DNA from: Bacteroidota bacterium
GTDB lineage: Bacteria; Bacteroidota; Ignavibacteria; Ignavibacteriales; Ignavibacteriaceae
Assembly (NCBI GenBank): GCA_021815405.1
Contig: JAKAGV010000004.1
Location: 124,001 to 188,000 of the forward strand
Direction: 5' to 3'
DNA: 64,000 bases
Below, piece by piece: positions 1-64,000 of this stretch. Within the stretch, counting starts at the first letter, position 1, and each line of letters opens with the position of its first letter. Made by a program: the position numbers and the translations under genes. Below the pieces are notes generated by a model. That model worked only from the letters and a program-made list of their open reading frames with translations. It was not told the DNA's origin and did not search any database.

Positions 1-1230
1 GACATTCCCTTTGCTAAACCAATTTATAATCTGTTGATAAATGTTATTTTCGTGATTTTTCTTTGATTTTTCAGGTGACGGGAAGTAATCCTGAAAGAGT
101 GTTTTAACCGCTTTGCCGATTAGGATATATGCTACTTTTGATGGACCTTCTTGCTCACCTTCATAAACCAATTCTATCTTGCCGGTAATTGAAGGAACTA
201 TTCCATAAATATCTGCAATTCTAAGATTGGTTTCTTTCTCATTATTAATAATCATCCTTCGTTCGGCAGTGCTTACTAAGTTTTCATAGGCTGAAATAGT
301 GAGGCGGGCAGAGACGCCGCTTTTAGCATCAATATATTCACTTTGTCTTGCTTCAAATGCAATTTGTTCAATTAAATTTTCGAGAAGTTCATGACGAATT
401 ATTGAGTTGCATTGTTCTTTTGTTAGATTTGATTCCTGCCTTGTAATTTCTCGAGATATTTCAACTGACTTAGGATAGTGAGTTAAAATTTGACTGCCAA
501 TTCTATCCTTTAGCGGAGTAACGATAGATCCTCTATTTGTATAATCTTCCGGGTTTGCTGTAAAGACAAATTGAATATCAAGTGGAAGTCTGATTTTAAA
601 ACCGCGAATTTGAATATCGTTTTCCTGGAGTATATTGAAAAGGGCAACCTGAATTCTAGCTTGAAGATCCGGAAGCTCATTAATTACAAATATTGATCTA
701 TGCGATCGTGGAATTAATCCGAAGTGAATCACTCTTTCATCAGAGTAGGGAAGTTTAAGAGTAGCTGCTTTAATAGGATCAACGTCACCGATCAAATCTG
801 CAACGGAAACGTCCGGTGTGGCTAGTTTCTCAGTATATCTTTCAGTGCGATGAATCCATGTTATGCTTGCTTCATCTCCTTGTTCAGCTATTAAATCTTT
901 GGCTGATTTTGAAAGCGGAGCAAGAGGATCATCATTTAATTCAGAACCAGCAACTACCGGAATAAATTCGTCGAGAAGATTTATTAGCATTCTAGCAATC
1001 TTTGTTTTTGCCTGTCCTCGTAATCCTAATAAGATTATGTTGTGCCGAGATAAGATTGCTGTTTGAATGTCTGGAATTACAGTATCTTGGTAACCAAGAA
1101 TTCCTTCAAATGGATTATGACTATTTCTTAAAGTATGAATAAGGTTTTTTCTTAATTCATCCTTAATACTAAGAGGTTTATATCCGCTTCTCTTTAATTC
1201 GCCTAATGTTGTTATTGAAGTAACTTTCAT
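1..1230 (-). CDS. MoxR/magnesium-chelatase-like AAA+ ATPase (3' end cut off)
   Basis: This reading frame starts at ATG 1230 behind an AGGAGAA ribosome site and stays open to base 1, giving 410 codons before the window ends. The product has an AAA+ core: a Walker A-like GLRGQAKTK near residue 65 and a Walker B-like region IFVINELPDLQAR, followed by the AAA+ fold with EDYTNRGS and LKDRIG segments typical of chelatase/MoxR ATPases. Such ATPases couple ATP hydrolysis to a VWA-domain partner, and a VWA protein is encoded immediately upstream on the same strand (gap 37 bases). The two are probably one operon. The client process cannot be told from the sequence. The C-terminus lies outside the window. 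Confidence 0.85.
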   Translation of the reverse strand, partial: MKVTSITTLGELKRSGYKPLSIKDELRKNLIHTLRNSHNPFEGILGYQDTVIPDIQTAILSRHNIILLGLRGQAKTKIARMLINLLDEFIPVVAGSELNDDPLAPLSKSAKDLIAEQGDEASITWIHRTERYTEKLATPDVSVADLIGDVDPIKAATLKLPYSDERVIHFGLIPRSHRSIFVINELPDLQARIQVALFNILQENDIQIRGFKIRLPLDIQFVFTANPEDYTNRGSIVTPLKDRIGSQILTHYPKSVEISREITRQESNLTKEQCNSIIRHELLENLIEQIAFEARQSEYIDAKSGVSARLTISAYENLVSTAERRMIINNEKETNLRIADIYGIVPSITGKIELVYEGEQEGPSKVAYILIGKAVKTLFQDYFPSPEKSKKNHENNIYQQIINWFSKGNV

Positions 1231-1267
1231 TTTCTTAAAATTCTCCTAGAAAAAATTCGAAATTTAT

Positions 1268-2365
1268 TTATCGGACTCTTTTCCTTCTGTTCCTGAGGTA
1301 GTCTTCAAAAATATAATCCCCTAATCCGCTTAAGCTGCTGTAAAAAGCGCGACCATTATTTATTTTGGTGAATTCACGTACGAATTGTTGGAGATACGGA
1401 TCGCGCGCAATCATAAAAGTTGTTATAGGAATGTTCAGTTTACGGCATTTAGCAGCTTGGTCAAGTGTCTTATTAACAATTTTTCTATCAAGACCAAAAC
1501 TGTTCTTATAATATTTAGCACCTTCTTTTAGGCATGTTGGCTTGCCATCGGTTACCATAAATATTTGCTTGTTGCTTGTTTTCCTTCTCCTAAGAATATC
1601 CATCGCAAGTTGTAAACCGGATACCGTGTTTGTGTGGTAGGGTCCAACTTGCAAGTAGGGAAGGTCTTTTATTTCAATCGGCCATGCATCGTTGCCAAAA
1701 ACAATTATATCCAAAGTATCTTTCGGATATTTTGTGGTTATTAATTCCGATAGAGCCATAGCGACTTTTTTTGCCGGTGTAATTCTATCTTCGCCATAAA
1801 GAATCATAGAATGTGAAATGTCAATCATTAAAACAGTTGAAGTAAGAGCTTTGAAATCCCGTTCTTCTACTTCAAGATCATCTTCGGTAAGCTTAAAATC
1901 ATCAATTCCATGATTAATCTGTGCATTACGAATAGAATCTGTAGCATCTATCTGATCAAGTGAATCGCCGAAATAATATTCTCTTCGATCTGATGTAGAT
2001 TCATCGCCAAATCCAGTATGTGGGGTCATGTGATTTCCTCTCGTAGATTTTTTCAGCTTGCCGAAAATTTCATCAAGAGACTGACGTCGAATTGTTTGCT
2101 CACTCTTTGGAGTCAATATGTAATTAACTCCGTTTTCATTTTCTTCAATATAATTTTTGTCTTTAAGATCCTGAATGAAATCACCCATGCCATATTTATC
2201 GTTAGTCAAGCCGTACTTCTTATCAAGTTGATTCATCCAATTAATAGCTTCTGAAACATCACCTGAAGTTATTGTAAGAAGCTGCATAAAAATTTTCAGC
2301 AGATTATTAAACCCGCCGTTCATTTTTAATTGAGGTACATATTCCGTGAATCTAATTCCGAGCAT
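1268..2365 (-). CDS. VWA-domain protein, partner of the MoxR-type ATPase
   Basis: This 365-residue soluble protein has a von Willebrand A domain in its C-terminal half. The MIDAS metal site is visible as D182-I-S-H-S186, with the later TDG of MVTDGKPT as the third metal loop. The N-terminal ~170 residues are charged and helical, with no signal peptide or membrane segment, so the protein is probably cytoplasmic. It is first in the operon with the AAA+ ATPase that follows. In known MoxR–VWA and chelatase pairs the VWA protein bridges ATPase and substrate; the substrate here is unknown. Confidence 0.85.
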   Translation of the reverse strand: MLGIRFTEYVPQLKMNGGFNNLLKIFMQLLTITSGDVSEAINWMNQLDKKYGLTNDKYGMGDFIQDLKDKNYIEENENGVNYILTPKSEQTIRRQSLDEIFGKLKKSTRGNHMTPHTGFGDESTSDRREYYFGDSLDQIDATDSIRNAQINHGIDDFKLTEDDLEVEERDFKALTSTVLMIDISHSMILYGEDRITPAKKVAMALSELITTKYPKDTLDIIVFGNDAWPIEIKDLPYLQVGPYHTNTVSGLQLAMDILRRRKTSNKQIFMVTDGKPTCLKEGAKYYKNSFGLDRKIVNKTLDQAAKCRKLNIPITTFMIARDPYLQQFVREFTKINNGRAFYSSLSGLGDYIFEDYLRNRRKRVR

Positions 2366-2560
2366 TACTCATTCTCAAAATATTTTTCTTTCAAAATTAA
2401 AACCACACTTAAGTAAATCAATGAATAAATTATAACCGTGTGCTTTATAATTATCTAATTTAGTAACACTTTAATATAATTGAAGTAATTTAAATTTCAT
2501 TCTACACACTGTGTTACTTATCAATTAAAAAAGTTGTGAGTAATCTATATCATGGATGGA

Positions 2561-4036
2561 CTATTCTGATTCCATCTTCTCTATCATTTTTTGAGCATAA
2601 TTATTTTTGGGGTTTTTTGTAAGCGCACGATAATAAGATTGAATTGCTTTCCCTTTATTTCCATCGTGATAATAAGAATCTCCTAAACCTAAGTAAGCCG
2701 AAATGTCATTAGGATATTCACTCGAAAAAAAATCGAACCATCTGATTGCATCATAATTTCGCTTGATGGAAAGAAGATCATATCCAAAACGATTGAATTC
2801 TTCAGGAGAAGTGTCAACCCATTTTGAAGAATCATTTCGGATTAATTTACATTCTGAAATTGCAGAATCGAGATTCTTCTGCAACATAACATTCATCATT
2901 TCGTCTGATAAAGGCTTTAATGGAATAGGATTTCCCTTTTCAAAATATATTGATGCCAAATCTAAGGCAGGACTTCCTAAATTTCTATCATCAGTGTTTA
3001 TTAAGTCAACAACAGCAGTTGAATCTTTAGGATAAATTGCAAGAAGCGAAACGAAGCCGGTACCAAAACCGTAATGTCCAAAATATTTGTTGTCATACGA
3101 ATCTTTTTTTATTTCAAATCCTAATCCGCTTTCTATTACCTGACCATTTGACAAGTGAGTTTGAATAAGCATTGTATCTAAGGTAGAATGCTTTATTAGT
3201 TTACCATTTAACAGTGCATTGGCAAACTTCAAAATATCTTCTGATGTTGAAACTAATCCGCCTCCGGCAAACTTAATGCTTAAATCAGCCATGGGCGCGT
3301 TTTGAATTTGGTGATATTTATTTTTAGCATAGCCATAGGCTTTATTTGGAATAATTTCTCTCTGATATTCTGCATAGGTAGAATTCATTCTGGTTGGTTC
3401 AAAAATATTTTTATTAAGATAATCTATAAACTTCATACCGCTTATATCTTCAATTATAGCTGCTAAAAGATTATATCCCAAGGTTGTGTAGAGATACTTT
3501 GTACCTGGTTTATAAATTAATGGATCATTACTAATTACGCCGACAGCATCTTTAGTTGTGGGATAAAAAGTAGTGCTATTAAATTCACCTGGCTTATAGT
3601 TTCTAAGACCTGCAGTATGCTGGAGTACTTGTCTTACAGTAAATCTATACTTCTTTTTAGGAAAATATGGAATATATTTTAATGCATCAGCATCGAGGTT
3701 TATTTTTCCTTTTTCCCAAAGTTGCATAACGGCAACTGCGGTAATTACTTTTGAAATAGAAGCTATCCGATATATAGTTTGAGGTGCAGCAGGAACATGA
3801 TGACTTAAATCAGCATAACCTTTTGCATTAAGCCAGACTATTTTACCTTTATGAAGAATACCGGCTGATATTGAAGCAACATTTTTATTAACCTGGTATT
3901 CAGTTATATATTGATCAAGTTTTTGAATTTTATTTTGTGATTGGCAAAACAAGATTATCGGGAAGAAGATCGTTAGAACAGTAATAATTAAAAATATTTT
4001 TAACGTTCTTTGTTTGATAAAGTGTCTAAATTTCAT
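2561..4036 (-). CDS. Membrane-anchored serine beta-lactamase-like hydrolase with C-terminal TPR
   Basis: This is a beta-lactamase-related (class C/esterase-type) serine hydrolase. It has an N-terminal hydrophobic anchor, the nucleophile motif SISK (S93–K96 counted from the chosen start), a Y-x-N motif (GYN of TLGYNLL) and an HYGFGTG box standing in for the KTG motif. The last ~70 residues look like TPR helices (YLGLGDSYYHDGNKGKAIQSYYRAL). A longer frame could begin at TTG 4066, but that codon lies inside the clpP terminator hairpin, so ATG 4036 is preferred. Members of this family include peptidases, esterases and lactamases; sequence alone does not say which. The protein is probably exported and tethered to the inner membrane. 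Confidence 0.8.
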   Translation of the reverse strand: MKFRHFIKQRTLKIFLIITVLTIFFPIILFCQSQNKIQKLDQYITEYQVNKNVASISAGILHKGKIVWLNAKGYADLSHHVPAAPQTIYRIASISKVITAVAVMQLWEKGKINLDADALKYIPYFPKKKYRFTVRQVLQHTAGLRNYKPGEFNSTTFYPTTKDAVGVISNDPLIYKPGTKYLYTTLGYNLLAAIIEDISGMKFIDYLNKNIFEPTRMNSTYAEYQREIIPNKAYGYAKNKYHQIQNAPMADLSIKFAGGGLVSTSEDILKFANALLNGKLIKHSTLDTMLIQTHLSNGQVIESGLGFEIKKDSYDNKYFGHYGFGTGFVSLLAIYPKDSTAVVDLINTDDRNLGSPALDLASIYFEKGNPIPLKPLSDEMMNVMLQKNLDSAISECKLIRNDSSKWVDTSPEEFNRFGYDLLSIKRNYDAIRWFDFFSSEYPNDISAYLGLGDSYYHDGNKGKAIQSYYRALTKNPKNNYAQKMIEKMESE

Positions 4037-4051
4037 TTTAAAATTAAAAAG

Positions 4052-4071
4052 GGATTGATGTCTCAATCCCT
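4052..4071 (-). terminator. Rho-independent terminator after clpP
   Basis: An 8-bp perfect stem (GGGATTGA / TCAATCCC) with a 4-base loop is followed on the minus strand by TTTTT. It lies 13 bases past the clpP stop and closes the tRNA-Leu–tig–clpP unit. Confidence 0.8.
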
Positions 4072-4083
4072 AAAAATAATTTT

Positions 4084-4710
4084 TTATTTCTTTGGTGCTG
4101 TTATTCTTTTTTCAAGGATGTTATCTATAAGCTTATATTCCTTCGCTTCTTCGGCAGAAAGGAAATAATCTCTATCGCAGTCCTTGTAAATTTGCTCAAG
4201 AGGTTTGCCGGTATGATCAGCTAATATTTTATAAAGAATATCTCTTGTCTTTATCATTTCTTTGGCGTGGATTTCAATATCCGTTGTTTGTCCTTGCAAG
4301 CCGCCAACCCAAGGCTGATGAATCATAATTCTTGAGTTCGGCAGGGAAGTGCGTTTTCCTGCAGCGCCTCCCGCAAGAAGAATTGCAGCCATACTGGCAG
4401 CCATACCAACGCAGATTGTGGAGACATCAGGTTTGATGTATTTCATCGTATCATAGATTGCTAAACCTGCCGATACACTTCCACCAGGTGAGTTAATATA
4501 TAAGTTGATATCTTTTTCTGAATCTTCAGCTTCCAGGAAGATCAATTGTGCAATTGTTAAGCTTGCAATATGATCGTCGATAGGTGTGCCGATGAAAATA
4601 ATTCTTTCACGAAGCAGTCTGGAATAAATATCCATGCCCCTTTCACCGCGTCCGGTTTGTTCAATTACATAAGGAACTAACTGGTTATATATTTCCGGGT
4701 AGTTATTCAT
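4084..4710 (-). CDS. clpP: ATP-dependent Clp protease proteolytic subunit
   Basis: This 208-residue ClpP has the full catalytic triad: S106 in GMAASMAA, H131 in MIHQP and D181 in [11 protein letters not shown]. It forms the barrel peptidase that degrades proteins fed by a Clp ATPase in the cytoplasm. The start overlaps the tig stop by four bases (ATGA), so the two are translationally coupled. A terminator follows directly, and no clpX or clpA is next to it, unlike the common tig–clpP–clpX order. Length and residues are ordinary for the family. Confidence 0.97.
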
Positions 4711-6026
4711 TTTGTTTCCTCCGGTTCTTTTTGTAAATATTTTTCTGGTTCTACTTTTTTGATAATGCTCTTTTTTCTTAGGAGATCGAAAAGTTTTTTA
4801 TCCAGCAACTTACTTCCAGCGTTTGAGGATTTATAATAATTCATTAATTTATCTACTGAAATGCCGGTGCTTTCCGCATCTTTCTTTGCAAGTTCATTTA
4901 ATTCTTCATCACTTATTTCAAGATTTTCTTTTTTAATTATCGATTCTTTTATAAACATCCACTTTGCTTCAAATTCAGCATAAACCCGTAATTGCTTTGC
5001 CGCTTCATTTTTGTCAAACTTTTTATAACCACGTTGTTTTTCTGCTTCTTCTTCTTTCTTGACCAATTCTTCAACATACATGTTTACTATTGATGCAGGT
5101 GGATTAAAATCATTGTTCTTCACAATTAAGCTTATTAATCGATTATCAATCATTTCCTCGATTCTTTGATCATAGGTGCTTTGAATATCATTCCTAACGC
5201 CTTCACGAAATTCTTCTACTGAAGTTACTTTATCCTTCGTAACTTTTTTTACGAACTCTTCATTTAACTCAGGTAAGTTAATTTTTTTAATTTCTTTTAT
5301 CAATGTTATAAAATAAAAAGTATCTTCAACCTTTTTCTCTTCTCCTTTATCATCTTTCTCAGTTCTTTCAAATTTATGTGAGTAAGAAAAAGTTTCACCT
5401 ACTTTTTTACCTTTCGCATTTTGTAAAATGGTAGGTTCGATTCCAATAGTCGTCAAATCCAACTGTAAATTTTGCGATTTAACTCCTTCAATCGGTTCCT
5501 CTGATTCATTTACTCTAGTTAATTCAACATCAAGAATATAATTTTTATCATCCCCAACAATCTCAGCAGGTTCATTAGTACTATTTGCTTTCAAGACATA
5601 ATTTATTTCAGATTCAACATCTTCATCTTTTACTTTTAAGTCCGGAATTTCAATTTCCAAACCTGAATAATCCTTTACATCTAATTTAGGCATAACTTCA
5701 TATTTAATTTTGAAATAGAAGTCTTCACCAGGTTTGTACTTAATATCTAGAATTACCGGTGTGCCAATCGGATGTAAATGTTTTTCTTTAGAAATATCAT
5801 TGAAGCGGTTGGCGGCTACCGTTTCAGAAGCTTCATATTCAAGAGAATCGCCGTACATCTTTTTTAATAATTGGATGGGAGCTTTTCCTTTGCGGAAGCC
5901 AGGAAGTTGAATATTCTTAGTTTGTTTCTTTACTTCATTTTCGATATTAGATTTTATCTCGTCATAGGCATAAGTAACTTCAAGTTCTTTTTCAGAGACA
6001 GAAAGATCATTTATTTTATATTCCAA
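4707..6026 (-). CDS. tig: Trigger factor, ribosome-associated chaperone
   Basis: The 439-residue protein carries the trigger factor ribosome-docking segment near residue 45 ([10 protein letters not shown], a version of the GFRxGKxP signature). A central region in the position of the PPIase domain and a charged helical C-terminal chaperone domain follow. It binds nascent chains at the ribosome exit tunnel. It begins 27 bases after the tRNA-Leu gene on the same strand and overlaps clpP at its 3' end, so the three are probably cotranscribed. The middle domain is divergent from E. coli, as is usual in this phylum. Confidence 0.95.
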
Positions 6027-6053
6027 ATTAACCTCAAATTCTTTTAGTTGAAG

Positions 6054-6137
6054 TGCGAGAACGGGGACTCGAACCCCGACACCGGTTAGGTACTAGATCC
6101 TAAGTCTAGCGCGTCTACCAAATTCCGCCATTCTCGC
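6054..6137 (-). tRNA. tRNA-Leu (anticodon TAG)
   Basis: The minus strand folds as a class II tRNA. The acceptor stem is GCGAGAA / TTCTCGC with discriminator A, the anticodon loop CTTAGGA (anticodon TAG) closes on a CTAGA/TCTAG stem, there is a long variable arm, and the T-loop is GGTTCGAGTCC. CCA is not encoded. It sits directly upstream of tig. Confidence 0.95.
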
Positions 6138-6456
6138 TCGTTTAAAATATGCTTTGCACCCTCGTAATTAGAAATATGAATTATCTTTTTCGATTTCAAA
6201 TTCCATTTAAAACAGACGCGTAAATGTCAGTTTTTAGTGCATAAGTACCGTAAATCGGAGCGTAAAATTAAAAGTTTTTTTAGTCAAAACAAAGATAAGT
6301 ACTGATAATAATTAAAAATGAATTATTGCAATTGTCTGATCTTCCCCTTTGTTCAAATTGAATTTTCTCTATTATCCTTTATACTTGAGGCTAAATGCCG
6401 GATAAAAATAGAATATCCGGCATCCAGTTTTATCTAAATCAAGCACAGATTTGCTG
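6138..6456. other. Gap between radical SAM gene and tRNA-Leu
   Basis: About 320 AT-rich bases lie between the radical SAM stop and the tRNA 5' end. Apart from the terminator hairpin at 6395–6423 I see no ORF with a ribosome site. The promoter of the tRNA-Leu–tig–clpP unit should lie here, but I could not find a convincing −35/−10 pair. Confidence 0.5.
6395..6423 (-). terminator. Hairpin terminator after the radical SAM gene
   Basis: A perfect 9-bp inverted repeat, ATGCCGGAT / ATCCGGCAT, has an 11-base AT-rich loop and lies 34 bases beyond the radical SAM stop codon. The U-tract after it is short, so termination may be imperfect. Confidence 0.55.
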
Positions 6457-7665
6457 TTAATTATGTCCGGCAAAACCTTTCGGATAACTGCGAACATTAT
6501 GACCATACTTCAGCAATTCTTCCATTCTGCATGACCAAACAAGTTTACCGTTCCATACGGTAATATCAGGGCAGCCATCGCACATATTTTGCCTGCCATC
6601 TTCAAGAAAGTCGACTGGTTGTATAATCATGACAGATTGATAATGTAAATGTTTGAAAATGTTTAATGGATTCTTTAAGAAATTTTTCGCAGTTTTTCTA
6701 ATTCTTTTATCAAATGGACTTAGAAGAAGCATGGATTTACCTTTTTTTGTAAGCTTAGGTTCAGAATAAGCAAGATATCGATCAAAAAGCATGTGGTGAC
6801 CGGCTTGAATAATCTCCATTGCTTTTTTGCCCATGTAACCGTAAACTTTCCCTTTTACTCCCAGTCTTCCGGTAAGAAGCCATTTAAATGAATCTGGTTT
6901 TTCTGAACCGTTTAAATAAGCACAAGGATCAAATTCGGGATCGACAGTCCTTAAGAGTTCAACTATTTCATCTGCCTTTATATCGGTTCGCTCTTCAACC
7001 TCTTCATTATAAACAAGCTCATCCATATCGATTTTTTGAGGACCGATATAAAAGTCCATTAGATTGTTATTAACTGCACGGTAAAGAATAAAAACCATTA
7101 CCTGTACAATGTCGATATTCTTTTCAGCCCACTTTGCCATATCAGGTACATATTTCATTGTATCTTCATAAACAGTCGAGTTAAATGCACAAGAAATATT
7201 TCCGGCGTCGGCTAGCATGCGGGCATACTTATATCTAAGCTCATTAAGTTCAATCTCATTGGCATTTTTCCAGCCGGGTCTACCTTGCTTACTGTCTATA
7301 TGAAAAGTAAATCCATAAACACCAGCTTTTTTTAATTCTGCTAAAAGTTCTTTTGTTAAAGCCAAACCGTTTGTATTAAGTATTGGTTTTAGATTTCTCT
7401 TTTTTACTTCACGAACGATTTCAACTACATCAGGGTGAGTAAGAGGATCTCCGCCTGCGATTGAAACACCATCTACCTTTCTTAATCTAGTAAAGACGTC
7501 AAGTTCTTCACGAATAACTTCAATTGATTTATGACTATTTTCATTCTGACGGTAGCAGCCGTCGCATGCTAAGTTGCATTTTGCCGTTGGCTCAAGCCAT
7601 GAGATAGAGTTGTCCGCAAGGTTCCATGGTAAACGATAATAATCGAGATGATTGAGCTTTGTCAT
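6457..7665 (-). CDS. Radical SAM protein with C-terminal cysteine cluster
   Basis: This 402-residue radical SAM enzyme has its [4Fe-4S]/SAM-binding cysteines at C30, C34 and C37 (CNLACDGC), followed by GGDPLTHP, the GGE-like SAM-contact motif. Near the C-terminus a second cysteine group (MCDGCP … SCRMEE) suggests an auxiliary cluster of SPASM type. It stands alone, divergently oriented from the phosphatase–kinase pair, with its own terminator hairpin. No peptide substrate gene or other clue to the reaction lies nearby, so the substrate is unknown. Confidence 0.85.
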   Translation of the reverse strand: MTKLNHLDYYRLPWNLADNSISWLEPTAKCNLACDGCYRQNENSHKSIEVIREELDVFTRLRKVDGVSIAGGDPLTHPDVVEIVREVKKRNLKPILNTNGLALTKELLAELKKAGVYGFTFHIDSKQGRPGWKNANEIELNELRYKYARMLADAGNISCAFNSTVYEDTMKYVPDMAKWAEKNIDIVQVMVFILYRAVNNNLMDFYIGPQKIDMDELVYNEEVEERTDIKADEIVELLRTVDPEFDPCAYLNGSEKPDSFKWLLTGRLGVKGKVYGYMGKKAMEIIQAGHHMLFDRYLAYSEPKLTKKGKSMLLLSPFDKRIRKTAKNFLKNPLNIFKHLHYQSVMIIQPVDFLEDGRQNMCDGCPDITVWNGKLVWSCRMEELLKYGHNVRSYPKGFAGHN

Positions 7666-7953
7666 GTTATTCCCTATGAATAAGTTATTTTAAATATTTC
7701 AGCAGTACATTGATTTCCGAAAAATTCCCTTGAACCCCGTGAGGAAATTTCAAGTTCATGATTAATTTAATAGGAAAATCAAAGATCCTCTTTGAAATCT
7801 TATTTTTCATGAGTTAAAAGTATAATATTCCTATTTTTATTTCAATAGGTTAAATAAAAATAAATCAAAGCTTTTAAAGAGAATTGTCTTTATTTTTACA
7901 TTTGTTCTGTTGAAATTAAATTTCAAATTGTAAAAATTTAATCTCGAGGCAAA

Positions 7954-8682
7954 ATGAAATACATACATACTTCATTATCGAAGACTGGTCAGAAAAGGTT
8001 TGATAATGAGGATGCCTGCGGTATTTATGATATTGATAATGGATTGCTTTCTATAGTGTGCGATGGGCTCGGAGGCAACAAAGCTGGAGAGGTTGCTTCT
8101 CAATTGACGTTGGAAACTATCGAACGAATCTTTCGTAAAGAGAAAAGTATCGATATCCTTGAAAGGCTTAAATTTGCTGTTATTGAAGCTAACAATATAG
8201 TACATGAAAAATCTTCCAAAGAATTTGAATTAAATGGAATGGCAACCACCGTCGAGGTGATGTTTATAAAAGAGGAAGATGTTTATTGGGCTCATGTGGG
8301 CGATTCAAGAATATATATGCTTAGAAATGGAAAGCTTAAGCAAATGACAAAAGATCATTCGCTTGTTCAAAAGCTTGTGGATGAAGGGTTTCTAACCTTA
8401 AAAGAAGCGGAGAATCATCCGAATAAAAATGTAATAATGAGAGCCCTTGGTGACGGTCCCACAATTGATATTGATTTAAGTAAACAAAAGCTTCACGCGA
8501 AAGATGATTTAAAATTTTTCATCTGTTCAGACGGAGTAAATGCTGTTGTTCAAGATAATGAGCTCCAAGAAATTCTGGGAAATAACGATTTAAATTTTAT
8601 ATCCGAAAGATTATCCGACTTAATTGAGGAAAGAGGAGCTCCAGATAATTATACTTTTATAATAATTGCAAAGTCAAAATAA
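7954..8682 (+). CDS. PP2C-family Ser/Thr protein phosphatase
   Basis: This 242-residue PPM/PP2C phosphatase shows the metal-binding and catalytic boxes in order: NEDA, the DGLGG motif near residue 36, GDSR (motif 8) and SDGV. It ends in a DNYTFIII strand, the usual bacterial Stp/PrpC layout. It should remove phosphate from Ser/Thr in a Mn/Mg-dependent way in the cytoplasm. Its stop codon abuts the start of a Ser/Thr kinase (TAAATG), so the two form an antagonistic kinase–phosphatase pair. Confidence 0.95.
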   Translation: MKYIHTSLSKTGQKRFDNEDACGIYDIDNGLLSIVCDGLGGNKAGEVASQLTLETIERIFRKEKSIDILERLKFAVIEANNIVHEKSSKEFELNGMATTVEVMFIKEEDVYWAHVGDSRIYMLRNGKLKQMTKDHSLVQKLVDEGFLTLKEAENHPNKNVIMRALGDGPTIDIDLSKQKLHAKDDLKFFICSDGVNAVVQDNELQEILGNNDLNFISERLSDLIEERGAPDNYTFIIIAKSK

Positions 8683-10593
8683 ATGATTGGGAGTATAATT
8701 GAAAATTACAAAGTTGTTTCAATCCTCGGCGAAGGTGGAATGGGGATTGTTTACAAAGCTTTCGATCTAAAACTTGAAAGATTTGTTGCAATAAAAATTC
8801 TTTCTCCTCATGCTTTAATGAATCCTCAATTCATTGCAAGATTCAAACGGGAAGCAAAAAACCAAGCAAAACTTATACATCAGAATATCGTTCCGGTTTA
8901 CGGCTTTACCGAAGACAGCGGTACAATTGGAATTGTTATGGAATACGTTGAAGGCGAAACTCTTGAAAACATGATTAGGCGTAAGGGGAGACTTGAACTT
9001 GTTGAATCGCTTTCTATTCTTAAACAGGTGCTTATAGGTGCCGGATATGCTCATTCAAAAGGATTTGTGCACCGCGATCTGAAACCTTCAAACATAATTA
9101 TCTCTACAGAAGGTACTTCCAAAATAATGGACTTCGGGATTTCGAAATCTCTTAATGAATCAAAAGGTATTACCAAGACCGGAACTAAAATCGGGACCAT
9201 TTTATATATGAGTCCGGAACAGATAAAGGCTATGGAGCCTACAAATCAAAGCGATATTTACTCTCTTGGCATTACGTTTTATGAAATGCTTGATGGAAGA
9301 ACTCCATTTGATGCGCCAACAGAATATGAGATTATGGAAGCGCATTTGAAAAAGAATCCTGCTAAACTTTCCGGCAGAATAGAAAACATCCCTTCGGAAG
9401 TTGATTCTATACTTGGTAAAGCACTTCATAAATCTAAAGAAAAAAGATATAAGACATGTGAAGAATTTTTATTTGACGTTGAAAATTTGTACCAGCAAGT
9501 AACTCAACCGATGGTTCAAAAGAGAAAAAGGAAAACAAAATCATTTGAAACTACCGCAGTTCAAATTGAGGATAAACCTTCATTTAAAACTAAAGTACGT
9601 TTTTATTCATTTGCATTTTTATTTGTCTGCTTGTTCGGACTTTTGTTTTATTTTGTTTACACAACTGTATCAGAGTTTTGGGAAAGCCCTGGAACTCCGC
9701 ATTCATTATTCTCTTTTGGTTCTAGTAAAGTTATAAATTACAATTGGAAAGCTTTACCTTCACCTACATTTAATTCATTAAACTCAATTTATTTTATCAA
9801 CGACTCGATTGGTTATGCCTGTGGCAACCAGGGAACAGTTATCAAAACTGTAAACGGAGGAAATTCATGGAGTGTCTTAAGCGATTCATCTATAATAGAT
9901 TTAAATAATATAAAATTTATTGATTATCAGCGCGGTTTTATAGTCGGTGAAAAAGGAACAATCCTGCTTACTTCTGACGCTGGAAAAAATTGGCAAAAAA
10001 ATTTATGGGATACTACTGTAACTTTCTTTAAAATTTATTTTTTGAAAGATAATATTGTCGGATTTATTGTTGGGGCAAATGGAACAATTCTAAAAACAAA
10101 CGACAGCGGCAAAACCTGGTACCAGGTTAACACACCAACAAAAGATTTATTGTACAGTATTTCTTTCTCAAATGATTATGACGGAATTGCTGTAGGATGG
10201 AATGGGACAATATTAAATACTTCAGACCAAGGTAAAACCTGGATTTTGGAGAAACATTTAACAGATAAATATTTAAAAGATGCAGCTTTCGCTAACGATA
10301 AAGATGGAATTATTGTCGGCGGCACTGGAGAAGTCTTAAGAAGCCAGAACTCCGGAAAAGATTGGGAAAAAATAAATTTGAATACTTTCTCAGGTTTATT
10401 TTCAGTCTTTTTTACTGATGATAACCGGGGATTTATTCTAGGGAACAAAGGAGAGATTTGGATTTCCAACGATTCGGGAAAAAATTGGAAATTAACGAAT
10501 AGCGGAGTTTATGTTTCGCTAACGGCAGTTTCCGAAACACCATCAAAAAAAATATTTGTTGCCGGATACAACGGTTTAATACTATCAAATTGA
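8683..10593 (+). CDS. Transmembrane Ser/Thr protein kinase with YCF48-type beta-propeller ectodomain
   Basis: The N-terminal ~270 residues are a complete Hanks-type kinase: glycine loop GEGGMGIVY, catalytic K38, H130-R-D132 and D150-F-G. After a basic juxtamembrane stretch comes one membrane helix (about residues 307–330). The outer ~290 residues hold six repeats of the form GxxGxIxxTxDxGxxW plus a closing half-repeat, which is the YCF48/HCF136 propeller pattern. Most bacterial kinases of this kind carry PASTA domains instead. It probably senses an envelope signal and phosphorylates cytoplasmic targets, opposed by the adjacent PP2C phosphatase. murA follows 70 bases later, so cell-wall control is possible but inferred only from position. 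Confidence 0.93.
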   Translation: MIGSIIENYKVVSILGEGGMGIVYKAFDLKLERFVAIKILSPHALMNPQFIARFKREAKNQAKLIHQNIVPVYGFTEDSGTIGIVMEYVEGETLENMIRRKGRLELVESLSILKQVLIGAGYAHSKGFVHRDLKPSNIIISTEGTSKIMDFGISKSLNESKGITKTGTKIGTILYMSPEQIKAMEPTNQSDIYSLGITFYEMLDGRTPFDAPTEYEIMEAHLKKNPAKLSGRIENIPSEVDSILGKALHKSKEKRYKTCEEFLFDVENLYQQVTQPMVQKRKRKTKSFETTAVQIEDKPSFKTKVRFYSFAFLFVCLFGLLFYFVYTTVSEFWESPGTPHSLFSFGSSKVINYNWKALPSPTFNSLNSIYFINDSIGYACGNQGTVIKTVNGGNSWSVLSDSSIIDLNNIKFIDYQRGFIVGEKGTILLTSDAGKNWQKNLWDTTVTFFKIYFLKDNIVGFIVGANGTILKTNDSGKTWYQVNTPTKDLLYSISFSNDYDGIAVGWNGTILNTSDQGKTWILEKHLTDKYLKDAAFANDKDGIIVGGTGEVLRSQNSGKDWEKINLNTFSGLFSVFFTDDNRGFILGNKGEIWISNDSGKNWKLTNSGVYVSLTAVSETPSKKIFVAGYNGLILSN

Positions 10594-10663
10594 TTTTACA
10601 TTTTCTAATCTTTAACTTTCTCTTGAAAGATGATTTTAACTTTTACACTGTAATGAGGAAAAT

Positions 10664-11929
10664 TTGGATAAATTTGTAATACACGGCGGCAATAAAATTT
10701 CAGGTTTTATAGAAGTAAGCGGAGCTAAGAATGCTTCTCTCGCTTTAATGCCTGCTTCTCTGCTTGCATCCGGTACTTCAATTTTGTACGGCACACCTGA
10801 GTTAAATGACGTTTTTACAATGATGAAATTGTTGAATCATCTCGGAGTGGAGACTGATTTTCAAAATCACATATTAAAATTAAATACTGAAAATATTATT
10901 AGTCAGGATGCACCTTACGAACATGTAAAAAAAATGCGCGCATCGGTTTATGTCCTTGGTCCCTTGCTTACTAGATTTGGTACAGCGAAAGTTTCTTTAC
11001 CCGGAGGCTGCGCCTGGGGACCACGACCGATAAATCTTCATATTGAAGGTTTGAAGAAAATGGGTGCCGAAATAGATTTAGCAGAAGGATACATTATTGC
11101 CAAATCGAAAAAACTTAATGGTGCAAAAATAAATTTTGATATTTCATCCGTAGGTGCTACTGGAAATATTTTGATGGCAGCAGTGCTAGCAAAAGGAACT
11201 ACAATAATCAACAATGCCGCTATGGAACCTGAGATTTCAAATCTTGCAGAGTTTCTTTCAAAGATGGGAGCTAAAATTAGCGGAATAAACACTTCATCTC
11301 TTGAAATAGAAGGTGTTGATGAATTAAAGCCGGTTGAAATAAATACTATTCCGGATAGGATTGAAGCCGGTACACTTTTGATTGCAGCAGCAATAACTAA
11401 AGGCGAGATTACTTTGGAAAATTTCTCATCAAAATATTGCGAAGCGATTCTTGCAAAGCTTGAAAGCAGCGGCTGCCAAATAATTGTTGATGATCAGAAG
11501 ATTCATTTGAAAAGTTCAGCCGATGAAATTCATCCATCCGATGTAACGACGGCAATCTACCCGGGATTTCCAACTGACATGCAAGCACAATGGACGGCTT
11601 ATATGTCACTTGCCGACGGAGCTTCTACAGTAACGGATACCATTTATCTAGACCGCTTCAAACACGTACCGGAACTTGTTCGTCTAGGTGCAAACATTAC
11701 TGTAAATGAAAATATTGCTGTCATCAAAGGAACTAAAAAATTATTGGGTGCTAAGGTAATGTCAACTGATCTACGTGCCAGTGCAAGTCTTGTTTTAGCC
11801 GGTCTGGCTGCCGAAGGCACTACTGAAGTTCTACGTGTTTATCATCTCGACCGCGGTTATCAGAGAATCGAGGAAAAACTTCGCTCATTAGGTGCAGATA
11901 TTGAAAGAGTCGAAGGGAAAGAATATTAA
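10664..11929 (+). CDS. murA: UDP-N-acetylglucosamine 1-carboxyvinyltransferase
   Basis: The enzyme transfers enolpyruvate from PEP to UDP-GlcNAc, the first committed step of peptidoglycan synthesis. The catalytic cysteine is present at residue 116 in [10 protein letters not shown], the fosfomycin-sensitive form. The 421-residue length is standard. Translation starts at TTG, supported by GAGG six bases upstream; no better ATG fits the conserved N-terminus (KFVIHGG). The gene sits between the kinase and a metallopeptidase gene whose GTG start is two bases past the murA stop. Confidence 0.96.
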
Positions 11930-11931
11930 TT

Positions 11932-14157
11932 GTGTCCTTAATAAAGAAATTAATCGGATACTATGACTACCTACCTGTCTATTTAATTTTACTTTTTCTT
12001 TTTAACCTGCTTTTCCTTCAACTCCCACTACTTGGAGTTTTTGGATACGAATTTTCCGCTGTTAACGCAATTCTAATTGTCTTGTTCGCAGGATTATATT
12101 TTATCCCAATCTTAAAGAAAGTAAGATCTGATCCAAAGCAGGCAAAAAATTATTACCAGGCAATTTATGCAGCTGCTATTTCATTTTTGCTGATACCATT
12201 GCTGGTCACTTTAACTCATTCACTATTGACGTATGCATGTTCCATAAAAGACGGGTTGCTTTTTTATTTAGTAATCACAACGCCTTCTGTTTTGATTGGC
12301 TTTACTTTGTCACTTATCAGTGTTAACCTTTCTAAAAAGATTAACAGAATTATTTTCATTTTAATTTTTATTCTAATATTGATTATCCCATTATTCGAAT
12401 TTTATTTCAATCCGCAAATTTATTTCTTTAATCCAATTTTCGGTTTTTTTTCAGGAACGATTTACGATGAAAGATTAAGCGTTTCAACAAAGCTGATAGG
12501 CTATAGAGTATTGAACATTCTCTACTTCACTGTGATTTCAATTTTCTTATACAAATTATTACTGAAGAATTCTCAGCGTAACAAAATAATAATATATGTT
12601 TCCATTATTCTGTTAGCGGTAGTTTTCATTTATTTTTCTCCTCAGCTTGGATACTCAACAACGTTTGGAAGATTAAATTCTGATTTATCAGGAGAATTAG
12701 AAACCGAACATTTCATCATCCATTATCCGCAGGAGTTGAATACAAAGCTCGTGAAGGCAATTGCCATCTACCATGAGTATGATTATTCCGAACTAAAAAA
12801 ATTTTTCGGCTTTGATTACCCGGGGAAAATAAATTCCTATTTATTCCGGGATAATGAACAGAAGAAAAAATTATTCGGAACTGCTGCTGCAGATGTTGCT
12901 AAACCCTGGCTCAACTGTGCTTTCATTACTTATTCTGATTTTGACGCAACATTGAAACATGAGCTTGCGCATTGTTATTCTTCTCAGTTCGGTTCGGGGA
13001 TATTAAAAGTAGCAGCCTGGCTTAATCCTTATTTAATAGAAGGTGTTGCTGTTGCAGCAGATCCGGTTTATGATGACAATAACATTAACTTTATGGCTTC
13101 CTTAGCTTACAACAATGGTTTCAAACCCGATCTCAATAATTTTTTTAACGGACTTAGCTTCTATACTGAAGCTTCGTCATCATCATACATTTATGCAGGT
13201 TCGTTTACCAGCTTCCTTATAAAAACTTATGGGATAAATAAATTCGAGCAATTTTATAAAGATGGAATTTTTAGAAATACTTATAAAACTCAATTGTCCG
13301 AAGTACTAAGGAAATATTATTCAACCTTGTCTGATTCTGAAATTGCAAACAGGAAAGATGAGGCTACTTATTATTTTGGACGAACTTCAATATTTTATAA
13401 AAAGTGCCCGCGTTTCGTTGAAGATAGAATCAGTAAAGCTTGGAATTCCTTTTATATAAAAGATTATAATAGATCTATAATGTTTTTCCGGGAAGCTTTG
13501 AAAGTTACCAATAATTATTCGGCAATAATTGGTTATGCAAGCTGCCTGCAGGAAAAAGATTCATTAAAAGAAGCTATAAATTTCTTAGGTGAAAATATAA
13601 ATCAATTCAGAAATTCTGCGTATTTTTATAGTCTGGAATTAAAACTTGCAGATTTGTATTCTTTATCCAATAATTTTTCTGAAGCAGATACGATTTATAG
13701 TAATCTGGTTTTTCAGCATCCTAGCCGGACATATTTTTATTTAGCTAACCTGCGGCTGGATTTGATGAATTCGGATTCTTTACTCGAACAATATCTTAAA
13801 GGAAATAATTTCGACAAATTTTATATCCTAAAGGAATTCAATTCCCGCAAGTATGATTATTATTCGATTCCGGTAATGATAGATCTGGCAAATTTCTTTG
13901 ATGAAAGCTATGATTTATTCATTTCAATATTTCAGAATAAACTTGAAGTAACTGATTTTGCAAGCAGCTATGCAATGTACAAACTTTCTAACTATATGTT
14001 AGAACATCTGGATTTTTATAACGCTAGAAAGATGGCAGCGTTGGCAATGAGATTCAAAGGAGATAAGAATTATGAAAGCAGGCTTCAAGAAAACTATTAC
14101 AAAACGAATTGGTTTTACCTCCATCAGAATATATTAAATAAGATTAAATGGAAATAA
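11932..14157 (+). CDS. Polytopic membrane protein with gluzincin-type metallopeptidase and TPR-like tail
   Basis: The 741-residue protein begins at GTG two bases after murA. The first ~235 residues contain about seven hydrophobic helices. A soluble domain then has the zinc motif H343-E-L-A-H347 and a downstream E370 in LIEGVAVA, which fits a gluzincin (peptidase MA-like) site. The C-terminal ~300 residues look like TPR helices (FFREALKVTNNYSAIIGYASCLQEKDSLKEAI). It is probably a membrane protease facing the periplasm, but substrate and topology are not known. Its last ten bases overlap the tRNA nucleotidyltransferase gene. Confidence 0.8.
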   Translation: MSLIKKLIGYYDYLPVYLILLFLFNLLFLQLPLLGVFGYEFSAVNAILIVLFAGLYFIPILKKVRSDPKQAKNYYQAIYAAAISFLLIPLLVTLTHSLLTYACSIKDGLLFYLVITTPSVLIGFTLSLISVNLSKKINRIIFILIFILILIIPLFEFYFNPQIYFFNPIFGFFSGTIYDERLSVSTKLIGYRVLNILYFTVISIFLYKLLLKNSQRNKIIIYVSIILLAVVFIYFSPQLGYSTTFGRLNSDLSGELETEHFIIHYPQELNTKLVKAIAIYHEYDYSELKKFFGFDYPGKINSYLFRDNEQKKKLFGTAAADVAKPWLNCAFITYSDFDATLKHELAHCYSSQFGSGILKVAAWLNPYLIEGVAVAADPVYDDNNINFMASLAYNNGFKPDLNNFFNGLSFYTEASSSSYIYAGSFTSFLIKTYGINKFEQFYKDGIFRNTYKTQLSEVLRKYYSTLSDSEIANRKDEATYYFGRTSIFYKKCPRFVEDRISKAWNSFYIKDYNRSIMFFREALKVTNNYSAIIGYASCLQEKDSLKEAINFLGENINQFRNSAYFYSLELKLADLYSLSNNFSEADTIYSNLVFQHPSRTYFYLANLRLDLMNSDSLLEQYLKGNNFDKFYILKEFNSRKYDYYSIPVMIDLANFFDESYDLFISIFQNKLEVTDFASSYAMYKLSNYMLEHLDFYNARKMAALAMRFKGDKNYESRLQENYYKTNWFYLHQNILNKIKWK

Positions 14158-15554
14158 ATTATAAAGAAGAATTTTGGAATTACGATTTCATTCGAACTGC
14201 TTCTTTAATAGCAGATGAAATGAAGGTGGAGCTATATGCAGTCGGCGGTTTCATAAGGGATTTGATTTTAGGCAGACAAAGAAATGAAATAGATTTTCTT
14301 GTTATAGGAAACGGAACAGACTTTGCTGCCAAACTTGCTGAGAAATTAGGAATAAGTCAGATTTCTATCTTCAAGAATTTTGGAACTGCGCATTTTAGAT
14401 ATCACGATTTTGATCTTGAATTTGTCGGCGCTAGAAAAGAATCTTATGACAGAGGCAGCCGCAAACCGGAAGTAGAAGCAGCAAGCTTTGATGAAGATAT
14501 TTCTCGGAGAGATTTTACAATTAACACTCTTGCCGTTTCCTTGAACAATCTGAACTTCGGAGAATTAATCGATAAATATAACGGAGTTTTGGACATTCAT
14601 AATCGAATCATCAGAACACCAATCGATCCTTTAATTACCTTTGATGATGATCCGTTACGAATAATGCGGGCATACAGATTTGCTTCACAGCTAAATTTCA
14701 TTGTTGATGGATCAATTAATACCGCTTCCGCAAAGCTAAGAGATAGATTAAAGATTGTTTCTCAGGAAAGAATTACTGATGAGTTCTTGAAAATATTATC
14801 ATCTTCAAAACCTTCCATTGGTCTGAAGCTGCTCTACAATTCTGGCATTTTGGAAGTTATTTTTCCTGAAGTGGCTAATCTATATGGAGTTGATCAAAGA
14901 AAAGATTTTCATCATAAAGATGTTTTTCTACATACCTGCCAGGTGGTTGATAATGTTGCAAAAGTATCCGATAATGTTTGGCTTCGGTTTGCAGCTCTTA
15001 TGCATGATATTGCCAAACCGCAAACTAAAAAGTTTGTTGAAGGCACCGGTTGGACCTTTCATGGTCATGAAGAACTTGGTGCAAGAATGATGAAATCAAT
15101 TTTCAAAAAGTTGAAGCTTCCTTTGACTAAATTGGATTATGTTGAAAAACTTGTAAGGCTTCATTTAAGACCAATTGCTCTTGCAAAGGAGGAAGTAACC
15201 GATTCAGCAATTAGAAGGCTTATTGTTTCAGCAGGCGAGGACTTAGAGGATTTAATATCTTTATGCCGCGCAGATATTACAAGCAAAAACCAGGATAAGG
15301 TAAATAAATATCTTGAGAACTATGAAATTGTAATGAAGAAAGTATGGGAAGTTGAAGAGAAGGATAAGCTGCGTGCTTTCCAATCGCCAGTTAGAGGTGA
15401 CGAGATAATGAAAGTCTGTAATATTCCTCCTTCAAAGAAAGTTGGTGAGATAAAATCCGCCATTGAGGACGCAATCCTTGACGGTAAAATCGGAAATAAT
15501 TATGAGGAAGCTTTTCAATATCTTCTTGAAATTAAAGATCGGTTTTTTCGCTAA
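14148..15554 (+). CDS. CCA-adding enzyme / poly(A) polymerase family nucleotidyltransferase with HD domain
   Basis: The 468-residue protein has the class II nucleotidyltransferase head (GGFIRDLILGR followed by the metal-binding NEIDFLVIG), the RRDFTINTLA motif, the tRNA-binding helices, and an HD domain (FAALMHDIAKP, with H and D of the metal site). It should repair or add the 3' CCA of tRNAs in the cytoplasm. That fits this genome, where two of the three tRNA genes in the window lack encoded CCA. It overlaps the upstream peptidase gene by ten bases. A pure poly(A) polymerase role cannot be excluded. Confidence 0.9.
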   Translation: MEINYKEEFWNYDFIRTASLIADEMKVELYAVGGFIRDLILGRQRNEIDFLVIGNGTDFAAKLAEKLGISQISIFKNFGTAHFRYHDFDLEFVGARKESYDRGSRKPEVEAASFDEDISRRDFTINTLAVSLNNLNFGELIDKYNGVLDIHNRIIRTPIDPLITFDDDPLRIMRAYRFASQLNFIVDGSINTASAKLRDRLKIVSQERITDEFLKILSSSKPSIGLKLLYNSGILEVIFPEVANLYGVDQRKDFHHKDVFLHTCQVVDNVAKVSDNVWLRFAALMHDIAKPQTKKFVEGTGWTFHGHEELGARMMKSIFKKLKLPLTKLDYVEKLVRLHLRPIALAKEEVTDSAIRRLIVSAGEDLEDLISLCRADITSKNQDKVNKYLENYEIVMKKVWEVEEKDKLRAFQSPVRGDEIMKVCNIPPSKKVGEIKSAIEDAILDGKIGNNYEEAFQYLLEIKDRFFR

Positions 15555-15730
15555 TTGCTTTTTGGCATCGGAATTACCGTTTATTTAATTATGCCGCCGC
15601 TTATAATTAAGTTAGTTAAAATATGTGGAGATTCCATATTTTTGTACAAGAAATTATTAGATGTATGATAACTTTTTCTATTTTGATTTGTCTAAGAGCA
15701 AATTGAAAGATTTAATAATAAATACCGGAG

Positions 15731-17101
15731 TTGATAATGCGAGTTTTTCTGGGGTTTCTAATTGTTTCAATGTTGTCGGCTTTTTCGTATGGACAGAAAG
15801 TTCTTACGCTTCACGAAGCAATAAACGTAGCGCTTCATAGAAATACAACGTTACAAAAGTCAATTAATAATATTAAATCGTCCGAATCAAATTTAACAGC
15901 GGCATACGGCGGGCTCCTGCCAAATCTAGGTGCCTCAGCGGGATATGGCTGGACGCGTAACGTAACTCCTGGAACAAGCGGAAGAACATACACTATTAGC
16001 GGCATAACATTTAATACTCCGCCCACACCAAGTTCTACCACGGATAATTATAACTATTCAGTCGGAGTTCAGGGTTCCTGGACTTTGTTTGATGGTCTTT
16101 CTAACCTCTTGAACGTTTCTCAATCGAAAAAGAATTTGGAATCTGCCAGACTTCAGTTAGAAAATCTAAAGCAGAATACGGTATTCCAAACAATCAATTT
16201 GTATTATACCGTAATTGACAACCAGCAGCTTGTAAAAGTTAAAGAAGACAACGTTGCTTGGAATAAGAGAAATGTTGAGACTGTTACCGAAAGGAACAAA
16301 CTTGGTGCTGTTACTCTGGCTGATGTTTATTCTGCTCAGGTGCAGGAAGGAAATGCAGAAGTTGATTTGATTCAAACAAAGAATTCACTAGAGACCTCAA
16401 TAAGTCAACTGTTGTATTATTTAGGACTTGATGTTTTACAAAAATATTCTTTTAGTGACTCACTAACTTCAAAGGAAGAAAGTATTTTGAATACGAATAT
16501 ATCGGACGAGTATTCGGGATTAGAGTCTATGGTTAAGGAAGCATTGGCAAATAGAGCTGATTATAAAAGTGCTGTTCTTGATTATGAAGCTGCTGAAAAT
16601 GGGGTCGGCATAGCTGAAGGAGGGTATTATCCAAACTTGACGACCAGGTACGGATATAATTCCTACGTATACAGTCTGTCGGATCTAAATAAATCCAGAA
16701 GCTACTCTATAAATTTAAACTTAAATATTCCTATTTTCGAAGGATTCAGTATTGACAATCAGGTTCAAATGGCAAAAGTTAATGCAATGAATAAGAAGGT
16801 AGACCTTGAAGATTTAACCAGAACAATAAAGCAAAACCTGCAGCAGACATTTTTAAATGCACAGGCTGCAAAGAAAAGCTTAGATGTTAACAGAAGAAAC
16901 GTTCAGGCAGCAGATGAAAATTTAAAAATTGCGCAGGAAAAATATGCACTCGGTTCAGGTACTTTACTTGACGTATTGATAGCAAATTCAAATTACACTA
17001 CTGCACGTACAAACTTTATCAACTCCGAGTTCCAGTACATCGTTCTTAACGAACAACTGAAATATTATCTCGGTGTACTTAATTACGAGAATTACGAATA
17101 A
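15731..17101 (+). CDS. TolC-family outer membrane efflux protein
   Basis: A signal peptide (MIMRVFLGFLIVSMLSAFSYG) is followed by two outer-membrane-factor repeats, each with long helices and a strand pair (for example NLLNVSQSKKNLESARLQLE and the later QMAKVNAMNKKVDLEDLTR). The 456-residue length is typical of TolC-type trimeric channels that span the outer membrane and periplasm. It heads the exporter operon whose adaptor, ATPase and permeases follow on the same strand. Confidence 0.93.
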   Translation: MIMRVFLGFLIVSMLSAFSYGQKVLTLHEAINVALHRNTTLQKSINNIKSSESNLTAAYGGLLPNLGASAGYGWTRNVTPGTSGRTYTISGITFNTPPTPSSTTDNYNYSVGVQGSWTLFDGLSNLLNVSQSKKNLESARLQLENLKQNTVFQTINLYYTVIDNQQLVKVKEDNVAWNKRNVETVTERNKLGAVTLADVYSAQVQEGNAEVDLIQTKNSLETSISQLLYYLGLDVLQKYSFSDSLTSKEESILNTNISDEYSGLESMVKEALANRADYKSAVLDYEAAENGVGIAEGGYYPNLTTRYGYNSYVYSLSDLNKSRSYSINLNLNIPIFEGFSIDNQVQMAKVNAMNKKVDLEDLTRTIKQNLQQTFLNAQAAKKSLDVNRRNVQAADENLKIAQEKYALGSGTLLDVLIANSNYTTARTNFINSEFQYIVLNEQLKYYLGVLNYENYE

Positions 17102-17126
17102 AATTTATTATAGGAGAATATTTAAA

Positions 17127-18410
17127 ATGGCTAACGGGAAGAAAAAGAAATCGAAAAAGAAAGTAATGATATTTTCCGGTATAGGAGTACTTGTTATCGC
17201 TTTAGTGCTTATTGCAATACTCGGCGGAAGCAGAGATGAAGTTATTCCTGTTCAAATTGAAAAGGTTGCTAAGCGAACTATTACTCAAAGTGTAACTGCA
17301 ACTGGTACACTTGATCCGGAGTTTAAAGTAGTAATTACACCTGAGGTTACCGGTGAAATTGTAAAACTTCCTATAAAGGAAGGGCAGTATGTAAAGAAAG
17401 GCGATCTGCTTGCTCAAATTAAATCAGATGCTTATAGAGCTCAAGTTGAGCAATCGGAAGCTGGTCTTCAGAATGCAAAAGCATCTCTTGCAAATAACAA
17501 AGCACAACTGGATAAAGTAACCGCAGATTACAATAGAACAAAAGAACTGCATGCAAAAAATTTAGCTAGTGATGCAGACCTTGAATCCGCAAAGAGTTCC
17601 TTTTTATCAGCACAGGCTGCTTACCAGGGCGCTCAAGCTCAAATTAAACAAATGGAAGCTGCTTTAAAAGTTCAAACTGATCAGTTAAGTAAATGTACTA
17701 TTTACTCTCCGATGGATGGTGTGGTAAGCCAGTTGAATGTACAACTTGGCGATAGGGTACTCGGAAGCTTTTACAGTCAGGGAACAAATATGATGACTGT
17801 ATCCGATTTAAAGAGTATGCTTGCAGTTGTTGATGTTGATGAAAATGATGTTGTACTCGTTTCTAAAGGCGACACAGCACTTGTAAATATAGATGCTTTC
17901 GGAGACAAACAATTTAAAGGAATAGTTTATCAGATAGGGAATACAGCTGTTACTACCGGTACAGGCACACAGGAACAAGTTGTTAATTTTGAAGTAAAAC
18001 TTAAGTTCTTAGATTATAATCCGGGTTTTAAACCAGGTATGTCTTGCAATGCAAAGATCGAAACAAAGACTTTGAATAACGTAATCAGCGTTCCGATTCA
18101 AAGTGTTACCGCAAGAAGCAATAATCCAATGATGACTGAAAACACCGGTGAATCAAATTCTTCATCTACGAAGAAGAAAGAAAACGGTAGTAATAAAGTA
18201 AAGGAAATAGTATTTATAGTTAAGAACGGAAAAGCAACCTCGGTTCCAGTCACAACAGGAATCAGCGATGATAATTATATTCAAGTAGTCAGTGGTCTTA
18301 AGGGTGGAGAAGAAGTTGTAAGTGGAAGTTATCGTGCAATATCTAGAGATTTACATGACGGTGCAAATGTGAAAGTTGAAAAGCCTAAAACATTCTCCAT
18401 GAATAAATAA
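17127..18410 (+). CDS. HlyD/MacA-type periplasmic adaptor protein
   Basis: This membrane-fusion adaptor has a lysine-rich start, one inner-membrane helix (VMIFSGIGVLVIALVLIAIL), a split lipoyl domain (GEIVKLPIKEGQYVKKGDLLAQI … CTIYSPMDGVVSQLNVQLGD), a coiled-coil hairpin between them, then beta-barrel and membrane-proximal domains. The frame opens upstream at 17073 inside tolC, but ATG 17127 has TAGGAG 11 bases ahead and is the likely start (427 residues). It should link the inner-membrane MacB-like permeases to the TolC channel. Confidence 0.93.
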   Translation: MANGKKKKSKKKVMIFSGIGVLVIALVLIAILGGSRDEVIPVQIEKVAKRTITQSVTATGTLDPEFKVVITPEVTGEIVKLPIKEGQYVKKGDLLAQIKSDAYRAQVEQSEAGLQNAKASLANNKAQLDKVTADYNRTKELHAKNLASDADLESAKSSFLSAQAAYQGAQAQIKQMEAALKVQTDQLSKCTIYSPMDGVVSQLNVQLGDRVLGSFYSQGTNMMTVSDLKSMLAVVDVDENDVVLVSKGDTALVNIDAFGDKQFKGIVYQIGNTAVTTGTGTQEQVVNFEVKLKFLDYNPGFKPGMSCNAKIETKTLNNVISVPIQSVTARSNNPMMTENTGESNSSSTKKKENGSNKVKEIVFIVKNGKATSVPVTTGISDDNYIQVVSGLKGGEEVVSGSYRAISRDLHDGANVKVEKPKTFSMNK

Positions 18411-18425
18411 TTTGGCGGTAGTAAA

Positions 18426-19151
18426 ATGAATATTATAAACATTGAACATATCTCTAAAATTTATCAGGTAGGTACTGAGGAAGTACACGCAATAAGAGAT
18501 ATTTCTCTTCGTATTGATAAGAATGAATACGTTGCAATCATGGGACCATCAGGCTCAGGTAAATCTACTTTAATGAATATGCTCGGATGCCTTGATACCC
18601 CTACATCAGGAAAGTATGATTTTAATGGTGTAAGTGTCAGCGAAATGACTGATAACGATCTAGCAAAAATTAGAAATAAAGAGATTGGTTTCGTGTTTCA
18701 AACGTTCAATCTTCTTGCAAGATCCGACGCCCTTCATAATGTAGAGCTTCCTCTAATCTATGCCGGTGTATCTTCATCTGAAAGAAGAGATAGGGCTGAG
18801 CAGGCTCTGGCTGATGTAGGACTAAAGGAAAGAATGCACCACAAACCTAATGAGCTTTCTGGTGGGCAAAGACAAAGAGTTGCAGTTGCGCGAGCTTTGG
18901 TTACCAAGCCTTCAATCATCTTGGCTGATGAGCCGACTGGAAACCTGGACTCAAAAACCGGCGAAGAAATTATGATTCTTTTCAATGAAATTTATGAGAA
19001 AGGCAACACTATAATTTTAGTTACGCATGAAGAGTATATTGCAGAACATGCGGCAAGAATTATAAGGATTAAAGACGGACTGATTGAATCTGATGCACCG
19101 GTTGCAAACAGGTATATACCCAAAACCCGCTTTGCTGTTGATCATGCTTAA
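18426..19151 (+). CDS. MacB/LolD-type ABC transporter ATPase
   Basis: This 241-residue ATP-binding subunit has Walker [11 protein letters not shown]-loop VFQTFNLL, signature [15 protein letters not shown], Walker [16 protein letters not shown] and the H-loop VTHEE. The signature and NLDS segment place it in the MacB/LolD/FtsE branch, which works with FtsX-like permeases in mechanotransmission rather than classical transport. In E. coli MacB the ATPase and permease are fused; here they are separate genes. It is the only ATPase available to the three permeases that follow. Confidence 0.95.
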
Positions 19152-19185
19152 TACATTTTTAATTCGGAAAAGATTGGAATAAGTT

Positions 19186-20430
19186 ATGTCAAGATTTGCG
19201 CTATTATCGTTTGAGTTCAAAGAAAGCATGATGATTGCTCTGAGAGCAATTAGAGCAAACAAAGTTAGATCAGCGCTGACCATGCTAGGAATTTTTATCG
19301 GTATAACCGTTGTTGTTTTAATGACTACAGCTATAAAAGGTATTGATAATTCATTCCAAAAAGGAATCAGCGCTCTCGGCTCCGACGATCTTTACATAGA
19401 CAAATGGACATGGTTTACTAACGAAGAATGGTGGAAAATGCGGAATCGCAGAAATATAACCATGGAAGATTATGATAAATTTAAAGATATGGCTAAACTG
19501 CCTGTCGCAATTGCACCGGAAATTGACACAAGACAATCTTTAAAATATCAATCAAATACTGTTGAAAATGTTTTTGTTTTGGGTTCTTCTGCAGACTATG
19601 TAAAAACCACCAATTTCAATTTCGATCAAGGCAGATTCTTTTCAGAAGTTGAAGGCAAGAGCGCAAGAAATGTAGTTGTACTCGGAAATGATGTTGCAAA
19701 AAAGTTATTCCCGCTTGGAAACGCATTAGATAAAGAAGTGAAAATTGGAGGTGTTCCTTTTAAGGTAATAGGAGTGTTAGCAGAACAGGGAAGCTTCATT
19801 CTTGGAGCTTTTAACCCTGATGAACGAGCGTATATTCCGATCGGCTGCGTATTCAGAAATTTTGCCAATCGGGCTCACGGTTCAATAACAATTGATGTCC
19901 GAGCAGCCAACACGGCAATGATTCCGGATACTAAAGCCGAAGCTGAAGGTATTATGCGAAAGATAAGAGGTTTGTCTTATAACCAGGAAAATGATTTTGG
20001 AATTAACCAGCAGGAAGGTTTGATTGATAATTTTAATAAAGTAACTGGTGTTATTAAAATTGCCGGATTATTTATAACCGGTTTATCGCTATTTGTTGGC
20101 GCAATTGGAATTATGAATATAATGTTTGTCTCCGTTAAGGAAAGGACCAAAGAAATTGGTCTTCGCAAAGCCATTGGTGCTAAAAGAAGAACAATCTTAT
20201 CGCAGTTCCTAATGGAATCATCATTTATCTGTATGGTAGGTGGAATTGCTGGACTTATTGCCGCAATTCTTCTTAGCTTTTTGGTCAATCAGTTTATAGT
20301 TACATCTGTAGATTACAGTGCAGTAGTAATTGCCATTGTTGTTTCATTAATTACCGGATTAGCTTCTGGATTTGCCCCCGCTTATACTGCAGCTAAAATG
20401 GATCCGGTAGAAGCTTTGAGGTTTGAATAA
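19186..20430 (+). CDS. FtsX/MacB-type ABC permease (first of three)
   Basis: This 414-residue permease has the MacB layout: one N-terminal membrane helix, a large periplasmic domain (about residues 55–285) and three C-terminal helices with the conserved GLRKAIGAKRRTILSQFLMES cytoplasmic turn (shown in part). The end, GFAPAYTAAKMDPVEALRFE, is the standard FtsX-family tail. It is the most divergent of the three adjacent permeases, with a tryptophan-rich WTWFTNEEWW segment in the periplasmic domain. Its stop abuts the next permease start. Confidence 0.92.
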   Translation: MSRFALLSFEFKESMMIALRAIRANKVRSALTMLGIFIGITVVVLMTTAIKGIDNSFQKGISALGSDDLYIDKWTWFTNEEWWKMRNRRNITMEDYDKFKDMAKLPVAIAPEIDTRQSLKYQSNTVENVFVLGSSADYVKTTNFNFDQGRFFSEVEGKSARNVVVLGNDVAKKLFPLGNALDKEVKIGGVPFKVIGVLAEQGSFILGAFNPDERAYIPIGCVFRNFANRAHGSITIDVRAANTAMIPDTKAEAEGIMRKIRGLSYNQENDFGINQQEGLIDNFNKVTGVIKIAGLFITGLSLFVGAIGIMNIMFVSVKERTKEIGLRKAIGAKRRTILSQFLMESSFICMVGGIAGLIAAILLSFLVNQFIVTSVDYSAVVIAIVVSLITGLASGFAPAYTAAKMDPVEALRFE

Positions 20431-21666
20431 ATGAAAATTGGTGAAGTAGTTTCTATTTCCTTGCAGTCGATTAGGGGAAATAAGTTAAGAACTATGCTGA
20501 CTATGCTTGGCATTGTGGTAGGCATCTTTTCAATAATTGTTATTATGACGATCATAACAATGCTTCAGAACAGCATTGAAAACGGCTTCTCCCAGCTTGG
20601 GCAAGATACTTTTCAAATTCAGAAATTTCCTGCAATTATGACTGGAGGTCCGGGTTCTTGGCTTAAATACCGTAATAGACCAGATATTACTTTAGATGAT
20701 TTCTACCGGTTCAAAACAATGATGGCGCCTCATGCAAAGTATGTTGGGGCAGAATCATGGGAACAAGGCATAGTAGTAAAATATGCTAAAGAAGAATCGA
20801 ATCCGAATATTGCAGTTGCCGGTATAACAGCCGACGCAATGAAAACTAACAATTGGAATGTTTCAGAAGGAAGAGATATCCGTGATCTTGATGTTCAATA
20901 TACAAATGATGTCTGCGATATCGGCTTGGATGTTGTCAATAAATTATTCCCAAACATCAATCCAGTTGGTCAAATTATAAAAGTTAACGGCTATCCGGTA
21001 AGGGTAATTGGTGTACTTGAAAAATCTCCAGCGTTATTCGGTCAAAGCAGAGATAACAGAGTTATCATGCCTATTACATTACTAGAAGAAATTTTTGGGA
21101 AGCTACATAGAAGCTTAAGCATTACTGTTATGGCGCCTTCCAAAGAAGCATATGAAAATACTATAGAAACAGCCATCGGGTATATGAGAACAATCCGTAA
21201 AGTAGCTCCCGGAAAAGAAAACAACTTTGATATTTTCAGTAACGAATCATTGATCGCCCAAATAAACGGCATTACTGGAGGAGTAAAAATCGGGGCAATG
21301 GTTGTTTCAATTATTGCATTGATAGCTGCCGGTGTCGGCATCATGAATATAATGCTTGTATCCGTAACCGAAAGAACTAGAGAGATCGGAATAAGGAAAG
21401 CGATCGGTGCAAGAAAGATGACTATTCTCTCGCAGTTTTTAATTGAAGCAATTACATTATGCTTGATTGGGGGAATTATCGGGATAGCACTTGGAGTTGG
21501 CGTCGGCAATATTGCGGGAAGCGCATTGAATGCGCAAATGGCAATACCTATAGATTGGATAATTATTGGCTTTACTCTTTGTATTCTGGTTGGAGTAATT
21601 TTCGGAACTTATCCTGCTTACAAAGCTTCCAATCTTGATCCGATTGAAGCATTAAGATACGAATAA
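20431..21666 (+). CDS. FtsX/MacB-type ABC permease (second of three)
   Basis: This 411-residue permease starts immediately after the stop of the preceding one. It has the N-terminal helix (TMLGIVVGIFSIIVIMTIITML), a periplasmic domain with ITVMAPSKEAYENTIE, and a C-terminal three-helix block that is nearly residue-for-residue the same as in the third permease (GGVKIGAMVVSIIALIAAG and onward). The two are tandem paralogues. It may pair with the first permease as a heterodimer on the shared ATPase. Confidence 0.92.
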   Translation: MKIGEVVSISLQSIRGNKLRTMLTMLGIVVGIFSIIVIMTIITMLQNSIENGFSQLGQDTFQIQKFPAIMTGGPGSWLKYRNRPDITLDDFYRFKTMMAPHAKYVGAESWEQGIVVKYAKEESNPNIAVAGITADAMKTNNWNVSEGRDIRDLDVQYTNDVCDIGLDVVNKLFPNINPVGQIIKVNGYPVRVIGVLEKSPALFGQSRDNRVIMPITLLEEIFGKLHRSLSITVMAPSKEAYENTIETAIGYMRTIRKVAPGKENNFDIFSNESLIAQINGITGGVKIGAMVVSIIALIAAGVGIMNIMLVSVTERTREIGIRKAIGARKMTILSQFLIEAITLCLIGGIIGIALGVGVGNIAGSALNAQMAIPIDWIIIGFTLCILVGVIFGTYPAYKASNLDPIEALRYE

Positions 21667-21676
21667 CAAGATTTAG

Positions 21677-21711
21677 AATTCATGGCTGAAATAAATCTTC
21701 AGTCATGAATT
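21677..21711 (+). terminator. Hairpin between permease genes 2 and 3
   Basis: A 14-bp near-perfect inverted repeat (one mismatch, 7-base loop) starts 11 bases after the second permease stop and is followed by a weak T run. It may partially terminate or stabilise the upstream transcript, setting the third permease at a different level. Confidence 0.5.
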
Positions 21712-21804
21712 ATTGCTTTTAAATTTTTGGCGGTCTAAATTTACCGTAAAGATGGATTGAATATCAATCAATTTAAAAAATAATAATGGAACGGGGGAAG
21801 TTTT

Positions 21805-23031
21805 ATGAACCTCAACCAAATATTTTTTGTTTCATTCGAATCTCTAAGAACAAACAGACTTAGAACTTTTCTTACTATCCTTGGTGTTGTAGTCGGGATT
21901 TTTTCAATTATCGTTATCATGACGATTATAACAATGCTTCAAACTACTATTGAAGAAGGGATGCAGTTCTTAAGTAAAAATACATTTGAAATAAGAAAAT
22001 TCCCTGCAATAATGTCTCATGGTGATAGGCAAAAATACAGAAACAGAAAAGATATAACATTAAATGATTTTTACCGCTTCCAATCAATGATGAAAAATGT
22101 AAAAGCAATTGGCGCTTACCAGGCGTCATGGGGAAAAATTGTTAAGTATGGAAGCAGGGAAACCAATCCGAATTCAAATATTGTCGGTGTAACTCAACAG
22201 GTTTATCAGACTCTTAATCTCGAAATAGATAACGGTAGGGAATTCAGAGATTACGATATTGAATATGGAAATCATGTATGTGTATTAGGGAATTATATCG
22301 TCGAAAAAATTTTTTATAATATCAATCCGATTGGTAAAGAAGTAAGAGTAGACGGAAGACCATATACCGTAATCGGAACACTCAAAAAGAAACCAGATAT
22401 TTTTGGCGAGACCCAGGATAATTATATCGTAATTCCGATTTCTACTTATCAATCCATTTATGGACGAAATCATTCCGATGTTGATATTACAGTAATGGCT
22501 AATTCGAAAGAGAATTATGAAGCAACGATTGAAGCAGCCATCGGTTATATGAGAACAATCAGAAAAGTTCCACCAGGGCAGGAGAATGATTTTGAAATAT
22601 TCAGCAATGAGTCAGTAATGAACCAGATAAATGATATTACTGGTGGAGTTAAAATCGGCGCAATGGTTGTATCAATTATCGCGCTGATTGCCGCCGGAGT
22701 TGGCATAATGAATATTATGCTTGTATCGGTTACCGAAAGAACACGTGAAATAGGCATTCGCAAAGCTGTAGGTGCTAAGGAAAAAAATATTCTTCTTCAA
22801 TTCCTTATTGAAGCTATTGTACTTTGCCTAATTGGTGGAGTATTAGGAATTGTTCTTGGTGTAGGAGTTGGAAATTTTGCAGGCTCTTATCTGACAGATA
22901 CAACAGTAATACCATACGACTGGGTTGCAATCGGATTAACTTTGTGTGTTATTGTAGGTGTTATTTTCGGAACCTATCCTGCTTACAAAGCAGCTAATTT
23001 GGATCCGATAGAAGCGCTTAGATACGAATAA
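21805..23031 (+). CDS. FtsX/MacB-type ABC permease (third of three)
   Basis: This 408-residue permease is a clear paralogue of the second one. Both share MTIITMLQ at the first helix, EAAIGYMRTIRKVPPG before the second helix, and an almost identical C-terminal membrane block ending NLDPIEALRYE. Unlike permeases 1 and 2 it is separated by a 138-base gap containing a hairpin, and it has its own strong GGGGGAAG-type ribosome site. No second ATPase follows, so it presumably shares the upstream one or an ATPase encoded elsewhere. Confidence 0.92.
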   Translation: MNLNQIFFVSFESLRTNRLRTFLTILGVVVGIFSIIVIMTIITMLQTTIEEGMQFLSKNTFEIRKFPAIMSHGDRQKYRNRKDITLNDFYRFQSMMKNVKAIGAYQASWGKIVKYGSRETNPNSNIVGVTQQVYQTLNLEIDNGREFRDYDIEYGNHVCVLGNYIVEKIFYNINPIGKEVRVDGRPYTVIGTLKKKPDIFGETQDNYIVIPISTYQSIYGRNHSDVDITVMANSKENYEATIEAAIGYMRTIRKVPPGQENDFEIFSNESVMNQINDITGGVKIGAMVVSIIALIAAGVGIMNIMLVSVTERTREIGIRKAVGAKEKNILLQFLIEAIVLCLIGGVLGIVLGVGVGNFAGSYLTDTTVIPYDWVAIGLTLCVIVGVIFGTYPAYKAANLDPIEALRYE

Positions 23032-23086
23032 TGAGTAAAATAATAATTCAGTAACTTTCAGCTTAATTCTTATTATGAATTTTTAA

Positions 23087-23371
23087 ATGAAGATTTTAGC
23101 TTTAGAAAAAGAATTAAAATCCGGAACTGAATATAATCGGAAGCTTTTAAAGATTGAAGCGATGAAAGTTCTCGAGCTTTATGAGGAAGGCTTTATCCGT
23201 GAAATTTATTTCGATAAAAATAATCACTCAGCTGTGATAATTATAGAATGCCGTGATGAAGAAGAGGCAAGAGCAGTTCTTGATTCACTTCCGCTGGTTA
23301 AAGAAGGTTTGATTACATTTAAAATTATTTCACTGATACCATATAACGGATTTTCTAGATTATCAGAATAA
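23087..23371 (+). CDS. Small muconolactone-isomerase/YCII-like ferredoxin-fold protein
   Basis: This 94-residue protein follows the third permease by 55 bases. The pattern of two beta-alpha-beta units with a DEEEARAVLDSLPLVKEGLITFKI stretch (shown in part) resembles the dimeric alpha-beta barrel/muconolactone isomerase-like fold seen in many small stress or catabolic proteins. No catalytic residues can be assigned. It has no signal peptide. A role in the export operon is possible by position only. Confidence 0.7.
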   Translation: MKILALEKELKSGTEYNRKLLKIEAMKVLELYEEGFIREIYFDKNNHSAVIIIECRDEEEARAVLDSLPLVKEGLITFKIISLIPYNGFSRLSE

Positions 23372-23620
23372 CTTTGCAGTTGAATTTATAAATGAAAAGT
23401 AAAACATTGATGGTATTACTATTGACATATTTTCCGGAAGATACTCAACTATCAAACACTTGCTCTGACTCAGAGAAATTTAGAGAAGTTATAGAATAAG
23501 AAGGGAAAATATTTGCACCATTAATTACAACTTATTATTTGAAAATTACAAAACAGTTCTATATTTTTCTATTAGTAATTTTAAGGGTAGGGAATTTATA
23601 AATTAAAAAAGGGTACTGCC
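23372..23620. other. 249-base gap before the LpoB-like gene
   Basis: I see a 35-codon frame at 23392–23499 without a clear ribosome site. No hairpin or convincing promoter stands out. Confidence 0.4.
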
Positions 23621-24595
23621 ATGAAACCAATTCAAAACTCTACTTTGATTCTCGTATTCTTTCTTCTTTCAATTAATTATCTCTTTGCGCAGGATACTGC
23701 TTCATACAAAATTGCAGTGCTTCCAATCAGTTCTAATGGTATTGATTCAATCTCAGTAGGTACCGTTCAATCTATACTTGAGCTTGCTATTGCACAGCAG
23801 CCAAATGCTGAAGTGATATCTTCTGCAAAGATAAAAGAAGAGACTTCTTTAACGGAATGCAATGACAGCAAATGTGCTGAAGAAATTGGAAAGCAAACCG
23901 GAGCGACAAGAGTGCTCGGCTGCAAGCTGGCTGCTTTGGGAAATAACATAATTGTACAATACTTTGTGCTGGATGTAAAATCCGGAAGAGATGTTCTGCT
24001 TGATCAAGTTACCGCAACAGGTATAGAAGACTTAAAACCTGTAATGGAGCGTGTAGCAAAAAGTGCAGTAAACTTAAAAACTGTTTCTCAAAATGCCGAA
24101 GTTGGAGATATTTATCAAACCGAAGCTGAAAAACCATTGAGAAGAGCGTCAAGAAAGAATGTCGGATTATCTTTCGGCTATCTTTATCCACAGAGCGGAT
24201 ACGATAGCTTTGAAAAATCATTTGTGTTAGAATTAAGTTTTGATTATGAATTAGAGAATGCTGCTGTTGGTATGATGATCGGCGCACATGAAGGATTTGC
24301 AATGAATATTTATGGGGATTATTTAATAACCAAGACAGATGTCTGCCCGTATATCGGAGGAGCTTTTGGTTTTCATTGGGTCTCGCATAGCACTCCTTCG
24401 CCAGTTTATGATTATAGCTCACATTTTGTATTAAATCCTGAGAAAAAAAGTGCCGACGGATTTGAATTAACACTGAATACCGGACTAAGATTGCTTCATA
24501 CTTATAATTTTCAAATTGTAATTAATATCGGATATTCATATTCATTTAATGATTATAATGATCAGGCGATAATATTTACATTAGGAATATTGTAG
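23621..24595 (+). CDS. Secreted protein with LpoB/CsgG-like N-domain and outer-membrane beta-barrel-like C-domain
   Basis: A signal peptide ends near LFAQ (residue 24). Residues ~28–155 have the alternating pattern of CsgG/LpoB-type periplasmic domains, including two cysteines in ECNDSKCAEEIGKQTGATRVLGCKL (shown in part). Such a domain is often found in lipoproteins and in proteins of this phylum that sum several signals. The C-terminal ~150 residues alternate aromatic and polar residues as in small outer-membrane barrels (VGLSFGYLYPQ … FTLGIL). Function is unknown. It stands alone. Confidence 0.65.
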   Translation: MKPIQNSTLILVFFLLSINYLFAQDTASYKIAVLPISSNGIDSISVGTVQSILELAIAQQPNAEVISSAKIKEETSLTECNDSKCAEEIGKQTGATRVLGCKLAALGNNIIVQYFVLDVKSGRDVLLDQVTATGIEDLKPVMERVAKSAVNLKTVSQNAEVGDIYQTEAEKPLRRASRKNVGLSFGYLYPQSGYDSFEKSFVLELSFDYELENAAVGMMIGAHEGFAMNIYGDYLITKTDVCPYIGGAFGFHWVSHSTPSPVYDYSSHFVLNPEKKSADGFELTLNTGLRLLHTYNFQIVINIGYSYSFNDYNDQAIIFTLGIL

Positions 24596-24724
24596 GTTTT
24601 AAATTGCTGCATTGTTATATTTTTATAATTGCAGAATTGCTGGGAAAGTAAAGTAGATATGGAAATTGAAAATTTAACTGCAAATAATAGATTCAAATAC
24701 ACCGAGAAAATTATAATTTTCAGA

Positions 24725-26416
24725 TCAATGCATGGGCCTATTTGATTGTGGATAAGATGAAGATGTTATGTCTGGATTTGGCGGAAGATAAGACTTATTT
24801 ACATCTCCGGTTTCTATGCCCTCAAAATTTTTAGTGACATTTGAATTTGAAATAGTGATATCCAAAGAACCTAAGAATATCCAATTTGGTCGGTTGAAGG
24901 AAGAAACCAATCTTACAAATCTCTTGCAAACCAATAATGCATCCGTACTATTTATTTTATTATCGTTGTTGACATCTGCAGCTTCTGTCTGTAAAGAATC
25001 AAAGTTTTCCTGCTTTAGAAAATATTTCGCGATAATCATTGCGTCTGTGGAATTGATTCCACTTACAGGTGCATCTGATGACAAACTAATTTCATAATTT
25101 CCGGGGATTAATTTTGAAAAGCTGTAATCTCCGCTGCTATCAGTCATGGTAGAGTCGGTACCTTCAGATGAGCTTAAAATAATTTTTACATTGGGAAGAG
25201 GAGAGTTAAATGAATTATCATAATAAATTTGACCGCTTAATGTATAACTACCTCCGCTGGTAATTATAACATTGTCCCCGCCTGGAATAACATGAGCTCG
25301 AACCACATAATCACTTCCATTAAAAAACGAAGAACAAGTTTCAATACTATCGCCTTGTGTAATAGTAATTTCTTTCCAGGCTTGAGGGACTGTAATATCA
25401 ACTGTTAAAGGATAATTGTAAATCGAAGTGTCCAACCCGCAAGTTGTGGATATTTCAATTTGATTAGTTGATGAAGAAATAATATTGTAAGTAAAATCTT
25501 GTCGTTCTTTTATATATCTCGCTACATTTCCGTAAGTTGCTTCCCAAACAAGTCCGCTGTCAGATTTTTGTTTTACCCATTGACAAAGCTCATCCAACCA
25601 GTAAGTAGATGTAGGGTAATACATAGTTGTATCTCCGCCAGCGGCTATTACAGAGTCAGGAACTACTTCATGTGTAAAGAAGACAGCCCAATCTCCGCTG
25701 TTTATGGATTGAGTCTGAACATTATAAGTGTATGTATCAAACGCAAGTTGATCATCATCAACAGAATTTCGAGGCAAACTGTACACCGGAGTAATGCTTA
25801 CAACGTCGTACCAATTTAACCCATTTATATTAGAGGGCTCAGCATAAGCGCCGCATGTGCGGGCTGAAATGAAATAGTTCGATGCAACATTTTCTACTGT
25901 GCTGTCATAAGTGCAATAAGGGTAAGCAAGCGAGACACATTTATAACCTGGTATTTTCTGTTCAATAATTTGCTGCGATTGATATAATTCGTATGTAAGT
26001 GTATTCGGTGTATAAATATTTCCGACCGGAAGTTTAGTTAAATCAGGATGAGTCATTGTGTGGGCTGCTATTTCGTGTCCTTCCGCTGCCATATCTCTAA
26101 ACTGCCACCAGTAACCGTATCTCCAATCTTCCGGCGGTCCATTAGTAACTGCACCTGCTATTACAAAGAAGGTTGCTTTCATCCCATATTTATCAAGTAT
26201 AGGTACCGCATAAGTATATTGGCTTTCAAATGAATCATCAAAACTGAACGTGAAGGCAGACTTCTTATCGTCAGCCCATTTTTTTACAGAAATGGCACCG
26301 TAGCTGGATTGAACTTTAGCTTTTGGATTCTTTACATTTAGATCTCTTTTATCTGCCCCAAATAAATTCACTACATTAAGAAGTAATATTGCCGCCAATG
26401 TAATATATTTTGTCAT
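24725..26416 (-). CDS. Secreted NodB-type polysaccharide deacetylase with dockerin-like module
   Basis: A signal peptide (to about residue 20) is followed by a NodB homology domain with the FSFDDSFE metal/catalytic motif and HTMTH as the second metal motif, so it should remove acetyl groups from an extracellular polysaccharide. After ~390 residues comes a carboxypeptidase-regulatory-like beta domain (SGQIYYDNSFNSPLPN…GDYSFSKLIPG). A pair of dockerin-type calcium helices follows (INSTDAMIIAKYFL and DVNNDNKINSTDALLVCKRF). The 563-residue protein ends in a short hydrophilic tail without a T9SS sorting motif. No cohesin gene is visible here. Confidence 0.85.
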   Translation of the reverse strand: MTKYITLAAILLLNVVNLFGADKRDLNVKNPKAKVQSSYGAISVKKWADDKKSAFTFSFDDSFESQYTYAVPILDKYGMKATFFVIAGAVTNGPPEDWRYGYWWQFRDMAAEGHEIAAHTMTHPDLTKLPVGNIYTPNTLTYELYQSQQIIEQKIPGYKCVSLAYPYCTYDSTVENVASNYFISARTCGAYAEPSNINGLNWYDVVSITPVYSLPRNSVDDDQLAFDTYTYNVQTQSINSGDWAVFFTHEVVPDSVIAAGGDTTMYYPTSTYWLDELCQWVKQKSDSGLVWEATYGNVARYIKERQDFTYNIISSSTNQIEISTTCGLDTSIYNYPLTVDITVPQAWKEITITQGDSIETCSSFFNGSDYVVRAHVIPGGDNVIITSGGSYTLSGQIYYDNSFNSPLPNVKIILSSSEGTDSTMTDSSGDYSFSKLIPGNYEISLSSDAPVSGINSTDAMIIAKYFLKQENFDSLQTEAADVNNDNKINSTDALLVCKRFVRLVSSFNRPNWIFLGSLDITISNSNVTKNFEGIETGDVNKSYLPPNPDITSSSYPQSNRPMH

Positions 26417-26967
26417 ACTTGCTGTTTTATTACTATTCTATGCAAAAGATAATATTTTCAATTAGATATTTGTTTCGTTCTAAGAAATATTTATAAAAAT
26501 GTTACACCAAATACATCCTAATTCCGCTAATGATAACGTTTTAGCGTTAATTAAAGTGAATTTTAATATACTTTCAATCAATCTTTCAAGAATAAAGCCA
26601 AAGGCAGGATAATTACTTCCAGTTAAATGCCTGAATAATTTTATATTCTTTACTCAATCCTTTTATTATTTGCGTTTAATTAATTTATTTCTGAATTTTG
26701 CATTTACAAGAAGAAAGAAAGGGTGCTTCAAATGTATATTCTTTTAAATATTACTTGCTGTAATAACAATTTCGATTAGTTTAAGAACTAATTGCATGCT
26801 TTGATTTTAAATTTTGATTTGCATGTTTATGGGGCAATTAGTTCTGCAACAACCATAAGACCAGATTAGCAATCCTTTGGTGAAATTCTTAAATAGTTAG
26901 AAGCGATCAAATATAAAATACTTTGCTACGTACAAGAATTTAAATTATAAAAGCGTCGCTTTCAGAA
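26417..26967. other. Gene-poor stretch upstream of the deacetylase
   Basis: About 550 AT-rich bases have no supported gene. The sequence TAACG-TTTTAG-CGTTA near 26530, about 110 bases upstream of the deacetylase start, is a short inverted repeat that could be an operator. Nothing else stands out until the 21-bp array. Confidence 0.45.
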
Positions 26968-27261
26968 TAGCAAGATGAAAAAATTCTTTTGGAAAGATGA
27001 AATGTCTTTATGCAAGCAAGAAATATAACGCGACAAATCACAATAAAATTGCAGCATATCATTATTAAAGTCTGGCAAAGACGAATTATCTTCAGGCAAA
27101 AGCCATTTTGTTGTGAGCAAACATCATTTAATTGTTTGCACATCACATTTGAATTTATGCAAATAAGACTTTATACATTGCAAACATCATTTAAATGTGA
27201 GCAGAGGACGTTTAGAATTCGACAAAATAAAAAAAGTTTAGAAAAAGCTCGATTTAAGGCA
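26968..27261. repeat. Degenerate 21-bp tandem array, 14 units in exact register
   Basis: Fourteen consecutive 21-bp units follow each other without a single insertion or deletion. A GCA anchor (third base of the unit onward) recurs at 26970, 27012, 27054, 27075, 27096, 27117, 27138, 27159, 27180 and 27201. Variants GGA, ACA, ACA and AAA sit at the in-phase positions 26991, 27033, 27222 and 27243. The rough unit is NNGCAANNNNNNTTTNNNNNN. The best two units, starting 27115 and 27178, match at 17 or more of 21 bases. Read as codons the units give heptads of type xQxxFxx, but the same frame has stops at 26968 and 26998 inside the array. I therefore favour a DNA-level repeat or a decayed coding one. 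Confidence 0.8.
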
Positions 27262-27763
27262 AAAATCAAATCTTTGATGCTATACTTTGATTGCAACGGG
27301 CTTAGCAAAATTAAGGGATAATAAATAAATGATAATAAAGTCTCTGTTCTTGATTACTATGGATGTAAATTTTCTGGATTTAATTTTCCGAAGTAAGGCA
27401 TTTTTCCGCTATATATTAATAGTGAATTTACAGAAGAAATATAAAAGAAAATTCTTATCAAGTTCTTTCATAGTCGAAATGTTTATTGCCTAAAATAATT
27501 TTCAGCAATCTACAATTTTTTCGATATAATCAGAAGATATATTGAATTAAATTTAAGATGAAGTATTAGAAGCAAGATTTCATCCGTTCCTAGTTATACA
27601 TTCTCCAAGCTGTAATAAGCTATCTATAATTGGGAAATAAAAAATAAAGGGTAATAAAGTTTACCCCATCTTTATTACCCCGGATGAATAAAAATTTTGA
27701 ATGATGATTCGTTATTTCTTTATGAATATTAATAAGTGAGAGATTATTATAAGGAGATATGAA
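27262..27763. other. Gene-poor stretch downstream of the 21-bp array
   Basis: About 500 AT-rich bases have no ORF with a ribosome site and no strong hairpin. The promoter for the methyltransferase gene should lie near the 3' end; AAGGAG ahead of 27764 is its ribosome site. Confidence 0.45.
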
Positions 27764-28528
27764 ATGAAACAATGGTACGAAGAATTGTTCGAAAATTACG
27801 GGGAGAAATATGAAAACGAAGTTTACACCAAAGGCACAATTGGTGAATGCGATTTTATTGAACAAGAAATTGGAAACAGCAGGGAGAAGAAAATTCTTGA
27901 TATAGGTTGCGGAACAGGAAGGCACTCCATTGAACTGGCTAAAAGAGGAAACAATGTAACCGGCATCGATCTTTCCGAGTCGATGTTAAAACGTGCAAAA
28001 GAAAAAGCAGCCTCCCAAAACATAACAGTTAATTTTCTAAAACTCGATGCTAGAAATCTCCGGTCTAAAGATGAATTTGATTTAGTTATTATGCTTTGTG
28101 AAGGTGGCTTTTCTTTAATGGAAACGGATGAGATGAACTTTAAAATTCTTGAAAACGCCGTGAATGCATTGAGACCAAAAGGAAAATTAATTTTTACAAC
28201 ATTGAACGGATTGTTTCCGTTGTTCCATTCTGTAAAAGATTTTTTTGATTCAAATACAAAAGAAGGAAATTCAATTAACAGTGAGATTACATTTGATTTA
28301 ATGACGTTTAGAGACACAAGTTCTCTTGATTTTGAAGATGATTCCGGGAACAAGAAAAAATTGAAATGCAGCGTAAGATATTATGTCCCTTCCGAAATTA
28401 CCTGGATGCTAAAGTCATTAGGTTTCAAATCAATCAACATTTATGGTGCAAAGCTTGGAGCTTTCAGCAGAAATGACAAATTGACAACAGAAGATTTCGA
28501 GATGCTTGTAGTTGCTGAGAAAGATTAA
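27764..28528 (+). CDS. Class I SAM-dependent methyltransferase
   Basis: The 254-residue protein has the Rossmann SAM-binding motif ILDIGCGTGRHS near residue 45, the acidic ribose-binding turn VTGIDLSES, and a motif IV-like FDLVIMLCEGGFSL. The C-terminal part carries beta strands as in the YcgJ/UbiE-like methyltransferases. It has an AAGGAG ribosome site. The methyl acceptor is unknown. The broken DinB gene follows 77 bases later; DinB-fold genes often sit beside small metabolic or thiol-transfer genes, but no link is evident here. Confidence 0.85.
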   Translation: MKQWYEELFENYGEKYENEVYTKGTIGECDFIEQEIGNSREKKILDIGCGTGRHSIELAKRGNNVTGIDLSESMLKRAKEKAASQNITVNFLKLDARNLRSKDEFDLVIMLCEGGFSLMETDEMNFKILENAVNALRPKGKLIFTTLNGLFPLFHSVKDFFDSNTKEGNSINSEITFDLMTFRDTSSLDFEDDSGNKKKLKCSVRYYVPSEITWMLKSLGFKSINIYGAKLGAFSRNDKLTTEDFEMLVVAEKD

Positions 28529-28605
28529 AATTGAATATAAAATAAATAATTAGGTAAATTTCAATGGGATGAAAAAACGGAAAATTAATAAAAGGAGACA
28601 TTCAA

Positions 28606-29231
28606 ATGGAATTGAAAAATTATATTGATGAAATGTTCAAGCACATGGAATGGACAGATTATACTTTATGGAGGTCAGTATTCAAAAAGAAGTTGGGAAA
28701 GATAAAAAGCTACAAGCGCTATTATTGCATTATCATCTTACCCAATATGCCTTCCTTAAAATTTGGATACGCGAACCTCTATAATTTCCTAAAATAGAAG
28801 ATTTTCCGGATTTAACATCGATATTGAATTGGAGTCTTAATTTTTATAATGAACTTAAAAACTTTTTGAGGCAATTAAACGAAAAATATTTTAATAGTAT
28901 TCTAAATATACTCTGGTCTAAAAGTATTGAAGAAAGATTAGGAAAGCCTGTAAAAGACATAACACTGGAAGAATAAATATTACAAGTCGCTCTTTACAGC
29001 AGTCACCATCGAGGACAAATAAATAGCAAAATAAAAGAGCTTGGCGTTAAGCCTCCAATAAGAATTGACATCCCAAGCACAAAATATTTTGGAGTTATGC
29101 AGTTAAGCTGCATTTTTAAGGATAATACACTCTTCTTTAAGGAAAATAAAATAATTGATCAGACCGAAAGAGATAGATTTTATTGGTGTTTTAAAAGCGG
29201 AAAACTGAAATATGAAATAAAAGAGAATAGA
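28606..29231 (+). pseudogene. DinB-family protein, inactivated
   Basis: The first frame (MELKNYIDEMFKHMEWTDYTLW) begins after AAGGAG and reads like a DinB helix 1, then is lost near 28671. The homologous continuation is in another frame: KKLQALLLHYHLTQYAFLKIW, then VALYSSHHRGQINSKI, which holds the HHRGQ helix typical of DinB proteins, and ELGVKPP. This frame is broken by TAA at 28782 and TAA at 28974. The stretch after GVKPP is not family-like until YWCFKSGK and may carry a further insertion. One frameshift plus two nonsense codons make it non-functional unless the sequence has errors. Confidence 0.75.
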
Positions 29232-29366
29232 CTTGCCAGATTTTAGTATTCACCTGATTGCAGACCGGCGGACATAAATCTTATAAAAGTAGAGAAATAA
29301 TCCGAATAAAATTTTAAAATTGTTCTGAATATATTATCTTTGTACGCTCAAAAAATAAATATAATT

Positions 29367-29419
29367 GGAGATATGAGTGAGTGGCTAATTCAGCTATGGC
29401 TTGATGCTAAAGTTTCTCC
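29367..29419 (+). pseudogene. Truncated tRNA-Ser-like remnant
   Basis: The sequence begins GGAGATATGAGTGAGTGGCT, close to the first 20 bases of the intact tRNA-Ser 80 bases downstream, and later has TGCTAAA like its anticodon loop. The variable arm and T-arm are missing. The 8-mer ATTCAGCT occurs inside it (29388) and again directly before the intact tRNA (29439). Confidence 0.5.
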
Positions 29420-29446
29420 AAGTTTTTAGATATTGATTATTCAGCT

Positions 29447-29535
29447 GGAGAGGTGGGTGAGTGGCTGAAACCAACGGTTTGCTAAACCGTCGTACGGGTA
29501 AAACTGTACCCCGGGTTCGAATCCCGGCCTCTCCG
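29447..29535 (+). tRNA. tRNA-Ser (anticodon GCT)
   Basis: This is a class II tRNA with acceptor GGAGAGG / CCTCTCC and discriminator G. The anticodon stem-loop is ACGGT-TTGCTAA-ACCGT, followed by a long variable arm (GTACGGGTAAAACTGTAC) and T-arm CCGGGTTCGAATCCCGG. CCA is not encoded. A strong terminator follows. Confidence 0.96.
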
Positions 29536-29544
29536 CAAGATAAA

Positions 29545-29571
29545 AAAAGCCTTCGTTTATTGAAGGCTTTT
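29545..29571 (+). terminator. Terminator after tRNA-Ser
   Basis: The stem AAAAGCCTTC / GAAGGCTTTT has a 7-base loop and runs into a T-rich tail, ten bases past the tRNA. The A-rich left side means it could also work for the minus-strand gene that ends at 29598. Confidence 0.85.
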
Positions 29572-29597
29572 TCATTTCTTTTAGATTATCAAAATAT

Positions 29598-29945
29598 TTA
29601 TTTAAGGTTCTGCTTATTAAGACTATTTAGAAAATTATTCCACCATTCTGTTTTTATAATATCAAATTTAGCCTTCTGTTTTGGAGTTAAAAGAGTTTCA
29701 ATTTTATTCAAAGTGCTCTGCGAATTTTCCTGTGAAAAATTATTTTCATTAATGAAAGAGGAAAGAATTGCTTTTATCTCACTTGTCTGAGAATCATTAA
29801 GTAAAATTTTAAACTGTAGTTTCTCAGCTGATGCTTCAGCCTGTTTTCCATTAACAACGGCAGCAATGGAATAGCTCATCGGTAAATTAAATAATGAAAG
29901 AGTCAAAATGATCAATGCAACTAGAACCGAAACTTTGGTTTTCAT
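29598..29945 (-). CDS. Small periplasmic Spy/LTXXQ-like protein
   Basis: This 115-residue protein has a signal peptide (hydrophobic core about residues 7–27). The mature part is helical and charged and contains LLTPKQKAKFDII, which matches the LTxxQ motif of Spy/CpxP periplasmic chaperone-like proteins. It stands alone and converges on the tRNA-Ser terminator. A role in envelope stress or metal response is a family-based guess. It is shorter than E. coli Spy. Confidence 0.65.
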   Translation of the reverse strand: MKTKVSVLVALIILTLSLFNLPMSYSIAAVVNGKQAEASAEKLQFKILLNDSQTSEIKAILSSFINENNFSQENSQSTLNKIETLLTPKQKAKFDIIKTEWWNNFLNSLNKQNLK

Positions 29946-30019
29946 GATTTACCTAAATGTTTTATTATTATATTTGAAAACTAATATGCGGGTAATCTAA
30001 TGTCAATACAATAATAGCC

Positions 30020-30709
30020 TCAGTCGTGTTCACAACCGCAAGAAACACTTTCATTTTTAGCTTTTTCAAAAGCTTCTTGTCCTTCTCTGAACGATAAAAA
30101 TGCAATGCCGAGCGAACCAATAAGATCAATATAAACAATCTTAGCAAACATATAAATTAAGCTTGAAGCAAGAAGAATAATTGAGAGATTAAAGCATGTC
30201 CGAGTGCAATTAGCATCAGCAATTATTGCATCTGAGTTCAGTGCCTTACCTACTCTTAATTTATATTTCATCAAAATATACATTGAGGAGATTGAAATTA
30301 TTGCAATAACAAACCCAGGGAATGTTGTATCTGGTTTAACGTTCTGAATCAAATTTAATATTGACCCGGTAACTAATCCGAATGTTAAAATATAAAAGCA
30401 TATTCCCGTAATTTTAAGGGCAAACTTTTCAAATTCGTCACGAGATTCTACACTTGAATATTTCATTCGCAAAACCATATGTGCTATCCCAAGTCCGGAA
30501 ACAACTTCCACAAAACTGTCAATACCGAATCCGAGTAACGCAAGTGTATTATCCGTTAAACCGAAAAATATTGAAACCCCACCTTCAATGAAATTATATC
30601 CTATAGTAATAAAACTTAGGATTAGAGCAGTTTTTAACAATTTATCATTATAATTAAGCGGCATAAGCATTTGTAGGTATTTTTTATAACAAAGATAAGT
30701 AAAAGCCAA
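30020..30709 (-). CDS. CDF-like cation transporter, membrane domain only
   Basis: The 229-residue protein has about six membrane helices, with the CDF-type motif FGIDSFVEVVSG (metal-site H/D positions partly altered) and DAIIADANCTRTC later in the chain. It resembles the compact 'cation transporter' family that lacks the cytoplasmic CDF domain, and ends in CGCEHD, a possible metal ligand tail. The start is uncertain: TTG 30709 has GGAAA upstream; ATG 30670 or 30664 would remove 13–15 residues and leave the helices intact. The likely substrate is a divalent metal. Confidence 0.75.
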   Translation of the reverse strand: MAFTYLCYKKYLQMLMPLNYNDKLLKTALILSFITIGYNFIEGGVSIFFGLTDNTLALLGFGIDSFVEVVSGLGIAHMVLRMKYSSVESRDEFEKFALKITGICFYILTFGLVTGSILNLIQNVKPDTTFPGFVIAIISISSMYILMKYKLRVGKALNSDAIIADANCTRTCFNLSIILLASSLIYMFAKIVYIDLIGSLGIAFLSFREGQEAFEKAKNESVSCGCEHD

Positions 30710-30855
30710 AATATTTCCAGTTTAATGATATTGCCTAAGCAGATTCAAAATCTAACTGTGATTTAGTACATAAATAATTAAAAATGGATTAGGCAATTTT
30801 GCCCTCACTTGTTTTAATTAATAGTTAATTTTATAAATAATTTAGGAGTGCTAAA

Positions 30856-31224
30856 ATGAATCTTCGTCGTTTTTCTCTGGTAACTGTTTTATTGTTCACG
30901 TTTACTGGTTTAGTCATTTCAACTTCGTTTGCACAAAATTCTCCACAGCAAAAGAAGACTATGAAGAAAGAACATGTAATGCATAAAAAGGATTCTAAAA
31001 TGTCGAAGAATAAAAAGTCAAAAATGATGACTTCAAAAACTTCGCATAAGACGTGGACAAAAGCTTCAAATAAAAAGTGGACAAAGAAGGGATCAAAAAT
31101 GGCAAAGGACAGCAAGTGGAAAAGTACAAAAAAGAACATGACCTCAAAAAAAGAAATGAAGACTTCAAAGATGACAAGCAAGAAAACAAATAAGGAAATG
31201 AAAGCGAAAAAAAGCGGAATGTAA
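30856..31224 (+). CDS. Secreted, extremely lysine-rich low-complexity protein
   Basis: A clear ribosome site (TAGGAG) precedes ATG 30856. A signal peptide ends near SFAQ (residue 27). The remaining ~95 residues are almost only K, S, T, M, W, N and D, with loose repeats such as KKSKM, KTSHKTW, NKKWTKKGSKM and KMTSKKT, giving a very basic exported product. The repeats are short and irregular. I do not recognise a family. Binding to polyanions (DNA, LPS, polysaccharide) would fit the composition but is inference. A strong terminator follows. Confidence 0.75.
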   Translation: MNLRRFSLVTVLLFTFTGLVISTSFAQNSPQQKKTMKKEHVMHKKDSKMSKNKKSKMMTSKTSHKTWTKASNKKWTKKGSKMAKDSKWKSTKKNMTSKKEMKTSKMTSKKTNKEMKAKKSGM

Positions 31225-31248
31225 TCCCTCTTCAAAAAAAATTATTTT

Positions 31249-31280
31249 AAGGCTTGTGGATTTCCGCAAGCCTTTTTTTT
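31249..31280 (+). terminator. Strong rho-independent terminator
   Basis: An 11-bp stem (AAGGCTTGTGG / CCGCAAGCCTT, one G·T pair) with a 4-base loop leads into eight Ts, 25 bases after the lysine-rich gene. Confidence 0.9.
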
Positions 31281-31341
31281 GAATTCAGCTTTTGCTAAAG
31301 TAATTTTAAATAGTAAGTTATAAATCAGTATAATAAAGATC

Positions 31342-31863
31342 ATGGATTGTAAAATAAAATCTATAATATTTTCAATATTTATTTTAATCATTGGCATCAA
31401 TGCTAAAGCCCAGGTATTAAATCAATCTCTTCAATCGTTAAGAGGAATAAATAAAGCTGCAATTGTCGTGGAGACTTTTAATCAAAATCTTCATGATAGC
31501 GGATTAAAAGAAGAAGAGATAAGAAACGATGCATGGTTTGAACTACAATCGGCAGGAATTACTATATTAAATGAAAAAGCATCACATGACATTTCCGGTT
31601 CACCTTATCTCTATATTAATATTGGTGCTGTTAAATCGAAAAATGATAATATGTATGCTGTAAGCATAAATGTAGAATTTAGACAGGACGTATTACTTCT
31701 CAGGGACGATAAAATAAAATATTATGGAGCATCAACTTGGTCAAGATCAAGTATCGGCATTTTTACCAAAGATAAAATTTCAGAAGTAAGAAAATTTACG
31801 AAGGAAATAGTTGCATCATTTGTAAAAGATTATTTAGTTGCCAATAAAATGAATAACAATTAA
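31342..31863 (+). CDS. Secreted protein of unknown function
   Basis: This 173-residue protein has a signal peptide (hydrophobic residues 7–22, cleavage near NAKAQ). The mature part looks like an alpha/beta domain with alternating strands (SPYLYINIGAVKSKNDNMYAVSINVEFRQ, shown in part) and an RNDAWFELQSAGI helix. The overall pattern resembles small periplasmic proteins of the CsgG-like or DUF4136-like kind, but I cannot place it firmly. It stands alone after the terminator of the lysine-rich gene. Confidence 0.65.
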   Translation: MDCKIKSIIFSIFILIIGINAKAQVLNQSLQSLRGINKAAIVVETFNQNLHDSGLKEEEIRNDAWFELQSAGITILNEKASHDISGSPYLYINIGAVKSKNDNMYAVSINVEFRQDVLLLRDDKIKYYGASTWSRSSIGIFTKDKISEVRKFTKEIVASFVKDYLVANKMNNN

Positions 31864-32415
31864 TATCTTTTGAATTAAAAGACTTAATTGAAAATAACCC
31901 TGCAAAGCTGGATTGCCTTTGATATAGTAATTCAAATAATTTTTTATTAACCATTAATCCTGAAAAACTCTGTTTTAGCTATATCATATTGCTTCCATTA
32001 TTAACTACAAACATTTTTAAAAATAAATAAATTGATTTTGTTATTCGCTTGACTTTTATTTTTTTATTTGCGAAGTTAAAATTGTGAGAAATATTAACGA
32101 AAGGGAAGAGGGAAATTTTCTTCTATATAAGTTCGACTTTCAGTTGTAATAATGTTGTTTGCAAATAAAACTATCAAAATATAATGTTATTTATCGTCGA
32201 TAAATAACGTGTAAAATTATTAGAGCAACAATAAAAGTTAACGTTTTAGAACAGCGGTTTCGTTTAAAATTATAGTTCTAAATTCTGTCAGAAAAAAAAT
32301 AATTTGGTTTATTGGACGGATTATCATGTAGGAGTTGACTAAGTATTACAAATCTTTAAGAACCTGTGAATTATTAATTTAGATTTTTAATATAAATGGA
32401 TATAAAATTGAGGTT
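31864..32415. other. 550-base leader region before the CheW-like gene
   Basis: I see no supported ORF. The stretch holds the 23-bp perfect palindrome at 32186–32208 and is otherwise AT-rich. It is unusually long for this compact genome and may carry regulation for the downstream gene. Confidence 0.5.
32186..32208. promoter_or_regulatory. Perfect 23-bp palindrome, candidate operator
   Basis: GTTATTTATCG and its exact reverse complement CGATAAATAAC flank a single central T. The size and symmetry fit a dimeric repressor site; a long T-run that would suggest a terminator is absent. It is 208 bases upstream of the CheW-like start. Confidence 0.5.
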
Positions 32416-32880
32416 ATGATGCAGAATTCGTTTCTAAAAGATCTTTTGACTGATCCGACAGGCTTGGTTATTTTTAACTTTGCAGGTAGAGAATACTGTA
32501 TTGATATTAAATATGTTGTGGCAATTTTAAATCCAAATGATGAAAGTGCATCAAGCTTTTCTATTAATAATGAAAACAGTACAGTAAAATATCAAAATGA
32601 AAATATTAGAATTATTGACACTGCTGTTATTTTCGGTTCAAAACATATAAGCAATAAAAGTAGCCAAAGATTATTTATAATATTATTTAAAGGAAATAAA
32701 ATGGCTCTTCCAACAGAAAGAATAAGCGAGATAATATCATTGAATAAAAAAATTGTCGATTCTCTATGTTACAATCCCTCAAAAACTAATGATTACCTGA
32801 GCGGCTCTATCGAATATGAAGGAAGAACAATATACGTTCTAGACTTAAATGAAATAATTGAGCTTGAAAAAGGTTTGTAA
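32416..32880 (+). CDS. Stand-alone CheW-like protein
   Basis: This 154-residue protein has the CheW/CheA regulatory fold pattern: an opening strand LVIFNFAGREYCIDIKYVVAI, a middle IRIIDTAVIFG, then RLFIILFKGNKMALPTERISEII and a closing GRTIYVLDLNEII. It should scaffold chemoreceptors and CheA, but no mcp, cheA or cheY is nearby, and the usual receptor-contact residues are hard to match. It may serve a chemosensory array encoded elsewhere or another two-component phosphorelay. Confidence 0.75.
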   Translation: MMQNSFLKDLLTDPTGLVIFNFAGREYCIDIKYVVAILNPNDESASSFSINNENSTVKYQNENIRIIDTAVIFGSKHISNKSSQRLFIILFKGNKMALPTERISEIISLNKKIVDSLCYNPSKTNDYLSGSIEYEGRTIYVLDLNEIIELEKGL

Positions 32881-33199
32881 AATATTCTTCAAGTTTAATT
32901 GAATCATATTTATATGTTGGAATTGTATTTTATAACTAAACAAGTTATAGTATAAAAATTAACCCCCGTATAAAAATTATATTCATATTAAAGCTAAAAC
33001 TCTGCTGATCCTTCCAAAATAGCTCAAAATCGATGCTATTAACCGGTACGATTCTTGAGACTTAACCAATGAAAAACTATGAGTAATTTTAGCATTCCAA
33101 GGTAAGAGGATGTAGTGATTAAATATTTTCTCTTTTGAGACTATGCAAATCGTAAAAGCATAATTGAGAAACTATAGATTATTGCTGAGGGAGGAAATT
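32881..33199. other. 319-base gap after the CheW-like gene
   Basis: AT-rich sequence without a supported gene. Nothing distinctive is visible apart from the strong ribosome site at its very end. Confidence 0.45.
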
Positions 33200-33328
33200 A
33201 TGGTCAACCGTTACGACAAGAAGAATCTTATTTTCTCCGGAGATGCTGTTTCCGCCAAAAAAAATTATAAAAATAAAATAAGTTTGAAAACATTGACTTT
33301 AAAATATAGGTATAAGAAAAATCTATAG
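33200..33328 (+). CDS. Possible 42-residue small basic protein
   Basis: A strong ribosome site (GAGGGAGGAAATT) stands directly before ATG 33200. The frame reads MVNRYDKKNLIFSGDAVSAK and ends in a lysine/tyrosine-rich tail (TLKYRYKKNL) at TAG 33328. No hydrophobic segment or known motif is present. It lies 84 bases upstream of the sugar transferase gene, so it could be a leader peptide or a small accessory protein. The ribosome site is the main support. Confidence 0.4.
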   Translation: MVNRYDKKNLIFSGDAVSAKKNYKNKISLKTLTLKYRYKKNL

Positions 33329-33412
33329 TTTTGTTATTCTACCAAATTAAATTCTAGAATTAAAAGACACTATGTAAATAGTTTATGTTATTAATATGAA
33401 AGGATCCATGTT

Positions 33413-34102
33413 ATGGGAAAAACTATTTATAAAATGATTAAATATAAAATAGATAAACCTCTTGCAGTATTTTTTCTATTTCTAAGTTTACCTATTATAT
33501 TAATATTTGGTGTTATAGTTTGGTTTGAGTTGAAAACATTTCCTTTTATAACTCAGGAAAGAGGATTATCATTTGATAACGGTAGATTCAAGATTTATAA
33601 ATTCCGTACAATTAAAAAACATTCTAATAAGTTTTTCGGCGATATAAAAAACGTATTCGATAAGCAATATTTAAAAGAATATGTTCCGCCTTTCTGCAGA
33701 TGGCTTAGAAAAACCGGGTTTGATGAACTACCGCAGTTGATAAATGTAATAAAAGGCGAAATGAGTTTAATTGGTCCGCGTCCTTTAACTTTGGTCGACC
33801 TCGGAATTATTGAAATCGAAGACAACCTTTCTTATGACAAGCTAAATAAAATTTCAATCAAACCCGGTATTACCGGATTTTGGCAGGTGTACGGCAGCCG
33901 AAGCCAGGGAATTATAAATATGATTTGGCTTCAAGAATATTATGAGGAGAATATTTCATTTCTTTTAGATATGAAAATATTTTTTTCTACACTGCCATTA
34001 ATATTTTTAGGAAAGCATGATGACACGATTATCGACAAAAAACTAAGAATAAAAAATAATTTTTTTGGAAACAGTGTAAGTCAATCTTCTTTTATGTTAT
34101 AA
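33413..34102 (+). CDS. Bacterial sugar transferase (PglC/WcaJ-type phosphoglycosyl transferase)
   Basis: The 229-residue protein is the short monotopic type: one reentrant N-terminal helix (PLAVFFLFLSLPIILIFGVIVWF), then the family motifs FKIYKFRTI, RKTGFDELPQLINVIKGEMSLIGPRPL (shown in part) and ISIKPGITGFWQVYGSRS. It should transfer a phospho-sugar from a nucleotide sugar to undecaprenyl phosphate at the inner membrane, starting an exopolysaccharide, O-antigen or glycoprotein glycan. No glycosyltransferase cluster follows, so its pathway is unknown. AAAGGA precedes ATG 33413. Confidence 0.92.
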   Translation: MGKTIYKMIKYKIDKPLAVFFLFLSLPIILIFGVIVWFELKTFPFITQERGLSFDNGRFKIYKFRTIKKHSNKFFGDIKNVFDKQYLKEYVPPFCRWLRKTGFDELPQLINVIKGEMSLIGPRPLTLVDLGIIEIEDNLSYDKLNKISIKPGITGFWQVYGSRSQGIINMIWLQEYYEENISFLLDMKIFFSTLPLIFLGKHDDTIIDKKLRIKNNFFGNSVSQSSFML

Positions 34103-34346
34103 AATATTAAGATGAATATTTAGTCAAATTTATCTAAGACTTCACCATACATCTTCATTTTGTAAAAATTACAGCGATAAGCGGGGATATTTTTGCATTT
34201 TTGAAAAATTTATAGCGAATTACTCCATTTTTGATAATAGATTTTCTAAATCTCCATTGAAATTTCAGATGAATAAGTGTTTAATCTTTCAGCATGGTTT
34301 TTGTATTTGTTTGTTATTAACTAAATTTTATAGGAATCGTAGCAAT

Positions 34347-34784
34347 ATGTCCAGCGAAGAAAAAGCAGTAGAGATTTTCAAAGAGGAATTTAACTGTGCG
34401 CAAGCTGTTCTTGCAGCATTTAGCGACAAATACGGGATGGATGAAAAGGAAGCAAAAAAAATTACATGCGGATTCGGTGCGGGATGCGCTAGACAGTCTT
34501 TAGCATGCGGCGCTGTTAATGGTGCCTACATGGTTATAGGATTAAAGCATGGACGAACTGAAAAAGATGACCTGAAAGCACGTGACTTAACATATCAGAA
34601 GACAAATGAGTTTACTGAAAAATTCAAATCATTCCACGGAAGCGTAAACTGTACAGATTTACTTGAATGTAATCTCGGGACAGAAGAAGGTCAGAAAAAA
34701 TTTCAGGAAAAGGAACTGGTAAAGAAAAAGTGTCTTTATTATGTAAGAGATGCTTGCCGGATATTAGAAGGAATGGAATTCTAA
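34347..34784 (+). CDS. C-GCAxxG-C-C family protein
   Basis: The 145-residue protein has the cysteine pattern of this small redox/metal family: C near residue 16 (EEFNCAQAV), CGFGAGCARQSLACGAVNGA and the later CTDLLECNL and KKKCLYYVRDACRI. The frame could open at TTG 34257, but ATG 34347 with TAGGAA upstream begins exactly at the conserved start, so it is preferred. Such proteins are thought to bind a metal or Fe–S cluster; the function is not known. It stands alone, convergent with the nuo cluster. Confidence 0.85.
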   Translation: MSSEEKAVEIFKEEFNCAQAVLAAFSDKYGMDEKEAKKITCGFGAGCARQSLACGAVNGAYMVIGLKHGRTEKDDLKARDLTYQKTNEFTEKFKSFHGSVNCTDLLECNLGTEEGQKKFQEKELVKKKCLYYVRDACRILEGMEF

Positions 34785-34886
34785 AAATATAATAGCACAA
34801 AAATTTCGCTGATATTATTGATTATCACTTTCTAAATATTATATCTTTTGAAACCTGTATAATCTGAGTTATCTATGTCCTTTAGT

Positions 34887-36398
34887 TTAAAATCCAAGCA
34901 GTGTAATTGAATGCTTCGCTAAATCCACAAGGGGAGTAAAGTACACACCGAATATCAACACTGGTGCTACTAAAGCTACCACCATTACAAGTGAACCTAA
35001 AGAAGCAGAGAATGCCGGAACTTCTTTCTGAGATTTATCAAGATATAAATGCTTCAGTACTTTGATATAGTAATAAAGTGAAACAACTGTGTTGAGAAGC
35101 GCTATTACAGCTACTGCAATCATCTTAGCATCAACTAGCGCAATGAAGATGTAAAGCTTGCCGATAAAGCCGGCTGTTGGAGGAAGTCCGGTTAAAGATA
35201 CTAAGAAAATTCCAAGCGAAGCTCCGAGGAACGGCGAAGAATATCCTAAACCTTTGTAATCGTCAAGTTCTTCGCTTCCAATCTTATTTGCAATAAGCAT
35301 TACAACATAGAAAGCGCCAAGGTTCATTAGTGCATAAACAATGAAGTAAATTAGTATCGCGGTAATTCCTTCGTTTGACATTACTGCCAATCCAAGCAGC
35401 AAGTAACCGGCATGTGCAATGCTGGAATAGGCGAGAAGTCTCTTCATATTGGACTGCCAGAGTGCGGCGAAGTTGCCAAGTGTCATCGTTAAGATTGAAA
35501 TAATGATGATGAATGTTTTCCAATCAATTATTCCGAGCAGATGCCAGAAACCTTCGGCATCGACCGACTGCATGAATGTAATCTTAATAAATCTAATTAA
35601 AAGAGCAAAGCCAGCTGCTTTACTTGCAATTGAAAGATAAGCAGTAATCGGAAGAGGCGCACCTTCGTAAACATCCGGAGTCCAGAAGTGAAATGGTGCT
35701 GCGGAAATTTTGTAGCCGATTCCAACAAATATTAAAATTCCAGCAAGAACAAAAGTTAAACTTTGAATTTGCGGAGCTTGAATAAGAGAATTTATTTCAT
35801 AAAGATTTGTGCTTCCGGTAATTCCGTACATTATTGAAATACCGAATAGCATTATGCCGGAAGAAATCCCTCCGTAGATAACGTACTTAAGCGAGGCTTC
35901 ACTGTTTCTTAAAGACTGTCTTGTAATTCCGGCAAGAACGTAAGATGAAAGTGAAACAAGTTCCAGCGCAACGTAAATTACAATCAAGTCGGCGGCGGAA
36001 ACCATGATCATCATACCGAGAATCATTCCGAATATTAAAGTGTAATATTCGCCGTGGCGCTCAAAGCTTTCCTTTATTTCTTTTGAAGAGAGCGAAAAGA
36101 AAACGAGGGCAATCGATGCAAACACAATCAGCAGTTTAAAGAAATTACCGAACGGGTCTACAATCAGCATACCTGCGCTGTTATTGGTCGCAAATGCAAA
36201 TGTGTTAGTGCTGAACTGTTCGATAATAAAATAGCCAGCCACCACTAATCCGGCAAGGGAAACGTAAGGGAGGAATTTTTTATTCTTAATGAAAATCAAA
36301 TCCACCAACACCAGAAGGACTAGCGTAATTGAAATTGCCAGTTCTGGTTTAATTAAATAAAGACTATTTACAAGATAATTTAAGCTGTTTGTATTCAC
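34887..36398 (-). CDS. nuoN: NADH-quinone oxidoreductase subunit N
   Basis: This 503-residue antiporter-like membrane subunit of complex I has about 14 helices, with the proton-channel lysine/glutamate helices (MVSAADLIVIYVALELVSLSSYVL, shown in part, and HFWTPDVYEGAPLPITAYLS). It pumps protons in the membrane arm. It is the last gene of the nuo cluster, 27 bases after nuoM. It is a little longer than E. coli NuoN (485). Confidence 0.95.
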   Translation of the reverse strand: MNTNSLNYLVNSLYLIKPELAISITLVLLVLVDLIFIKNKKFLPYVSLAGLVVAGYFIIEQFSTNTFAFATNNSAGMLIVDPFGNFFKLLIVFASIALVFFSLSSKEIKESFERHGEYYTLIFGMILGMMIMVSAADLIVIYVALELVSLSSYVLAGITRQSLRNSEASLKYVIYGGISSGIMLFGISIMYGITGSTNLYEINSLIQAPQIQSLTFVLAGILIFVGIGYKISAAPFHFWTPDVYEGAPLPITAYLSIASKAAGFALLIRFIKITFMQSVDAEGFWHLLGIIDWKTFIIIISILTMTLGNFAALWQSNMKRLLAYSSIAHAGYLLLGLAVMSNEGITAILIYFIVYALMNLGAFYVVMLIANKIGSEELDDYKGLGYSSPFLGASLGIFLVSLTGLPPTAGFIGKLYIFIALVDAKMIAVAVIALLNTVVSLYYYIKVLKHLYLDKSQKEVPAFSASLGSLVMVVALVAPVLIFGVYFTPLVDLAKHSITLLGF

Positions 36399-36425
36399 TT
36401 TAGTTAATCTCTAAGTTATAAAATC

Positions 36426-38027
36426 TTAATGCAGCAATGAGCCATAGACTGTTTGAGCACCTGCCATCAGTTTTGCCATTGCGTTAACGGAGGAGTTCAT
36501 CAAATTAAGCATTGCCGAAGGATAAACTCCCAGGAAAATTACTATTACTGCCAAAGGAACGAGCATAGCATATTCTCTGAAAGTTAAATCCTTGAGTGAA
36601 GCCCATTTTTCTTTCAAGCCGCCAAGGAAAACTCTCTGCATTGCCCAGAGCATGTAGCCGGCGCCTAAAAGAATTCCGAGCGTTGATATAACTGTTAAAA
36701 CTCTGATGTTTCCGAATCCGAATGCGCCTAAGAAAACGAATGCTTCCGAAACGAATCCGCTTAATCCAGGTAATCCGATTGCTGCAAAGAAAGCGAGCGT
36801 TGTGAAGCCAGCATAAATAGGCATCTGCGTTGCGAGTCCACCGAAATCATCAAGACCTCTTGTATGAGCACGGTCGTAAATAACGCCGACAATCAAAAAG
36901 AGCATTGCAGTAATTGTTCCGTGGTTGAACATCTGGAAAACTGCGCCGGTAATTCCCATCGCATTAAGAGAAGCCATTCCAAGAAGGACCAAACCCATAT
37001 GAGAAATTGATGAGTAAGCAATCATCTTTTTGAAATCTTTTTGAGCTAATGCGCAAAGCGCGCCGTAAATAATGTTAATCATACCGAATAATGCAATGTA
37101 CCAGACTAACTCACGAGTTATATCCGGGAAGATTGGAAAGCAGACTCTCAAGATTCCGTAAGTTCCCATTTTAAGAAGAACGCCGGCAAGTATAACGCTG
37201 ATTGCAGTCGGTGCTTCAACGTGTGCGTCAGGCAGCCATGTATGGAACGGGAACATCGGTATTTTAATTGCGAAGCCGACAAACAATGCTATGTAAGCTA
37301 TAAGTCTTAGGTTGTTCGGATTAAGTGGCGATAAAATTCCTGTTGCTGTATAGTTCTGTGGATTCATCATTGCCAGCATATTAAATGTAAAAACTCTTGA
37401 GCCGTCAGGAAGAACTTCCTTAGTGCTGAAGTAAAGCGCAATCATTACAATCAAGATGAAGATACTTCCGAATAAAGTATAAAGGAAGAACTTGATAGCC
37501 GCGTATTCTCTTCTTGGTCCACCCCAGATACCGATTAAGAAGTACATCGGCAGAAGCATCAATTCCCAGAAAATATAGAAGAGGAATAAATCAAGAGCGA
37601 CAAACACGCCCATCATTCCAGTATCAAGTAAAAGGAACATTGCAAAGTAACCTTTAACCGATTTATTGATAGTCCACGAAGAAAGTGTAGCAATGAAAGA
37701 TATAATCGCAGTAAGTAAAACGAGAGGAACACTTATTCCATCGATGCCGAGAAAGTAATCTACTTTTATTCTTCCAATCCAGGAAAAACCTGTTATATCA
37801 ATCCATCGGTACTTTTCGATGAACTGGAATGAGTTCGGGTCGTTGATACCGCCGAGCGCGTAATTGTAGCCGTGCAGAATAACTATTGCGGCAATAACTT
37901 GAAGCGAAGTAACAACCAGCGTTAAGCTTTTGATTATCAGCTCATTCTTCTTCGGTATAAATAATAGTATCACCATCCCGAGCAAGGGAAGGAATGTTAT
38001 GAACGATAATATCGGAAAGTTTTGCAT
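36426..38027 (-). CDS. nuoM: NADH-quinone oxidoreductase subunit M
   Basis: This 533-residue antiporter-like subunit has the conserved FPFHTWLPDAHVEAPTAISVIL helix (shown in part), LFYIFWELMLLPMYFLIG and MIAYSSISHMGLVLLG. Charged residues along these helices form the proton path. Start ATG 38027 is 29 bases past the nuoL stop. Length and motifs are ordinary. Confidence 0.96.
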   Translation of the reverse strand: MQNFPILSFITFLPLLGMVILLFIPKKNELIIKSLTLVVTSLQVIAAIVILHGYNYALGGINDPNSFQFIEKYRWIDITGFSWIGRIKVDYFLGIDGISVPLVLLTAIISFIATLSSWTINKSVKGYFAMFLLLDTGMMGVFVALDLFLFYIFWELMLLPMYFLIGIWGGPRREYAAIKFFLYTLFGSIFILIVMIALYFSTKEVLPDGSRVFTFNMLAMMNPQNYTATGILSPLNPNNLRLIAYIALFVGFAIKIPMFPFHTWLPDAHVEAPTAISVILAGVLLKMGTYGILRVCFPIFPDITRELVWYIALFGMINIIYGALCALAQKDFKKMIAYSSISHMGLVLLGMASLNAMGITGAVFQMFNHGTITAMLFLIVGVIYDRAHTRGLDDFGGLATQMPIYAGFTTLAFFAAIGLPGLSGFVSEAFVFLGAFGFGNIRVLTVISTLGILLGAGYMLWAMQRVFLGGLKEKWASLKDLTFREYAMLVPLAVIVIFLGVYPSAMLNLMNSSVNAMAKLMAGAQTVYGSLLH

Positions 38028-38056
38028 TGTCTATTTACCTAATTAAAAATTTCTAT

Positions 38057-40183
38057 CTAAAATGACTTAAATAAGAATAAAAGAATTACTAATGAAAATA
38101 CCACCAGTACGATGTAAGTTTGAACTTTTCCAGTCTGTAATTTTCTAAACATCAAACCGATGAAGCCGCTCATGTAAGCAGCGCCGTTAACCATACCATC
38201 GACGACTACGTTATCAAATTTGCCGGTGAAGCTTGAGAACATTTTCGTTACTGTCGCCGAACCGTTGACGATGCCATCAATAATGTTCGCGTCTATCCAC
38301 GCTAAAACTTTACTGATGCCTAAAGTTAAAGCTACGAATGTTGCATCGTAAATTTCATCGAAGTACCATTTATTAAGCGAAAGCTTGTATAGCGGATTTA
38401 TCTTTTCTGCCAACTTGTCGGCGTCAAGCTTCTTCCATTGATAGAACAAGAAAGCGAAAAGTATTCCTATACCGGCAAGAAACAGTGAAAGCATCATTGC
38501 GGGAATATGAGCATGTTCCATCGCTTCTGTATAAGTTTTTGAAAATGTAATTTCTTCTCCGGAATTAGCAGCTTCGGTTGAAGATGGTGTCGGAACATTC
38601 TGAATACCTTGAACATTTGCTTCGGGTTGAGCTTCATCTGATTTCAAGAATGAATAACGCGAATCTTGTGGCGTAACGATCGTCGGAGCTTTTACCCATT
38701 TGGATAAGAATGCGCCTTGTTCCGGATTAAATGGATTTGGCGTGTACCAGATAAAAATTGAAAGTGTTGCGAGAACAACCAGCGGCATTACCATGACGAA
38801 TGGAGATTCCTTTGCATGGTCGTATTTTTCTTTATCACGAGGCTCTCCATGAAAAGTTAATATAACCAAACGGAACATGTAGAATGCCGTTACTAGTGCG
38901 ACAAGGAATCCGACAAATGCAAAGAACCATTGCCCAGTGAGATTTCCGAAGGCAAAAGTGCCTGCAAGAATTCCATCCTTACTTAAGAATCCCGAAGTAA
39001 GTGGAACACCGGAAATTGCTAAAGTTGAAATTAGAAAAGTTGCGTAAGTTAGTGGAAGTTTCTTTCTTAGTCCGCCCATCTTTCTGATATCTTGTTCATG
39101 ATGCATTGCATGAATAACAGAACCCGAACCGAGGAACAAAGCTGCTTTGAAGAATGCATGCGTAACAAGATGGAAGAATGCAAACTTGTATGCGCCGACT
39201 CCAAGAGCCATCACCATGTAGCCAAGCTGACTTACAGTTGAGTAAGCTAAAACTTTTTTGATATCGTTTTGAGTAATTGCAATCGTTGCTGGAATAAATG
39301 CGGAAAGCGCACCGATAATTGCGATGAACTCAAGAGCTCCGCTTGTGAGAATAGGGAAGACTCTGACGACTAAATAAACTCCAGCAGCAACCATCGTAGC
39401 CGCATGAATCAAGGCGCTGACGGGTGTAGGACCTTCCATTGCGTCCGGCAGCCAAACGTGAAGCGGAAACTGCGCCGACTTTCCAATTGCACCGCAGAAA
39501 ATCAAAATGCCGGTAACGGTTAACCAGAACTCGCTGTTGAACGGAATTACTCCGAGCGAAATCTGGTGGAATATTTTATCAAAAGTAAAAGTATGGTAAG
39601 TAGCGAAGAGAATCAGAATGCCGGAGAAGAAACCGAGGTCGCCGACTCTATTAACAATAAATGCTTTCTTGCCGGCGTCGGATGCAGATTTCTTTTCGTA
39701 CCAGAAGCCTATCAATAAATAAGATGAAAGACCGACAAGCTCCCAGAAGATATACATCATCAAAATATTGTGTGTGAAGACGATGCCGTTCATCGAGAAA
39801 GTAAATATGCCGAGATATGCAAAGTAACGGTTGTATCTTTTATCTCCGTGCATGTATGCGATTGAGAAAAGATGCACCAGCATGCTTATTAACGATACCA
39901 CAAAAATCATAAGCACGGCAATGTTGTCTACCATTATTCCAAGGTCAATACTGATTGACCCGAGGGATATCCAGCTAACTTCACTTGTGGTTGTAGCGTT
40001 CGGAAAATAATTCAATTTAAGGAAGACGAGTATTACCGAAAGAACGAAAGCTACAATAATAATTAAAGTTTCGAAGAGATAAATCTTCTTAACTTTCTTC
40101 GCAAGGAAAAGAGTAACAGTAAATCCCAGCAGAGGAAGAAAGAGAATTATTAAAGCAATATCAATTAAGTTATTCCCGGTCAT
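38057..40183 (-). CDS. nuoL: NADH-quinone oxidoreductase subunit L
   Basis: This 708-residue, largest antiporter-like subunit has HVWLPDAMEGPTPVSALIHAATMVAAG (shown in part), YSTVSQLGYM and the C-terminal helices that form the lateral piston. About 75 hydrophilic residues (roughly 480–555, rich in P, S, T, E) interrupt the C-terminal part between two helices; E. coli NuoL (613) lacks so long an insert. It starts one base after nuoK. Confidence 0.96.
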   Translation of the reverse strand: MTGNNLIDIALIILFLPLLGFTVTLFLAKKVKKIYLFETLIIIVAFVLSVILVFLKLNYFPNATTTSEVSWISLGSISIDLGIMVDNIAVLMIFVVSLISMLVHLFSIAYMHGDKRYNRYFAYLGIFTFSMNGIVFTHNILMMYIFWELVGLSSYLLIGFWYEKKSASDAGKKAFIVNRVGDLGFFSGILILFATYHTFTFDKIFHQISLGVIPFNSEFWLTVTGILIFCGAIGKSAQFPLHVWLPDAMEGPTPVSALIHAATMVAAGVYLVVRVFPILTSGALEFIAIIGALSAFIPATIAITQNDIKKVLAYSTVSQLGYMVMALGVGAYKFAFFHLVTHAFFKAALFLGSGSVIHAMHHEQDIRKMGGLRKKLPLTYATFLISTLAISGVPLTSGFLSKDGILAGTFAFGNLTGQWFFAFVGFLVALVTAFYMFRLVILTFHGEPRDKEKYDHAKESPFVMVMPLVVLATLSIFIWYTPNPFNPEQGAFLSKWVKAPTIVTPQDSRYSFLKSDEAQPEANVQGIQNVPTPSSTEAANSGEEITFSKTYTEAMEHAHIPAMMLSLFLAGIGILFAFLFYQWKKLDADKLAEKINPLYKLSLNKWYFDEIYDATFVALTLGISKVLAWIDANIIDGIVNGSATVTKMFSSFTGKFDNVVVDGMVNGAAYMSGFIGLMFRKLQTGKVQTYIVLVVFSLVILLFLFKSF

Positions 40184-40184
40184 G

Positions 40185-40493
40185 CTAATCCTTCATAGTA
40201 TCGATTTCATCAACATTAACAGTTGAGAAAGTTTTATAAATGTTAAGTACGATTGCCAGCGCGATAGCAGCTTCTGCAGCGGCTAAAATGATTACAAACA
40301 GCGCAACTATTTGTCCTTGATAACCGAAGTTTCCGTACTTTGCAAACGCAACAAAGTTGATGTTGGCAGAGTTCAGAATAAGCTCGATTCCCATCAGAAC
40401 CATTACGGCATTCTTTCTCGTAACGATGCCGAAAATTCCCAGCGAGAAGAGACACACACTGACAAAAAGAAAATGATTTAATCCGACTTCCAT
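40185..40493 (-). CDS. nuoK: NADH-quinone oxidoreductase subunit K
   Basis: This 102-residue three-helix subunit has the two buried glutamates in VLMGIELILNSANINFVAF and LAAAEAAIALAIVLN. It lies between the E-channel and the antiporter subunits. Its length is typical, and nuoL starts one base after its stop. Confidence 0.96.
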   Translation of the reverse strand: MEVGLNHFLFVSVCLFSLGIFGIVTRKNAVMVLMGIELILNSANINFVAFAKYGNFGYQGQIVALFVIILAAAEAAIALAIVLNIYKTFSTVNVDEIDTMKD

Positions 40494-40507
40494 AATTATT
40501 TTCTGTT

Positions 40508-40996
40508 TTATTTCCTTGCCATCGATGCAGCACCGATGAGCGCTATTAAAAGTAAAATGCCAAGCAGTTCAAACACAACGGCATACTGTTGAAGCAGTAG
40601 CAATCCAAGCGTATGAGCCGTTGATGCCGGAACATCTGCAACAAATGTTTTCCAGTTTGTGTTAAGCAAACCGGCGAACAATGTACCAGCTAATAAAGCA
40701 ACGCCAACTGCAGCCGGAGCTAACTTCACAGTGCCGGTTTTAATTTGAACGTTGGTAATTTTGTTGGTCAACATAACGCCGAACAAAAGCAGAATTAAAA
40801 TTCCGCCAACATAAACTACAAGCTGAGTTACTGCAATGAAGTCAGCACCGAGTAGAACGTAAATTCCTGCTACACCAAAAAATGTAAAGAGCAAGTAGTA
40901 AGCCGAATAAACAATGTTCCGTGTAGTAACGACAAAGAAAGCCGACAGAACTGTAATTGCAGCAAATAAGTAAAATATGATATCGTATAATGACAT
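40508..40996 (-). CDS. nuoJ: NADH-quinone oxidoreductase subunit J
   Basis: This 162-residue five-helix subunit has the conserved segment VYVGGILILLLFGVMLT that forms the pi-bulge helix near the quinone-coupled proton path. It starts three bases after the nuoI stop and precedes nuoK by 14 bases. Confidence 0.94.
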   Translation of the reverse strand: MSLYDIIFYLFAAITVLSAFFVVTTRNIVYSAYYLLFTFFGVAGIYVLLGADFIAVTQLVVYVGGILILLLFGVMLTNKITNVQIKTGTVKLAPAAVGVALLAGTLFAGLLNTNWKTFVADVPASTAHTLGLLLLQQYAVVFELLGILLLIALIGAASMARK

Positions 40997-40999
40997 AAT

Positions 41000-41584
41000 T
41001 TAATTTTCCTTCTTTGTTTCAGTCGGTGCTGCGGGCGGTACTGGTTTAGCCGGAGCCGGTGCAGCAGCAGATTTTGCCGCTTTCTCTTTTGCTTTCTCAG
41101 CCTCGAATAAAGACAGATTAGTTTTCTTCTGCTCGATCTCTTCCGGAGTTAAAGTTGAAAAATTATAAATGAGATTTTCTCTCTCGTATTCTGAAAACTC
41201 ATAAACATCTGTCATGTAGATGCACTCAGTCGGGCAGGGGAATACACACAGTTGGCAATAGCAGCATTTAGCGAAGTCAATTGTAAAGTTTGTTACCCAC
41301 AAAGCTTTTTTTCTACCTTGGGAAGTTTTTAGATCTTCAGTTGGAAGAGCTTTAACGGTTTCGATATTGATTATACCTAATGGACAAGCACGTGCACATT
41401 GGTCGCAACCGATGCAGTCGTCCATGTTAACGTAAAGACGATTGCGCTCTCTTTCGGGCAATTTTGGTTTTACATCCGGGTATTGAATGGTAACTGCCGG
41501 AACAAATAAGTGCTTGAAGGTTACTTTCATACCGACAAGAACGGTGAAAACGGCAGCCCAAATATTTTTGAAATATTCTCTCAT
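41000..41584 (-). CDS. nuoI: NADH-quinone oxidoreductase subunit I (2[4Fe-4S])
   Basis: Two ferredoxin motifs are present, CIGCDQCARACPLGI and CCYCQLCVFPCPTEC, binding clusters N6a/N6b that pass electrons to NuoB. An N-terminal amphipathic helix (YFKNIWAAVFTVLVGMKV) docks to the membrane. The frame opens earlier at 41656 inside nuoH, but ATG 41584 two bases past the nuoH stop fits the family start (MREYFKNI). An alanine/proline/lysine-rich tail of about 35 residues at the C-terminus is an addition of unknown use. Confidence 0.95.
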   Translation of the reverse strand: MREYFKNIWAAVFTVLVGMKVTFKHLFVPAVTIQYPDVKPKLPERERNRLYVNMDDCIGCDQCARACPLGIINIETVKALPTEDLKTSQGRKKALWVTNFTIDFAKCCYCQLCVFPCPTECIYMTDVYEFSEYERENLIYNFSTLTPEEIEQKKTNLSLFEAEKAKEKAAKSAAAPAPAKPVPPAAPTETKKEN

Positions 41585-41586
41585 TT

Positions 41587-42660
41587 TTATATCAGAGTTA
41601 TTAAGCCTATAATAATTAAATCTGCAAATGCAATCGGAATTAGATATTTCCAGCAAGCAGTCATCAACTGGTCAACGCGGAGTCTTGGAAGAGTCCAACG
41701 CAACCACATTTGAACGAATACAAAGAATAAACCTTTTGCTGTAAACCAGAAAAGCTGCTCAATCGGAACGAGCCATGGCAAACCTAGTAAATGCCCTATA
41801 TAGCCAATTGGCGATTGATAACCGCCGAAGAAAAGTGCAGTGACAATTGCGGATACAGCAAACATGTTTGCATATTCTGCAAGGAAAAACATTGCGAACT
41901 TCATACCGGAATATTCTGTGTGGTAACCGGAAACAAGCTCAGATTCGGCTTCTGGAATATCGAAAGGAGTTCTATTTACTTCGGCAAGCGTACTGATGTA
42001 GATAATTCCGAATGAAATAATCATAAAAGGAATCATTAAAAATTTTGAAACACCGAAAACCGGTCCGCCGAAAATCATCCAGTTCCAGAAGTGTCCGGTT
42101 TGCAATTGGCTTAATGTGTTTAAGTTTAATGTTCCCGTTATCATTACAATTGTTATGATTACCATGACCGTTGGAATTTCGTAGCTGATAATCTGAGCGG
42201 CTGACCTCATTGCACCAAGTAAGGAATATTTATTGTTAGATGCCCAGCCTGCCATTAAAATACCGGCAACAACAAATCCTGATACCGCAACTATGAAGAA
42301 AACTCCGAGGTCGAGATTAGAGCCTATAAATGCGCTTGTAAACGGTATCGCTGCAAATGCTGCATAAGTTCCCACGAAAACAAGAACCGGCGCTAAGTTG
42401 AATAAAGGTTTGTCGTTTGCAGTCGCGATAATATCTTCTTTCTGAATAAGCTTTAAAATATCTGCAACAGTTTGAAGCCATCCATGCCAGCCAACTCGCA
42501 TTGGACCAAGCCGGTCCTGCATATGTGCAGAAACTTTTCTCTCAAGCCAAACAGCAAAAAGAGCGAAGGGGAGAATGAAGACAAACAGTGGCAGTAAGCT
42601 TTGAATAATTGCCGCAATAACCTGGCTTCCGAATAATTTGTAGAAAAAATCGTAGGTCAT
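41587..42660 (-). CDS. nuoH: NADH-quinone oxidoreductase subunit H
   Basis: This 357-residue eight-helix subunit forms the quinone entry site. It has LERKVSAHMQDRLGPMRVG, the E-rich loop EVNRTPFDIPEAESELVSGYHTEYSGM (shown in part) and the C-terminal LRWTLPRLRVDQLM. Its start overlaps nuoD by four bases. Confidence 0.96.
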   Translation of the reverse strand: MTYDFFYKLFGSQVIAAIIQSLLPLFVFILPFALFAVWLERKVSAHMQDRLGPMRVGWHGWLQTVADILKLIQKEDIIATANDKPLFNLAPVLVFVGTYAAFAAIPFTSAFIGSNLDLGVFFIVAVSGFVVAGILMAGWASNNKYSLLGAMRSAAQIISYEIPTVMVIITIVMITGTLNLNTLSQLQTGHFWNWMIFGGPVFGVSKFLMIPFMIISFGIIYISTLAEVNRTPFDIPEAESELVSGYHTEYSGMKFAMFFLAEYANMFAVSAIVTALFFGGYQSPIGYIGHLLGLPWLVPIEQLFWFTAKGLFFVFVQMWLRWTLPRLRVDQLMTACWKYLIPIAFADLIIIGLITLI

Positions 42661-43829
42661 CTGTCAACTTCTCCTAATACTATATCTATGCTGCCGAGAA
42701 TTGCAATTATATCCGCTACCATGTGTCCTCGGCTGAGTTCATCCATAATTCCAAGATTCACGAAAGAAGGTCCTTTAACTTTTACTCTGAAAGGACTGGT
42801 ACCGCCGTTGCTAATAATAAAATAACCAAGCTCACCACGCGGATTTTCAACACGCGAATAAACTTGACCTACAGGAGGTTTAATTCTTTTTGGGATTGCC
42901 GAAGAAACGTCTCCTTCCGGAATCTGATCGATTGCTTGCTCGATAATTCTTAAGCTTTGTTCCATCTCTTGAACGCGGAGGTAATATCTGTCCCAGCAGT
43001 CTCCAACAGTTCCCATCAAGCCTTGCCCGACTGGAATATCAAAATCAAATTTGTTGTAGACAGAATAAGTATCGTCTTTTCTTATATCCCACTTAAAGCC
43101 GCTGGCTCTTAAGTTTGGGCCGGAGATACCGTAGTTAATTGCAGTTTCTTTTGGAAGAACTCCGACGTTGGCAGTTCTATCAATAAAAATTTTGTTGTTG
43201 GTAAGAAGGTCGTTCAATTCTTTAATATTCGGTTTAAAGTAAGTGACAAATTCTTTTGTCAGTCTCACAAAGTCCGGATGAATATCATGCGATAGTCCGC
43301 CTACCCAGATGTAATTGTAAAGAAGTCTTGCACCGCAAGTAATTTCAAAAAGATTTAGAATTTTTTCGCGGTCTCTAAAGCAATAGAGGAAAGGAGTGAA
43401 AGCACCGATGTCCAAGCCGTAGGTTCCAAGAGCGACGAGATGAGATGCAATTCTTTGAAGCTCTCCCATAATCACTCTGATGTAATCAACCCTTTCCGGT
43501 ACTTGAATACCGAGAAGTTTTTCAACAGCAACTGCATAACCAAATTCGTTATACATTGCACCAAGGTAATCCATGCGGTCGGTGTAAGGAACAACTTGAG
43601 GATAGGTCATTGCTTCGGCATGCTTTTCAAAACAGCGGTGAAGATAACCTATATGCGGAATAACTTTCTTTATAATTTCGCCTTCAAGCTCAAGTTCAAG
43701 CCTAAGCACGCCGTGTGTAGACGGATGCTGCGGACCCATGTTCAGAACCATGTGCTCAGTTCTAAGTCCGTTGCCGCGCTTCTGCACTTCGGTTAGTTTT
43801 GATATCTTTTCTTCTACTTCTATAGACAT
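42657..43829 (-). CDS. nuoD: NADH-quinone oxidoreductase subunit D
   Basis: This 390-residue 49-kDa-type subunit has LNMGPQHPSTHGVLRLELEL near the N-terminus, a conserved quinone-chamber segment, and the C-terminal DIVLGEVDR tail. nuoC and nuoD are separate genes here, not fused as in E. coli. It overlaps nuoH by four bases. In many complexes nuoE, F and G come between D and H; here they are absent. Confidence 0.96.
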   Translation of the reverse strand: MSIEVEEKISKLTEVQKRGNGLRTEHMVLNMGPQHPSTHGVLRLELELEGEIIKKVIPHIGYLHRCFEKHAEAMTYPQVVPYTDRMDYLGAMYNEFGYAVAVEKLLGIQVPERVDYIRVIMGELQRIASHLVALGTYGLDIGAFTPFLYCFRDREKILNLFEITCGARLLYNYIWVGGLSHDIHPDFVRLTKEFVTYFKPNIKELNDLLTNNKIFIDRTANVGVLPKETAINYGISGPNLRASGFKWDIRKDDTYSVYNKFDFDIPVGQGLMGTVGDCWDRYYLRVQEMEQSLRIIEQAIDQIPEGDVSSAIPKRIKPPVGQVYSRVENPRGELGYFIISNGGTSPFRVKVKGPSFVNLGIMDELSRGHMVADIIAILGSIDIVLGEVDR

Positions 43830-43862
43830 TATCTATTAATTCCAGTTAACTAATTTCAAATT

Positions 43863-44393
43863 TCAGTAAGGAACTTTCATCCCTAAATAAAATTCCGGGT
43901 CTTTATAATCTTTTCTTAAAGGATGACCAAACTCCCAATCATACGGCATAAGAATTCTTCTTAAGTCCGGATGGTTAAGAAAATTTAATCCGATTAAATC
44001 GTATGCTTCACGTTCATGCCAATCTGCATGGCGCCAGATAAGCGCAACAGATTCAACATCCGGTTTTTCTACCGGTGCCGAAACTTTTAATACAACTTTA
44101 TGTTTTAAAGAGGTTGATTCAATATGGTAATAAACGCTTAAAGTAGCGCCTTCAACTTTGGATGTTCCATCTTCAGCTTTAACGGTTTTACCATTTGCAT
44201 CATCAACACCTGAGAGATTCATTAAATTGTCGAAGAGTAATTCTTCATTATCTCTGAGGAAAAGGCAAATTTTATTTACGACTAAAGGATTGACGGTTAT
44301 GAAAGGTTCAACGGGTTGGGTTGAAACTAATTCGAGAACCGAGTTTCCGAATTTCTCTTTTAGAATATTGAAAATATCTTGTGCTGTTTTCAT
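43863..44393 (-). CDS. nuoC: NADH-quinone oxidoreductase subunit C
   Basis: This 176-residue 30-kDa-type subunit has the family signature [24 protein letters not shown] (shown in part) and HPLRKDY. It overlaps the nuoB stop by four bases (ATGA), so the two are translationally coupled. A loop at residues ~65–85 ([18 protein letters not shown]) is longer than usual. Confidence 0.94.
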
Positions 44394-44902
44394 GCCGATT
44401 TTTTCACCTCAGAATTGATCAATTTTCTTGATGAATGATTTCTAATTTTTTCTTGAAGTTTCAGCAAACCTTCTAGAAGTGCTTCCGGACGAGGCGGGCA
44501 ACCAGGGACATAAACATCAACAGGTATTATTCTATCAACGCCTTTTAACACATGATAGCCATGTTCCCAGTAAGGACCGCCGCTATTTGAGCAGCTTCCC
44601 ATCGAGATAACATATTTCGGGTCGGGCATCTGTTCATATAATCTTTTAATTCTCGTTGCCATTTTTAACGTAACTGTTCCGGAAATAATAATGACGTCTG
44701 ATTGACGAGGTGAGGGACGAGGAATAACGCCGAAACGGTCAAAGTCATAATGAGATGCCGAGGTAGCCATCATTTCAATTGCGCAACAGGCAAGTCCAAA
44801 TCCTACTTGCCATAAAGATGACAATCTTGCCCAATTAAGCAGATCGTCAACTTTAGCTATTACTATACTGTCATTCGTAAATTGTTTATCTAATAAGCCC
44901 AT
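44390..44902 (-). CDS. nuoB: NADH-quinone oxidoreductase subunit B (cluster N2)
   Basis: The 170-residue subunit has the four ligands of the terminal [4Fe-4S] cluster N2: the tandem cysteines in LACCAIEM, then GSCSNSGG and VPGCPPRP. Cluster N2 hands electrons to quinone. Length and motifs are ordinary. Confidence 0.96.
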
Positions 44903-44974
44903 AAAAAATAATTTCTATTTATTCGACATGTAGTTTTAGTACTTAATTCCGACGTATGAAGTTGTAAAAAATTA

Positions 44975-45397
44975 TCAAGCTTGTACCTCAACTTCGTTAG
45001 TGACAGGATTTTTCTTTAATACTGGTGGAATAACTTTTGGTTTAACCCATTCGAGATCTCCTTTTCTCCACTCGTAAGCCATTCCTAATCCAAGCAAGAA
45101 TAAAAATATTGCGCCGATAAGAAATCCTCCGAAACCAAATTCCTTATAAACCAACGCCCAGGGAATCAGGAGTACAATTTCAACATCAAAAATCAAAAAA
45201 ATCAAAGCGACGACATAAAAGCGTATATTAAATTTTACCCATGGCGAACCAATCGGATCTTCACCGCATTCATAGGTCATCAATTTTTCTTTTGAAGGTC
45301 TGGAAGGTCGAATGAATTTTGCAGCCAATACAGCAATCACAACAAACACGACTGCAATCAACATAAAAGCGAATATTCTTCCGAAGTCAGTGAGCAT
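44975..45397 (-). CDS. nuoA: NADH-quinone oxidoreductase subunit A
   Basis: This 140-residue three-helix subunit has the conserved loop YECGEDPIGSPWVKFNIRFY (cysteine in YECG) and the second helix FLIFDVEIVLLIPWA. It is the first gene of the nuo cluster, so its promoter should lie in the 377 bases upstream. A hydrophilic C-terminal tail after residue 120 is slightly longer than in E. coli. Confidence 0.95.
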   Translation of the reverse strand: MLTDFGRIFAFMLIAVVFVVIAVLAAKFIRPSRPSKEKLMTYECGEDPIGSPWVKFNIRFYVVALIFLIFDVEIVLLIPWALVYKEFGFGGFLIGAIFLFLLGLGMAYEWRKGDLEWVKPKVIPPVLKKNPVTNEVEVQA

Positions 45398-45774
45398 TTT
45401 TTTTTATAATTATTTATTAAAAATTTTAATACGTTACTTTAATTAAGTTTGAGAAAATTTTGTTTTTAATTTCCTTACGAACGTTTTAATCGCCATAACA
45501 ATGACAATATATATGCCAAGCACACAATTTAGGATTTTCCCTTTTACTTTAATTGGTGAAAGAATATAAAAGAATTAATTTTTTCATAAGTAAGAATGAG
45601 GATTCAGATTCTTTTCTCAATTAAGAGAAGATATGCTTACTAGGTTTACAATGTCTTAATTTTCAAGTGGATATTTCACAATAAATTGAAAAATCATTTC
45701 CAACTAGCTTATCTTTAATTGCTTATAACTTTTATAAAATTTATATTTTCAAGCAATTAATTAAAAATTTACTG
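45398..45774. other. Divergent promoter region between nuoA and alr
   Basis: About 380 AT-rich bases separate the oppositely transcribed nuo cluster and the alr operon. Promoters for both should lie here, but no strong −35/−10 pair or operator palindrome stands out. Confidence 0.5.
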
Positions 45775-46908
45775 ATGCGTCCAACTGTTGCTGTAATAAA
45801 TCTTTCTAACCTAAAAAGGAATTTCCTTAACATCAGGAAGAAAGTCGGCTCAACAAAAATAATGGCTGTGGTTAAGGCTAACGCTTACGGACATGGCGTA
45901 AAAGAAATAGTAAGCGCTTTAAATTCATTGGAAAATAAAAAACCGGAATATTATGCAGTTGCAATCTGTGATGAAGCTATTGAGCTTCGGAAAATAAAGG
46001 TGAAGCAGCCAATCCTCGTTTTTGAGCCTTTTGAAAAAGACGAAGCTGGAGAAATATTTAAATATGATTTAATTCCAACAGTATTTGAAGACAGACATCT
46101 TAATATATTATTGAAAGCACAAAAAAAGTACAACCGGAAAAATATTAATAACAAAAAAATTAAAATTCATATTAAAGTTGATACCGGTATGAATCGGTTG
46201 GGAATCCGCTATGAAGATTCCTTTAAATTTATTGAGAAGATTAGCAGAAATAAAAATTTTTTAATTGACGGCATTTACACACACTTTGCAACTTCGGATG
46301 AGATAGATAAAGAATTTGCAAATTTTCAATTAAAGAAATTTGGGAACTTGTTAAACCAATTAACAGCACAAAATATAAAATATGGATTGGCTCATGCAGC
46401 TAACAGCGGAGCCATCCTCGATATGCCGGACAGCTATTTTGACATGGTAAGACCAGGGATGATTTTGTATGGATATTATCCATCAACTGAAACGACAGAA
46501 TCATTTCCAGTTTTCCCAGTTATGTCCCTTACTTCTATTGTATCAAGCATAAAAGAAATTTATCCTGATGAAACAGTAGGATACGGTAGAATTTTCACGG
46601 CGACAAAAAAAACAAAAATTGCTTCTGTGCCGATAGGTTATGCAGATGGTTTTAGTCGCAATCTTTCAAACAATACTAAAGCGATTATTAATGGAAAGAT
46701 GTATAAAGAAGTCGGGAGAGTTTCGATGGACAGAATTACATTTGATGTAGGGCTCGATGATGTGAAAGTTGGTGACAAAGTTACTTTAATTGGGAAAGAT
46801 AAGGATTTTGAAATTAGTGCGTGGGATTGGTGCAAAATTCTTGATACAATTCCATACGAAATTATCTGTGGTATCAGCAGCCGAGTACCAAGGATTTATA
46901 AAAACTAA
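45775..46908 (+). CDS. alr: Alanine racemase
   Basis: This 377-residue fold-type III PLP enzyme makes D-alanine for peptidoglycan. The PLP lysine is K34 in AVVKANAYGHG. The second half has IPIGYADGFSR and the catalytic-tyrosine region (YGRIFTATKKTKIASVPIGY, shown in part). No murF fusion is present. Its stop abuts the next start (TAAATG), forming an operon with an unknown gene and manC. Confidence 0.95.
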   Translation: MRPTVAVINLSNLKRNFLNIRKKVGSTKIMAVVKANAYGHGVKEIVSALNSLENKKPEYYAVAICDEAIELRKIKVKQPILVFEPFEKDEAGEIFKYDLIPTVFEDRHLNILLKAQKKYNRKNINNKKIKIHIKVDTGMNRLGIRYEDSFKFIEKISRNKNFLIDGIYTHFATSDEIDKEFANFQLKKFGNLLNQLTAQNIKYGLAHAANSGAILDMPDSYFDMVRPGMILYGYYPSTETTESFPVFPVMSLTSIVSSIKEIYPDETVGYGRIFTATKKTKIASVPIGYADGFSRNLSNNTKAIINGKMYKEVGRVSMDRITFDVGLDDVKVGDKVTLIGKDKDFEISAWDWCKILDTIPYEIICGISSRVPRIYKN

Positions 46909-47802
46909 ATGGATTTGATAAAACAATATATCGTTCAAAGTATTTCTGCTGCTTCAAACAATCTTAGATTGAGTACAGAAAAGATTGAAGCAGTAGCACT
47001 TCTTCGTGAGGAAATAGTGCGCTCGGGAAATCTTGCTGAAGATATTAAAGGGATGAAAAAAATTACTGAGTTGTCTACACTTGCGATCAGGTTAAATGAA
47101 ATTTATAATTTCCTCACTCAAGGTCAAGTTGATTTATTTAAGCTTTCTGATAGATTCAAAGAACACAGCCAGTACTTGATTAAGGACTTAAGCCACATGC
47201 TAGATCTTGTTAACCCAGCTACTCTTAGAAAGGCGCTGGATAAACTTCATGAAAAACCGGAAGAAGATGGTAAGCCTTCGGCTAAAGTTATTTCGGATGA
47301 ACCAAATGGATTAAGCATAGATCTTTCAAAGAGAAATCCTGATAATGAAGTGTTTGTTAAACCGGAAACCGAAACAATAAAAGAAAAATTAATACTAGAA
47401 GAAGAAAAAGACGACCAGGATGTTCTTATCCAGAATTATGAATCTGAAATTTTAAAGCCGATAAAACAGCTTGATTCAATGTTGAAGCAGCTAATGAACA
47501 ATGAAATTAATACCGATGAGTTGATAAATTATTCTAAGATAATGAAAACAAACGGACAACTTTCAGCTAAAATAGGCTTTGAAATAATAGCTAACATGCA
47601 CAACATTATTGCTAAATCTCTTCTACTAATCCGTGTTAGAGAATTAATGCCTGGAAGAGAAGTTATCGAAGCTATGAGAGCTTGCTTGATCGTCATAGTA
47701 GCTGTCGTAAAAGGAAAAGAAGTTGACATTACAAATTACCTAAATAAAGCTGAAGAGTTCGGCAGAAAAATTCAATCTATAAAAATTAAGGATACAATTT
47801 AA
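46909..47802 (+). CDS. Helical protein of unknown function between alr and manC
   Basis: The 297-residue protein starts directly after alr and overlaps manC by one base, so it is made with both. It has no signal peptide or membrane segment. Residues 1–125 and 175–295 look helical, joined by an acidic, proline-containing linker (about 130–175: EKPEEDGKPSAKVISDEPNG and similar). I do not recognise a family. Close coupling between D-alanine synthesis and GDP-mannose synthesis suggests an envelope-related cytoplasmic role, inferred only from position. Confidence 0.7.
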   Translation: MDLIKQYIVQSISAASNNLRLSTEKIEAVALLREEIVRSGNLAEDIKGMKKITELSTLAIRLNEIYNFLTQGQVDLFKLSDRFKEHSQYLIKDLSHMLDLVNPATLRKALDKLHEKPEEDGKPSAKVISDEPNGLSIDLSKRNPDNEVFVKPETETIKEKLILEEEKDDQDVLIQNYESEILKPIKQLDSMLKQLMNNEINTDELINYSKIMKTNGQLSAKIGFEIIANMHNIIAKSLLLIRVRELMPGREVIEAMRACLIVIVAVVKGKEVDITNYLNKAEEFGRKIQSIKIKDTI

Positions 47803-48869
47803 TGGAATTATTTGCGGTAATTATGGCTGGCGGAGTTGGTTCAAGATTCTGGCCTAGAAGCAAAGAAAAAACTCCCAAACAATTACTAAAAATCTTTGGG
47901 GAACGAACAATGATCCAAAATACTGTTGCTCGGCTAGAAGGAATAATTAAGGATGAAAACATTTTTATAATTACTAACAAAGTTCAGAGAAACGAAATAG
48001 CAAATCAGCTACCTCAACTGCCTTTTGAAAATATTATTGAGGAACCCTTTGGTAGAAATACAGCAGCTTGCATTGGATTAGCTTCTATTGTAATTGAGCG
48101 GAAATGCAGAGACGGGGTAACAATTATTTTACCCGCTGACCATATCATAAAGGATGTTGAAGCATTCCACTCCACCTTGATTAGAGCATCTAACTTTGCA
48201 TTCAAATCCAAGGGGCTTGTAACTATTGGAATTAAACCGTCGCGTCCAGAAACCGGCTATGGTTATATCCAAATTGATGAGAAAACGGTTGAAGATGATA
48301 TTTTCAAAGTATATACTTTTGCCGAGAAGCCAAACTATGCAACGGCTGTTAGATTTGTTGAGAGCGGAGATTTTTTCTGGAACAGCGGTATGTTCATCTG
48401 GAGGGTCGACGCGGTTTTGGATGAAATAAAAATACTTATGCCTGACCTTTATGAAGGACTTGAAACAATAAAAAAAGATTTAGGCTCTCCAAAATTTGAA
48501 GCTACGCTCTCGAATGTTTACGGTCTGCTCAAAAATATTTCGATTGACTACGGTATAATGGAAAAATCTCAAAAAGTTTTTCTTACCAAAGGAGAATTCT
48601 CCTGGAGCGATGTAGGAAGCTGGGAAGAAGTTTATCAGTTGACTGAAAAGAATGAAGACGGCAATGCCGTAATCGGAAACGTGTTTACACAGATGGCAGC
48701 AGATTCTTATATTTATTCTCCGAATAAATTCAGCGCGGTAATCGGGGTTGAAAATTTAATTATCATTAACACCGATGACGCATTGTTGGTATGCCGTCGT
48801 GATCAGGCGCAGGAAGTGAAGAAGATTGTAGACCATCTGAAAATAAATAAATTAACTCAACACTTATAA
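47802..48869 (+). CDS. manC: Mannose-1-phosphate guanylyltransferase
   Basis: The nucleotidyltransferase domain has the signature MAGGVGSRFWPRSKEKTPKQ and later GRNTAACIGLA, ILPADHII, FAEKPNYATA and the FFWNSGMFIW box, all typical of GDP-mannose pyrophosphorylase (ManC/AlgA-type). It makes GDP-mannose from mannose-1-phosphate and GTP. The 355-residue length matches the monofunctional form without the phosphomannose isomerase domain. ATG overlaps the upstream stop by one base. Confidence 0.9.
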   Translation: MELFAVIMAGGVGSRFWPRSKEKTPKQLLKIFGERTMIQNTVARLEGIIKDENIFIITNKVQRNEIANQLPQLPFENIIEEPFGRNTAACIGLASIVIERKCRDGVTIILPADHIIKDVEAFHSTLIRASNFAFKSKGLVTIGIKPSRPETGYGYIQIDEKTVEDDIFKVYTFAEKPNYATAVRFVESGDFFWNSGMFIWRVDAVLDEIKILMPDLYEGLETIKKDLGSPKFEATLSNVYGLLKNISIDYGIMEKSQKVFLTKGEFSWSDVGSWEEVYQLTEKNEDGNAVIGNVFTQMAADSYIYSPNKFSAVIGVENLIIINTDDALLVCRRDQAQEVKKIVDHLKINKLTQHL

Positions 48870-48893
48870 AGAGGAACGGTTAGTTCATCCGGT

Positions 48894-49568
48894 ATGGTTT
48901 TGCCGGATAATTTTTTGCTGATGAAAAAATTAATTACCGAATTAGATGTAATAAAAATTTTTAAGAATGGAATTAGAGCCATTCCTCTTGATGGAAATGA
49001 AATTCTAACGCCTTCGGCAAAAGATAAAATAAATGAATTGGGAATGAAGACCGTTGAAAAACTGCCGGCTTCAATTATCGATGTAGAAGAAAATCTTCTT
49101 TCGCCTCAAACTAATTCCAATAAAGTTGCAATCGGCTCCGACCATACCGGATTCAAATTAAAGAATCTTGTGGCAAAAATTTTAGTAGACAAAAGATTTG
49201 AAGTAATTGACGCCGGAACATTTGATGAAAAATCATGCGACTACCCGGACTATGCGCTTGCAGTTGCTACAAAAGTAAAAGAAGGGACTGCAGCCTGGGG
49301 AATTATTATTGATGCTACAGGAAATCCATCAGCAATTACTGCAAACAAAGTGTATGGAATCCGCGCTGCAAACTGTTACAATGAGTTTTCAGCAAGAAGC
49401 GCAAGAGAGCATAATAATGCAAATATTTTAACTCTCGGTGCAAAGGCATTAGGTGAGGAGACTGTAAAGTCCATTATTGAGGCATGGCTTAATTCAAAAT
49501 TTGAAGGAGGCAGACACCAGAAGCGGCTTGATAAAATTTCAGCAATTGAGCGCCGGAACTTGAAGTAA
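48894..49568 (+). CDS. rpiB: RpiB/LacAB-family sugar-phosphate isomerase with N-terminal extension
   Basis: The last ~145 residues are a complete RpiB fold: KVAIGSDHTGFKLKNLV, DYPDYALAVATKV and AANCYNEFSARSAREHNNANILTLGA (shown in part). Normal RpiB proteins use a Cys in a GTG-xG-Cys context; here the matching stretch is IDATGNPSAIT, so the usual catalytic cysteine is not at its expected place. The first ~75 residues contain ITELDV and ILTPSAKD, the pattern seen at the N-terminus of EutT/EutQ-like microcompartment enzymes. The start is uncertain (ATG 48894 or 48921); neither has a well-spaced ribosome site. Confidence 0.75.
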   Translation: MVLPDNFLLMKKLITELDVIKIFKNGIRAIPLDGNEILTPSAKDKINELGMKTVEKLPASIIDVEENLLSPQTNSNKVAIGSDHTGFKLKNLVAKILVDKRFEVIDAGTFDEKSCDYPDYALAVATKVKEGTAAWGIIIDATGNPSAITANKVYGIRAANCYNEFSARSAREHNNANILTLGAKALGEETVKSIIEAWLNSKFEGGRHQKRLDKISAIERRNLK

Positions 49569-49898
49569 AAATTACACCTCTCATTTTACCAAAGAACAAA
49601 ACCTTCCTATTATACACACGTATGAACGGCTACTTAATCGCTTCAAATCTTAAATTAAAGTGACTAAGAAGCGACTCATGTTAGGTTAAAGCATAGGGCA
49701 TAGATCAAAGGGCATAACGTCGCTATACTCTATGCACTTTTACTTAATATTCCTTTGACGTTTTGTGCTGAATTTTCAAATTGACTGCTTTGCGTAACGA
49801 TAAAGCTCGTACAAATACTGTAATAATTCTACAGTGTTTTTGATTAATGTTTCGAGTAAAATTGCCGAAATTTATTACAACATTAATGGAGTAAAAAA
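49569..49898. other. 330-base gap with GCATAG-type direct repeats
   Basis: Around 49690–49740 the short words GCATAGGGCATAGA, GGGCATAA and CTATGC recur as loose direct and inverted repeats. No ORF is supported. Such degenerate word clusters occur between genes in related AT-rich genomes, in my recollection. Confidence 0.4.
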
Positions 49899-50612
49899 AT
49901 GGCTGTCTTAAAAGAAATTAACACGACTATGCTAAAAGGTAAGTTAGGCGATTTTGTTGTTAGAAGTTATAACGGCAATATTATTTTGAGTAAAAGACCT
50001 TCAAAATATAAAATCAACCAGGGGCTTAAAGCGAAGGAGGGAAGAAGTAAATTCGGTATAACGGCTCATCTTTCCAAATCAATTGCATCATTACCAACTC
50101 TTAAAGAGATCTGGAAAACAGTTGAAGGATCCGACAAAACTGTTTTCCATACAATATGTAAATATAACTTTGGTAAATCGTCTGCATCCAAACCTACTTT
50201 GTATAATATAATTACTCCAAACGGTTTTCTTCTGCCGGATATTGATGCTTCGGTTGATACTGAGAAAATAACAGCTTCGTTCTCTGCTTTAAATACTTTG
50301 CATAAATTAAAGTCTGCAGAGGTCGATCTTTCCGTCAATGCTGTGGTTTGTTTTACCGGTCAGGTAAATCGGGAGGATGAGCCTTGCGGGTTTTCAGCAT
50401 GTTCAAAAGAGGTTAAGAATTTCAAGTTTGACCGGGCTTGCGAAGTCGTAATTGAATTTGACCGGAAGCAGAAGTTAATAGCGGCTAAGTACAGCGGTTG
50501 TATTTTGTACCTTTGTGCTGCGACGAAGGATAGCGCCGGAAATGTGGTAAGGTATTCACGTACCTTTTCGAAAGAAATAATAATTACTCAATTTACTCAG
50601 CCTTTGGAATAG
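49899..50612 (+). CDS. Hypothetical protein, possibly DUF6266-like
   Basis: The 237-residue protein starts after GGAG (ATG 49899). The opening MAVLKEINTTMLKGKLGDFVV resembles the start of DUF6266 proteins of Bacteroidota, which is a weak match. The rest looks like beta-rich domains (ALNTLHKLKSAEVDLSVNAVV, shown in part, and CEVVIEFDRKQKLI). There is no signal peptide. Cysteines are frequent (six). It stands alone just before the palindrome cluster. Confidence 0.55.
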   Translation: MAVLKEINTTMLKGKLGDFVVRSYNGNIILSKRPSKYKINQGLKAKEGRSKFGITAHLSKSIASLPTLKEIWKTVEGSDKTVFHTICKYNFGKSSASKPTLYNIITPNGFLLPDIDASVDTEKITASFSALNTLHKLKSAEVDLSVNAVVCFTGQVNREDEPCGFSACSKEVKNFKFDRACEVVIEFDRKQKLIAAKYSGCILYLCAATKDSAGNVVRYSRTFSKEIIITQFTQPLE

Positions 50613-50672
50613 TGGAGCATAGGAATAAATGAAAATTGGAATGATGTAGAAGTTAAGCAAAGTAATAATGTT

Positions 50673-50695
50673 GTCTGACAGTTGTACTGTCAGAC
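50673..50695. repeat. Palindrome 1 (9-bp stem)
   Basis: GTCTGACAG and CTGTCAGAC flank a 5-base loop. It shares the core ACAGT…ACTGT with palindrome 3. Confidence 0.7.
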
Positions 50696-50706
50696 GCAAT
50701 TCTACA

Positions 50707-50721
50707 TGCAGTTGAACTGCA
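50707..50721. repeat. Palindrome 2 (7-bp stem)
   Basis: TGCAGTT and AACTGCA flank one G. Small, but in line with the others. Confidence 0.55.
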
Positions 50722-50772
50722 ATTTTAACATTACTTATATCGTTTACAGAGTGCAACTCTTAGCAGAGTAAT

Positions 50773-50795
50773 GTTCGACAGTGCAGCTGTCGAAC
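50773..50795. repeat. Palindrome 3 (9-bp stem)
   Basis: GTTCGACAG and CTGTCGAAC flank a 5-base loop, the same geometry as palindrome 1. Confidence 0.7.
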
Positions 50796-50805
50796 AACTG
50801 CGAGG

Positions 50806-50822
50806 GCAGTAAGCTTTACTGC
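50806..50822. repeat. Palindrome 4 (7-bp stem)
   Basis: GCAGTAA and TTACTGC flank a 3-base loop. Confidence 0.5.
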
Positions 50823-50853
50823 AACTAAAAAACTTTTACTTCTAAAATAATTT

Positions 50854-50880
50854 GTAGGGCGACTTGTCAAGTCGCCCTAC
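50854..50880. repeat. Palindrome 5, 27 bp, copy 1 of a dispersed element
   Basis: GTAGGGCGACTTG and CAAGTCGCCCTAC flank one T. The inner 23 bases recur at 53559–53581, and both copies are preceded by AAATAATT-like sequence and followed by ACGGGAAA, so the two are copies of one element bracketing the pseudogene. Confidence 0.8.
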
Positions 50881-53292
50881 GGGAAAATTATTTACAGCAA
50901 ATTATATTTCAAGTCAAAGCCATTATAAGAAATTGTTAACGTATCTTTTAGTCATTGACTTTATAGTTCCTATTAATTAAAATCTTTTTAGAAAATTTAA
51001 CGTTAGTTTTAACCGATGGGGACGTAAATTAGTAATTGGAATATAGATAATTCTGAATATTTTTTATCTCATGCTTTTACTGCTACCTTTGGTCCGGAAC
51101 AAAATCAAAATGCATACTTTAATTCATTAAACTATGCAAAGGTTCAAGTCATGATTGATAATACTTTAGTAACAAACCAAGTTAACATGGATTTTCAGGA
51201 TCCATGGTATGTGCAGTCTAATGGGAGCCAGTAGGGAACGAATTACTGGATACCGGTTACATCCTATTATGAGCCAACTGGCAATGCTAACGCTGCGGAT
51301 AAGGGTGCTTTTTTAAACGAAAATCCCGATCCAATTCATCCTGACTATCCATATTATTCAGTACGCGCACCACTAACACAATCAATTGCAGTAAACGGCA
51401 GCAATTTCTCTAGTGTATTTCAAAACTGGACTACATCCAATGCAACACTTCAGCAAGTAGGCAGCAATCCCAGCGGCTACGACCAGAAAGCTGTTGTGTT
51501 TAACCAAGCCAATGCAACTGTAACAGCAAACTACAAAGGCGTCCACCTCTCCAACGATGCCTCCGCCTTCTCGAACAACAGCCAGCGCAAGCTCGTTCGT
51601 ACAAAGGACGGCTGGCTTCACCAGGTGTATACATCTTTGGGGCATGTTTGGCTGTAGGAAAGCACCGACAACGGTACAACATGGTTCCTTGGCAACAACG
51701 GACAGCCGCTTGATAACGGCAGCGGAAAGTGTCCCTCCATTGACTGGCATTACAACACCGGCGAACCGAACAATACCAGCCAATACTCTATTGTTGTTGC
51801 ATTTGAACAGCAATCCGGCAGCACGTATACAATTGAATATGATGTATTCACAAATTCGGGCGGTACTTATGTAAATCAATCCAAGAATCGACCGGGACCA
51901 TTGTATACCGAACCTTCGGGTGGAGATCAGTATGCTACTACCAATGCAAATCCTAACATTGCTTGGGCAGGAAATAATGACCCTAGTCCCTTCGTCTTAA
52001 GCTTCGAAAGGAAAAGCACAGCCGGAGGCATGCAGCCCGGAATTTACTGGATATACGGCTATATGTATGAGAACGGAGTCTCGCCAACTCCCGCTTTACC
52101 TAACGCTCCGGTATTGATCACCGGCTCCTCAGGCAGTTCAATAAACGCGTCTGTATACATGAACAAACAAAGTACAAATAACTCAAGTTTTGATATTGTG
52201 TATCAATCGAATCCTAACCCGGGTAGTAATATTATAGATGCGCAGCTTGCATGCAACTTAAATGGAGGCAGCTGGATTACATCTCAACTGTCTACTACAC
52301 TATCTTCCGGTTCGGGTTATTTAAATAATCAGCCGTCGTTAGTTCAGTTACCCAACAATAACATACAGGTTTGCTGGATACGCGACCTTTACGGCGGCGG
52401 CTCAAACACGCCTTACTACGTTAACGTAGTTTACTGGAGCTCGACCTCGCCGTCTGTTTTTAATTATTACGGTAATATGGTTAACTCGGTATCTCTCAAC
52501 ATACTGGACGGCTTAACAAATACTTATTTTGCCTATGCACAGAATACCAACAATACTACCTGGCAAAACTTTGCAGGCAACGGCTCAAGCACCGTAACGC
52601 TTAATACAACAGGAAGACAAATCCAGCTTTGCAACGGCGCGTCATCGGCTGCTTTATTCGCCTCCTCCTATTATCCCGTAAGCCTGCCTTATTATTTTCA
52701 AACCTCCGGCTCTCTCGGCGGTTTGGCTAAGACAACCAGTCAGCAAGTTACCTATGGGGGCTGTGTTAGATACAGGCAGCATTCAATTTTATTTCTCTGT
52801 GAAGAGTCTGACAGTTGACAATAATAGTATTAAGTTCGTTAGTATACCTGAAACTAAAGATACGGTAATTCAAAAAAGAAGAAAGCTGCATTTAAGCCTT
52901 GACAGCTTAAATACGTTTTTAGCAAGCGAGCCGTTTACTATTCAAAACGGAAGTCAGATCAGCTTTAGCGAAGGGCACAGGCTCTCTGCCGACGCCGGCG
53001 CTGCGGATTCAGCTTTGGTGAAGCAATAAAGCAGAGTAACTTTAACATCACTAATGCAGACTCATCCAATCTAAAGTCGTCAAGCTTAAATATTACATCA
53101 GCCGGTATGAAGACAGTTAGGCTGAAGATTATTCTATCAAGCAGCATAAAAGGCTTGCAGGGAATGCTGGTGAATGAGTACAATACCGTAGATGATAATA
53201 CATTAGCAAAGCTTCCTTCAAATGAATTAACTTTGCAGGGACCTGCGACAATTAAAACATATGCTCTTGAACAGAACTACCCTAACCCCTTC

Positions 53293-53322
53293 TCAGCCGA
53301 AGGCTGATCAGCCCCTGGCTGA
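53293..53322. repeat. Two tandem 15-bp hairpin units inserted in the NPFNP motif
   Basis: TCAGCCGAAGGCTGA is followed directly by TCAGCCCCTGGCTGA: two perfect 6-bp stems with loops GAA and CCT. Removing the 30 bases joins …CCCTTC to AACCCC…, restoring NPFNP in frame. In frame the units read SAEG-stop and SAPG-stop. A third unit, TCAGCCTTCGGCTGA, lies at 63540–63554. Confidence 0.85.
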
Positions 53323-53558
53323 AACCCCACAATAATCATCAATTACCAAATTCTAAAAAACAATTACGTAACACTAAAAGTTTACGACATACTCGGCAAC
53401 GTAGTTAAGACACTTGTAGATGGATATAAAGCTCAAGGCAGTTACTCAATTAATTTTAACGCAGGCAGTCTTGCAAGCGGAGTGTATTTTTACCAATTGA
53501 AAGCAGGAAGCTTTATTGCAACAAAAAAAACTTTTAGTGTTGAAATAATTTTATTTAC

Positions 53559-53581
53559 AGGGCGACTTGTCAAGTCGCCCT
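53559..53581. repeat. Palindrome 5, copy 2
   Basis: This 23-bp copy of the element at 50854 lies at the 3' end of the surface-protein pseudogene. The sorting domain ends in TKKTFSVE and is then extended by the palindrome sequence, so the element seems to have landed on the gene's end. Confidence 0.8.
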
Positions 53582-53601
53582 ACGGGAAAGGTAGCTTTTG
53601 A

Positions 53602-53920
53602 AACCTGATAAGAAAGCTTAAATTAAAGTTTGTTCTCCCGGTCGCTTCGATACGATTCGGCTAAAGCCTCATCACTCAGCGACCGGGAGAGTATCGAAAT
53701 GCCCGGCAATATTCAGCATCCGTGAAAATACCGAAGCGACCGGAATAATTTATTTTATTATGATTCGCATATAATAAAAACTTTACTTAATTTTGTCTTA
53801 TACAAAATCATTTAGAAATTAACTGAAAGAAATTGAGCAGAAAATCTTCCTGCCTTGAACTTCGCCTTACAATAGAAAAGCATCGTCAGACATTGTTTTT
53901 AAAATCAAATAGGAAAAGAC
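53602..53920. other. Gap between pseudogene and pyrK with interleaved inverted repeats
   Basis: Around 320 bases. It holds the cruciform-like element at 53635–53698 (separate entry), AT-rich spacer and, at 53911, the TAGGAAAAG ribosome site of pyrK. No ORF is supported. Confidence 0.5.
53635..53698. repeat. Interleaved inverted repeat element
   Basis: CTCCCGGTCGCT (53635) pairs with AGCGACCGGGAG (53678). Inside is a small GGCT/AGCC stem, and TTCGATAC (53646) is the reverse complement of GTATCGAA (53691). Elements with this GGTCGCTTCGATAC-type core recur in many environmental genomes, in my recollection. Confidence 0.65.
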
Positions 53921-54682
53921 TTGTTCATCGTTAACGCACCCGTTGAAAAGATAATAGAATTAGATAACCAAATATATTTAATTAAGCTTTATAGTCCGGA
54001 AATTGCTCACTCTGTAAAACCGGGACAATTTGTCAACGTTAGGGTTTCAGAAACAATTTATCCTTTACTCCGCCGCCCCTTTAGTGTATGCGATGTTGAA
54101 GGCGATTTCTTTTATTTAATGTTCAACATATACGGCGAAGGAACAAAAATTTTGGCGAACAAAAATTTTGGCGATACGTTGGATGTTCTGGGTCCGCTGG
54201 GAAATGGATTTAACTATGAAGATGATTTTGAAACTGCCATAATTGCTGCCGGTGGATTAGGCGCCGCACCTTTTCCTTTTTTAATCAGAAGTCTTGGTAA
54301 CAAAAAAAATATCTTTACATTTATTGGCGGCAAAACTTACAGAGACGTTATTACTCACGGTATGATGAATATTTCGATGGCGACAGATGACGGCTCCCTC
54401 GGCTTTCACGGTAATGTTGTTCAACTGCTTCAGGGAAACATGGAACTGCTTAAATCAAGCAAGATAAAAATATTTTCCTGCGGTCCGAATGCTATGCTTA
54501 GAAATTTAAAAGAGTTTTGCATCAAGAATAATTTCGAATGTGAGGCTTCAACAGAATGTGCGATGGCTTGCGGATTTGGAATATGCCAGGGCTGCCCGAT
54601 TGAATCGACAAAAAATCCTGAAAAATATCTTTTGGTTTGTAAAGATGGTCCGGTGTTTAATGTACGGGACGTGGTAATATGA
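53921..54682 (+). CDS. pyrK: Dihydroorotate dehydrogenase B electron-transfer subunit
   Basis: This 253-residue FAD/[2Fe-2S] protein has the FAD-binding RRPFSVCDVE motif, the NAD-binding IIAAGGLGAAPFPFL segment, and the C-terminal cluster ligands in ECAMACGFGICQGCP plus a further C in LLVCKDGP. It passes electrons from PyrD to NAD+. Translation starts at TTG 53921 behind TAGGAAAAG. Its stop overlaps the pyrD start by four bases. Confidence 0.94.
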   Translation: MFIVNAPVEKIIELDNQIYLIKLYSPEIAHSVKPGQFVNVRVSETIYPLLRRPFSVCDVEGDFFYLMFNIYGEGTKILANKNFGDTLDVLGPLGNGFNYEDDFETAIIAAGGLGAAPFPFLIRSLGNKKNIFTFIGGKTYRDVITHGMMNISMATDDGSLGFHGNVVQLLQGNMELLKSSKIKIFSCGPNAMLRNLKEFCIKNNFECEASTECAMACGFGICQGCPIESTKNPEKYLLVCKDGPVFNVRDVVI

Positions 54683-55596
54683 ACAAAGTTGATTTATCCG
54701 TCGAGGCAGGTCCTCTCAAATTTAGAAATCCAATCTTATTAGCATCCGGCACAGTAGGATACGGAAATGAGATGTCGGAGTTCATCGATTTAAATACGAT
54801 TGGCGGAATAGTTACAAAATCATTAAGCTTAAAGCCGAGGAAAGGAAATCCGCCTCAGAGAATTGTTGAAACACCTTCGGGAATGTTGAATGCAATCGGC
54901 TTAACAAATGTTGGCGTTGAAGTTTTTATAAAAGAAAAGATTCCTTTCTTAAAAAAGTTTGATGTCCCTTTAATTTGTAATATCGCCGCAAGTACCATAG
55001 AAGAATATGTTGAGTGCACAAAAATTTTAACAATCGAAGATACAATTAAAGCATTTGAGATAAACGTCTCTTGTCCAAATGTAAAAGAAGGCGGACTTCA
55101 ATTCGGCAATAATGTTTCGGCAGTTGGTAAAATTACTGAGAAGGTAAAAGCTGTTACAGACAAGCCTGTAATAATAAAGTTGTCTCCAAATTCTTCTTAC
55201 ATTTCGGAGTTCGCTAAAGTAGTAAAAGATAATGGCGGCGATGCAGTTTCGGCAATAAATACATTGGTAGGGACAGCTTTCGACATCTATACCCGCAGAC
55301 CTAAAATTAAGAACGTTACCGCAGGTTTATCTGGTCCGGCAATAAAACCCGTTGCGCTTGCGAAGGTTTTGGAGATAAGACAAAAAGTAGATATTCCAAT
55401 CATTGGTATTGGGGGAATAATGAACTGGAAAGATGTAGTTGAATTTATGATTACCGGCGCTTCGGCAATACAAATCGGTACTTTGAATTTTATCAATCCG
55501 GGTGCAGCTACAGAAATAATAAAATCTCTTGAAGAATATTGCACAAAAATGGGCATAGAAAGAATTTCACAAATAACGGGTTCGTATCAAATTTAA
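54679..55596 (+). CDS. pyrD: Dihydroorotate dehydrogenase (class 1B catalytic subunit)
   Basis: This 305-residue FMN enzyme oxidises dihydroorotate to orotate in pyrimidine synthesis. Visible motifs are NPILLASGTVGYG, EINVSCPNVKEGG (catalytic Cys region), VIIKLSPN and GIGGIMNWKD. The adjoining pyrK identifies it as the heterotetrameric, NAD-linked class 1B form. folC begins five bases after it. Confidence 0.95.
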   Translation: MNKVDLSVEAGPLKFRNPILLASGTVGYGNEMSEFIDLNTIGGIVTKSLSLKPRKGNPPQRIVETPSGMLNAIGLTNVGVEVFIKEKIPFLKKFDVPLICNIAASTIEEYVECTKILTIEDTIKAFEINVSCPNVKEGGLQFGNNVSAVGKITEKVKAVTDKPVIIKLSPNSSYISEFAKVVKDNGGDAVSAINTLVGTAFDIYTRRPKIKNVTAGLSGPAIKPVALAKVLEIRQKVDIPIIGIGGIMNWKDVVEFMITGASAIQIGTLNFINPGAATEIIKSLEEYCTKMGIERISQITGSYQI

Positions 55597-55601
55597 CAGT
55601 C

Positions 55602-56867
55602 ATGAACGTTGACAAGGCATTAGAAAAATTATTCTCACTTCATACTTTCGGAATTAAATTAGGACTTGAAAACATATCCAATTTCCTTGAATTTTTGGGT
55701 AATCCTCAAAACAAGCTTAATACTATTCATATAGCTGGTTCAAACGGGAAGGGAAGCACTGCTTCTTTTGTCGCAAGCATACTGATGGAGTTCGGTTACA
55801 AAGTCGGTTTGTATACTTCACCGCATTTTGTTAGGTATAATGAACGAATTAAAATTAACGACGTCCAAATACCCGATGATTATGTTGCTAAATTTGTTGG
55901 AGATTGTGTCGATTATATTGATGAACATGAACTGACTTTCTTCGAAGTAACAACAGCAATTGCCTTCAAATATTTTTATGAACAAAAAGTTGATTATGCT
56001 GTAATTGAAACCGGACTTGGAGGAAGACTTGACGCAACAAATGTTATACAGCCATTAGCAGTTGCAATTACTTCAATCAGTTTGGAACACACAAATATTT
56101 TAGGAAGTACCATTAAAGAAATTGCTGGAGAAAAAGCGGCTATAATTAAAAATCCAGCAAAAGTTTTTACCGGAAGAATGCCTTCTGACGCAGAAAAAGT
56201 AATCGAAGAAAAATGCAAAACTGAAAATTGCAGTTGGTTCAGAATTGAAGATTATATCAACATGCAAGGAACAACATTAGAACTTTATACTGAAGAGCTT
56301 GAAGTTGATGACTGGAGTATGCCTCTTAAAGGTGAATATCAAAAATACAATGCTGCTCTTGCTGCACTTATAATAGATAAAACTCTTTTGAAAGATGACT
56401 ACAAAACAATCTCAAAAGGTATTAAGAACGTAATTAAAAATACCGGGCTGCAAGGAAGGTTTGAGTATTTCTCTACTAATCCAGATATAATTTTTGATTC
56501 GGCACATAATCCTGAAGGCATCGAAAATTTTCTTAAAGAATTTTCCAAAGAAATTAAAAAATATAAAAAGCGAGTTTTACTTTTTGGAGTAATGAGAGAT
56601 AAGTCAATCAGTGAAATGCTTTTAAAACTAAGCGGCAGTTTTGATGAAATTCGTGTAACTCAAATTAATTATGATCGTTCATGCAAAGTGGAAGACTTAC
56701 AAAAAATCGCAGATGAGTTAAACATTAGCGTAATACCGGAATATAATCCGATTGAGTACATTCAAAATTTTAAGAAAATAAACTCGCAGGATTGTTTGGT
56801 TGTCTTAGGTAGTATGTATTTGCTTGGCGAGGTGAAATCTGTATTACAAAAAAATAATTTTGCTTGA
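55602..56867 (+). CDS. folC: Folylpolyglutamate synthase / dihydrofolate synthase
   Basis: The enzyme adds glutamate to folates (and probably to dihydropteroate). It has the P-loop HIAGSNGKGSTASFVAS, YTSPHFVRYNERI, ETGLGGRLDATNV and the C-terminal FDSAHNPEGI of Mur ligase-type enzymes. The frame opens at 55539 inside pyrD, but ATG 55602 fits the conserved N-terminus (ALEKLFSLHTFGIKLGLENI, shown in part). That gives 421 residues, a normal length. Confidence 0.94.
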   Translation: MNVDKALEKLFSLHTFGIKLGLENISNFLEFLGNPQNKLNTIHIAGSNGKGSTASFVASILMEFGYKVGLYTSPHFVRYNERIKINDVQIPDDYVAKFVGDCVDYIDEHELTFFEVTTAIAFKYFYEQKVDYAVIETGLGGRLDATNVIQPLAVAITSISLEHTNILGSTIKEIAGEKAAIIKNPAKVFTGRMPSDAEKVIEEKCKTENCSWFRIEDYINMQGTTLELYTEELEVDDWSMPLKGEYQKYNAALAALIIDKTLLKDDYKTISKGIKNVIKNTGLQGRFEYFSTNPDIIFDSAHNPEGIENFLKEFSKEIKKYKKRVLLFGVMRDKSISEMLLKLSGSFDEIRVTQINYDRSCKVEDLQKIADELNISVIPEYNPIEYIQNFKKINSQDCLVVLGSMYLLGEVKSVLQKNNFA

Positions 56868-56892
56868 CATTTTTTTAAAATTGCATTATGTT
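56864..56892 (+). promoter_or_regulatory. Likely sigma-70-type promoter for rho
   Basis: TTGACA (56864–56869) and TATGTT (56887–56892) are 17 bases apart, starting inside the end of folC. They lead into the ~165-base leader of rho. The spacing and −35 are ideal; the −10 is fair. Confidence 0.6.
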
Positions 56893-57058
56893 TCATATGA
56901 ACCTCATGTTCCAATCAACATTTTCTTATTTATTGAGAGTAAAAACTTAGACCGCGTAAGTTTATCCGAACAGGTGCATTTTATAGATTTTTAATTCATT
57001 TTTTAACTAATCCTGCATAAGCAGGCTAATTTATTCATTTATTTATTGGGACTAAACT

Positions 57059-58312
57059 ATGCCAATGGATATCTCCGAGCTCAAATCGAAAAAGATAGTT
57101 GAGCTCAACGCTATAGCCAAAGATTTAGGAATAGCAGGCTACAGCGATTTACGTAAGCAAGAACTCATCTTTAAAATTCTGGAAGCTCAGACTGCAAAAG
57201 ATGGTCTTACTTTTTCGAAAGGTGTTCTGGAAGTTTTGCCCGACGGTTACGGATTCCTTCGCTCGTCGGATTATAACTACCTTCCTTCGCCAGACGATAT
57301 TTATGTTTCACCTTCACAAATCAAAAAGTTCAGCTTAAGAACCGGCGACTTTGTAAGTGGTCAGGTTCGTCCGCCAAAAGAAGGAGAAAGATTTTTCGCG
57401 CTCTTGAGAGTTGAAGCAGTTAACGGACTTCAGCCTGAAGAAATTCGCGAGAGAACTTTGTTTGATAACCTTGTTCCTGTTTATCCGACAAAGAGAATCA
57501 ATCTTGAATCTGCTCCAGGCGAATATTCAATGAGAATAGTGGATTTACTTTCGCCGATTGGAAAAGGTCAGAGAGGTTTGATTGTTTCTCCGCCTAAAAG
57601 CGGTAAGACTATTCTTCTTCAAAAGATTGCAAATTCGATTACTAGAAATCATCCGGAAATCAAATTGATTATTCTTTTAATTGATGAACGTCCGGAAGAA
57701 GTTACTGACATGGAACGCTCAGTTAAAGGCGAAGTCATTAGCTCAACTTTCGATGAGCCGGCAGAAAGACACGTTCAGGTTGCAGACATGGTTATCGAAA
57801 AAGCTAAAAGACTTGTCGAAGCAAAAGAAGATGTTGTAATTCTTCTTGACAGTATCACGAGACTTGCAAGAGCACACAACGTAGTTGTTCCTCACAGCGG
57901 TAGAATTCTTTCAGGTGGCGTCGACTCTAACGCATTACACAAACCGAAAAGATTTTTTGGTGCTGCAAGAAATACCGAAGACGGCGGCAGTTTAACAATT
58001 ATAGCCACTGCATTAATCGACACCGGCAGCAGAATGGACGACGTTATTTTTGAAGAGTTCAAAGGAACCGGTAATATGGAATTGGTTCTTAACAGAGACT
58101 TAAGTGACAGAAGAATTTTCCCTGCCATCGATGTTAACCGTTCTGGTACAAGAAGAGAAGATCTTTTAATGAAGGAAGATGAAATCGCAAAGGTCTGGAT
58201 TCTTAGAAAAATTCTTAGCGACTTTAATCCGGTTGAAGCTATGGATTTCTTGTTGGATAAAATCCGGGGCACAAAAAATAATAAGGAATTTTTGAACAGT
58301 ATGAATAGCTAA
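57059..58312 (+). CDS. rho: Transcription termination factor Rho
   Basis: This 417-residue hexameric RNA helicase has an N-terminal Rho-N domain ([21 protein letters not shown], shown in part), the RNA-binding cold-shock fold ([24 protein letters not shown], shown in part), Walker [12 protein letters not shown], Walker [18 protein letters not shown] and the Q-/R-loop [21 protein letters not shown] (shown in part). It terminates transcription at untranslated C-rich RNA. No large N-terminal insert, unlike some Bacteroidota. Confidence 0.96.
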
Positions 58313-58545
58313 TTCGGGATTCCGGTCAGGATTGATCCCGATTAAATCGGGAGAAATTCATTTCTAAGAGCTTTGCTCTTAATTTCTTTATAATTTTTAT
58401 TGCTAAACTGCTGCACAGACTCCCATGGGTGTAGTATGTCCGTTAATTCGGGTTTTTATTTTTACATCGATATAAGCAAGAATAAATTTGGGCAATTATA
58501 TTTATAAAGTATATTTATAGCCAAGATTTTTAAGTTTATTTTGTA
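58313..58545. other. Gap after rho with two small palindromes
   Basis: TCCCGAT-TAA-ATCGGGA at 58336–58352 and TAAGAGC-TTT-GCTCTTA at 58365–58381, the second followed by AT-rich sequence. The latter may act as a terminator for rho. No ORF is supported. Confidence 0.5.
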
Positions 58546-59826
58546 ATGGCTAAAAGAATTTTCCTGGTCTTATTTACTATTTTAGTTTTATGCTGGCAGT
58601 TTATAAACGGGCAGTCAGAACCAAAATCTTTAGCATTCGAGTTTCTGTATTCTGAAACTCACATTGTAAGAAATGATTCCAGTTTTACACTCTTTTATGT
58701 TTACAGAATTCCTTACGATAGGTTTGTCTTCGTTAAAGATGGGAATAAATATTCTGCCGGGTTTAGAATTTCAATTGAGGTTACAGATTCCGCTTCCAAT
58801 CATGTTACTAGGCAGATTGATGAGGAAAATATTTCAGCCAATAATTTTGATGAGACTAATTCCGATAAAATTTATTTTGAGGGAGTGATTAGGTTAAATT
58901 TACCGGAAGGCAGATTTAAGTTAATGCCGGAAGTTACTGATTTGAATTCTAACCGAGACTTGAAGCTGCACGATCTGCAAATAAATCTTGATAAACTTCG
59001 AAAGCTAAATTTTTTACAACCGCTTATCGTTCAGCATGATATTTTGGATTGCAAAGGTAAAAAAAGTTTCCAACTTACCAACTTTGATAACAGTATCCCG
59101 TTTTCCGAAGGTAATTATGACTTGATTATTCCTTCTTATGATACAACACTGAATAAAATAAATGTCCTTATTCTAAATGAAAAAGATACTGTATTTAATG
59201 GACAAGTCAAGGAACATTTTTCTACTCAATTGATTCCAGAGGCATGTGAGGGAGAAATAATTTTATCTGATTCAGATTCAATATTCAAAACAGAAAATTT
59301 TGTCCTGAATGATTTCAGCCGAAAACTTACAGAAGGCGATATTAGAATTTTTGTTTCTGCAGTAGGCAAGCCAAATATAAAAGATGATTTTAAAATTCCG
59401 GTTGTTTGGTTTGACAAGCCTTTCTCACTCTTTGATCCGAAGGAGGCGATAAATTATCTTTATGAAGTTGAAGATCACAAAATTGTCGATTCTCTTTTAA
59501 GTTTTAGTTCTAAAAAATATCCAAAAGTTCTTTTTGATTATTGGAAAAGATATGATCCGACTAAAGAAACTGAATTTAACCCGCTTATGAATGAGTTCTA
59601 TTTGCGTGTTGATTATGCTGTTAAAAACTTTGCCACTCTTTCCGGCAAGAGTGGTGCGGATACTGATCGCGGAAAGATTTTTATAAAATATGGGAAGCCT
59701 AAAGAAATCGAACGCTCATCCAATAAATACGGTAAAGTAGAAGAAAAATGGATTTATGAAAATCCTTCAAGAATATTTGTATTCGTTGATAACGATGGAG
59801 CAGGAAATTATACTTTAATAAAATGA
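58546..59826 (+). CDS. Secreted GWxTD-domain protein
   Basis: A signal peptide (hydrophobic core LVLFTILVLCWQFING) precedes a 400-residue beta-rich protein. The C-terminal ~110 residues match the GWxTD domain: YWKRYDPTKETEFNPLMNEFYLRVDYAVKNF (shown in part), then SGADTDRGKIFIKYGKPKEIERS. The name-giving GW is replaced by a DYWKRYDPT variant. GWxTD proteins are common in this bacterial group and linked to gliding or secretion in some members; function is uncertain. The stop overlaps pdxA by four bases. Confidence 0.85.
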   Translation: MAKRIFLVLFTILVLCWQFINGQSEPKSLAFEFLYSETHIVRNDSSFTLFYVYRIPYDRFVFVKDGNKYSAGFRISIEVTDSASNHVTRQIDEENISANNFDETNSDKIYFEGVIRLNLPEGRFKLMPEVTDLNSNRDLKLHDLQINLDKLRKLNFLQPLIVQHDILDCKGKKSFQLTNFDNSIPFSEGNYDLIIPSYDTTLNKINVLILNEKDTVFNGQVKEHFSTQLIPEACEGEIILSDSDSIFKTENFVLNDFSRKLTEGDIRIFVSAVGKPNIKDDFKIPVVWFDKPFSLFDPKEAINYLYEVEDHKIVDSLLSFSSKKYPKVLFDYWKRYDPTKETEFNPLMNEFYLRVDYAVKNFATLSGKSGADTDRGKIFIKYGKPKEIERSSNKYGKVEEKWIYENPSRIFVFVDNDGAGNYTLIK

Positions 59827-60818
59827 ACAGATATATTTTTACATGCGGCGACATTAACGGCATTGGTCCGGAAATTATAATAAAAGCATTAAATAGAATT
59901 ACTGTTAATCCAGATGACAATTTTTCCATCATTTGTCCGGGAAATGCTTTTTATAATGCAGCCGAAATTGTAAAACCTCGATTCAGGTTCTCAGATGCCA
60001 AAGATATTTTTAATTATGATTCATGCAATATTTGGTTATTAGATATAGGGAAAGTAAAACAAAAAATAGGAGTGCCGACTGTTGAATCTGGAAAAGCAGC
60101 GTTCAAATCAATTAAGACTGCTTTGGATTTTAGTACTAGAGGTGCCTGCGATGCTGTAATTACAGCTCCAATTTCGAAGCAAGCAATCAACATGGCTGGG
60201 CATAAATTCCCCGGACATACAGAAATATTTGCAAGATCTTTCAATGTTAAAAATTATGTGATGACGTTTCTTTCCGAAAAGATGAATGCTGCTCTTGCAA
60301 CTATTCATGAGCCGGTTAAGAAAGTTTCTGGCTTAATTACTAAAGAAAATATTTCTGGTAAACTTGATGTTATTATTTCAACTTTGAAAAAAGATTTGAA
60401 TATCACTTTTCCTAAGATTGCAGTTCTGGGATTAAATCCTCATGCCGGTGAAAACGGTATAATCGGCAAAGAGGAATTAAGTATTCTCATCCCGATAATT
60501 AAAGACAAAAAATATTCTAAATACTTGTCCGGTCCATTTTCGCCTGACGCTTTTTTTGCTAATCAAATGCAAAAAAAATTTGATCTGGTTTTCGGAATGT
60601 ATCATGATCAAGTTTTAATTCCATTTAAGATGATGAACTTCGGTGCAGGAGTAAATTTTACTGCCGGTTTACCTATCATACGAACTTCACCTGACCACGG
60701 TACTGCTTTCGATATTGCTGGCAAGGGTATTGCTGATGAATCAAGTATGGTGTCAGCTTTTTTATACGCCAGGAAAATCTTTCAGAATAGAAAGGCAAAT
60801 GCTTCAAGAGAAAGATAA
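59823..60818 (+). CDS. pdxA: 4-hydroxythreonine-4-phosphate dehydrogenase
   Basis: This 331-residue enzyme acts in pyridoxal-phosphate synthesis by the DXP-dependent route. It has FTCGDINGIGPEI, DAVITAPISKQAIN, FPGHTEIFA (metal-binding His), LGLNPHAGE and MYHDQVLIPFKMMNF, with the closing RTSPDHGTAFDIAGKG. It overlaps the GWxTD gene by four bases and the next gene by twenty, so the group is an operon. Confidence 0.95.
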   Translation: MNRYIFTCGDINGIGPEIIIKALNRITVNPDDNFSIICPGNAFYNAAEIVKPRFRFSDAKDIFNYDSCNIWLLDIGKVKQKIGVPTVESGKAAFKSIKTALDFSTRGACDAVITAPISKQAINMAGHKFPGHTEIFARSFNVKNYVMTFLSEKMNAALATIHEPVKKVSGLITKENISGKLDVIISTLKKDLNITFPKIAVLGLNPHAGENGIIGKEELSILIPIIKDKKYSKYLSGPFSPDAFFANQMQKKFDLVFGMYHDQVLIPFKMMNFGAGVNFTAGLPIIRTSPDHGTAFDIAGKGIADESSMVSAFLYARKIFQNRKANASRER

Positions 60819-61551
60819 TAAAATATACTCGCAGCTTCCGCTTATTTACGGTTACATTATGCGAAAGATTGACTATCGCATCTGGGCAGAATACATTTAT
60901 TCCATTGTAGCCGACGATTTGTCTAAGAATCCAAAGATTCTAGAGCTTGCAGCCGGCAATTGTAATCTTGCAAAACATCTTTTAGAGTTTTATCCAAAAA
61001 TTATCGTATCAGACATTTCTGTTAATATGCTTAAAAGTGGTTTAAACATACCAGTTTCAAAAGTCTGTTGTGATATGATGTATCTTCCGTTTAAAAGAAA
61101 ATTTGATTTGATTTTCTGTGCATTCGACAGTATCAATTACTTGACAAGCAGGAAAAAAATTATAGATATGTTTCGCGAAGTATATTATCTTTTGAATGAA
61201 AACGGAATATTTACTTTTGATGTTAGCCTTGAGAAGAATAGTCTAATTCATACTAAACAGCCTGAGCGAAGCGGTAAATACAAAGGAATACATTTCAAGC
61301 AAATAAGTGAATACGACAAGTTGAAAAGAATTCATAAAAATATTTTTAAATTGAAAATGGCGAACGGTGAAATCTACACCGAAATACACAAGCAGAAGAT
61401 TTATCCGTTTGAAACTTATTTTGAGCTTTTGGAACTTGCCGGTTTATATGCAGTTGAATGCTTTGATGCATTCACCTACGATGAAGGAAATCAGAACTGC
61501 GAGCGAATTCAATTTATAGTAAGGAAGAAAAATGGAAATGTTGTCTTTTAA
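60799..61551 (+). CDS. Class I SAM-dependent methyltransferase
   Basis: A SAM-binding motif ILELAAGNCNLAKHL lies near residue 40, then VSDISVNML (acidic ribose turn) and FDLIFCAFDSINYL (motif IV). The C-terminus has the YDEGNQNCERIQFIVRKK end seen in small-molecule methyltransferases. The frame opens at 60715 inside pdxA, but ATG 60799 with AAAGG upstream is the likely start (251 residues). It overlaps ftsE by 20 bases. The substrate is unknown. Confidence 0.85.
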   Translation: MLQEKDNKIYSQLPLIYGYIMRKIDYRIWAEYIYSIVADDLSKNPKILELAAGNCNLAKHLLEFYPKIIVSDISVNMLKSGLNIPVSKVCCDMMYLPFKRKFDLIFCAFDSINYLTSRKKIIDMFREVYYLLNENGIFTFDVSLEKNSLIHTKQPERSGKYKGIHFKQISEYDKLKRIHKNIFKLKMANGEIYTEIHKQKIYPFETYFELLELAGLYAVECFDAFTYDEGNQNCERIQFIVRKKNGNVVF

Positions 61552-62206
61552 TAACGTTGCTTTCAGCTACCCGGTACAGCCTGTATTCTCGGATGTGAAC
61601 TTATCTATTGAGCACGGAGAACTTTGCTTTTTAATCGGTAAAAGCGGAGCCGGTAAAAGCACTCTGCTTCAGCTTATTTATATGAACATTTTACCAGACG
61701 CAGGTGAAGTTTCTGTTGCCGGATTCAACTCCAGAACAATTAAGCCGCGCAATCTCCCATATCTCAGAAGAAAGCTTGGAATCATTTTCCAAGATTTTAA
61801 ATTGCTTAATGATAGAAATATTTACGATAATATCTCTTTCATTTTAGAAGCAACCAACACACCGAAAAGAGAAATAAAGAGAAGAGTAAATGATGCTTTA
61901 ACGGATGTAGGATTATTCCACCGCCGCTTTAGTATGCCGGATGAATTATCAGGAGGAGAAAAGCAGCGTATTGCAATTGCAAGAGCCACAATCAATGAGC
62001 CGGCTTTAATACTTGCAGATGAACCAACCGGCAATCTTGATCCTGAAACCGCAAACGACATAGTTGATTTATTAATGAATATTAACAAAAATGGAACCGC
62101 AGTTTTATTTGCAACACATAACTACGAAATTATAAAAAGAATTCCCGCTAAAATTTATAAACTTGAGAATGGCAAAGCCCTTAAAGCTGTAGCTAAACCA
62201 AAATGA
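61532..62206 (+). CDS. ftsE: FtsE-type ABC ATPase
   Basis: This 224-residue ATPase has GKSGAGKSTLL (Walker A), IFQDFKLLNDRNIYDN (Q-loop, FtsE-like), LSGGEKQRIAIARA and [15 protein letters not shown] (Walker B). FtsE works with FtsX to control cell-wall hydrolases at the division site. No ftsX is next to it; a convergent gene (adk) follows, so FtsX is encoded elsewhere. It overlaps the methyltransferase by 20 bases. Confidence 0.85.
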   Translation: MEMLSFNNVAFSYPVQPVFSDVNLSIEHGELCFLIGKSGAGKSTLLQLIYMNILPDAGEVSVAGFNSRTIKPRNLPYLRRKLGIIFQDFKLLNDRNIYDNISFILEATNTPKREIKRRVNDALTDVGLFHRRFSMPDELSGGEKQRIAIARATINEPALILADEPTGNLDPETANDIVDLLMNINKNGTAVLFATHNYEIIKRIPAKIYKLENGKALKAVAKPK

Positions 62207-62227
62207 AATGTATGGAAATTGCATTGT

Positions 62228-62296
62228 GGAACTTTGTGCATCCTTTGTGAGATTAGAAAATGTCAATGCGTTATACAAAGATTTACACAAAGTTCC
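62228..62296. repeat. 11-bp inverted repeat between ftsE and adk
   Basis: GGAACTTTGTG (62228–62238) and CACAAAGTTCC (62286–62296) are perfect inverted copies 47 bases apart, in the convergent gap. The space contains related words (CCTTTGTGAG, ACAAAG). It may fold as a bidirectional terminator or be a dispersed element. Confidence 0.55.
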
Positions 62297-62302
62297 TCAA
62301 AG

Positions 62303-62944
62303 TTATTTTATTGCTGACAATATATATTCTGTAACTTTCTCTACCGGCGAAGAGCCATTTATATAAATTACTTTGTCATTCTTTTCATAATAATCTAATA
62401 CCGGCTTAGTAGAACTTCTAAAAACTTCCATTCTTCTTCTAATAACTTCTTCTTTGTCATCATCTCTTTGGTAGAAGCTATTTTCCGCATTACATACGGG
62501 GCATACTTTACTGTTTTTTATTTCACTCAATGTGAAGATTGTACCGCATTGCTTACATGCTCTTCGGCTTGTTAATCTTTTTACTAATTCTTCTTCATCT
62601 GCAGTAATAGCAAGCAAGAAAACACTATTAATATTTAATTCAGTAAACAAATCTTTAAGTGCAACTACCTGCGGTACTGTTCTTGGAAATCCGTCAAGTA
62701 TAAATCCTTGCTTGCATTCAGGCTTCTGCAAAGTATCTTTTATAAGTCCGATCATTATATTATCGGGAACAAGCTCACCTCTATTTAGAATTGCCTGAGC
62801 TTGAACGCCTAATGAAGTTTTATCTTTTACTGCTTGGCGTAACATATCTCCAGTTGAAATATGAGGTATATTAAATTTTGTTGATAGGATTTTTGCCTGC
62901 GTACCTTTTCCCACCCCTGGTGAGCCAAATAGAATAATCTGCAT
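62303..62944 (-). CDS. adk: Adenylate kinase
   Basis: This 213-residue enzyme interconverts AMP + ATP and 2 ADP. It has the P-loop GSPGVGKGTQAK, the NMP-binding HISTGDMLR, FILDGFPRT and the LID. The LID carries a Cys4 zinc site (ACKQCGTIF and VCPVCNAE), typical of the zinc-containing long form. Start at ATG 62944; the next gene on this strand (tadA) lies upstream with an 81-base gap. Confidence 0.97.
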   Translation of the reverse strand: MQIILFGSPGVGKGTQAKILSTKFNIPHISTGDMLRQAVKDKTSLGVQAQAILNRGELVPDNIMIGLIKDTLQKPECKQGFILDGFPRTVPQVVALKDLFTELNINSVFLLAITADEEELVKRLTSRRACKQCGTIFTLSEIKNSKVCPVCNAENSFYQRDDDKEEVIRRRMEVFRSSTKPVLDYYEKNDKVIYINGSSPVEKVTEYILSAIK

Positions 62945-63025
62945 TTTTTCCTCTTAGTTTTTTGTGTAAAACTTATTTACCACTACTGCTTTAATCAAGC
63001 AGTAATTATTTTTTGTATCATTTTG

Positions 63026-63508
63026 TTAGTTGGAAATTTTGTTCCCGTTGTTCCGCTTTTTTATAAAAAAGCTTTGCAAAAGATTTTCACTTTCAGCAGA
63101 ATAAATTCCTGAGAAAACATTTATTTTATGATTATATTTTCCTTCCTCAGCAAGATTGTAAATTGAGCCGCAAGCGCCGAATTTCGGATCGTATGCAGCA
63201 AAGTAAATATTGTTTATTCTTGAGGCAAGCATAGCACCTGTACACATTATACACGGCTCAAGTGTTACATAAATATCGCATTCATTTAATCGCCAGTTGG
63301 AAAGGTGGTTTGCAGCTGCGGTAAGCGCTATCATTTCCGCATGGGCTGTTGCATCTTTTAATCTTTCTACCTGATTAAAACCACGCCCTATTATTTTATT
63401 ATCATGAACTACAACAGCGCCTACAGGTACTTCGTCATCAAGCAGGGCTTTCTCCGCCTCTTGCAGCGCGGCAAACATGTATTTGTATGAGTCTTCTGAG
63501 AAAAGCAT
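63026..63508 (-). CDS. tadA: tRNA-specific adenosine deaminase
   Basis: This 160-residue enzyme deaminates A34 to inosine in tRNA-Arg. The zinc site is HAEMIAL with the catalytic Glu, and EPCIMCTGAM with two Cys ligands. A nearby SRINNIYFAAYDPKFGACGS segment (shown in part) is the standard TadA surface. The length is typical. Confidence 0.94.
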   Translation of the reverse strand: MLFSEDSYKYMFAALQEAEKALLDDEVPVGAVVVHDNKIIGRGFNQVERLKDATAHAEMIALTAAANHLSNWRLNECDIYVTLEPCIMCTGAMLASRINNIYFAAYDPKFGACGSIYNLAEEGKYNHKINVFSGIYSAESENLLQSFFIKKRNNGNKISN

Positions 63509-63539
63509 TATGTTTTATACAATTTCCGCTAAAGGCAGA

Positions 63540-63554
63540 TCAGCCTTCGGCTGA
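63540..63554. repeat. Third copy of the 15-bp hairpin unit
   Basis: TCAGCCTTCGGCTGA is the reverse complement of the first unit at 53293. Here it lies in the gap between tadA and tRNA-Arg and does not hit a gene. Confidence 0.75.
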
Positions 63555-63627
63555 AAAAATTAGAAATTAAAAATTATCTGTTTGACCAAATTATTAGTGT
63601 CTTCAATTTTTAATTTTGAATTGTTTT

Positions 63628-63704
63628 TGGTACGCCCGGAGGGACTTGAACCCCCAACCCTTAGTTCCGAAGACTAATGCTCTATCCAATTGAGCTACGG
63701 GCGC
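63628..63704 (-). tRNA. tRNA-Arg (anticodon TCG)
   Basis: On the minus strand the acceptor GCGCCCG / CGGGCGT (one G·T pair) has discriminator A. D-arm AGCTCAATTGGATAGAGC, anticodon loop CTTCGGA (TCG) on a TTAGT/ACTAA stem, T-arm GGGGGTTCAAGTCCCTC. CCA is encoded (63628–63630), unlike the other two tRNAs here; this may be chance. Confidence 0.94.
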
Positions 63705-64000
63705 ATTAAAAAACTTTCTAAGCAAAAATAAGTAAGCGGAAAATGATTTACTAATTTTGTCCCGGCAACTTAATTGAAAAAAAATATTTATTATCTTGCT
63801 TTCAACGCAGTTCATTGAATAAAAATACAATACTGTAAAAACTGTTGAAACAGTTTCCAAAACGGTTTTGAAGTTTCATTAACACACGGATTACTCCGTG
63901 GGTTATTATCAAATTGAATTTTTGAGTCAGACTGATTTGAATTATTTTTTTATTGAAGCGATGTAAAAAATGCTTCGGGACTTTTTGGATTGGAAGATTT
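63705..64000. other. End of window, no supported gene
   Basis: AT-rich sequence. A 6-bp hairpin CACGGA-TTAC-TCCGTG lies at 63885–63900, and ACTGTT-GA-AACAGT is near 63841. No ORF with a ribosome site is seen before the end. Confidence 0.5.

Follow-up and report, generated by a model that had tools for sequence, protein, structure and literature searches.

The palindromes analysed here most closely resemble the GTAG-tagged REPs. In the parts of the survey by Di Nocera, De Gregorio and Rocco (2013; PMC3733652) that we draw on, most REPs adjoin gene 3' ends, at less than 20 bp in the two families plotted, their GTAG termini often provide the TAG stop codon, and GTAG repeats are listed for Proteobacteria, Cyanobacteria, Chloroflexi and the PVC group, with Bacteroidetes not among the taxa listed there. 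Our literature search yielded no paper joining type IX secretion, C-terminal domain, palindrome and pseudogene. The palindrome pair described here lies in a window of 64,000 nucleotides, the whole stretch of DNA that was analysed, and shares with GTAG REPs a short stem-loop whose loop is tiny, one GTAG foot in most copies from its class of Bacteroidota, and a placement at gene 3' ends, once supplying the TAG stop. It also occurs in Chloroflexota, as the GTAG REP super-family does in Chloroflexi according to the same parts of PMC3733652. Unlike GTAG REPs, which reach high or moderate copy numbers, it has three copies in this genome, and whereas the REP tag is unpaired as published in the parts considered, the GTAG foot is paired (with CTAC) in copy 1 and unpaired in copy 2. 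Because foot and 3'-end traits fit a GTAG REP while copy number and RAYT association do not, we call the palindrome REP-like: its placement is that of a GTAG REP and its mode of action probably is too, but two defining features are lacking.

Copy 1 (50854-50880, no strand assigned) is 27 bp long, has a GTAG...CTAC foot and reads GTAGGGCGACTTGTCAAGTCGCCCTAC; copy 2 (53559-53581, likewise without strand) is a 23-bp core that reads AGGGCGACTTGTCAAGTCGCCCT. GTAG stands at the end of the stem-loop in both, in copy 2 visibly only in minus-strand reading. Both have the same right flank, ACGGGAAA, which reaches approximately 50886 behind copy 1 and 53589 behind copy 2. The two sites share 31 identical bases, a 44-nt direct repeat at 89% identity spans both copies (50843-50886 and 53546-53589), and on the left the similarity extends further (50827-50853 and 53525-53551, 85%). 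The first-pass annotation, which had described the same palindrome with similar flanks on both sides of a broken T9SS protein, was thus borne out. It had also raised direct target repeats outside the palindromes, and here the outcome was negative: over 360 border choices, no repeat longer than 4 nt abutted the outer flanks. An earlier repeat comparison was sensitive only to repeats of 14 nt or more, and short target repeats were therefore checked directly on the abutting flanks; with repeats of at most 4 nt, no target-site duplication is seen at the pair. An Rfam search of 50400-54000 (E ≤1) gave no match.

Each copy stands behind the end of a T9SS gene. The sequence left of copy 1 is a 45-bp plus-strand stub (50806-50850), the remnant of an earlier T9SS sorting domain (CTD) of which the 15 terminal codons survive, counting the stop. 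Its translation closes with TATKKLLLLK before a TAA, and 3 nt separate this stop from copy 1. The stretch 50806-50886 matches 53503-53589 over 87 columns at 83%, and the last 40 nt of the stub agree at 37 of 40 positions with a CTD tail elsewhere in the genome (C23:508198-508237) and at 34 of 41 with the CTD at site 2. Judged by sequence, copy 1 is the hairpin behind the stub of a putatively lost gene, rather than one in front of the pseudogene. Further right lies the conserved leader of a gene array (50926-51023, plus strand), which is common to contig C349 of the sister genome G007 and 77% identical to a leader on contig C193 of that genome; at approximately 51023 it joins mid-gene T9SS sequence. 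The T9SS surface-protein pseudogene that begins there (51024-53548, plus strand) has lost its 5' part, its frames differ, and it keeps a CTD at its 3' end. Its open pieces are 51901-52818, 52754-53029 and 53107-53307, the first two overlapping in different frames. A Pfam scan of four plus-strand open pieces between the palindrome copies returned no family; the TIGR04183 sorting domain was recognised at C14:177323-177529 (window 53323-53529) with 37.9 bits against a cut-off of 23. Copy 2 begins 10 nt past the stop of the CTD frame, and both window copies thus lie within 20 bp of a gene 3' end. Since both palindromes are tails of T9SS genes, the bracketing of the pseudogene follows.

The palindrome is rare in its own genome. 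Allowing up to three mismatches, we found it at three places in 4,974,758 bases (31 contigs), with no match for the reversed-pattern control; the only exact copies are the two in the window. The third place, C2:97059 (two mismatches), lies 15 nt past the stop of an ORF of 199 aa that has a T9SS tail; this T9SS gene is on one side of it and a convergent ORF of 483 aa on the other. All three own palindromes therefore stand beside T9SS gene ends. That all three do so is suggestive given the 149 sorting-domain matches in the genome (E ≤0.01), though two of these places form one local pair. A wider foot pattern recovered copy 1 alone, compared with three forward control matches. A scan of the window and further stretches for perfect hairpins (stem of at least 11, loop of at most 6, at least four G/C in the stem) gave 23 in 951 kb of own sequence, both palindromes included. 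A dispersed high-copy repeat in the own genome was ruled out by the count of three places. The first-pass idea of a pair of dispersed elements holds in part: the GTAG-REP look, the placement and the recurrence in other genomes speak for it, but three own places are not a dispersed family. The same annotation reasoned that presence in very many intergenic gaps would make the bracketing coincidental. The palindrome is not that abundant, but the bracketing is already explained by the T9SS gene tails.

Similar palindromes recur in other genomes. Among 59 genomes, the own one included, places with at most three mismatches were found in the own genome, G001, G002 (two), G007, G017 and G031, a thin margin, with six genomes (own and G007 included) against two with a control match. 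The core GCGACTTGNCAAGTCGC occurred among 391 sampled genomes of the class in the own genome (two copies) and in G396 (two copies), the reversed control in one genome; the exact core was absent from the other 389, G007 being outside that sample. An exact search for GGGCGACTTGNCAAGTCGCCC in a contig collection, which possibly excludes the genome of the window and was scanned without a scrambled control, gave 15 stretches, 13 from Chloroflexota (11 assemblies) and two from Bacteroidetes, one of them presumably that of G007. Placement was assessed at the eight places of the class that lie in neither the window nor G007 (own C2, G001, G002 twice, G017, G031 and G396 twice), with open frames of about 100 aa or more called mechanically. 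The stop of an ORF reading towards the palindrome lies within 20 nt at six of the eight, and at five of the six assessable places once own C2 is set aside; at G017 the flanking frame crosses 1491 masked bases and the distance cannot be judged, and in G031 the nearest such stop is approximately 107 nt away. GTAG stands at one foot in five of the eight, and own C2, G031 and G017 have ATAG instead. At one of the two G396 copies, a frame of approximately 350 aa takes its stop codon from the palindrome, namely the TAG within the GTAG foot. In other genomes of this class, the genes that the hairpin follows are unrelated; we take the genes beside it elsewhere, from their translations, to include nuoI-like and aspS-like ones. 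In Chloroflexota, GTAG occurs in 5 of 13 places, and GTAG or GCAG by loose match in 10 of 13 (one not adjacent), while the palindrome lies within 20 nt of a stop in just three of 13.

Genes of the RAYT type are present in the own genome, with five Y1_Tnp matches (one with internal stop codons), and none of the hairpins listed near them equals the palindrome. A same-genome RAYT as mobiliser was ruled out on these differing hairpins. The genome shares with REPtrons and TIRtrons (PMC3733652, in the parts considered) the possession of Y1_Tnp genes, two of them surrounded by hairpins or 122-bp TIR elements; it differs in that no hairpin at these loci is that of the palindrome pair. One Y1_Tnp gene (L044:3767-4111) has three like hairpins around it (L044:3412-3430, 3576-3594 and 4409-4427; two read CCATGCATGAAATGCATGG and one is a near copy), a REPtron-like arrangement. 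Another, the RAYT-type gene at L042:3080-3403, lies between 122-bp elements in the same orientation (L042:2737-2858 and 4733-4854); this arrangement, on contig C14 just right of the window, is a possible REPtron or TIRtron.

Two independent insertions of one small mobile palindrome, a RAYT-type REP that by chance landed behind two T9SS ends, would suit the GTAG foot and the 3'-end placement typical of GTAG REPs, the five Y1_Tnp matches and the same hairpin behind unrelated genes elsewhere. With only three places in 4.97 Mb, however, it is improbable that two of them arose by chance landings at a distance of 2.7 kb and came to share 31 identical bases as well as similar left flanks. Site 2 in G007 is moreover not a clean empty site, and the hairpins listed at the Y1_Tnp loci are different ones. 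We consider such a double insertion unlikely, though worth keeping in view.

The gap that holds the pair has variable content. It lies between a nucleotidyltransferase gene, which we take from its translation to be 'manC', and pyrK; the gene name 'pyrD' is likewise taken from a translation. Pfam supports RpiB (LacAB_rpiB) and PyrK (DHODB_Fe-S_bind). Matches to the left gene and pyrK lie 29 to 253 bp apart in 6 of the 12 other same-genus genomes (G001, G005, G006, G008, G009 and G011). In G004 an RpiB-like gene occupies the gap together with further cargo, among it a T9SS gene, and in G007 the gap is split over contigs, two of which reach into it. The stretches taken from G003, G010 and G012 did not yield the left gene, and G002 had no close PyrK match. 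The differing content across same-genus genomes marks this gap as a place of variable cargo.

G007 preserves both edges of the gap in a different state. Its contig C349 keeps the upstream flank through palindrome 1 to approximately 51023 (89% over 1316 columns) and then differs, with a 459-aa frame followed by a frame of at least 304 aa that runs off the contig; both frames look lipoprotein-like by eye. Contig C371 carries the right flank of the window (85% over 3383 columns), and its site 2 consists of a one-frame CTD end and then shorter sequence without such a palindrome, followed by the right flank. The homologue of the pseudogene body is on C193, with 94% DNA identity over 1546 columns and one in-frame TAG, and the hairpin behind it is a different, terminator-like one, with no such palindrome; as G007 is fragmented, C193 may or may not sit between C349 and C371. 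Close identity of the pseudogene to this homologue begins only at 51489. Because the leader joins mid-gene T9SS sequence at approximately 51023 and close identity starts at 51489, deletion and recombination with a paralogue are both likely to have shaped the 5' region of the pseudogene. On the G007 contigs C349 (L031) and C193 (L030), T9SS genes also have lipoprotein-like neighbours, which resemble one another in their starts (SQFSC[KN]SPTAP) and in their leaders.

These comparisons bear on the proposal of the first-pass annotation that the palindromes border a mobile or recombining cassette of a surface gene. Near-identical palindromes do flank one gene, and the 'manC'-pyrK gap does hold variable cargo. 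Against this, copy 1 of G007 has other genes to its right, its site 2 lacks the palindrome and its homologue is on another contig, so the segment between the palindromes does not behave as a unit in this relative, contrary to what a cassette would predict. The absence of outer target repeats longer than 4 nt, the lack of any Pfam family in the four scanned plus-strand pieces, and the third copy between a T9SS gene and a convergent 483-aa ORF also count against it, and cassette borders seem to us very improbable. The candidate cassette or site-specific inversion was accordingly discarded on the G007 comparison and the missing outer repeats. What had been a candidate surface-antigen cassette is replaced by a plainer history of T9SS gene ends with REP-like hairpins, a stub and a pseudogene.

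Folded as RNA in 60-nt context, copy 1 reaches -24.1 kcal/mol and copy 2 -18.6 kcal/mol. A terminator scan scored copy 1 as terminator-like on both strands and copy 2 not (five regional matches against 3.2, sd 1.9, in shuffled sequence). As a GC-rich hairpin past a stop codon the palindrome resembles an intrinsic terminator; it differs in lacking a clear T run and in having a sequence common to different phyla. Plain intrinsic terminators of T9SS genes, alike by chance and without REP ancestry, would be compatible with the terminator-like copy 1 and with the many own T9SS genes (of the 30 top scoring) that are followed by other terminator-type hairpins. Copy 2, however, has no proper T run behind it, and terminators that evolved separately would hardly be expected to have in common the 20 specified bases that reappear in Chloroflexota and, with a GTAG foot, past other genes; we give this explanation little credence. 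As other T9SS tails bear different hairpins, the hairpin position appears to be general and the sequence not. Hairpins below -10 kcal/mol within a 60-nt fold were not enriched at T9SS tails (1 of 9 against 90 of 338 other genes), only nine T9SS tails having passed the mechanical filter. The hairpin is likely to act in termination or in protection of the mRNA 3' end.

Taken together, the pair is most plausibly explained as low-copy REP-like 3'-end hairpins of two adjacent T9SS genes, shared through duplication or gene conversion, and we hold this with some confidence. Two T9SS surface-protein genes would once have stood in tandem between 'manC' and pyrK, each ending in a hairpin a few nucleotides past the stop that would have formed the final stretch of the transcript and most probably served as a terminator-like or 3'-end-protecting structure. 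The first gene would then have been lost save for its last 15 codons, a dispersed multi-hairpin element now lying at the junction, and the second would be the present pseudogene. Local duplication or gene conversion most probably carried the identical 31 bp from one gene end to its neighbour. As the stub agrees better with a CTD elsewhere (37 of 40) than with site 2 (34 of 41), we infer that conversion of the hairpin segment is favoured over duplication of the whole gene end. A bolder version, in which the palindrome is a rare 'portable gene end', near-identical in Bacteroidota and Chloroflexota, set precisely at stops, kept at two to three places per genome and copied by conversion, strikes us as rather doubtful. 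If the 3'-end placement holds across genomes, the hairpins would represent a GTAG-type palindrome kept at very low copy number, useful for asking how REPs start prior to amplification.

The element at the stub junction belongs to a separate dispersed family. It is approximately 165 bp long, has terminal inverted repeats and four related hairpins, and lies at 50651-50803 (plus strand) with its 3' terminus truncated against the CTD stub. In the own genome we found 14 matches, some of them partial, at 13 distinct places (e.g. L056, L057, L059, L063, L065, L066 and L067); G007 has six and the 11 other same-genus genomes none. Its consensus ends are CTGAAGTTACGCA and TGCGTAACTTCAG. Allowing up to three mismatches, the element end occurs 104 + 93 times in the own genome (control 20 + 25) and 21 + 15 times in G007 (control 13 + 15). 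A 122-bp MITE bounded by the terminal repeats of this element, with two REP-like inner hairpins, has at least 40 matches at 93% identity or more in the own genome, G000 (40 of 205 candidates were scored); an example outside the window is L166:642-763, and the window contains no exact or near match to the MITE end. Among the matches listed, 15 copies are 100% identical over the match, and target duplications of 7-8 bp were present in all ten high-identity copies checked. Near-full-length matches in the other 12 same-genus genomes reach at most 88% identity (G003), and a 77-bp inner part is matched at 94% in G012. This palindrome-bearing MITE is best taken as the product of a recent burst in the own genome.

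Two further palindromic features were observed near the pair. A palindromic insert of approximately 30 bp (53293-53322, no strand assigned) lies within the CTD coding sequence, between the NPF and NP codons, and is absent from two homologous CTDs of G007 (C193 and C371). It is a small AGCCGAAGGCT-type insert; another of this type, in a G007 leader (L031, reverse strand, around position 1300), is absent from the window. In 864 kb of sampled sequence, GCCGAAGGC was observed 11 times against 1.0 expected by base composition. Finally, a strong long-loop hairpin, CTCCCGGTCGCT...AGCGACCGGGAG, is located at 53636-53757 between the pseudogene and pyrK, and related sequence is present in G007.
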